DNA from: a virus | Virus record (IMG/VR): IMGVR_UViG_3300044712_000928 | Location: 1-29,384 of that record | Reading direction: 5' to 3' (one strand) | Length of the DNA: 29,384 bases | Shown here: positions 1-29,384 of the stretch, piece by piece | How positions within the stretch are numbered: the first letter of the stretch is position 1 | Layout: the number at the start of each line of letters is the position of its first letter | Position numbers and translations under genes: made by a program | The notes under the pieces: generated by a model | Told to the model about the DNA's origin: nothing | Seen by the model: the letters and a program-made list of their open reading frames with translations, nothing else | Database searches by the model: none

Positions 1-1
1 C

Positions 2-361
2 CCAGGTTACTTCATTCATCCTTTTAACCATTTCTAAAGCTTTATCCTTGTTTGTTTGATACCAAGGGCCTTCTTTATTAAGTTCAAGGTTAACAACCGG
101 ATAATCCAAAGAACCATCGTTTAAAACGATATATCCTTTCTTACTCTTTGTATCAACGTGAAATACGTCAATTTCTTCGAGAGTATGAGCTACAAATGAA
201 TGTTTTTTCAATTTCTTTGGAAGCTCATCATTAATGTTATATCTTCTTACTTCGAAGATTTGCATATTATTCATGGCAATATCTTTTACTGCAGAAGCAA
301 TTAATTCTTGCTGAGAAAGTTCCTCAGACGTTTTTTCTTTTTTTGACAACGTTGTCTTCAT
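2..361 (-). CDS. Unknown protein, 3' end cut by window edge
   Basis: An open frame starts with ATG (MKTTLSKKEKTSEELSQQ) and runs about 120 codons without a stop to the window edge, so the C-terminus is missing. The first 20 residues are Lys/Glu/Ser-rich and probably flexible. A compact domain follows with alternating hydrophobic stretches (MQIFEVRRYNI, FVAHTLEEIDVFHV, GYIVLNDGSLDYPVVNLEL), which looks beta-rich. There are no Cys/His clusters, membrane segments or nucleotide-binding motifs. It lies 48 bases downstream of the next minus-strand gene and is probably co-transcribed with it. I do not recognise the family. Coding is supported by the long frame and by codon use like that of its neighbours. 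Confidence 0.75.
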   Translation of the reverse strand, partial: MKTTLSKKEKTSEELSQQELIASAVKDIAMNNMQIFEVRRYNINDELPKKLKKHSFVAHTLEEIDVFHVDTKSKKGYIVLNDGSLDYPVVNLELNKEGPWYQTNKDKALEMVKRMNEVTW

Positions 362-409
362 TTTGATAAATTTTTAATTAAAACTAGTTTTGATATTTAT
401 TTTTGATTG

Positions 410-883
410 TTACCAATTTCGTATTTGATCCCAAAAGAGTCTAGCTCTTTCAGAAAGCTTTAGTTTAGTTATTGGCTCTATTTGTCCGATAATAAACTCT
501 TCAGTTTGCCTATTAAGATATTTAATTACATTAGCCTCAGCTACTATTACATATCTTATTAGCTTATAAGATTTTTTAATATCTTTATAGTCAGGAGATG
601 TTATTTCAATCCATACATTTGATAGAATAGATGAAGTATTTCCCCAACTTCCTTTGCCAAAAGTTTCTTCACAATCCTTTTTATTATCAGCGATGAATTC
701 TTTTAATGGTTTTAAAAAGATTCTTTTTCGCTTGTCTTTTTCAGGATTTAAACTTATATTAACACTACTTTCCTGGTAGATGAGTTTAATACCTCCTACA
801 CCAGGATCAATATCTTTTTCTACCAGCTTCTCTTTGATCACTGGGGGAAAAGCTTCAATTAATGAATACTTTCTTGCAGGCAT
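410..883 (-). CDS. Unknown 157-aa protein
   Basis: Complete ATG-to-TAA frame encoding a soluble, Lys/Ile-rich protein. The N-terminus (MPARKYSLIEAFPPVIKEKL) is followed by predicted strands (GGIKLIYQESSVNISL). The middle contains a Trp/Gly segment (FGKGSWGNTSSILSNVWIEI) and the C-terminal half is helical, ending ERARLFWDQIRNW. There is no signal peptide, membrane segment or catalytic motif that I can name. It is the first coding sequence after the long non-coding tract, and a 9-bp inverted repeat begins 33 bases upstream of its start. Function unknown. Confidence 0.8.
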   Translation of the reverse strand: MPARKYSLIEAFPPVIKEKLVEKDIDPGVGGIKLIYQESSVNISLNPEKDKRKRIFLKPLKEFIADNKKDCEETFGKGSWGNTSSILSNVWIEITSPDYKDIKKSYKLIRYVIVAEANVIKYLNRQTEEFIIGQIEPITKLKLSERARLFWDQIRNW

Positions 884-1981
884 ATTATATATGAGTTTAA
901 TAAATTAATTAAAAATGTAAGCAGTATTTTACTGCCAATTTAGTAAGCATACGTCCTCATTCGTAAACCTATTGAAATATTTGCAAAAGTAGCCTACTGC
1001 TTACGATATTCTGTTATTTCTTAGTGATACATGGTATCTTTCTATTATTCTAAAGTTTAATATTCAGTTCACATATGACTGATAACTATATGTTATTACT
1101 AGTGCCCTCGGCTGGCTAGAGCTAATGAGACTCGTAGTTCACATATTGAAATGTTTATGAAGGGAACATTCACCCCGATTATTAATTATATTAAGTTTCT
1201 TTTTAACAATTGTAGTTATAAAATACTTTATGAATTATAGTATTTCGTTGAACCTTTTTATCTGTCAACCAATATTTGGTAGGAACTACAAGTTAATCTT
1301 TGTAATTCTTAATGACAGAGCTGTCATCTCTACTTAGTTCTTGTTCGACTGACTTATTATAGGACTATTTTCGTCATATTACTACGACCAGATAGTTAAT
1401 AACTGTAATGTAACACGTACATTTTGTATAGTAACTTAAATTTATTATTAATAATGACCCGACTTGTCTATCTCTTTATGAGATATAATACTTTTTGTAA
1501 GATTTGTAATATCTGATAGAAAATTCAGATACTAATTGTAATCGTAGATTACATTTTGATCAACTGCCTCATAAGTTTGGACCTTAGAGCAAATTGATAC
1601 GGAAGTTTAAAAATTTTTTAATTGAGCCTTTCATTACAATGTTAGTTAAAGTCCACTGTAACTTTCTATCAACCCCCAATTTTATATGAGGTAGCTGAGC
1701 TAGTCTTATTTAGGAACTAGTGATCCACACCAAGCATTTTCGTATTAGATTGATAGCTACATCCCGAAGGCAGCCTGTTTACGACAGACCCTATATTCTA
1801 AATACTATTCCTATTTTCCAAGGTGGCTTAGTTATAATCTACAACTAGATAGTTCACGCAATACATGATCACCCTTTGTTGTCCTGAGATTATATTTTCT
1901 TCGATAACCTTAATAAGTATAAATCTAGGGAATTTCACCCTTACCGTTATCATAAATGTTATGTATAAAAAGATAATTTAC

Positions 1982-2070
1982 AAAATAATAAAGGGATTAG
2001 AGAGCTAATTTGACATGTTGACACCTGTGTCTGTCGTAATAATTAGACTAAAAAATCCCTTTATTATTTT
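1982..2070 (-). ncRNA. Long hairpin with 16-bp perfect basal stem
   Basis: Bases 1982-1997 (AAAATAATAAAGGGAT) are exactly complementary to 2055-2070. Inside are CTAATT/AATTAG, then GACA/TGTC and GACAC/GTGTC around a two-base apical loop, giving one long, periodically interrupted hairpin. It could be a stable RNA, a processing site or a bidirectional terminator, because both arms end in A/T tracts. It lies about 190 bases downstream of the ANL-like gene. The complementarity is certain; the role is inferred. Confidence 0.6.
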
Positions 2071-2140
2071 ATATCTTATATGCCGTCGATATATCATATT
2101 GTAGACATATAGATAAACAATTTGTTTAAATTATGAAGCG

Positions 2141-2216
2141 CGTTTAAGATGTTCCAGAGTTGCATGCTATTACATTGTAATAATTATACTCTAGCTTGAT
2201 TAAAGATCTTATAACG
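2141..2216 (-). ncRNA. Closed stem-loop element downstream of the ANL-like gene
   Basis: CGTTTAAGAT pairs with ATCTTATAACG (10 bp, one bulged T). Nested inside are AGAGT/ACTCT and ATTAC/GTAAT. It is the first element met by a minus-strand transcript leaving the 503-aa gene and may protect the 3' end or stop transcription. Confidence 0.4.
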
Positions 2217-2261
2217 TCAATTTATAATACTTATTGTGTGCATTTAAGGATGTACTTTCTC

Positions 2262-3773
2262 CTATCTTATGAATGGTGTATCCCTAAGAATACGTCCATA
2301 AGAATCTCTTGAGAATGGAGTAAGTTCTACTAAAACCCTGTCAATTTTAGAGAATGTTTCTACTCCATTATTTATTTGATTAATTTCGTTTTCGATTAAA
2401 GCTCTTATAGTACCTACAGGATATTTTTTATAATCACAATAGTTTTCGTCAACATTTACTACCATAATTAATTCATCATCCTCTATTACTAATAAACAAT
2501 CGGATACTAAATTTATTCCTTTTAATATCCTTTCAGTAGTTCTAGGAATAACAAATCCGAAATCTGTGTTAAGAATTTCGTCGGTTCTACACTCAAATTT
2601 TAGATTACCATCGTTATCAAAATTTCCAATATCTTCTAATTCACAATCTTTATATAATTCCTTTTCAGGATCTACTAATTTGAAATAAAATAATTGATTT
2701 TGTGAACTATTGAAATTAGATTTGACTTTAAGAAAATCACTTAAAGGTTTACCTACAGTTCCTTTGATAAAATTCTTAGGGGAACTATAAGTAGCTATTC
2801 CACATGTTTCAACTGTACCATATGTAATAGTATATGGAAATTTAACTTTCTTAAGTATCTCCTCTATTTCAAAAGATACTTCACTATTTAAAATAATGAG
2901 AGTTTCTATATTAGGAAATAGATTTTTTAGATGCCTTTTAATTCTCCATCTCCTTAACTTTCTAAGTTTAAAATCATAGAGAAATTCAGTAAGAAAATCA
3001 CTCTTATTCTCAATATACTCTCTCCATAAAGACTCAAATTGATATGCTGTTAGTATAACAACTTTAGTAATCTGGGATTTAAGAGTATATTTTAGAGAAT
3101 AAGGAGTAGCAAATTCTACTGGAAGCGTAATAGTTATTCCATGTAATAATGGTAATAATAGACATAATATATAGTTATATGTAAAATCTTGATAATTTAC
3201 ATAATTCCCATACTGTGTTGTATAAATATTTTTTTCGTTTAAAATCTTCAATGTGTCTATTATCTCAATAGATGTTATTGAGATCATTTCCATTTTTCTA
3301 GGAGTAAATACTATAATTCCTTGACTATCTGACTCTTCATCTAAATATAAATACTGATTTCTTAATAAACGATTAGATGAATTAAAATTAAATTCTATAT
3401 CACTGACATATATAATGTCATGTATTAAAAACATTTTATCTTTATTTAAGTCCTTAATATCAGTTATTAATACAGATACTCTTGAGTATTGTAGAATATT
3501 ATATATCTTCTTTTTACTTTGTTTATTACTAAATAATACAAGAGTATGTTTAGATAATAATACTGCTATGAATATTATAATCCATTCTACTGAATTATTA
3601 GCTATTAATGCTATTTTAGTTCTTCTTGGATAAGCATCATTTAGAGTTTCTGCTAAGTTCTTCGAAGTATTTAAAATATATTCATATGTATACTCTATAT
3701 TATTACTAATAACAGCTACTAAATCAAAAGAATTTTCAAATATTCCTATAATTAGTTTTCTTAACCTATTCAT
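2262..3773 (-). CDS. Divergent ANL-superfamily (AMP-binding, acyl-/aminoacyl-adenylate) protein with degenerate motifs
   Basis: The 503 residues follow the full ANL architecture. The N-terminal Rossmann-like part matches the family (KIALIANNSVEWIIIFIAV, residues 53-71, then VSVLITD at 99-105). The A5-type motif YGTVE is at 318-322, followed by GTVGKPL (338-344). The A7/A8 hinge region EDIGNFDNDGNLKFECRTDEI is at 380-400, with Arg396 retained. The C-terminal lid has FSKIDRVLVE and ends in an A10-like SYGRILRD (491-498). Family members join ATP and a carboxylate into an acyl-adenylate, then transfer the acyl group to CoA, a carrier protein or an amine. Key residues deviate: the Gly/Ser/Thr-rich A3 P-loop is replaced by FTPRKMEMISIT (156-167), the TGD Asp is Asn, and the A10 Lys is Arg494. 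It may be a pseudoenzyme or have altered chemistry. It ends with TAG, and its start overlaps the preceding gene by 8 bases. The family call is confident; the activity is not. Confidence 0.78.
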   Translation of the reverse strand: MNRLRKLIIGIFENSFDLVAVISNNIEYTYEYILNTSKNLAETLNDAYPRRTKIALIANNSVEWIIIFIAVLLSKHTLVLFSNKQSKKKIYNILQYSRVSVLITDIKDLNKDKMFLIHDIIYVSDIEFNFNSSNRLLRNQYLYLDEESDSQGIIVFTPRKMEMISITSIEIIDTLKILNEKNIYTTQYGNYVNYQDFTYNYILCLLLPLLHGITITLPVEFATPYSLKYTLKSQITKVVILTAYQFESLWREYIENKSDFLTEFLYDFKLRKLRRWRIKRHLKNLFPNIETLIILNSEVSFEIEEILKKVKFPYTITYGTVETCGIATYSSPKNFIKGTVGKPLSDFLKVKSNFNSSQNQLFYFKLVDPEKELYKDCELEDIGNFDNDGNLKFECRTDEILNTDFGFVIPRTTERILKGINLVSDCLLVIEDDELIMVVNVDENYCDYKKYPVGTIRALIENEINQINNGVETFSKIDRVLVELTPFSRDSYGRILRDTPFIR

Positions 3774-4152
3774 TAGTTTCTTCCTTTATTTCAAATCGTT
3801 TAATATTTTGTAGGATAGGTTTATCTCGATTTATTATTTTATCGAGTTGATAAGTCTCACATGTTTCATGTAAAGTTATTATAAAGGCTGAAACATGATC
3901 ATTTTCGTCTTCTACATTGCTTATATTTATACTTAGAGATCCGTCATGATTATTGATTTGAAAAACGGAATTATCTCTTGTAGAAATAGTTGCATATATA
4001 GATTTAAAACATTTTTGAATTCTAGCTTGTTTAGCTAATAATCCATGAGTTCCTTGTTTGTTAATGATAAACTTTTCATATTCAAGATCTTGCATCTTGT
4101 CTAGAAGAGCTTTACTGTTTATATTTACCATGATTTGAGTTTTGATTTCCAA
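3766..4152 (-). CDS. Unknown 128-aa protein of the ANL-like cassette
   Basis: Lies directly upstream of the ANL-like gene and overlaps both neighbours (8 bases with the ANL-like gene, 41 with the 194-aa gene), so the three are probably translationally coupled. The sequence mixes strands and helices (SIYATISTRDNSVFQI, DHVSAFIITLHETCETYQL) and has a charged tail ending KEETNE. It has no membrane segment, signal peptide or recognisable catalytic motif. A second ATG eight codons in (MVNINSKALLDKMQ) would shorten the upstream overlap to 20 bases and may be the real start. The length is atypical for acyl-carrier proteins and I see no DSL phosphopantetheine site, so it is not an obvious carrier partner. 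Family not recognised. Confidence 0.75.
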   Translation of the reverse strand: MEIKTQIMVNINSKALLDKMQDLEYEKFIINKQGTHGLLAKQARIQKCFKSIYATISTRDNSVFQINNHDGSLSINISNVEDENDHVSAFIITLHETCETYQLDKIINRDKPILQNIKRFEIKEETNE

Positions 4153-4696
4153 TACGTAATCGTCTTATTCTAGGAATGAGTTCTACTCCTTCTATTTGAT
4201 TATCTAGATAAGACTTTATTTTGGGAGTATTTCCCTGCATGTCCTTAAAATTATTAAGAACAGTAGCTACTTTAACAAATGGTGTTAAAGATCCCTCTTT
4301 TATTTCTACTCTATTATCTTTATAAGTAGATAACGGAATAATATATTTATCAGGACTTTTATTTAAATCAGGTTCAACCCTCTCTAATAATAAATATCCT
4401 CTTTGAAGATCATTTACAGTAAGATGCCAATATTTATCGTTTTCTTCATACCCAAAATTTATTCCTTGAAATAGTGGATATAATAGAAGTTTAATTTTAG
4501 CTTCATATTGTTTAATACGATCTTCCATTTCTTCAATATTCTCTTTTTGATTCTTAGTATTTGAATAAAAAGGAATAGGTATCTTTGCAAGCGTCTCTAT
4601 TTTTCTTATCTCTAAGAGTATGGCTATTCTTAATTGTAATATACATTTTGAATAGTATATTATTTTTTGAATCACCGTTAGTTCTTTTTGTTTCAT
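4112..4696 (-). CDS. Unknown 194-aa protein, first gene of the ANL-like cassette
   Basis: Begins MKQKELTVIQKIIYYSKCIL and has an amphipathic helical N-terminal half containing a probable coiled coil (NIEEMEDRIKQYEAKIKLLL). A more globular C-terminal half follows (WHLTVNDLQRGYLLLERVEP, GSLTPFVKVATVLNNFKD). The very end is basic and Asn/Lys-rich. The start lies 40 bases past an intrinsic terminator, so this gene opens a discrete three-gene unit. No known domain is recognised. Confidence 0.75.
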   Translation of the reverse strand: MKQKELTVIQKIIYYSKCILQLRIAILLEIRKIETLAKIPIPFYSNTKNQKENIEEMEDRIKQYEAKIKLLLYPLFQGINFGYEENDKYWHLTVNDLQRGYLLLERVEPDLNKSPDKYIIPLSTYKDNRVEIKEGSLTPFVKVATVLNNFKDMQGNTPKIKSYLDNQIEGVELIPRIRRLRIGNQNSNHGKYKQ

Positions 4697-4736
4697 AGTA
4701 TATTAATTGAATTGATAATTAATTTAGTTAAAAAGA

Positions 4737-4770
4737 AATAGAGAGATTACTATTATTTCATCTCTCTATT
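4737..4770 (-). terminator. Intrinsic terminator after the 731-aa gene
   Basis: Read on the minus strand, AATAGAGAGAT and ATCTCTCTATT form a perfect 11-bp stem with a 12-base loop, followed at once by TCTTTTT. It begins 17 bases past the stop codon of the 731-aa gene. It isolates that gene from the ANL-like cassette. Confidence 0.88.
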
Positions 4771-4787
4771 ATAATCAAAATAGTGAT

Positions 4788-6983
4788 TTATTTTACTAAT
4801 TCCTGAATTTTAGAATTATTTTTAATTACTTTATTGATAGTATTTTCTCTATCACTAACTTTAGTTCCTGACCATTTTTTATTTTTTGGAAGATAATTAT
4901 CTCTCAATTCATTAAAACGATCTTGATAAGTCTTGTACTCTGATAATAATAGAAATTCAGCCATCAATTCATGAATCTTATTAGTATTTGACATTGTGCT
5001 AATAGCATCGAATTTTTTTATGTCAACTGCTTGTTTAGATTCTTGAGGCTTATTCTCTTCTTTTGTTTCAGTAGTAGAAGACTGTTCGAAAGTATTACTT
5101 TCCGATCTCTGAAGTTCAATTTGTTCTTGTTTGTTTTCAGAAGATTCTTCAACTTTAGTCGCTTCTTTTGCTTTCTTACGTTCTTCAGAAGTAGCATTTA
5201 CGATTCCATTAAAGAATGCAGCTTTCTTTTCAGAATTCCATTCTTTAGTTTCTTCGAAGTTATTACCGTATTGTTCCATAAGATTACTAGCTACTTCCCA
5301 TCCATTAATAGACTTAGGTTTGTCTTTAACGATCATAGTAATTTCTTTCTTCTCAAAAACAATATTGATAAGAAGATCCTTAAATTCGTCGAAAGTCTTA
5401 CATAACTTAGCAGACTCCCAAACATCTGGTAGAGAGTTTTCGATTGACAAATTTGTCATTATTTTAACTCGTTCCTTTGATTTGTTAACTAATTCAGGAT
5501 TTTCAGTTTTTACTTCTGTTTCTAACTCTTTAGCAAATTCTTCAATTTTTTTCTTACCTAATGTATTTCGATAAGCTTTTTGACTAAAGAATTTACGAAG
5601 TTCATTAAGAACATAGCCACCTGTTTCAATAGTTTTCTTTACGATACTTTTAGCTTCGTTTTTAACTTCAGGAGCTATTTCATCTTTACCTTCATAAGCT
5701 GCTTTTTCAGCTTCTTCAACAGTTTTTTGAGATTTCTTGAATTCGATAACCAATTTTGCAAATAATCCTTTATCGGTTTTATCGAATCCTTCATCTACTA
5801 CATTTACTATTTCTTTATCAAAAAATGCCTTAACTTCTTTAAATGCAGTTTTAGGATCTGGATTAGCTTTAAACATACTAATACACTCATTCTGGAGAGT
5901 TTCGTATGTTAATCCAACTGTTGTAACAGGAATTTCTGTATTGGACTTTTTAGGACTTACAACCATTGGGGCAGACTCAATTTTAACAGCTTCAATATTA
6001 CAGATTTTACAAACATTTGCAAATATTTTATCCGCATCATTTGGAAAATCGGTATGAATTTTAATTGCTGTAGTTGCAGTAATTTGACCAGCTTTCATTT
6101 CTTCTACCGCTTGCTGAGTTATTTCTTCAACTAAACGAATAGAATTAGAAAGTTCAATTAAATGATTATTCCAGAAAGCTAAAGTAATATTCTGAAAATC
6201 TTCAAATGGTTTAGTTGTTACACCGTGACACCATGGAAGTATTTCATTTAAAAATCTCTTTTCAACTTCTTGTTGAGATTTTTTCGCAACTTCAGATTTT
6301 TCAAATAAGTCAATTGACATATTTAAAGCTTCTTCAACTTTGCCTTCCTCAACTAAATGTCTTGCTATAGCATCAATTTCGGATTCAGTAGAAGCTGTGA
6401 TAACAAGTTTTTGAACAGTTTCAGATAATATTGCGGGAGTACCAAATATTACTTTACGTTCATATCCTTTAAAATTATTTGCTTCTTTTTTCTGATTCTT
6501 AACTTTATCAACATCTTTATTAATAACTTTAAGATCAGCTTGCTTATTCTTTTTGTTAAAGTCATGTTTGATTACATTATCTTTAACTTCAGTTTTAGCC
6601 ATTTGTTCTTCTGGCTCTATCTTTTCTTCTTCACTTTCATTAACTTCCTGTACATCCTCTAAATTGAGATTTAGTTGAGGATTGGGAACAATAGTCGCTA
6701 TATTACCATTAATTCCATAAGCTTTCTTTGTTAAAGCAATCTTATGTTTGAAAATAGAGAATAAATCTGTTTTTAATAGATTTAATTCCTCAGCTTTTGC
6801 TCCTGGAAGATTCTTTAATAGTTCAAGAAATTTAATACCTTCAGTAAGTTCTTCAGATGAAGTTATTACTGACATTTTAACAATTTCTGCATCTGACAAT
6901 CCTTTTAGATCAAGATTACCATATGCATCACTTATTCCTTTTATTGCTTCCTCTGGAGATTTTAATACTGTACTTTGTTTCAT
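4788..6983 (-). CDS. Large charged helical protein of unknown function (731 aa)
   Basis: Soluble and almost entirely helical by composition, rich in Lys, Glu, Asn and Ala. Residues 1-90 form one helical segment (ISDAYGNLDLKGLSDAEIVK). An acidic linker follows (about 109-127, with NESEEEKIEPEEQ), then a basic stretch (about 139-170, HDFNKKNKQADLKVINKDV). A long helical core runs to about 600, then another Glu/Gln-rich linker, and a compact C-terminal domain ends INKVIKNNSKIQELVK. No polymerase, primase, helicase or nuclease signature is visible, and there are no Cys clusters or membrane segments. It is the longest minus-strand gene, has its own structured leader nine bases upstream of the start, and is followed by a strong terminator, so it is probably an independently controlled unit. 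Frames on the opposite strand are shadows of its codon bias. Function unknown. Confidence 0.85.
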   Translation of the reverse strand: MKQSTVLKSPEEAIKGISDAYGNLDLKGLSDAEIVKMSVITSSEELTEGIKFLELLKNLPGAKAEELNLLKTDLFSIFKHKIALTKKAYGINGNIATIVPNPQLNLNLEDVQEVNESEEEKIEPEEQMAKTEVKDNVIKHDFNKKNKQADLKVINKDVDKVKNQKKEANNFKGYERKVIFGTPAILSETVQKLVITASTESEIDAIARHLVEEGKVEEALNMSIDLFEKSEVAKKSQQEVEKRFLNEILPWCHGVTTKPFEDFQNITLAFWNNHLIELSNSIRLVEEITQQAVEEMKAGQITATTAIKIHTDFPNDADKIFANVCKICNIEAVKIESAPMVVSPKKSNTEIPVTTVGLTYETLQNECISMFKANPDPKTAFKEVKAFFDKEIVNVVDEGFDKTDKGLFAKLVIEFKKSQKTVEEAEKAAYEGKDEIAPEVKNEAKSIVKKTIETGGYVLNELRKFFSQKAYRNTLGKKKIEEFAKELETEVKTENPELVNKSKERVKIMTNLSIENSLPDVWESAKLCKTFDEFKDLLINIVFEKKEITMIVKDKPKSINGWEVASNLMEQYGNNFEETKEWNSEKKAAFFNGIVNATSEERKKAKEATKVEESSENKQEQIELQRSESNTFEQSSTTETKEENKPQESKQAVDIKKFDAISTMSNTNKIHELMAEFLLLSEYKTYQDRFNELRDNYLPKNKKWSGTKVSDRENTINKVIKNNSKIQELVK

Positions 6984-6992
6984 TTTATTTTT

Positions 6993-7060
6993 GATATTAA
7001 ATGATTAAAAATGTTCGGACAAAGTCCTCACGCTGATAAATTTGATAGTCATTTAATATC
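6993..7060 (-). promoter_or_regulatory. Structured leader of the 731-aa gene (12-bp closing stem)
   Basis: GATATTAAATGA (6993-7004) is exactly complementary to 7049-7060. Inside, GGAC/GTCC forms a tight hairpin with an AAA loop. The stem ends nine bases before the start codon, so in mRNA it could hide or expose the ribosome site or stabilise the 5' end. A second hairpin upstream, TAGCAA/TTGCTA, spans about 7092-7110. Confidence 0.55.
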
Positions 7061-7148
7061 TACAAATTGTAATTAAATCAATATAATGCTTAGCAAGGGG
7101 AATTGCTATTTAATTTTTTCTGTCATAGTTAAAAAAAGAAGGAAAGGA

Positions 7149-7325
7149 CTATAAGTCCTCTCCATCAAAATCTGGTTCTTCGTCAAGATCAATAGTTACT
7201 TCTTTTTCACAAAGTTTTCGAATAATGGCTTTTTTCTGATATGTATTTTCTACACTTTGTAGTTCTTCTCGTTCAGAATCATCTAATGATGTTAATAAAC
7301 GATTACGTTTTGCTATGATTGACAT
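7149..7325 (-). CDS. Small acidic protein (58 aa)
   Basis: ATG-to-TAG frame encoding MSIIAKRNRLLTSLDDSERE at the N-terminus and a strongly acidic C-terminus (IDLDEEPDFDGEDL). The middle is helical (LQSVENTYQKKAIIRKLCEK). It lies 11 bases downstream of the next small gene, in a run of closely spaced minus-strand genes. The mixed basic-helix and acidic-tail composition is typical of small phage regulatory or inhibitor proteins, but no family is recognised. Confidence 0.6.
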   Translation of the reverse strand: MSIIAKRNRLLTSLDDSEREELQSVENTYQKKAIIRKLCEKEVTIDLDEEPDFDGEDL

Positions 7326-7336
7326 GATTATAAAGA

Positions 7337-7504
7337 TTAGTGTTTCCGATTTGGCTTCTTAAGTAAGAAGTTTGATTTTACAGTTAATACTTGAGTATCA
7401 TCTGTTTCATCAAGAAGCTTTTTATCTACAATTTTATTTTCCCTAGCTTTTTTGATTCTTTCTGGAAAAATAGTTGCAAGATAATCATAATGTCTGTATG
7501 CCAT
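7337..7504 (-). CDS. Small basic protein (55 aa)
   Basis: Complete ATG-to-TAA frame beginning MAYRHYDYLATIFPERIKKA and ending KSNFLLKKPNRKH. It is Lys/Arg-rich, without Cys or membrane segments. It sits in tight array between the 58-aa and 79-aa genes (11-base gaps on each side), which supports it as a real operon member. Function unknown. Confidence 0.65.
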   Translation of the reverse strand: MAYRHYDYLATIFPERIKKARENKIVDKKLLDETDDTQVLTVKSNFLLKKPNRKH

Positions 7505-7515
7505 AATATTTAGAT

Positions 7516-7755
7516 TTAAAGATTGTTTCTTAATGCTAGACTAATAGATAGAAATTCAGCAGACGGAAATCTTTTTGGAACAAAATGACTAGCTTCTAGA
7601 GATTTAGCTTTTTCTCTAATTTCTCTAAGATATCTAGCTTGTCTTGTACAATAAAGATCTTTTACTCCATCTTTATCTTTTTTAAGAATTTCTTTAGTAA
7701 TTCTATCTATCCATTGTTCTTTATAAGTCTTTTTTGTAAGTTTATGTATTGTCAT
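7516..7755 (-). CDS. Small basic helical protein (79 aa)
   Basis: Encodes MTIHKLTKKTYKEQWIDRIT followed by a basic helical core (RQARYLREIREKAKSLEASH) and a hydrophobic C-terminus (AEFLSISLALRNNL). Net charge is strongly positive. There is one Cys and no recognisable domain. It belongs to the tight minus-strand run of small genes. A nucleic-acid-binding role is possible from charge alone but unproven. Confidence 0.7.
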   Translation of the reverse strand: MTIHKLTKKTYKEQWIDRITKEILKKDKDGVKDLYCTRQARYLREIREKAKSLEASHFVPKRFPSAEFLSISLALRNNL

Positions 7756-7773
7756 GTTTAGTTAATTTAGAAA

Positions 7774-7848
7774 TTAATCAAAAAATAACCACAATATTAT
7801 AAGTAATGGTAAACATATTAGTACGATTATTAATTCTTTTATTGTCAT
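7774..7848 (-). CDS. Putative 24-aa single-pass membrane peptide
   Basis: ATG ACA ATA AAA GAA starts a 24-codon frame. After MTIKEL it is almost wholly hydrophobic (IIVLICLPLLIILWLFF) and ends with one Asp before TAA. It lies between the 79-aa gene and a structured RNA region, with an A/T-rich leader like other starts here. This is the shape of a small membrane-active phage peptide. At this length a chance frame cannot be excluded. Confidence 0.45.
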   Translation of the reverse strand: MTIKELIIVLICLPLLIILWLFFD

Positions 7849-7883
7849 AATAATTAGGTTAATAATTAAAAATAACTCCGTAT

Positions 7884-8038
7884 CATCACGACATGAGAGT
7901 TAATTGTCGTCTTTGGTAAAAACAACTACATATACTACAATTTAAAAAGTTATCAACGCCCGATGATAACACTTAGTGACCATGGTTGCACTTGCGGCAT
8001 ACAACTCTTGAGAATGAATTTTTCTCTCATTGCCCCAT
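7884..8038 (-). ncRNA. Multi-hairpin element in the 210-base gap
   Basis: Perfect complementary pairs: ACGACA/TGTCGT (7888-7893, 7905-7910), GTTATCA/TGATAAC (7949-7955, 7964-7970, loop ACGCCCGA), GTTG/CAAC (7985-7988, 8002-8005) and AATGA/TCATT (8013-8017, 8027-8031). A weak outer ATCAT/ATGAT pair encloses them. It occupies the gap upstream of the 24-aa peptide gene. Candidate leader RNA; fold not computed. Confidence 0.4.
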
Positions 8039-8058
8039 GATCTAAATTACTAACTAAA

Positions 8059-8283
8059 CTAACTAATATCTTTTGTATCAGATTCATGCTGAATTTGACG
8101 AATTCCTTTTGCATTCATGGGAATTGTTTTTTCATATTCATATGAATAAAGGACTTCTATTTTGTGATGAGGCATAGATCTTTCTACAAACAGAATTTTA
8201 ATGTTTTTGTGTTTTAGCTGATTTAATTTAATAGCTAACATTTGTACGTTGTCTTCTGATAATGAATCATAAAATATTGACAT
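8059..8283 (-). CDS. Unknown 74-aa protein
   Basis: Encodes MSIFYDSLSEDNVQMLAIKL, then a predicted alternating strand-helix core (KNIKILFVERSMPHHKIEVLY) and a polar tail. Two adjacent His (PHHK) are present, but there is no metal-site pattern. It follows the 47-aa gene by 11 bases on the minus strand, and the structured gap lies downstream. Family not recognised. Confidence 0.7.
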   Translation of the reverse strand: MSIFYDSLSEDNVQMLAIKLNQLKHKNIKILFVERSMPHHKIEVLYSYEYEKTIPMNAKGIRQIQHESDTKDIS

Positions 8284-8294
8284 AAATAATTGAT

Positions 8295-8438
8295 TTAATA
8301 GATTTGATGTCCTGATTCAATTTCATCTTCATCGCTAAAGAAACCAGGATCTTCGAGTATTTCTTCGATTCCTTTTTCTCTTAAAAGTCTTTCTTCTTCA
8401 GTTTCTTTATTAGGATCAATTTGTTCTTCGTTACTCAT
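8295..8438 (-). CDS. Small acidic protein (47 aa)
   Basis: ATG-to-TAA frame encoding MSNEEQIDPNKETEEERLLR followed by a helical acidic segment (KGIEEILEDPGFFSDEDEIE). Its start overlaps the end of the upstream membrane-protein gene by 8 bases, a typical coupled arrangement in this phage. It is highly acidic, with no Cys. A partner-binding or inhibitory role is possible, but the function is unknown. Confidence 0.65.
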   Translation of the reverse strand: MSNEEQIDPNKETEEERLLREKGIEEILEDPGFFSDEDEIESGHQIY

Positions 8439-8901
8439 GTTGTTTTGTATATATTATGTGAATAAAAAACCAATTAATTCCTAAAAATAAAATAACGGGT
8501 AAAGTTAAACCAAAGAAGTAAATATAGACTACTATTCCTATCCATGTACCATTGCAATATGGACATAATCCTAAAGGTTTAGATAAATATGAAAATATAA
8601 AACATACTGCAATTATAAAATTTTGAATAAAATCTATTAATACTACTTTTGCGGCAGTCATTTTATAATCTGGTCTATACCATAGAATTTTGTTATATCT
8701 TTTATATCTTTTATAGGTTGATTCAAAAGATTCTAAAAAGATTGCATACCAATTGAAAATCATTCCTGGTTTGAGAAAATGATGAAACATTAGAGTAGTA
8801 CATGCTGTTAAAAAAGCTAAACCTACCCATAATATGATTATAGATAGGTCTAATTGATGATTAATCAATCCTTGCATAACTGTAAGTGCTTGATGCTGCA
8901 A
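8431..8901 (-). CDS. Multi-pass membrane protein with CPYC motif (DUF1360-like?)
   Basis: 156 residues with about four hydrophobic segments: IIILWVGLAFLTACTTLMF, VLIDFIQNFIIAVCFIFSYL, TWIGIVVYIYFFGLTLP and VILFLGINWFFIHIIY. A Lys/Arg/Tyr-rich loop (STYKRYKRYNKILWYRPDYK) separates the first two. The motif LCPYCNGTWIG between segments resembles the CxxC-x2-W-x-G signature of small membrane DUF1360 proteins, so that family is a plausible match. The two Cys could bind metal or form a disulfide at the inner membrane. The first ATG gives a 41-base overlap with the upstream gene; a Met eight codons later would cut this to 17 bases. Confidence 0.7.
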   Translation of the reverse strand: MQHQALTVMQGLINHQLDLSIIILWVGLAFLTACTTLMFHHFLKPGMIFNWYAIFLESFESTYKRYKRYNKILWYRPDYKMTAAKVVLIDFIQNFIIAVCFIFSYLSKPLGLCPYCNGTWIGIVVYIYFFGLTLPVILFLGINWFFIHIIYTKQHE

Positions 8902-9142
8902 ATTTCTTCTTAGCAGTTAAAGTCTCTGTGCCTGGCTTTAATGCTCGAACGTTATCTACACTTGCACGTGCAGTACATCCACTGTTACAAAGTCTGACAT
9001 TGAATGGATATTTGTTTTCTTCTTCAATATCATCCAATACTTTAACAATTGTACCAGGTTTAGCATTATTACAGCTACAGCCTCCTTCTATTGTAGATAC
9101 TACAACTACAAGTTGATTTGCTTTAAACTTAGTTTTTGACAT
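8861..9142 (-). CDS. Small Cys-containing beta-rich protein (93 aa)
   Basis: The sequence (SKTKFKANQLVVVVSTIEGG, then AKPGTIVKVLDDIEEENKYP and NVRLCNSGCTARASVDNVRA) alternates short strands and Gly turns, like a small SH3/KOW-type barrel. Four Cys sit in two pairs (GGCSCNN and LCNSGC) and could bind a metal, but the spacing matches no family I can name. The C-terminus is basic and Ala/Ser-rich. The A/T-rich leader is preceded by a long structured non-coding region. Confidence 0.7.
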   Translation of the reverse strand: MSKTKFKANQLVVVVSTIEGGCSCNNAKPGTIVKVLDDIEEENKYPFNVRLCNSGCTARASVDNVRALKPGTETLTAKKKFAASSTYSYARID

Positions 9143-9165
9143 ATTAATTAGTTTTGATTTATATT

Positions 9166-9566
9166 ACTATCCGTATCAATAGGATAGTCTGCACAATTAG
9201 TTATAATCAGTTGTCTCTCGAATTATAACTATACGACCCATATTTTCATATGTGAAGGCTAATAACTATGTCTATTTAACTGGATCTGTACCAGATTATT
9301 AGCTGCCAATACAAATTTTGACGAGTATTGATTACTCCACGATGTTTTGTATTATATTATCACCATATCTCGAAGAATTCACTTGTTGAATGTAGGTGTA
9401 GATATCAAATTTTGGTCAGTCTAACTTATTACAGTTATTAGACTGACCGATCTCGATTTATTTCTCTAGAGAAATGCATAAATAAATAAATGAGATGAGA
9501 TATTTACAACAGCCGAGTAGCATTATTGTAAACCTTTTTCCATTATATTACCATTAAGAGATCTCA
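9166..9566 (-). ncRNA. 400-base hairpin cluster upstream of the 93-aa gene
   Basis: This fills the 489-base gap before the amidoligase-like gene. Verified perfect pairs: ACTATCC/GGATAGT (9166-9172, 9182-9188); AGTTATAAT/ATTATAACT (9199-9207, 9222-9230); CTAATAA/TTATTAG (9259-9265, 9296-9302) with inner CTGG/CCAG; AATACAAA/TTTGTATT (9308-9315, 9346-9353) with inner GAGT/ACTC; GGTCAGTCTAA/TTAGACTGACC (9414-9424, 9438-9448); the self-complementary ATTTCTCTAGAGAAAT (9460-9475); TTTACAA/TTGTAAA (9503-9509, 9526-9532) inside TGAGAT/ATCTCA. The hairpins are successive and mostly non-overlapping, as in a multi-domain RNA. No gene is seen in the gap. Confidence 0.5.
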
Positions 9567-9631
9567 CCCAATTAATGGAATTAATTTCTCTTATATTTTA
9601 TATTCTTCAATCTCTGTAATAAATTGAAGAT

Positions 9632-10345
9632 TTATTTATAAGATACCTTTAATTCTTTGTGTAATTCCTTAACTATTTTATTACATTCAACTATCCATTT
9701 GATTATAGTTGAATATTCAAAAGTCATAGGAGCTGTTCTGAATTCAATAGTTCCTAAATTTTTATATCTTATATTTATCCAATAAGATTTAGATTCAAAA
9801 CCTATTCCTTTATCATTATATCTTCCTTTATAGCCTCCAAATATTGAATCAATATAGTTTAGTTTTGATTCAAGAAACTTTCTAGTTTTTTCAAGATTCC
9901 TATCGGTTAATAAAAATTTCTCTTTTGCTATTTTATGAGCATCTATATGAATATGTATTCCTGAGGCTTCATTTAATTGACAGTGTTTTTTCATGTCAAA
10001 TAGAACTTTATATAAACCACTAGCTTGAGAGTAGTTTATTATTGAGATTCTGTGTTCAGACATACTTTTTGAAGCATTTCTATCATCACTATAATCTATT
10101 ATATCATAACGTCTTTTTAAGTATGTATTATTTTTTTCAAATGGACTTAATGTTCTAGATAGTGATTTAATGCATTCTATTTCAACAGATGATCTGAACG
10201 GTATCATGTCATACATTATTCCTTTTGTTATTTTAGAATCAAATGCTGGATTCTTTAATAATTTAGGAATAAGTAAGGGATGCTCTAGTAGGCATTCCCT
10301 TACATATTGTGTTTTATTCATCCTGGTAGGATTAATATTCACCAT
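9632..10345 (-). CDS. Putative Amidoligase_2-family COOH-NH2 ligase
   Basis: Three motifs of the amidoligase (glutamine-synthetase/GCS-like) superfamily appear in the right order: the N-terminal acidic strand SSVEIE (52-57), GIHIHID (129-135, the G-x-H-x-H signature), and GTIEFR (198-203, the C-terminal E-x-R strand) preceded by SYWINIRY. Members use ATP to join a carboxylate to an amine and are linked to peptide or cell-envelope modification; phage copies are known. At 237 aa it is on the short side, but all three motifs are intact, so activity is plausible. The substrate is unknown. The first ATG overlaps the preceding 52-aa gene by 14 bases. An alternative Met nine residues in follows an AGG triplet and would remove the overlap. 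Confidence 0.7.
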   Translation of the reverse strand: MVNINPTRMNKTQYVRECLLEHPLLIPKLLKNPAFDSKITKGIMYDMIPFRSSVEIECIKSLSRTLSPFEKNNTYLKRRYDIIDYSDDRNASKSMSEHRISIINYSQASGLYKVLFDMKKHCQLNEASGIHIHIDAHKIAKEKFLLTDRNLEKTRKFLESKLNYIDSIFGGYKGRYNDKGIGFESKSYWINIRYKNLGTIEFRTAPMTFEYSTIIKWIVECNKIVKELHKELKVSYK

Positions 10346-10490
10346 TTACTTTTCTTTTCGAAGATTTTGCTTTTGGGGCACTGTCTTCGATTTTGGTAAT
10401 GATGGCATCTTTTGTCATGGTCATTTTCAGACCTAATCCAGGATTGTCAGCGATAAGCTGAGATTTTGTTAACTTAGCTAAGTTTGACAT
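10332..10490 (-). CDS. Small helical protein with basic tail (52 aa)
   Basis: ATG-to-TAA frame encoding MSNLAKLTKSQLIADNPGLG, then MTMTKDAIITKIEDS and a Lys-rich tail (PKAKSSKRKVNGEY). The two short helices separated by a Gly/Pro turn resemble SAP/HeH-type helix-extended-helix DNA-binding modules. That is a guess from pattern only. It lies immediately upstream of, and overlaps, the amidoligase-like gene, and its own start is just downstream of a structured element. Confidence 0.65.
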   Translation of the reverse strand: MSNLAKLTKSQLIADNPGLGLKMTMTKDAIITKIEDSAPKAKSSKRKVNGEY

Positions 10491-10502
10491 GATTTAATTT
10501 TT

Positions 10503-10660
10503 TTGATTAATACGACTAATGTAGTTTCGTCCTATCTCATCAGGTATTATTTTATAGTCTCTAGGATGACTTTATATTTTAAAGGACGCATCACCTCAAA
10601 TTGATTGAAATGATGCCTCCTTTAGGCTTTCACGTAGCCTTTAGTTATGAAATTAATCAA
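10503..10660 (-). ncRNA. Four-way-junction-like leader element
   Basis: TTGATTAAT (10503-10511) pairs perfectly with ATTAATCAA (10652-10660). Inside lie three hairpins in sequence: TCGTCCTA with TAGGATGA (10527-10534, 10562-10569, one G-U); AAAGGA-C-GCATCA with TGATGC-C-TCCTTT (10581-10593, 10611-10623, one C-C mismatch); AGGC/GCCT (10624-10627, 10637-10640). The closing stem ends 12 bases before the 52-aa gene start. Likely RNA element; role unknown. Confidence 0.55.
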
Positions 10661-10681
10661 CGCCGATCAATAGATCGAATA

Positions 10682-11227
10682 TTATTCACCGACTGTTGTA
10701 CCAGCAACTTTATCTTCTTCAGATACAATTCTTGTTTGAGCCGCTTTTCGATGTGCTGCTGCCATAATTAATTCATCTTGTCCTGTTTCTTCTTCAGCTT
10801 TAAATATAAATTCTTGAACTGAAGTGCGAACTTGTTTTTTTCCATTTATTATTACTTCATATGGAAATCCGGTTTCTTCAATTCGAAGATCTCCTGCTAT
10901 ACCAAGTTCTGTTCGATGTATTTTAGCAGTGTCTTTTAATGGAGTTAGGTCAAAGCCTTTTGCTTCTGGATCTGACAATATTTCTTGAATTCGATTGAAA
11001 GTAAGACTGCGAATTCCTGTTTCGAATACTGGAAATGCAATTCTTTTTAATTGTGGTTGAATCATGAAACCATTTTCCATTACGGCAGGAGCAACTATAC
11101 TTACATGAAAATATTTGCCTTTTATTCCGTCTACAGCTTTTACTGATATTTGCGGTTTTGTTACGTCTGTATGTAATGCTTTATCCTTATTTTGTAGGAT
11201 ATATACTTCAAAATATTTTGCATTCAT
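10682..11227 (-). CDS. Unknown 181-aa protein
   Basis: Soluble alpha/beta protein beginning MNAKYFEVYILQNKDKALHT. A beta-rich half follows (KPQISVKAVDGIKGKYFHVS, APAVMENGFMIQPQLKRIAF), then DLRIEETGFPYEVIINGKKQ, and an Ala/Glu-rich helical tail ending KVAGTTVGE. It has no Cys, no membrane segment and no catalytic motif that I can name. The flexible acidic tail after a compact domain is reminiscent of phage single-strand-DNA-binding proteins, but I see no aromatic OB-fold signature strong enough to claim this. Confidence 0.8.
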   Translation of the reverse strand: MNAKYFEVYILQNKDKALHTDVTKPQISVKAVDGIKGKYFHVSIVAPAVMENGFMIQPQLKRIAFPVFETGIRSLTFNRIQEILSDPEAKGFDLTPLKDTAKIHRTELGIAGDLRIEETGFPYEVIINGKKQVRTSVQEFIFKAEEETGQDELIMAAAHRKAAQTRIVSEEDKVAGTTVGE

Positions 11228-11260
11228 ATGAATTATTATTAAGTTTCGAGGATTAATATT

Positions 11261-11446
11261 CTAGATTGTTTTGTGCTTTATTAAGGAGAGCACTAGACCT
11301 GTTATTATTATGAATACAGCAAGTATTGCTACTTGTGCATTTGTTGCAGAGGAATCTAATTCTGTGAAGATTAGATGATAGAGAGATTGGATTATTGCTA
11401 ATGATAATAGTCCTACTAATGAGTATTTATTGAATATTTTTCTCAT
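11261..11446 (-). CDS. Small two-helix membrane protein (61 aa)
   Basis: Two hydrophobic segments (YSLVGLLSLAIIQSLYHLIF and AQVAILAVFIIITGLVLSLI) are separated by a short polar loop (TELDSSATN). The ends are basic (MRKIFNK and KHKTI). The hairpin topology with both termini inside resembles small holins, but no lysin or spanin gene is seen nearby, so a generic inner-membrane protein is the safer call. A structured RNA element ends 22 bases upstream of its start. Confidence 0.65.
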   Translation of the reverse strand: MRKIFNKYSLVGLLSLAIIQSLYHLIFTELDSSATNAQVAILAVFIIITGLVLSLIKHKTI

Positions 11447-11468
11447 GATTGATAGTTTTTAAATGAAA

Positions 11469-11572
11469 GAGATAGAGAAATGCAATATGACCTTTGGCTG
11501 AACTGTCAACGCTTGTTTATCAAGCTGGCTGTTCTGTCAACAAGGATTTATGTTATGCAAAGTCTCTATCTC
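11469..11572 (-). ncRNA. Rod-like RNA with two copies of one internal loop in opposite orientation
   Basis: GAGATAGAGA (11469-11478) pairs perfectly with 11563-11572. Inside, CCTT/AAGG (11491-11494, 11542-11545), GAAC/GTTC (11500-11503, 11531-11534) and GCTTG/CAAGC (11511-11515, 11521-11525) stack in order around a TTTAT loop. The two internal loops between them are both TGGCT against TGTCAAC, but flipped relative to each other. The element fills the whole gap between two minus-strand genes, upstream of the 61-aa membrane protein. Structured RNA is well supported; function unknown. Confidence 0.65.
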
Positions 11573-11588
11573 TAGTCAAACCTGTTTT

Positions 11589-11936
11589 TTACGCAAACAC
11601 TGGAGTGAATTTGATTGATTTAAATATCCATCCGTGTTCTTCAAATGTTTTTATTCCTGCAAACAAATCAGTGTTTATATGAATATGGAAATGTCCTTTG
11701 TTTGGTAAAGTCTGATTTGGATGTATATAGTATTGTACCATACATATCCATCCTGTTTGATATTTTGGGATGAATTTAGCTGTATGTTTGGGAATAGGGT
11801 TGAGTATTGGATCATTTATGTATTTATATTGTAATTTAGTTAATTGATTATTAATTATTTTACGAATATAGAACATTGCTAATCCAACGCATGATAATAT
11901 TCCTATTACTAGGAGAGAAGTTAAGAGTGTTGACAT
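11589..11936 (-). CDS. Membrane-anchored unknown protein (115 aa)
   Basis: Starts with a clear N-terminal hydrophobic segment (LLTSLLVIGILSCVGLAMFY) followed by a basic stop-transfer sequence (IRKIINNQLTKLQYK). The soluble part contains CMVQYYIHPNQTLPNKGHFH, a His/aromatic-rich region. The anchor could also be a signal peptide: a Cys is present but there is no lipobox pattern I would defend. The N-in orientation follows from the basic flank. It is upstream of the rod-like RNA and the two-helix membrane gene. Family not recognised. Confidence 0.65.
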   Translation of the reverse strand: MSTLLTSLLVIGILSCVGLAMFYIRKIINNQLTKLQYKYINDPILNPIPKHTAKFIPKYQTGWICMVQYYIHPNQTLPNKGHFHIHINTDLFAGIKTFEEHGWIFKSIKFTPVFA

Positions 11937-12002
11937 TGTAGTATTGTTTAAGGTTTGACGAATAAAGAGAGTAGGAGATAGGTTATATCTCCGTACTTTA
12001 AT

Positions 12003-12350
12003 TTATTGATTGAATTTATAATCAGAAGGAAGTAGTTTTTGTTCTGTGTTATTTACTTTGAACAAATCCCAATTTTCTTCTGTAATGTGTTTGATTAGGA
12101 CTCTTTCTTGAGTCCATTCGATTGATGTTTGAACAGCTTTATCAAGGGTTTCACAATCCTTAAGTCTGCCACAATGTATACCGACAATCTCTTCTTTAGA
12201 AGCAGATTTTAATCTCTTGGCATATTCTTTGAGTAATGCTTTAGCCAATTGATTAGGCATAATAGCTACTTCAATGTTTTGAGATTGATCGATAATAAAG
12301 TTCGATACAACGTTGATGTTTTTTTGATATTGATCAGCGATTGTTTTCAT
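12003..12350 (-). CDS. Unknown 115-aa protein (internal start chosen)
   Basis: I choose the Met beginning MKTIADQYQKNINVVSNFII. The longer frame extends 35 codons further to position 12455, but there it runs through an 11-bp perfect inverted repeat and has a hydrophobic, unconvincing sequence. The chosen start has the usual A/T-rich leader. The protein is helical (AKALLKEYAKRLKSASKEEI) with two Cys (HCGRLKDC) and a polar C-terminus. No known domain is recognised. Confidence 0.65.
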   Translation of the reverse strand: MKTIADQYQKNINVVSNFIIDQSQNIEVAIMPNQLAKALLKEYAKRLKSASKEEIVGIHCGRLKDCETLDKAVQTSIEWTQERVLIKHITEENWDLFKVNNTEQKLLPSDYKFNQ

Positions 12351-12408
12351 AGTATATGTATTAAAATAATTAGATTGGCTATTTAAAGTGCGATTGATAA
12401 GATAAATT

Positions 12409-12473
12409 GTTATAAGATAAAGCGTTGTCCGAATGGCTTTAATTATCTCGGTCAATAAACTCTATCTTATAAC
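12409..12473 (-). ncRNA. Leader stem-loop with 11-bp closing stem
   Basis: GTTATAAGATA (12409-12419) is exactly complementary to 12463-12473, and AAAGC/GCTTT forms a hairpin inside. It lies between the 78-aa gene and the 115-aa gene, in the same relative place as the other leader elements. Confidence 0.5.
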
Positions 12474-12501
12474 CTAGAATCAAATTAATGAGCTGAAGAG
12501 A

Positions 12502-12529
12502 AGGCTTGCACCATTACAGTGCAAAGCCT
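12502..12529 (-). terminator. Terminator-like hairpin overlapping the stop codon of the 78-aa gene
   Basis: On the minus strand AGGCTTTGCAC pairs with GTGCAAGCCT (10 bp, one bulge) around the loop TGTAATG, which contains the TAA stop. The following bases are pyrimidine-rich (TCTCTTC) but not a pure T tract, so it may attenuate rather than fully terminate. Confidence 0.55.
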
Positions 12530-12750
12530 AACTCATATCTGTCGTAATCACCATGCTTACCTTTGTGGGTATATTGAATGGATTGACCTTTCAATGTTAG
12601 CATTGTGCTTAGTGGCATTGAGATTGAATCTCCAATAATACCACTGACACCATTTGCAAGTGTAATAAGACACAAGCCCTTGTAGTACCGAAAGGAAGTG
12701 ATCACAGCTGTGCCTGCGTTAGCAGGCTTAGTTTCTTTAGAAGTTGCCAT
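12514..12750 (-). CDS. Unknown 78-aa protein, first gene of the minus block
   Basis: Encodes MATSKETKPANAGTAVITSF, then a strand-rich Gly-containing core (GLCLITLANGVSGIIGDSIS, MLTLKGQSIQYTHKGKHGDY), probably a small beta barrel. Its codons are visibly richer in G/C than those of its neighbours and its leader contains the most G/C-rich stretch of the window, so it may be recently acquired or strongly expressed. As the gene nearest the divergent junction it is probably among the first expressed from the minus block. Function unknown. Confidence 0.75.
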   Translation of the reverse strand: MATSKETKPANAGTAVITSFRYYKGLCLITLANGVSGIIGDSISMPLSTMLTLKGQSIQYTHKGKHGDYDRYELGFAL

Positions 12751-12778
12751 ATCTATAAAGTTTTAAGGTTTGACTTTG

Positions 12779-12830
12779 GCCGGGGGACTTTCCTCCCGCT
12801 TTAGCACTGGGGGGATCTGATCGAGGTGGT
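12779..12830. promoter_or_regulatory. G/C-rich island in the divergent junction
   Basis: A short G-run-containing region (GGGGGA, GGGGGG) in otherwise AT-rich DNA. CGGGGGA and TCCTCCCG form a 7-bp hairpin with one bulge around CTT. It sits in the leader of the first minus-strand gene and could control its translation or be a leader-RNA structure. Confidence 0.4.
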
Positions 12831-12893
12831 TCATGAGTACGGGGATATCCTATAAATTTTATAACCTAGGTGCAGTCTATTCGTATAAGAATT

Positions 12894-12911
12894 TGTGATA
12901 ATATTGTCACA
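12894..12911. promoter_or_regulatory. Near-perfect 18-nt palindrome, candidate operator
   Basis: TGTGATAATATTGTCACA reads the same on both strands except at one symmetric pair (positions 6 and 13). Dyad half-sites TGTGA and TCACA flank an AATATT centre. It lies 23 bases before the first plus-strand start in the junction between divergent units, as expected for a dimeric repressor site. It also resembles a CRP/FNR-type dyad, although Bacteroidota regulators differ. Confidence 0.5.
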
Positions 12912-12933
12912 TAGAATGTAATAAGAAGAAAGT

Positions 12934-13227
12934 ATGTATGCAATTAAAATACAAAACAGTGAAAGTACTACATTTCATGAAGCAAATGAAGTAACTTATG
13001 AGTTTAGAAATTATTCTAATAAACAAGAGTTTTTAGATAAAACTACTAGTGAATACTACTCATATCAATTAGGAGATAATCCTAGTGAAGATAAAGAAGG
13101 ATATTTCTTAGATCTAGGATTATATAGAGATGAAGGAACAATAGATACAAAGCATGTTTGTATATTACCAGGAGCTACAGTATATATAATGCAAGATAGT
13201 AAAACAATAGAGATAGTTAAAGTTTAA
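12934..13227 (+). CDS. Unknown 97-aa protein, first plus-strand gene
   Basis: Begins MYAIKIQNSESTTFHEANEV and continues with Tyr/Glu/Asp-rich sequence (SEYYSYQLGDNPSEDKEGYF, TVYIMQDSKTIEIVKV). It is acidic overall and beta-rich, with one Cys and no membrane segment. It is a single-gene unit: a candidate operator lies just upstream and a strong intrinsic terminator directly downstream. This makes it a candidate early or regulatory gene, but the fold is not recognised. Confidence 0.8.
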   Translation: MYAIKIQNSESTTFHEANEVTYEFRNYSNKQEFLDKTTSEYYSYQLGDNPSEDKEGYFLDLGLYRDEGTIDTKHVCILPGATVYIMQDSKTIEIVKV

Positions 13228-13233
13228 ATAATT

Positions 13234-13260
13234 AGGGATTTCGAAAGAGATCCCTTTTTT
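13234..13260 (+). terminator. Intrinsic terminator after the 97-aa gene
   Basis: AGGGAT (13234-13239) pairs with ATCCCT (13250-13255), followed directly by a T run. It starts seven bases past the stop codon. Confidence 0.85.
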
Positions 13261-13358
13261 AGTATAATTCCATAGCTCTTATCAATATAAATTACTGTAA
13301 CAGTATTCCTATTATAACGTAAGATTTAACAGTACTAATAATATTAATTTATGATATC

Positions 13359-13487
13359 ATGAAAAAATCTAAGAAAGTAACTGCTCCTGCTATGGGAGTT
13401 AAAGGTAAGGCAACTCTTACTAAACCAACTCCAAATAAATATAAAAAAGGAGGAATGGTTAAGAAAGGAGGAAAGAAGTCATGTTAA
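13359..13487 (+). CDS. Lys/Gly-rich 42-aa basic peptide
   Basis: ATG-to-TAA frame. The product is MKKSKKVTAPAMGVKGKATL followed by TKPTPNKYKKGGMVKKGGKK and a terminal Ser-Cys. Roughly one residue in three is basic and there are no acidic residues, the profile of a DNA- or RNA-binding peptide. KKGG-type small peptides are frequent in tailed phages near virion genes. Its stop codon overlaps the ATG of the next basic peptide (ATGTTAA), indicating coupled translation. Too short for family assignment, but the composition and overlap argue strongly for coding. Confidence 0.65.
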   Translation: MKKSKKVTAPAMGVKGKATLTKPTPNKYKKGGMVKKGGKKSC

Positions 13488-13609
13488 AAGGATCTGCTAA
13501 ACAAGGAAATAAAAAGACTAATGGTCCTAAGATTACTAAATCTAAAGGAACAACTAAGAAGTCAAAGGTTAAAATTAAACAACCTACTGAACCAAAACCA
13601 AGAAATTAA
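13481..13609 (+). CDS. Second Lys-rich 42-aa basic peptide
   Basis: Starts inside the previous gene's stop region and encodes MLKGSAKQGNKKTNGPKITK, then SKGTTKKSKVKIKQPTEPKP and a terminal Arg-Asn. It has the same length and a composition similar to its partner, but it is not a clear sequence repeat. It is highly basic, Gly/Thr/Pro-containing and probably disordered. A role in DNA condensation or as a virion-packaged peptide is possible; nothing in the sequence proves it. Confidence 0.62.
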   Translation: MLKGSAKQGNKKTNGPKITKSKGTTKKSKVKIKQPTEPKPRN

Positions 13610-13632
13610 ATGTCTAACTAATCTATAGTTAT

Positions 13633-13863
13633 ATGGATAGACAAACTGCTATTAGAATAAAGTCTTTGGAAACAAGTATTTATGCGTTAAGAGAAATTAA
13701 TAAATCAGAGACATTAAGATCAGAGATTAAAAAACGTAACCAAGGCCTCATATATTCGTATACTAATGAAATATATGATGAATTATTTGACGAAACAGAA
13801 AGACAAGGACATCCATTAGGATATATGTCTATTCAATATTTAGGACAAGAATTCGTATTATAA
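13633..13863 (+). CDS. Unknown 76-aa helical protein
   Basis: Encodes MDRQTAIRIKSLETSIYALR followed by a long helix with charged faces (LRSEIKKRNQGLIYSYTNEI) and a short C-terminal segment ending YLGQEFVL. It is probably a dimeric helical or coiled-coil protein. It follows the two basic peptides by 23 bases and precedes a structured non-coding stretch. Family unknown. Confidence 0.75.
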   Translation: MDRQTAIRIKSLETSIYALREINKSETLRSEIKKRNQGLIYSYTNEIYDELFDETERQGHPLGYMSIQYLGQEFVL

Positions 13864-13973
13864 GACACCCTGACAATAAATAAAGCAGGATCACCCATTA
13901 ATAAGTAATATGGGTTAGAAGTTGGGTTATAGAACTAGAAATATATCTAGTTTATGTTGTCCCCAATAGTGTC
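13864..13973 (+). ncRNA. Cloverleaf-like RNA element A
   Basis: Starts at the base after the stop codon. GACAC/GTGTC (13864-13868, 13969-13973) closes three arms: CCTG/CAGG (13869-13872, 13886-13889), CCCAT/ATGGG (13894-13898, 13910-13914), and TTGGG/CCCAA (13922-13926, 13962-13966) topped by AACTAGA/TCTAGTT (13933-13939, 13946-13952). The plan recalls a tRNA, but there is no TTCRA T-loop or anticodon-arm geometry, so it is not one. Likely a structured 3' end or small RNA. Confidence 0.6.
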
Positions 13974-13980
13974 AAAATAA

Positions 13981-14151
13981 AGATTAATATAGACCTTACC
14001 CACAGACCTGAATGGTAAATGTAGTTAACTTGTGGGATACAGAGTTGAACCCGATTTGGTTGAAAATTAATCTCATTAACATTTATCCTCATATATGTGA
14101 GTGGAACGAACTTAGACGAAGTCTAACTCTAAAGGGGATGATTGGGTTTAA
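13981..14151 (+). ncRNA. Structured RNA elements B and C, with overlapping alternative stems
   Basis: Element B: AGATTAAT/ATTAATCT (13981-13988, 14066-14073) encloses CCCACA/TGTGGG (13999-14004, 14031-14036) and AACC/GGTT. Element C: an 11-bp helix with two G-U pairs (14045-14055 with 14141-14151) encloses TTAGAC-GAA-GTCTAA and CTCA/TGAG hairpins. The closing strands of B and C interleave, so they form a pseudoknot or are mutually exclusive. Together with element A this accounts for most of the 442-base gap; no gene is seen in it. Confidence 0.45.
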
Positions 14152-14190
14152 TTAAGACTTAAATAGTTATATTTATATATAGTTTTTATT

Positions 14191-14230
14191 AGCTACTTAG
14201 ATTGATACTAAGATTTAAGTAGCTTTTATT
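14191..14230 (+). terminator. Terminator-like hairpin before the 69-aa gene
   Basis: AGCTACTTA (14191-14199) pairs with TAAGTAGCT (14216-14224), followed by TTTATTAT. A nested CTTAG/CTAAG pair is possible. A competing pairing of the 3' arm with ACTTAAAT about 60 bases upstream would disrupt it. Confidence 0.6.
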
Positions 14231-14305
14231 ATGTTTAATTGTAAAATATATGTAACTTACATAACTTTTTGTAACCTACTGATTAACTATTACGTATAAG
14301 ATAAT

Positions 14306-14515
14306 ATGAGATATAAACTAAAACGTTGGCTTATTAATATCTTACTCTCTGATGGAGAGAAGTTCTTACTTGCTAGAGCTTGTGAGGATAGATATGAGAC
14401 ACTGCGTAGATTAGCAGTTACTGAAAAGACAGTTGATTACTATGATACTAAAGCCGATATGCAAGCATTATTAGTAATTAAATCACATTACTTATCGAGT
14501 AATTTATATAGATAA
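14306..14515 (+). CDS. Unknown 69-aa helical protein
   Basis: Begins MRYKLKRWLINILLSDGEKF and continues as an Arg/Glu-rich helix (EDRYETLRRLAVTEKTVDYY) to a C-terminus ending SHYLSSNLYR. The N-terminal Arg/Lys/Trp/Leu stretch is amphipathic and may contact membrane or nucleic acid. It is the first gene after the terminator-like hairpin and lies two bases from the next gene, so it probably starts the virion operon's leading small-gene run. Function unknown. Confidence 0.75.
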   Translation: MRYKLKRWLINILLSDGEKFLLARACEDRYETLRRLAVTEKTVDYYDTKADMQALLVIKSHYLSSNLYR

Positions 14516-14517
14516 AT

Positions 14518-15024
14518 ATGGAATTTTATAGAGATCCTTATATGATTGATAATGGAGTAGACCCTATTATTAATATTGATGTAGAGGAGGATAGTAATCA
14601 AAAGGAATTAATTGAACAAGATCTAGATAGTCAATCAGATGATACTCAATTAGATGAATTTATATCTAATCTTAAAGAACCTGAACCAATGCCTTCATTA
14701 TCTAGTTTTGAAGATACTTTCAAACTATCTATAGAAGATATTAATATTCGTTATCATATTCCAAAGATTTTCAATTTTTTTGATAAACCTTATAAAAGAA
14801 TCGAAGCATCTATTTATGTTAGACCAACTAATAATCCTTATACATTTTTATGGTATAAAAAAGTTGATGACTTACATAAAGTAACTTCTGGTAGAAATTG
14901 GAATAAATTAAGAAAAGAAGCAAATAAATTTTGTTGGAATTATTACGAAGAAATGAAATCTCAATATCAGGAACAACTTAGAGAATGGTGGTTTAAACGT
15001 AAAGAAACTAATGAGAAAAAGTGA
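14518..15024 (+). CDS. Unknown 168-aa protein with acidic N-terminal region
   Basis: Residues 1-55 are acidic and low in hydrophobics (INIDVEEDSNQKELIEQDLD), probably disordered. A compact C-terminal domain rich in aromatic residues follows (IPKIFNFFDKPYKRIEASIY, NPYTFLWYKKVDDLHK, ANKFCWNYYEEMKSQYQEQL). It ends in TGA, one of the few opal stops here, and overlaps the next gene by 14 bases. The acidic-arm plus helical-domain layout suggests a protein-protein adaptor. Family not recognised. Confidence 0.78.
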   Translation: MEFYRDPYMIDNGVDPIINIDVEEDSNQKELIEQDLDSQSDDTQLDEFISNLKEPEPMPSLSSFEDTFKLSIEDINIRYHIPKIFNFFDKPYKRIEASIYVRPTNNPYTFLWYKKVDDLHKVTSGRNWNKLRKEANKFCWNYYEEMKSQYQEQLREWWFKRKETNEKK

Positions 15025-15352
15025 ACAAGAAAAGTTATTAGAAATAACTGCAAATAAATTTCCTAAAGCAGTATACCCAGTTTTATACACAGGATATTGG
15101 ATAGAAAATCTAGTAGACACTTATAAAGTAGAGAATAATAAACTTAATACTAATATAGGAACGGTGTTTCACACCTACTACGGATTACAATTTAATCAAT
15201 CAACTCTATCTCAAATTACTTATAATAATACTAGGAATCCTGCAGAATTAGTATTTATAATCAGATATCTTAGTGGAGATAATGATTGGTATCTGTGGGA
15301 ATACTTTGATAATTGGATGAAGATAAAAAATTTAAACACTACTAAAATATAA
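15011..15352 (+). CDS. Unknown 113-aa protein
   Basis: Encodes MRKSEQEKLLEITANKFPKA, then YPVLYTGYWIENLVDTYKVE and a C-terminal half rich in Asn, Tyr and Trp (LSGDNDWYLWEYFDNWMKIK). It is translationally coupled on both sides: the start overlaps the upstream gene by 14 bases, and its stop shares one base with the next ATG (TAATG). It is soluble, with no Cys and no recognised motif. Confidence 0.75.
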   Translation: MRKSEQEKLLEITANKFPKAVYPVLYTGYWIENLVDTYKVENNKLNTNIGTVFHTYYGLQFNQSTLSQITYNNTRNPAELVFIIRYLSGDNDWYLWEYFDNWMKIKNLNTTKI

Positions 15353-15615
15353 TGGAAAGTAAAGAATTTTTAGACCCTTTTGATTTTATAGTACCTATTA
15401 AAGAATTAAAAGTACAAGTTCATGAAACAGTAAAATGTTATAATTGTAATAATGAAAATTCTAACTATTTAGAAAAGCGACCAGCAAGTTCTTGGACAGA
15501 TAAATATATGTGTTATAGTTGTGGTTGTTTAAACTATGTGATATTTTCAGATAAAATGTCTGGAGTATGTACAGATACAATTAAAATATTTAAATTACAT
15601 CCAACTAAAAATTAA
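15352..15615 (+). CDS. Zinc-ribbon protein (87 aa)
   Basis: Two Cys-x2-Cys knuckles separated by about 26 residues (VKCYNCNNENSNYL and YMCYSCGCLNYVIF) form a typical treble-clef/zinc-ribbon site, with a third Cys just after the second pair. Such small ribbons bind nucleic acid or protein partners. The surrounding N-terminal segment (PFDFIVPIKELKVQVHETV) is strand-rich. It starts at the TAATG overlap with the previous gene. The fold class is clear; the partner is unknown. Confidence 0.78.
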   Translation: MESKEFLDPFDFIVPIKELKVQVHETVKCYNCNNENSNYLEKRPASSWTDKYMCYSCGCLNYVIFSDKMSGVCTDTIKIFKLHPTKN

Positions 15616-15624
15616 ATTAATAAT

Positions 15625-16017
15625 ATGCAAGTAAAAGTAATAAAAGCAATTAATGGATTAGAGGAAGGAGATATCCTCAATTATAATGAGAAAACTCATA
15701 AGTATGAATTAAAGAAAATAGAGGAAGATATTAGTGATAATGGATATAGCTCTAAGAAGACACTTCATACTTATTCAAAGAATATTATACTAGATAATCC
15801 TACTTATTTCGAGTTTATTGATAAAGATGGTGATAAAATAGAAGTTAAAGAAGAGATTAAATCTACTGAAACTATAGAGGATTGGAAATCAGAATGTATT
15901 AAATTACATAACCAGATTAAAGATCTAGAAAAACAATTAGATCAAAAATATATCACTATGTATACTACTTATCCAACTAGATGGTATAATCCATTTGAAA
16001 ACTATATATTATGCTAA
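15625..16017 (+). CDS. Unknown 130-aa protein with coiled coil
   Basis: The N-terminal half starts MQVKVIKAINGLEEGDILNY and looks like a small beta domain (TYFEFIDKDGDKIEVKEEIK). It is followed by a heptad-like helix (WKSECIKLHNQIKDLEKQLD) and a short aromatic tail (TRWYNPFENYILC). The helix probably drives dimerisation. It belongs to the compact plus-strand run of small genes. No family recognised. Confidence 0.75.
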   Translation: MQVKVIKAINGLEEGDILNYNEKTHKYELKKIEEDISDNGYSSKKTLHTYSKNIILDNPTYFEFIDKDGDKIEVKEEIKSTETIEDWKSECIKLHNQIKDLEKQLDQKYITMYTTYPTRWYNPFENYILC

Positions 16018-16034
16018 TAAATTAAACTATATAA

Positions 16035-16364
16035 ATGAAAACAAAAGAAATTCAAGATGTACAACCAGTACAAGAACCTAAGAAAGAAGTCAAATTATAT
16101 GATTATGCTCATCTAGTAGTATTCTGCGGGAAGTGTGGACATAAGCAAATTCTAGAAGAAAATATTCCTGGAGATAAAGGTATTCAGATTAATCTACCTC
16201 CTACAAGTGCTGCAGAGATGATATTAGTATGTAAAGAATGTAATAATAGAATGGGATTATTTTATGTGGAATCTAATAAGAAAGAAGATAAATCTACTAC
16301 TAAAGAAGAAGAAACAAATGAATCAGTTCAAGAAGACTGTCCAGTTGAGGCAGAATCTCTATAA
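16035..16364 (+). CDS. Zinc-ribbon protein with acidic tail (109 aa)
   Basis: A core of about 50 residues contains FCGKCGHKQ and VCKECNNRMG, two Cys-x2-Cys pairs joined by about 38 residues including a Gly/Pro turn, a good zinc-ribbon pattern. The N-terminus is charged (MKTKEIQDVQPVQEPKKEVK) and the C-terminal 30 residues are acidic and Thr/Glu-rich, likely disordered. It is the second ribbon protein in this run. The C-terminal region overlaps the next gene in another frame. Possible transcription- or replication-linked adaptor; unproven. Confidence 0.75.
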   Translation: MKTKEIQDVQPVQEPKKEVKLYDYAHLVVFCGKCGHKQILEENIPGDKGIQINLPPTSAAEMILVCKECNNRMGLFYVESNKKEDKSTTKEEETNESVQEDCPVEAESL

Positions 16365-16671
16365 CGAATACTCTACTATTTTAAATAGTTTGTTAGATTT
16401 AACTCCTAAACAATCTCTTGTTTTAGCTAAACTATTTGAATTAAATGATACAACTCCTTCTACTTTATCATTACTTAATAAACAGAATCGTAGGGAAATA
16501 GAGGAGAGTTGTAGTATAGACGAGTGTAATCTCTCTACTTATTTAACAGTATTTAAGAGTAAGAATCTATTGATACAAGAAGGTAAAATATGGAAGATAT
16601 ATCCAGGAATTAAACCTAATATTTATAATAACCAATTAGAAATTATATTTAATATATCAGTTAATGAATAA
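16318..16671 (+). CDS. Putative winged-helix-like protein (117 aa)
   Basis: I choose the Met starting MNQFKKTVQLRQNLYNEYST. A longer frame begins 54 bases upstream but adds only a Lys-rich stretch read out of frame within the previous gene. The core (LDLTPKQSLVLAKLFEL, then an acidic loop, then NLSTYLTVFKSKNLLIQEGK IWKIYPGI) has helix-turn-helix followed by a strand-turn-strand wing, as in winged-helix DNA-binding domains. Family unassigned. The stop overlaps the next ATG by 8 bases. A role as transcription or replication factor is an inference from fold only. Confidence 0.65.
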   Translation: MNQFKKTVQLRQNLYNEYSTILNSLLDLTPKQSLVLAKLFELNDTTPSTLSLLNKQNRREIEESCSIDECNLSTYLTVFKSKNLLIQEGKIWKIYPGIKPNIYNNQLEIIFNISVNE

Positions 16672-16927
16672 TGAATTTGAATATAAAGGATATAAACTTG
16701 GTCAAGAAATAATTCTTGAGATTAAAGATTGGTATGATAAAGAGATATTAAAATCACTAATTATAAAAGGTAGAATAGATGAATTTAGAATAAGTAATAA
16801 AAAAGATCTAGTTTGGATAATATATGAAACAGAACATGGTCATATTACTTTTAAAAATAATACTACTCTATATTTAAATTCAGGATGGGAAGATATAGAA
16901 TTTATAAATAAATATATAAAGAAATAA
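16664..16927 (+). CDS. Unknown 87-aa beta-rich protein
   Basis: Sequence MNNEFEYKGYKLGQEIILEI continues with IKGRIDEFRISNKKDLVWII and ETEHGHITFKNNTTLYL, alternating strands with turns like a small SH3-type barrel. The C-terminus is a Lys-rich helix (FINKYIKK). It has no Cys. It overlaps both neighbours (8 bases upstream, 1 base downstream at TAATG), so it is firmly part of the operon. Function unknown. Confidence 0.72.
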   Translation: MNNEFEYKGYKLGQEIILEIKDWYDKEILKSLIIKGRIDEFRISNKKDLVWIIYETEHGHITFKNNTTLYLNSGWEDIEFINKYIKK

Positions 16928-17163
16928 TGGAAATAACAATTTGGAAACAAGGTGATACTTACAATACCACTATCTACGAAACTTATAAGTCTAGTATTGA
17001 GAAGAAAGCAAGTAAGTTAATAGTAAGTACTAATAAATTTGTACATATACTTAAAGTAACATTTAATCTAATTAAGAATTATAAATGGTTAGATTCTAGT
17101 AATACTACAGAAGTAACTAAAACTAAGAAGTATTATAATAATAAGAAATCTAATAAGAAGTAA
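16927..17163 (+). CDS. Small basic protein (78 aa)
   Basis: Starts at the TAATG overlap with MEITIWKQGDTYNTTIYETY and ends in a Lys/Asn-rich tail (KTKKYYNNKKSNKK). The first 55 residues are strand-rich, including VHILKVTFNLIKNYKWL. It is highly basic at the C-terminus with no recognised motif. It is separated from the next gene by one base. Confidence 0.68.
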   Translation: MEITIWKQGDTYNTTIYETYKSSIEKKASKLIVSTNKFVHILKVTFNLIKNYKWLDSSNTTEVTKTKKYYNNKKSNKK

Positions 17164-17164
17164 T

Positions 17165-17359
17165 ATGAGTATTTGGAGACAAGAAGTATTAACTACTTTG
17201 GAAATTACTAAAATTGAAGGTGAAAATAAGTTTGTAAATACTAATAGTTATACTAAGAAATGGTTATTTGGAATTTTATATTATTATCATCATGGTTATG
17301 AATTTCAAGTAGATAAGAGAAAAATAGAAGAAAAGACTACTGGATTTTTAAAGAAATAA
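17165..17359 (+). CDS. Small basic protein (64 aa)
   Basis: Encodes MSIWRQEVLTTLEITKIEGE, then an aromatic segment (KKWLFGILYYYHHGYEFQVD) and a Lys-rich end. The WLFGILYYY run is hydrophobic but too short and polar-flanked for a confident membrane span. Like its upstream neighbour it begins with a Trp-containing motif (ITIWKQG versus SIWRQEV), so the two could be distant paralogs. Function unknown. Confidence 0.65.
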   Translation: MSIWRQEVLTTLEITKIEGENKFVNTNSYTKKWLFGILYYYHHGYEFQVDKRKIEEKTTGFLKK

Positions 17360-17362
17360 TAG

Positions 17363-17623
17363 ATGAAAGATATCTATAAACAAATTGCTAAACAATTAGA
17401 TAAAGATGAGAGGGTGATCAAGTTAATATGTGAGCACCCTTTGCTCTTTACTAAAGAACGAATGGAAGATCCTAATGATATGAGACCTATTATGATAATG
17501 TATTGGGGAAAGTTTGTTTATAAGACAACAAAGACATTAGAAGATAAGAAAAATGCTATAGAAAGATATTTAAAGAAGAAGTCTATAGCTATACAGAAAA
17601 TAATTAATGGATCTAAGAAGTAA
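17363..17623 (+). CDS. Small conserved-type phage protein upstream of the terminase genes (86 aa)
   Basis: An N-terminal helix (IYKQIAKQLDKDERVIKLIC) is followed by LLFTKERMEDPNDMRPIMIM and YWGKFVYKTTKTLEDKK. The plan, a helical part then a polar loop and an aromatic GKF strand, resembles a small protein family often found beside terminase genes in tailed phages. I give that as pattern similarity, not identity. The C-terminus is a basic helix. Packaging or head-assembly involvement is inferred from position only. Confidence 0.68.
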   Translation: MKDIYKQIAKQLDKDERVIKLICEHPLLFTKERMEDPNDMRPIMIMYWGKFVYKTTKTLEDKKNAIERYLKKKSIAIQKIINGSKK

Positions 17624-17651
17624 CAATTGATAAAATAATAACGTTAACTCA

Positions 17652-18182
17652 ATGGATAACTTATTTGATATAGTTGGTAATACAATTACTATTAAACCAG
17701 AGTCTCTTGTAGTCCCAGAATTTAGAAAAATATGGGAACGAGATAAGACTAAAGAGAAGAGAAGAGCTTTTAATGAGATATCATATATAGTATTTTTATG
17801 TAATAAATCAGTTAAAAATCCTTATAAAAACTATTCAGAATCAGATAGAATAGTAATGTTAAAGAAAGATTTCTCTATTGAAGAAATAGATAAATTGATA
17901 ACCGAAGGAATAGAAAAATATAAGAAACTAAAGATTACTAGATATGAACGAGTTGTAAATGCTGCTCTAGATTCTCTAGAAGATATAGAAGGATATTATC
18001 TTGATATTAAGAAACAAGATAAAGATAAATTTGATATAACAGAATACTTAGGATCTATGGAGAAACTAGGTAAAGCCATTAAGTCTCTGCGAGAGTTAGA
18101 AACTCAACTTGAAACAGATAGAGCTGAAGGCAGTAAGGTTAGAGGAGATAGCGAAATAGGTCTCTATGAAATACCAAAATAA
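17652..18182 (+). CDS. Putative small terminase subunit / packaging protein (TerS-like)
   Basis: 176 residues located two bases upstream of the large terminase gene, the usual TerS position. The sequence is almost wholly helical: VPEFRKIWERDKTKEKRRAF, ISYIVFLCNKSVKNPYKNYS, ESDRIVMLKKDFSIEEIDKL, then a longer helix with LDSLEDIEGYYLDIKKQDKD and an acidic C-terminus ending GLYEIPK. TerS proteins bind the packaging site with an N-terminal helical domain and form rings through a central helical region; length and fold are compatible. No helix-turn-helix motif is certain, so the call rests on context and general similarity. Confidence 0.55.
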   Translation: MDNLFDIVGNTITIKPESLVVPEFRKIWERDKTKEKRRAFNEISYIVFLCNKSVKNPYKNYSESDRIVMLKKDFSIEEIDKLITEGIEKYKKLKITRYERVVNAALDSLEDIEGYYLDIKKQDKDKFDITEYLGSMEKLGKAIKSLRELETQLETDRAEGSKVRGDSEIGLYEIPK

Positions 18183-18184
18183 CA

Positions 18185-20179
18185 ATGTATAGTGTTGAAG
18201 TAAAGAAGATAAATAATTCTAACAAATTTAGACAAGCTGCAATATCCTATCAAAAGAATGGATATTATACTCCTCATCCAAGTGGAACTACAGCACATAT
18301 GCATTATTGGGAGGAAGAAACTAACAGATGTCTAAATGGATATACTGCAGAAGATGGTGATACTATAACAGGTTATCACTATTTTTATTTGAATTACTCT
18401 CCTATTCTAATAGTAATGGAGTTTGATAAAGATGGGAATAGATATAAAGTTCCTAGAAGAGAGCGTAATTTTCCTAAGTTTTGGGACTATGATAAGGCTT
18501 TCTTTGATGCAGTAGAAGAAGCAGAAAAGACTGGTAAACATCTTACTTTTCTTAAACCTCGTGGTGTTGGAGCATCTTTTAAAGGATCTAGTATGTTAGC
18601 TAGAAATTATTTTCTTATACCAGAATCTACATCTATAGCAATTACTGAGGAAACAGAATCTCTTACTAAAGATGGGATACTTACTAAATGTTGGGATATT
18701 GTAGATTTTGTTAATGAACATACTGCATGGAGTAAAAAATCTCAGAAGATTAATACTAAGTTTCATAAGAGAGCTTCTCTAGTAATGGATAACGGAATTA
18801 CTCAATTAGAAGTAGGATATAAGTCTGAAATTATAGGATTGAGTGTTAAAAATAATCCTGATAAACCTAGAGGTAAACGTTTTAAATTATGTGTTGTAGA
18901 CGAAATAGGTTTAATAACAAGTCCTATACATCTATTCTCAAGTTTAAGACATGGAGCTGAAGAAGATGGTACAGCCTTTGGATTAATAATACTTCAAGGA
19001 ACTGGTGGAAAAGAAGAGGCTGATTACACAGAAATGCGTAAACTATTCTATGAACCAGATGTTTATAACTTTCTAGAAGTAGATAATGTATGGGATGATG
19101 GTAGACAAGGAACTAATTGTGGATTCTTTTGGCCTCGTTACTATAATATGAGGGGTTGTATGGATGAGGATGGAAATTCTTTAATCGTACAAGCTAAACA
19201 AAAGGAACAAGAAGAAAGAGAAAAGATAATCCTTAAAGCATCTGATAAAAATCAAATAGACGTATATTGTGCAGAAAGACCATTTTGTCCAGAAGAATCA
19301 CTTTTACAAGTCTCTGGTAATATATTTCCAAAAAAAGAATTACTTAATCACTTATCATACATACAGACTAATGAGACTGTTAGAAATTATAAACAAGTTG
19401 GTCAATTAGTATACGGTCCTAATGGAATACTTCAATGGGAACAGTCAGATAAACTTAAAGACTTAACTACTTATAAAGTACATAGAGGTCAACCAAAAGA
19501 AGGGGCTATAGTTATATGGGAACATCCTCAACCAAATCCAGAATGGGGATTATATGTGGCAGGTTGTGATCCATATGATCATGATCAATCTGGAACAGAC
19601 TCATTAGGATCTATATTTATATATAAGAGATTTAAGTCATACGACGTAACTTTTGAAACAATAGTTGCTGAATATACAGGTAGACCAGATAAAGCAGATG
19701 ATTTTTATGAAAATGTTCGTAAACTACTCATCTATTATAATGCTACTTGTTTATATGAAAATCAATGGCCAGGTCTTTCAGTATATATGAGAAATAAACA
19801 TTGTGAGTATTTATTAGCAGATCAACCAAGTATTATATCAAAAATAATATTAGATAGTAGAGTACAGCGTGGAAAAGGAGTTCATATGGTTACTGGTATA
19901 AAAGACTGGGCCGAACTTAGAGTAAGAGATTGGTTAACAGAAGAATATGAACCAGGTAAATTAAATCTTACTAAAATACTATCTGAGGCATTACTTGAAG
20001 AATTAATATCTTATAACGATAAAGGAAACTTTGATAGAGTTATAGCATTAATGATGGTGATGATATATAGAGAAGAACTTCATAATCTACATATTAGAGC
20101 TAAAGAGGATGTAATAAAAAATAGGAGATTATTTCCAAAACCACTATTTGGTTTAAAAGAATTTGAAACATTTGCATAA
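18185..20179 (+). CDS. terL: Terminase large subunit (TerL)
   Basis: The packaging motor ATPase and headful nuclease. The ATPase half has a Walker-A-like loop KPRGVGASFKGSS (124-136), Walker B CVVDE with catalytic Glu240, and coupling motif ILQGTGG (269-275). The nuclease half (about 430-664) has the RNase-H-like acidic residues: Asp462 in AGCDPYD, Glu525 in YENQWPG, and Asp617 in FDRVIALMM. The length of 664 aa fits crAss-like TerL. It sits between the TerS-like gene and the portal. The Walker A differs from the common GRRxGKS form but keeps a Lys, as in divergent phage terminases. TerL acts at the portal vertex, translocating DNA into the prohead. Confidence 0.93.
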   Translation: MYSVEVKKINNSNKFRQAAISYQKNGYYTPHPSGTTAHMHYWEEETNRCLNGYTAEDGDTITGYHYFYLNYSPILIVMEFDKDGNRYKVPRRERNFPKFWDYDKAFFDAVEEAEKTGKHLTFLKPRGVGASFKGSSMLARNYFLIPESTSIAITEETESLTKDGILTKCWDIVDFVNEHTAWSKKSQKINTKFHKRASLVMDNGITQLEVGYKSEIIGLSVKNNPDKPRGKRFKLCVVDEIGLITSPIHLFSSLRHGAEEDGTAFGLIILQGTGGKEEADYTEMRKLFYEPDVYNFLEVDNVWDDGRQGTNCGFFWPRYYNMRGCMDEDGNSLIVQAKQKEQEEREKIILKASDKNQIDVYCAERPFCPEESLLQVSGNIFPKKELLNHLSYIQTNETVRNYKQVGQLVYGPNGILQWEQSDKLKDLTTYKVHRGQPKEGAIVIWEHPQPNPEWGLYVAGCDPYDHDQSGTDSLGSIFIYKRFKSYDVTFETIVAEYTGRPDKADDFYENVRKLLIYYNATCLYENQWPGLSVYMRNKHCEYLLADQPSIISKIILDSRVQRGKGVHMVTGIKDWAELRVRDWLTEEYEPGKLNLTKILSEALLEELISYNDKGNFDRVIALMMVMIYREELHNLHIRAKEDVIKNRRLFPKPLFGLKEFETFA

Positions 20180-20191
20180 GAATAAAATAAT

Positions 20192-22576
20192 ATGGATTTA
20201 TATTATAAACGAACCGAATTTCCAGTACAAAAACTACCTTTAGTTAAGAAGGATGAAGCATGGCGTAAAGCATGTACAGATGTTCTTATATCTAGAGAAG
20301 GTAGTACATATGTATCTGGACGTTCTAGAAGAGATACATTAAGAGTTAATTATGATTTATATAATGGAATCTTTAATGAAGATGACTTCCGTTATGTTAT
20401 AAATCCTTTTAACGTAGAAGATGGCTTTCCTGCACATCCTCAAAACATGAATATCATTAAACCAAAAATAGATTTACTTATAGGCGAGGAAACTAAAAGA
20501 CCCTTTAATTTTAAAGTATTCTCTACTAATGATGAGAGTGTTTCTCAAGTTCAGGATTTTAAAAAGAAATCATTAATTAATGAATATCTACAATCTGTAG
20601 TAGACGATATATCTAATGAAGACGAAGTAGATCAAAGATTACAAGAGATAGATACTTATGTAAAGAGTAAGTATAGTACTGCTGCTGAACAAGCTGCTTA
20701 TAACTCTCTCTTATATCTTCGTCAACAACTTAGTATAGATCATGAGTTTGTTAAAGGATGGAAAGATGGTTTAATATCTGGAGAAGAGATATATTATGTA
20801 GGTATTGTTAATGGAGAACCAATGTGCGAACGTGTTAATCCGTATCAATTTACTTATGATAACGATCCTGATGTAGAGTATATAGAAGATGGAGATTGGG
20901 CTATACGAAGATTTTTAATGTCTCCAGGAGCTATTTATGATAGATTTCAACAGCAAATGACAGAAGAAGAGTTGGATAAGTTACTCTCTATGGTTGGTGG
21001 TGATAATTTACATCGTAGACCAGGAGATGTTAACTACAACTCTATTATATATAGAGATAAGATTATCTCTGATATAAATAATGATGAATTCTTTAAAGGA
21101 CAATTATTACCAGTATGGCATGTTACATGGAAATCATTTAAGAAAATAGGGTATTTACGTACTACCGATCCTGAAACTGGAGAACAGATAGAAGATATAG
21201 TAGACGAGACCTATAAGTTAGATGAAGAAGAAAAGATGTCTGGAGTTACTATAGAATGGGATTGGATGACTGAAGTATGGGAAGGACATCGTATTGGTAC
21301 AGATATCTATTTAGATATACGTCCAGTACAATATCAATATCAATCATTAGAAAATCCTAAGACTTCTAAACTTCCTTATGTAGGAGCTAGATATAATGCT
21401 ACTAATACTAGAAATAGATCTCTTGTAGATACTATGAAACCATTACAATATATGTATATTGTAATTTGGTATAGACTAGAATTAGCTCTTGCTAGAGATA
21501 AAGGTAAGGTTCTTACTATGGATATTACACAGATTCCAAAATCAATGGGATTAGATGTAAAACAATGGATGCATTATCTCTCGGCATTAGGAGTAAACTT
21601 AGTAAATCCTTATGAAGAAGGTTGGGATATTCCTGGAAGAGAAGGAGGTAAACCCTCATCATTTGGACAGATAGGACAAGTTGATTTAAGCATGAGTAAG
21701 ATAATTGGAGATTATATTGGACTACTTGATAAAGTAGAGGATATGATTGGAGAATTATCAGGAGTATCTAGACAACGCGAAGGACAAATTCAAACTAGTG
21801 AGTTAGTCGGAAATGTACAACGTGCTACAGTACAATCATCTCATATTACAGAACCTCTATTTGAGATTCATAATCATATTAAGAAAAGAGTTTATACAGC
21901 AATGTTAAACTGTGCTAAATTTGCATGGTCTGAAAGTAATCGTAAGAAATTGCATTTTATTGTTGATGATTTTGTTAGAAAATTTATTGATATAGATGAT
22001 GATTTCTTATATTCAGATTTTGATGTATTTGTATCAGATAGTACAAAAGAATCTCAAAACTTAGAAGCCGTTAAAAGTCTTATGCAACCAGCTATGCAGA
22101 ATGGTGCCACTATTTCTGATGCTATAGAAATTCTTACTACAGAAAGTATATCTGAAATTAAACGTAAGATGAAAGACATAGAAGCTCGTAGAGAACAACA
22201 GATGCAGAAACAACAGGAAGCTGAACAACAAATGATGCAACAACAACAGCAAATGCAAGCACAATTACAAGCTGATGATAATAGGATTAAAGAAGAAGAT
22301 TCTATTCGTAAAGCTGAAACAGCAATTGAAGTTGCTAGAATAAATGCTGAAAGTAAAAATGCAATGACTGAATCATTTGAAGGAAGTCCAGAAGTTAATG
22401 AAACAGAATTATTTAGGCTTCAATTAGATAGAGATAAAATAAAAGCAGAGGATAGATTTAAACAAGCTAGTATTGCAGAAACTATTAGATCTAATAAAGC
22501 TCAAGAAGAAATTAAAAGAAAAGAATTAGTAATTAAACGTAAACAGGCTTCAAAGCCAACAACTACTAAGAAATAA
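20192..22576 (+). CDS. Portal protein
   Basis: 794 residues directly after TerL. It forms the dodecameric ring at the unique capsid vertex through which DNA enters and leaves. The N-terminal domain includes PQNMNIIKPKIDLLIGEETK and RPFNFKVFSTNDES, typical of long portal proteins. The middle has repeated Tyr/Asp/Glu-rich wing segments and QIGQVDLSMSKIIGDYIG, then LDKVEDMIGELSGVSRQREG. The C-terminus is low complexity: a Gln/Met-rich coiled coil (about 675-705) and a Lys/Arg-rich tail ending RKQASKPTTTKK, consistent with a barrel extension into the capsid. Large portal proteins with a long charged C-terminal region are characteristic of crAss-like phages. The stop overlaps the next ATG (TAATGG). 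Confidence 0.9.
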   Translation: MDLYYKRTEFPVQKLPLVKKDEAWRKACTDVLISREGSTYVSGRSRRDTLRVNYDLYNGIFNEDDFRYVINPFNVEDGFPAHPQNMNIIKPKIDLLIGEETKRPFNFKVFSTNDESVSQVQDFKKKSLINEYLQSVVDDISNEDEVDQRLQEIDTYVKSKYSTAAEQAAYNSLLYLRQQLSIDHEFVKGWKDGLISGEEIYYVGIVNGEPMCERVNPYQFTYDNDPDVEYIEDGDWAIRRFLMSPGAIYDRFQQQMTEEELDKLLSMVGGDNLHRRPGDVNYNSIIYRDKIISDINNDEFFKGQLLPVWHVTWKSFKKIGYLRTTDPETGEQIEDIVDETYKLDEEEKMSGVTIEWDWMTEVWEGHRIGTDIYLDIRPVQYQYQSLENPKTSKLPYVGARYNATNTRNRSLVDTMKPLQYMYIVIWYRLELALARDKGKVLTMDITQIPKSMGLDVKQWMHYLSALGVNLVNPYEEGWDIPGREGGKPSSFGQIGQVDLSMSKIIGDYIGLLDKVEDMIGELSGVSRQREGQIQTSELVGNVQRATVQSSHITEPLFEIHNHIKKRVYTAMLNCAKFAWSESNRKKLHFIVDDFVRKFIDIDDDFLYSDFDVFVSDSTKESQNLEAVKSLMQPAMQNGATISDAIEILTTESISEIKRKMKDIEARREQQMQKQQEAEQQMMQQQQQMQAQLQADDNRIKEEDSIRKAETAIEVARINAESKNAMTESFEGSPEVNETELFRLQLDRDKIKAEDRFKQASIAETIRSNKAQEEIKRKELVIKRKQASKPTTTKK

Positions 22577-23130
22577 TGGATATAAAGAAACCAACAAAAG
22601 AAACTAAAAGTTCAGGTACATATAAAGGAGGATTACCTGATAATATGTATAATTTAATTAATTCTTTAATAGAAGCAGAAGCTTTTAGTTCACAAATTTA
22701 TTTACAAATGGCTGCATGGTGTGATCCACAAGGATATACTGGAGCGGCTAAATTTTTCAAGAAACATGCAGAAGAAGAACGTAAACATATGCTAAAACAT
22801 TATGATTTTTTAGCTGATAAAAATATGTTGGCAATTACTCCAATGCTTAAGGAACCCCAGAAAGAATATATTGATTTAAATGATGTACTTGATACTGCAC
22901 TAGAACATGAATTTTTTGTAAGTGATACTTATGAAAAAGCTGGAGAAAAGGCATTATTAGAACCATGTCATCAAACATATCAACATTTACAATGGTATAT
23001 ACATGAGCAAGTAGAGGAAGAATCTCTTTTTCAAACTATAGTGGATAAAGCTAATATTTTGAGTAAGGGTGGAATAACAGGTCTCGCATTAATTGAGTTA
23101 GATGAAATGCTTGAGGATCTGGCAAATTAA
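22576..23130 (+). CDS. Ferritin (bacterial FtnA-type) in the capsid operon
   Basis: A four-helix-bundle ferritin-like protein of 184 residues. With an offset of 18, every iron ligand of E. coli FtnA is matched: Glu35, Glu68, His71, Glu112, Gln145 and Glu148 for the diiron ferroxidase site (FtnA 17, 50, 53, 94, 127, 130), and Glu67, Glu144 and Glu147 for the third site. Motifs are EAEAF, EEERKH, EHEFF and HEQVEEES. The enzyme oxidises Fe(II) and stores ferric mineral, or detoxifies peroxide; the complete site argues for activity. An N-terminal extension of about 20 residues (KETKSSGTYKGG) precedes the bundle and could act as a docking peptide. It lies between portal and scaffold-like genes, so virion packaging or use during assembly is possible but inferred. 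Confidence 0.9.
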   Translation: MDIKKPTKETKSSGTYKGGLPDNMYNLINSLIEAEAFSSQIYLQMAAWCDPQGYTGAAKFFKKHAEEERKHMLKHYDFLADKNMLAITPMLKEPQKEYIDLNDVLDTALEHEFFVSDTYEKAGEKALLEPCHQTYQHLQWYIHEQVEEESLFQTIVDKANILSKGGITGLALIELDEMLEDLAN

Positions 23131-23150
23131 TAATAATTAATAAATAGATT

Positions 23151-24344
23151 ATGGCAGAAAATGTTAAAGCAACATTCGGTGGATTTGATGCATTAGTTGG
23201 AAATTTCTTATCGAGCGATAGCGAAGAAAAACGTATCGGTCAAGATAATGAACCTACAGTTGATCCCGAAGATATTAAACGAGAAATGGAATCTTTAGAC
23301 AATCCTTCTGATAAAGATGAGAATAATAAAGATCAAAAATCAACTCCTGCCGAAGATAAAAAGAAGTCTACTTCTAAGAAAGTAGAAAATGAACAAGAGG
23401 AAGAAGAGGAAGAGGAAGTAGAAGATGAATCTGATGAAGATACTGAACCACAATCTACTACTAATCCAGATGGTGATGAAGAAGAAATAGAGGAAGTAGA
23501 ATTAGTTAGTGCATTTACAGATTTGTTTGCAGCAGAATTAGGATGGGAAATCGGAGATGATGAGAAACCTAAGACAGCTAAGGAACTTGTTAAATATATG
23601 CAGAATATAATCGAATCTAATTCTGAACCAAAATACGCTAGTGATGAAATTAAAGAACTAGACGAATATGTTAAGAATGGAGGTAAATTACAAGAATTTT
23701 ATTCTAAAGTATATAATCCAGAACTTGATTTAAGTACTATAAATTTAGAGAAAGAATCTCATCAAAAACTAGTAATTAAATCTAATCTTAAACATAAAGG
23801 TTATTCTGATACACGTATTGAAAAGTTAATAGCTAGATATGAAGAAACTGGTTCATTAGAAGATGAAGCAAAAGATTCATATGAAGAAGAAAAAGAATTT
23901 GAACAAAAAACAAAGAAAGAGCTATTAGAACAAACTAAAAAACAAGCTGAGGAGTCGATGAAAGAACAACTTAAGTTTGTACAGAACGTAGAGGAAATCA
24001 TAAAGAGTTCAGATTCTATACGTGGAATCGACATCTCCGAGAAGGATAAGAAGTCATTAATGGAATATATTTTCAAACCAGAGGCTGATGGTACAACTAA
24101 ATACCAGAAAGAATATTCAAGTAATCTTAAGAATCTGGTTGAATCAGCTTACTTCACTATGAAGAAAGATACTCTTGTAAAACAAATAGAAAAAAAAGCT
24201 AGTACAGACGCAATAAAAAACCTTAAATTAAAACTTAAGACAAAAGGAAAGGCTACAAAGAATAGCGTATCCGAAGAAAACTATGATACTAAGGTTGCTA
24301 AACTATGGGAAATGGCTAGTGAAAAATTAACAACTTTTAATTAA
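23151..24344 (+). CDS. Putative capsid scaffolding protein
   Basis: 397 residues just before the capsid gene, the usual place of scaffolds. The N-terminal 120 residues are disordered and very acidic, with long Glu/Asp runs after position 70 (residues about 78-115). The rest is helical with coiled-coil segments (EEEKEFEQKTKKELLEQTKK, QAEESMKEQLKFVQNVEEI) and a basic C-terminus (NLKLKLKTKGKATKNSVSEE) that could contact the capsid protein. A basic C-terminal hook and acidic disordered arm are typical of scaffolds that chaperone HK97-fold capsids. There is no protease motif, so a separate or absent maturation protease is implied. Identity rests on context and composition. Confidence 0.72.
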   Translation: MAENVKATFGGFDALVGNFLSSDSEEKRIGQDNEPTVDPEDIKREMESLDNPSDKDENNKDQKSTPAEDKKKSTSKKVENEQEEEEEEEVEDESDEDTEPQSTTNPDGDEEEIEEVELVSAFTDLFAAELGWEIGDDEKPKTAKELVKYMQNIIESNSEPKYASDEIKELDEYVKNGGKLQEFYSKVYNPELDLSTINLEKESHQKLVIKSNLKHKGYSDTRIEKLIARYEETGSLEDEAKDSYEEEKEFEQKTKKELLEQTKKQAEESMKEQLKFVQNVEEIIKSSDSIRGIDISEKDKKSLMEYIFKPEADGTTKYQKEYSSNLKNLVESAYFTMKKDTLVKQIEKKASTDAIKNLKLKLKTKGKATKNSVSEENYDTKVAKLWEMASEKLTTFN

Positions 24345-24362
24345 AACTAAATTTTATATAAA

Positions 24363-25832
24363 ATGGATGGTGTATTAAACAATCTTCAACTATATAGATC
24401 CAAATGGTTTTCGGATCTTGTAGATGAGAACATGCTTTCAAACGCACTTTTAACTGAACCATATAAAGTTTCAACAGTATTATCATACATCTTTGGACGT
24501 TATGAAAATAGTACCGTAGACTTCTTAACAGCAGGTCTTGGTAAAACTGTAGTAACTGAAAATCGTCAGTATGAATGGCCGGTAATGATCGAAAGCGATA
24601 AATCAATTCAGATTAAACAGGCTAAATGGAATGGTGCTGCTATCACAGCAGATCTTACTCCTGGTATTAATAGTTCTCCTATTCAATTGTGGTTAGGTGA
24701 AAAATGGTTTGGTCCTGGTGCAATTCTCGAATTTGATGATAAAGAATTCCAAGTACGTGTTATGGGTGCTCCTTATCAGGATGGTAATGACTTTGTATAT
24801 ACAGTAGTTGTTGCTGATGGTAATGCAGCTTCATATATTCCACCTTCACTTTTACTTGCTGGTAAGCAGGTAAGTCGTGGTGGTTCTGCTTATGAAGAAT
24901 ATTCAGAAGAAGCAGACATTGTTAATTATCAGACTCCGTTTAAGCTCCGTAATCATTTGACAACTATGCGTTTGTCTTATGATATTACTGGTTCTGCTTA
25001 TTCGACAGTTATGGTTATTGCAATGCGTGACCCAAAAACTAAAAAGACCTCTTATCTATGGGCTGATTATCAAGAATGGATGGCTTTACGTCAATGGTAT
25101 AATACTATTGATCGTCAGTTAGTATATTCTAAATATAATGCTAATCAGGATGGTACTACCGATTTGATCGGTACAAATGGTCGTCCGGTATATATTGGTG
25201 CAGGTTTGTTACAACAGATTGCTCCAGCTAACCGTCAGACTTATACAACTTTGACAGCAGATACTCTCGAAAATTTCTTATTCGATTTATCTTATAACAT
25301 CTTAGGAACTAATGAACGTAAGTTTGTAGCTCTTACTGGTGAAATGGGTATGAAGGAACTTGATAGAGTATTGAAACAGAAAGCTTCTGGTTATACATTA
25401 GTAGATACTCATTTCGTATCAGGTAGTGGTCAAGAACTTACCTTAGGTGGTCAGTTTACTACTTATAAGATGTTGAATGGTATTGAATTAACCTTGAAAC
25501 ATTTTCCACTGTATGACAATATTGTATACAATCGTAAGTTACATCCTGTATCAGGTAAACCTCTTGAATCTTATCGTTTTACATTCTTAGATTTTGGTAA
25601 CCGTGATGGTGAAGCCAATATTACTAAGGTTGTTCGTAAAGGACGTGAAATGGTAATGTGGCATACAGGTGGATCTGTAGCTCCAGGAACTGGATTCTCT
25701 AAATCTATTAATACTCTTCGTTCTAATGCAAAAGATGGGTACCAAGTACACTTCTTATCAGAACAAGGATTGATGATTAAAGATCCTACTGCTTGTGGTG
25801 AACTTATTTTAGATTCAGATTCAGGAATCTAA
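24363..25832 (+). CDS. Major capsid protein (HK97-fold, crAss-like)
   Basis: 489 residues immediately after the scaffold-like gene. The opening MDGVLNNLQLYRSKWFSDLV and the beta-rich body (YEWPVMIESDKSIQIKQAKW, GNDFVYTVVVADGNAASYIP, TMRLSYDITGSAYSTVMVIA) read like crAss-like major capsid proteins. Codon use changes sharply here, with CGT for Arg and GGT for Gly dominating where neighbours use AGA and GGA, as expected for the most abundant virion protein. An intrinsic terminator follows, so its transcript may be enriched over downstream genes. It forms hexamers and pentamers of the icosahedral head. The fold is inferred from family resemblance; I did not align it. Confidence 0.9.
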   Translation: MDGVLNNLQLYRSKWFSDLVDENMLSNALLTEPYKVSTVLSYIFGRYENSTVDFLTAGLGKTVVTENRQYEWPVMIESDKSIQIKQAKWNGAAITADLTPGINSSPIQLWLGEKWFGPGAILEFDDKEFQVRVMGAPYQDGNDFVYTVVVADGNAASYIPPSLLLAGKQVSRGGSAYEEYSEEADIVNYQTPFKLRNHLTTMRLSYDITGSAYSTVMVIAMRDPKTKKTSYLWADYQEWMALRQWYNTIDRQLVYSKYNANQDGTTDLIGTNGRPVYIGAGLLQQIAPANRQTYTTLTADTLENFLFDLSYNILGTNERKFVALTGEMGMKELDRVLKQKASGYTLVDTHFVSGSGQELTLGGQFTTYKMLNGIELTLKHFPLYDNIVYNRKLHPVSGKPLESYRFTFLDFGNRDGEANITKVVRKGREMVMWHTGGSVAPGTGFSKSINTLRSNAKDGYQVHFLSEQGLMIKDPTACGELILDSDSGI

Positions 25833-25844
25833 TTTTAAATTACT

Positions 25845-25895
25845 GACTGTGAAGTGGGGAAGTGAGATATCTTCCCCAAACAGTCTTTATTATTT
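25845..25895 (+). terminator. Terminator downstream of the capsid gene
   Basis: GACTGT (25845-25850) pairs with ACAGTC (25880-25885) and GGGGAAG (25856-25862) pairs with CTTCCCC (25871-25877), with small internal loops and a T-rich tail. It begins 12 bases past the capsid stop and probably limits read-through into the less-needed downstream genes. An in-frame GTG inside the hairpin is not the start of the next gene. Confidence 0.85.
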
Positions 25896-25917
25896 TAACC
25901 TCTTAATATTTAAATTA

Positions 25918-26682
25918 ATGGAAGTTATATTACGCCCCCTAAGACGAAATGATTGGGCTGGGGTATTTAAATTTAAAAACTGTTCAGATTCATTAGGAAC
26001 ATATTATACTAGATCTGGACAAATATATACAGGATTAACAGAAGAAGATGGAGTTTCTCAGGAAACAATTGATAAACTCAGTAAGAAATTAGATGTGCCT
26101 TTAACTCCATCAAGTGAGTTTTGGAACACGTTTTATATTAAAATTGGAAATAAAGATATTATTATAGATACTACTCTTGGTCCAATGGATGAATTAAAAT
26201 ATCTTTTTCTAAGAAATCATAAACGTGTAGCTAATGGATATGGTGATCTTAAACCAACAGCTAACTATGTTCTTATTAATAAAGAGAGCGATGCCAAGGA
26301 AGCAAACAAATATAATCAAATTAAACGTAAAGCAATAAAAGAATTTGATAAGCTTTCAGCTAACGATCAACGTAAAGCTCTTCGTTTATATGGACATCGT
26401 TCAGATGCACTTAGTCCTGAATTAGTAGAAAATAAACTTTTTGAATTGATCGAAAAAGATCCTCAAAAATTTTTAGATAAATGGGTTGATAACAAACGTA
26501 GAGAAACAGAATTTATAATTCAAGAAGCTGTTTCCAAAAATGTTATTAAACGAAATAAATCTGAATATAAGTATGGACAAGATACGATTGGTATCTCAAT
26601 TGATGATGCCATTAACTATCTAGATTCTCCAGAACATAGAGATTTAAAACAGGTTATTATTAACGAAGTTAATTCTAAATAA
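25918..26682 (+). CDS. Virion protein downstream of the capsid gene (254 aa)
   Basis: The real start is the ATG of MEVILRPLRRNDWAGVFKFK. A longer frame from a GTG 69 bases upstream would begin inside the terminator hairpin. The protein has a strand-rich N-terminal half (TFYIKIGNKDIIIDTTLGPM) and a helical, basic C-terminal half (NQIKRKAIKEFDKLSANDQR, KNVIKRNKSEYKYGQDTIG) ending in ISIDDAINYLDSPEHRD. Location right after the capsid gene, and 0 bases from the ring-protein genes, points to a head or head-completion role. No family name is certain. Confidence 0.8.
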   Translation: MEVILRPLRRNDWAGVFKFKNCSDSLGTYYTRSGQIYTGLTEEDGVSQETIDKLSKKLDVPLTPSSEFWNTFYIKIGNKDIIIDTTLGPMDELKYLFLRNHKRVANGYGDLKPTANYVLINKESDAKEANKYNQIKRKAIKEFDKLSANDQRKALRLYGHRSDALSPELVENKLFELIEKDPQKFLDKWVDNKRRETEFIIQEAVSKNVIKRNKSEYKYGQDTIGISIDDAINYLDSPEHRDLKQVIINEVNSK

Positions 26683-27408
26683 ATGACAGTATATCCTGAC
26701 ATGCACCAAGCTATTAGATTATATCTGGATAAATCTACATCTCTAACAGGAAGTGTAGATTTTCTTCCAGAAGAATTAAATTTTTGGTTAAATGAGGCAC
26801 AAGATAGATTTATTAAACAAAGATTGTATGGTAATAATTATAAGCAACAGAAATTAGATGATTCTCAAAAAAGAATTGACGATTTAAGGACTCTTATAGT
26901 AACTAGTGATTTTCAATCTTTATCTAATTCCTCACTTGGAATAAATGTTAAATATACTTATTTACCAGATGTAAATACTGGTGCACCATATATGTTTTAT
27001 TTAAATTCTGAAGTTTATAGTGTTGTTTCAAATAGTCCTATATATTCAAATACTTTACAAACAGGTGAAAATATTACTATAGAACTATTAAGTAACTATA
27101 TAAAAGATTCTGTAAATAATCCTTATATTAGACGTCCTTTAACTTATTTTTACTTAGAAGGAGGAGTTCCGGCTCTAGCGTTTATTTATGGAGAAGAATT
27201 TATTCCAGTTTCTTGTAGAATAACATATATCAAAAGACCTAAAAAATTAGTATCTGGTACTCCAGGAACGTATGAAACAAATACTTGTGAATTAGCAGAA
27301 CATACCCATAATGAAATAGTAGTAATGGCTGCTGATATGCTAGTAGAAAATATTGAATCTCAAAGAGTTCAGACATTCCCTCAATTTAATACATCTAAAT
27401 CTGAATAA
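26683..27408 (+). CDS. Neck/ring protein, paralog 1
   Basis: 241 residues. It shares clear blocks with the next gene: an N-terminal helix (ELNFWLNEAQDRFIKQRLYG), a central SQKRIDDLRTLIV block (61-73) and a C-terminal ITYIKRPKKL plus EHTHNEIVVMAADMLVEN. The neighbours are virion genes, and crAss-like phages carry several ring proteins that connect portal to tail, so a portal-adapter or ring role is likely. The middle of the protein is beta-rich (YLPDVNTGAPYMFYLNSEVY). The gene begins at the base after the previous stop codon. Paralogy is seen directly; exact ring identity is not assigned. Confidence 0.82.
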   Translation: MTVYPDMHQAIRLYLDKSTSLTGSVDFLPEELNFWLNEAQDRFIKQRLYGNNYKQQKLDDSQKRIDDLRTLIVTSDFQSLSNSSLGINVKYTYLPDVNTGAPYMFYLNSEVYSVVSNSPIYSNTLQTGENITIELLSNYIKDSVNNPYIRRPLTYFYLEGGVPALAFIYGEEFIPVSCRITYIKRPKKLVSGTPGTYETNTCELAEHTHNEIVVMAADMLVENIESQRVQTFPQFNTSKSE

Positions 27409-27410
27409 AT

Positions 27411-28085
27411 ATGACAGCGAGAGAAATGCAAATAAGTTTTGAGATAGAATCTAATTTACAAGATCCTATTAAAAAACCTACTACAATAGAAATATTTTAT
27501 TGGTTAAATAAAGCTGTTGAAAAATTTGTAAAAACTAGATATAGTGGTGTTAATTATAAAGGAGAAGGATTTGAACAAACTCAGAAGAGAATAGATGATC
27601 TTAGATCTTTAGTTAAAGAAACGAGTATAATTCCTACAGGAGTTGGTTCTAAACCTAATAGTTTTATTTTTACTTTACCTAATGACTATTTATTTACTGT
27701 AGGAGAAGAAGCAGTAATTAGTTATGTCAAAGGTAGTAATACTATTACAAGTAGAGAAGGTATTACAGAAATTACAAATGATAGGTATAGACAAGAAATA
27801 GATAATCATTTTAGCGAATTTAGATTATATAGTGATTGGGCTAGACCATTAAGATTATTCTATGGAACATATGTAGAATTAATTACTGATGGTCAATATA
27901 GTGTTACTCAATATTATATTACATATATTTCAAAACCAACAGCTATTGCATTACCATCTACAAATTGTAATTTACCTGAACAAACTCATTCTGAGATCGT
28001 AAAATTAGCTGTAAGTATGTTTCTAGAGAGTATAAAAGATCCTAGATATCAGACTTACTTAAATGAAATAAACTCGATGGAATAA
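27411..28085 (+). CDS. Neck/ring protein, paralog 2
   Basis: 224 residues. Shared blocks with paralog 1: EIFYWLNKAVEKFVKTRYSG, TQKRIDDLRSLVKE, ITYISKPTAI, and EQTHSEIVKLAVSMFLES near the C-terminus. Insertions in the central beta domain differ (GKP-rich loops here, NSSLG loops in paralog 1), so the two probably occupy neighbouring rings after an old duplication. It starts two bases after paralog 1. Together they likely connect the portal to the tail. A structured leader RNA follows before the next gene. Confidence 0.82.
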   Translation: MTAREMQISFEIESNLQDPIKKPTTIEIFYWLNKAVEKFVKTRYSGVNYKGEGFEQTQKRIDDLRSLVKETSIIPTGVGSKPNSFIFTLPNDYLFTVGEEAVISYVKGSNTITSREGITEITNDRYRQEIDNHFSEFRLYSDWARPLRLFYGTYVELITDGQYSVTQYYITYISKPTAIALPSTNCNLPEQTHSEIVKLAVSMFLESIKDPRYQTYLNEINSME

Positions 28086-28100
28086 TCGAATATAAAGAAA

Positions 28101-28254
28101 TACATTAACGGTTCGACGTGGAAATGCCTCAGTAATGAGAATTCCTATTAGATCATTTTAATGGGTATCGCAGAGTAGAAGAATCCGTACATTAAGTTGT
28201 TCGCTTCTACAAGTTAAAACCAAGTAATGTATAAAGTGATAATAAACAACTTAA
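28101..28254 (+). promoter_or_regulatory. Structured leader with competing helices before the 330-aa gene
   Basis: TACATTA (28101-28107) pairs with TAATGTA (28225-28231). Inside are GGAA-CTCA/TGAG-TTCC (28120-28145) and GTAGAAG/CTTCTAC (28175-28181, 28204-28210). ACGG (28108-28111) can also pair with CCGT in the latter's loop, a pseudoknot. TTAAGTTGTT (28192-28201) is fully complementary to 28245-28254, 11 bases before the start codon, and overlaps these helices, so alternative states are possible. Confidence 0.55.
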
Positions 28255-28265
28255 ATAAATAAAAA

Positions 28266-29258
28266 ATGATAGATAGAGTAAATAAAGTGTTGATTGGGAA
28301 AAACATTTCTCGTACAGCTTCTGCTGTATTGACAGGTGCTTCTCAAGCTGCTGCTGAAGGCGAAATCTTTGTTCTTGATAAGAACAAAAACATTCTTACT
28401 CCTGGAGCCACTATTGATGATACTGACACTATTTATATTGCTGAAATTCTTGGTGATACATATAGTTATGTAACAGAAAGTACTGGAACTAGTGTAACTG
28501 GTGTTAAGAAATATATTGTATCAGATCCTATTCAAGGAAATAAAGTTAAATCTTATATTGGACGTGCTTATACCGCTATTACTGAACAAGTAGTAACTAT
28601 TGATGGTTCTACGTTTGCTCCTGTAGTTGGTACTGAGTATGCTATTCGTGTAGTATATACCGATACCTTTGAACGTCCTGGTCAAGTAACTGCTACTTAT
28701 AGGGTAATTTCTACTTCTACAAGTTCTGATACTTTGTGGCAGCAATTTGTTACAAAAATCAACAAACATGTTAATAGACGTGTAATTGCTTCAGGAACAA
28801 CTGAATTAGTTCTAACTGGTCGCGCAATGCCGTTTGATCGTACAGATGATGTAAATGCAATAGATGAATACTACCAAGTTACATTTAAAGCATTCTTGTT
28901 TTCAAACAATTTTGGTGATAGTACTGTTACATATACTACTCGTCCAGTTTCTGGAAATGGTACATGGCAGAAAGTAAGGGATGCTGAAAAGAAAGCATTA
29001 TCTTATAAAGGTATCATGAACCGTACAATATTCCCAGTACAGATGCCAGCAATGCGTACAGTTAAGTCAACTAATTACAATACAATTGTAATAGAACATG
29101 ATAAAACATATACTGCACCAGATAGTTATAATAAAGATACTAGATTAACAACTGAAATCTATATTCCTACTACTGCTGGACAGATGGCTAATGTATTGTC
29201 TGTATTGAATCCTTGGATGAATTCAACTCCAAATGCACTTCCTAGTGTTAGTTTCTAA
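28266..29258 (+). CDS. Highly expressed virion protein (330 aa; auxiliary capsid or tail)
   Basis: Beta-rich, Thr/Ser/Val-rich sequence (MIDRVNKVLIGKNISRTASA, then AEGEIFVLDKNKNILTPGAT; later VTEQ-type strands and TEIYIPTTAGQMANVLSVLN) without Cys. Codon choice is strongly CGT/GGT biased like the capsid gene, implying abundant product. Candidates are the auxiliary capsid protein seen in crAss-like virions or a tail-sheath-independent tube protein; I favour a capsid accessory role because of gene order and abundance. The leader carries a switch-like RNA structure. Next gene begins 20 bases downstream. Confidence 0.72.
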   Translation: MIDRVNKVLIGKNISRTASAVLTGASQAAAEGEIFVLDKNKNILTPGATIDDTDTIYIAEILGDTYSYVTESTGTSVTGVKKYIVSDPIQGNKVKSYIGRAYTAITEQVVTIDGSTFAPVVGTEYAIRVVYTDTFERPGQVTATYRVISTSTSSDTLWQQFVTKINKHVNRRVIASGTTELVLTGRAMPFDRTDDVNAIDEYYQVTFKAFLFSNNFGDSTVTYTTRPVSGNGTWQKVRDAEKKALSYKGIMNRTIFPVQMPAMRTVKSTNYNTIVIEHDKTYTAPDSYNKDTRLTTEIYIPTTAGQMANVLSVLNPWMNSTPNALPSVSF

Positions 29259-29278
29259 TTTTAAACTTATAAATAATT

Positions 29279-29384
29279 ATGAATGAATTTTTAACAAGTC
29301 GTACAGCATATGCTAGTATTACCATTCCTAATGCTGCTACAACGGTTTCTACAGGTGTATTTATTCCTGCAGGTGCTATTGTAA
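29279..29384 (+). CDS. Partial virion gene, 3' end outside window
   Basis: ATG followed by an open frame to the window edge, 35 codons. The visible product is MNEFLTSRTAYASITIPNAA followed by TTVSTGVFIPAGAIV, a small-residue, strand-forming sequence with CGT Arg and GCT Ala codons like the preceding gene. It is probably another structural protein of the same transcript. Too little is present to identify it. Confidence 0.7.
   Translation, partial: MNEFLTSRTAYASITIPNAATTVSTGVFIPAGAIV

Follow-up and report, generated by a model that had tools for sequence, protein, structure and literature searches.

A degenerate ANL homolog in a crAss-like phage

Does an ANL (AMP-binding) gene carried by a crAss-like phage encode a working enzyme, or does its product keep the fold of such enzymes for another use? 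The question is raised by an intact open reading frame (ORF) in a 29,384-nucleotide stretch of viral DNA, hereafter the window (IMG/VR record IMGVR_UViG_3300044712_000928, positions 1 to 29,384). The window is crAss-like by its terminase, portal, and major head PHROGs, as the initial annotation had proposed, and its closest named relative is cr118_1 (Suoliviridae).

2262..3773, minus strand: degenerate ANL (AMP-binding) homolog of 503 aa, with a PF00501 match, a full-length fold match, and three phage homologs

The 503-aa product was assigned by Pfam to the AMP-binding family PF00501 (E 8.1e-15; 54.9 bits against a cut-off of 29.9), whereas a PHROG search returned no match for it. NCBIfam matched it weakly to ANL ligases, with every equivalog score far below cut-off: menE was best (35.3 bits against 330), with FACL at 22.8 against 476 and AA-adenyl-dom at 25 against 317. 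Profiles of PDB chains placed weak similarity to adenylation domains in the N-terminal part of the protein. The nearest cellular relatives are AMP-binding ligases of Bacteroidales, at 19-28% identity.

An AlphaFold2 model built from a 30-sequence alignment reached a pLDDT of 77.1 and a pTM of 0.77, with poor confidence at residues 131-148, 265-270, and 350-379. Both the large N-terminal and the small C-terminal ANL domains are present in this predicted structure. Its best Foldseek match was the MenE-AMP structure 5bus (E 5e-23), and VIA-align superposed residues 1-503 on full-length ANL enzymes (Z 33.5, 454 residues, 3.9 A). Together with the PF00501 match, this full-length agreement bears out the whole ANL order and fold claimed in the initial annotation. 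Since the bacterial homologs in the alignment might impose the fold, an additional model was made from phage sequences alone; it was poor (pLDDT 46.7), and its top Foldseek matches were still ANL enzymes (E 5e-13). Judged by profiles and predicted structure, the ORF product is genuinely homologous to the ANL superfamily.

Homologs and a conserved gene block in related phages

Searches of viral and genome collections with the single sequence found no homolog, and the family opened up only through an alignment that included distant bacterial homologs. Three other crAss-like genomes from IMG/VR (92-96 kb) encode homologs of the 503-aa protein (P0005, P0006, and P0007). An alignment seeded with Bacteroidales ligases revealed a syntenic, 31% identical protein in the 92.6-kb genome L017, a second pass led to the copy in the 92.4-kb genome L104, and a hand-built degenerate pattern for PYTxT[YF]GxVExCGI recovered the fourth copy, in the 95.6-kb genome L126. 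Two of the other phage copies scored 30.2 bits (P0005) and 39.8 bits (L104) against PF00501. The terminases of L017, L104, and L126 are 58-77% identical to those of the window clade.

Neither the family profile nor PF00501 found anything in nine further Crassvirales genomes, among them crAss001 and cr118_1. An ANL gene was also missing from twelve IMG/VR contigs with related terminases, but as fragments of 4-20 kb these say little. Three records labelled 'Bacteriophage sp.' from human feces (MT836920, MT835586, and MT835965; L002, L003, and L004) were rejected as phage homologs: the contigs read as bacterial, and the neighboring genes resemble a sigma-54-type regulator and the dehydrogenases of glucose-6-phosphate and 6-phosphogluconate. 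Most of 57 'phage' records with a bacterial-type ligase likewise look like bacterial contamination and were set aside.

The ANL gene lies within a block of the following features in the window.

4788..6983, minus strand: conserved upstream gene of 731 aa with no known family, 27-29% identical to syntenic 990-aa and 730-aa proteins
4112..4696, minus strand: second partner ORF of 194 aa, a conserved upstream neighbor at 32-39% identity
3766..4152, minus strand: partner ORF of 121 aa from an ATG at 4131 (128 aa from a TTG), homologous and overlapping in four phages
884..2261, minus strand: ORF-free region of 1.38 kb 3' of the ANL gene, a candidate large structured RNA, with low divergence and compensatory pairs
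410..883, minus strand: conserved 157-aa gene that closes the block, 36-37% identical, in syntenic position

The same order recurs in all four phages: a protein of 727-990 aa, one of 175-194 aa, one of 115-129 aa, the ANL protein, an ORF-free stretch of 1.4-1.7 kb, and a protein of 157-179 aa. L104 and L126 have one additional gene after the block's large protein. The ANL start overlaps the stop of the 115-129-aa partner gene by 8 (window), 1, 20, and 20 nt, an overlap that would suggest translational coupling and a complex of the two products. Neither partner protein matched a known family in Pfam or PHROG. The terminase, portal, and capsid genes are encoded on the other strand from the block; in L017 the strand of the block also encodes a uracil-DNA glycosylase and a transglycosylase.

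Two further genes of the relatives were recorded. Upstream of the ANL block, and on its strand, L017 (4104-4460, plus strand, E 1e-19) and L104 (5776-6126, plus strand, E 7e-19) encode ribosomal L7/L12 C-terminal domains. The C-terminus of an extra ANL-block gene in L104 (8535-8930, plus strand) resembles a UBA/EF-Ts-like helical domain, an unproven likeness at only E 0.11 to UBA_4.

Loss and retention of ANL motifs

In ANL enzymes, the leaving phosphates are bound by motif A3 and the ribose by A7, whereas A5 stacks on the adenine and holds Mg, and adenylation is driven by the A10 Lys. The A4, GGA, and A5 segments line the acyl/adenosine pocket of ordinary members. We compared the phage proteins with 27 Bacteroidales ligases in the 30-sequence alignment. 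At least 25 of the 27 ligases agree in 108 columns, of which 16 were kept and 59 were lost in all three phages compared. The segments concerned are as follows.

3270..3317, minus strand: lost A3 phosphate loop (residues 153-168 at its position), with IIVFTPRKMEMISITS against bacterial NYTSGTTGfsKGVM; only 2/16 invariant across the four phages
3147..3191, minus strand: A4 segment (residues 195-209), with the pocket His changed to Phe197 and a new invariant YNY..LLPL; 8/15 invariant
2880..2909, minus strand: position of the GGA loop (residues 289-298), now LIILNS (GGA to LNS); 6/10 invariant in phages
2784..2843, minus strand: A5 segment KFPYTITYGTVETCGIATYS (residues 311-330), with Glu322 kept and Thr changed to Val321; 12/20 invariant in four phages
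2631..2633, minus strand: Asp381, the A7 ribose-binding Asp, kept in the window protein; Asp in all 30 alignment rows
2586..2588, minus strand: Arg396 (A8), kept; invariant in the alignment and in all four phages

The A3 consensus [ST]SG[ST]TGxPKG is absent from all four phages (FTPRKM---EMIS and equivalents); the loop carries a three-residue deletion, and its conserved Gly and Lys residues are all gone. The alignment thus agrees with the earlier reading that the loop is replaced by FTPRKMEMISIT. The A5 YGTVE noted previously is present in the window protein, and all four copies hold PYTxT[YF]GxVExCGI, in which the Tyr/Phe, Gly, and Glu are retained and Thr is replaced by Val. Losses beyond those first described are the GGA, A4 His, and A5 Thr replacements and the deletion of A6, which is absent from all four copies.

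Two of the initial assignments need revision. The A7 Asp was reported as Asn, but it corresponds to D381 (LEDIGNFD against HTGDLGTMD), and the Asn intended was presumably N384. Asp is also present in two other phages and Asn in the fourth copy, and the Thr-Gly ahead of the Asp is lost in the phage proteins. The reported change of the A10 Lys to Arg494 stands insofar as R494 occupies the Lys column of other ANL families, where the four phages have R494 (window), Arg, Arg, and Asn. However, R494 alone is weak evidence because Ser (KKS-IKR) is what the closest bacterial relatives carry there. The reported retention of Arg396 holds, as this residue aligns with the invariant A8 Arg.

The Bacteroidales relatives are long-chain acyl-CoA ligase-like proteins (about 555 aa, NF004837-like, e.g., P0001 and L018) with whole-length homology and the same domain order. 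They share with the phage protein the A5 FPxTxxYG..E, the A8 Arg, and invariant W64, G319, E322, and E414, but keep the full A3, GGA, A5 TE, A6, TGD, and KTPKKSIKR that the phage copies are without. These ligases often occur as two tandem paralogs of about 555 aa (L018, L019, L034, L036, and other Prevotella loci). That such ligases are the closest cellular relatives fits an auxiliary metabolic gene, taken from a Bacteroidales host, for an ordinary acyl-CoA synthetase. Nevertheless, this reading is very improbable, given that the A3 loop, A6, and A10 Lys are absent from all copies and that the best NCBIfam equivalog score is 35 bits against 330.

Collectively, the alignment and the model indicate that the phosphate-positioning and adenylation machinery (A3, A5 Thr, A6, A7 Thr-Gly, and the hinge/A10) is gone in every copy. 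The phage protein is thus homologous to ANL enzymes but, judged by its motifs, is no working ANL enzyme. The motif losses are shared by the homologs in the three other crAss-like phages far beyond chance.

The window protein still has Tyr318-Gly319, Glu322, Asp381, and Arg396, and weak ATP/AMP chemistry is conceivable from the retention of the last three. An active protein with altered chemistry, for instance one that hydrolyzes or transfers an acyl or aminoacyl adenylate made beforehand or that uses a donor other than ATP, would have no need of the A3 loop. In its favor, Tyr318, Glu322, Asp381, and Arg396 are present in the window protein, and Glu322 and Arg396 are invariant in all four phages. 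We consider this activity unlikely, since the fourth phage has Asn for the A7 Asp, the phages are without the A5 Thr, A6, and the A10 Lys, and other known catalytic signatures were not found.

Constraint on the protein and its proposed function

The two closest ANL copies, in L104 and L126, are 76-77% identical, with dN 0.14, dS 0.69, and dN/dS 0.206 over 470 codons; the phage ANL protein is under purifying selection. With dN/dS well below 1, a pseudogene reading is rejected. Change at most of the conserved ANL positions, and an evolutionary rate above that of most neighbors (76% identity against 85-97% for most), might be expected of a functionless former host gene in decay; yet such decay is very improbable for a gene that is intact in four phages, with this dN/dS, a hyperconserved A5 block, and its synteny kept. 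In the same comparison the small partner evolves at a similar pace (76-78% for the two proteins), and by analogy the fast evolution of the pair may resemble that of host-facing proteins.

Invariance across the four phages is uneven. In the pocket segments (A4, GGA, and A5), 26/45 positions (58%) are invariant, as compared to 8/47 (17%) in the phosphate/hinge segments (A3, A7-A8, and A10) and 47/411 (11%) in the remainder. The differences (pocket vs. rest, p 7e-12; pocket vs. phosphate/hinge, p 5e-5) are indicative, as we picked the motif windows ourselves, using the bacterial alignment, and about three independent lineages are represented by the four phages. This contrast suggests that the phosphate-handling half was released from constraint while the acyl/adenosine pocket was kept but changed; the new pocket residues conserved among the phages are FxYNY, LNS, and T[YF]GxVExCG.

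The loss of the parts that handle ATP phosphates in a protein that selection keeps suggests that its work is probably binding and not synthesis. We give about half of our confidence to a non-adenylating ANL-fold pseudoenzyme with a reshaped ligand pocket, made together with the two small partner proteins. The cleft would still bind a small ligand, either adenosine-containing (AMP, CoA, or an acyl or aminoacyl adenylate) or another metabolite, and would not adenylate it. The protein would act as the binding or sensing subunit of a complex with the overlapping partner proteins, and its position opposite the virion genes makes action on the host during infection likelier than a part in the virion.

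A less probable, though still considerable, alternative is a structural descendant in which the ANL fold, with no small ligand, serves as a protein-protein platform for the two partners or for a host protein, for instance a host ANL enzyme paired with the phage protein. The conserved overlap with two small genes, the loss of catalytic motifs, and an N-terminal ANNSxEW helix conserved outside the motif segments (7/14) are all compatible with a platform. A platform alone is not expected to show conservation centered on the ligand-cleft segments (26/45 vs. 47/411), and the contrast between pocket and phosphate/hinge conservation is the main reason that we prefer a ligand-binding pseudoenzyme to a bare scaffold, although pocket conservation could instead reflect folding or a protein interface. 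Of the repurposed ligand-binding pseudoenzyme proposed in the initial annotation, the pseudoenzyme part is upheld by the kept fold, the lost ATP motifs, and the sharing of those losses, whereas ligand binding is something we infer. Interference with the fatty-acid or siderophore metabolism of the host, also proposed there, is unsupported by the evidence here; no partner gene points to either.

An ORF-free stretch downstream of the ANL gene

In all four phages, the ANL gene is followed immediately by an ORF-free stretch. Outside the window it lies at the following positions.

L017, 11483-12973, plus strand: ORF-free stretch directly downstream of ANL
L104, 11417-12900, plus strand: ORF-free stretch directly downstream of ANL
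L126, 424-2079, minus strand: ORF-free stretch directly downstream of ANL

Between L104 and L126, 35 of 1239 positions of the stretch differ (2.8%), as compared to synonymous differences of 8.7%-63% in 15 flanking genes; a recombination event could add to this low divergence. Five base pairs of a local junction are changed on both sides, with none in slid controls, and three such pairs occur in a second helix that the window shares; with only two to three sequences per count, these numbers are suggestive. No Rfam family matches the stretch. In cr118_1, a 1.9-kb ORF-free stretch occupies a comparable place, with marginal sequence similarity. Taken at 1.2-1.4 kb, the stretch behaves like a new large structured RNA, for which it is a candidate.

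Folding energy was discarded as support for this RNA, as same-strand coding controls score as low or lower (z -7.5, -4.8). The ANL coding sequence itself (window 2263-3640, minus strand) has an unusually stable predicted RNA fold (z -7.5 vs. dinucleotide shuffles), possibly owing to uneven base composition. That the ANL pseudoenzyme, its two overlapping partners, and the adjacent RNA would together form a ribonucleoprotein machine peculiar to these phages, in which the former adenylate pocket senses a metabolite or nucleotide, is a speculative and improbable extension.

Relation to known ANL proteins

MenE, o-succinylbenzoate-CoA ligase (5bus, 5gtd, 3ipl), is the best fold match and also ranks near the top in the NCBIfam and PDB profile searches; however, it is an active ligase with only about 15% identity to the phage protein, which scores 35 bits against 330. 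The adenylation domains of nonribosomal peptide synthetases (LgrA, GrsA/1amu, TycA) share profile similarity in the N-terminal subdomain, but the phage protein is without their carrier-protein/condensation context and without the phosphate loop. An ANL fold also occurs in viral proteins from uncultured Caudovirales (A0A6J5L563 and A0A6J7WHT9) and in the Hyperionvirus AMP-binding enzyme; these are likened to the phage protein by fold alone (only 11-13% identity by structure alignment), and none is labelled crAss-like.

To our knowledge, whole-fold ANL pseudoenzymes kept by selection are little described. Our literature search found no report of one in Crassvirales and nothing relevant that links AMP-binding or acyl-CoA synthetase genes to crAss-like phages. 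The words 'acyl' and 'ligase' are absent from the main text of the main crAss comparative-genomics paper (PMC7886860). Within this literature and the nine other Crassvirales genomes, the original statement that crAss-like phages have no established ANL member holds. A clade-specific, fast-evolving, selected pseudoenzyme encoded opposite the virion strand may well be a factor that interacts with the host, and one protein with a defined pocket would make the effect of this unannotated crAss-like block on Bacteroidota hosts testable.

Other features of the window

A RAGATH-1 hammerhead ribozyme was detected at 10509-10572 on the minus strand; its 56.4 bits barely pass the gathering score (56.3). 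A ferritin-like gene (22576-23130, plus strand; PF00210, E 1.4e-24) lies between the portal and capsid genes; it was not found in L017 or cr118_1 and is present in L104.
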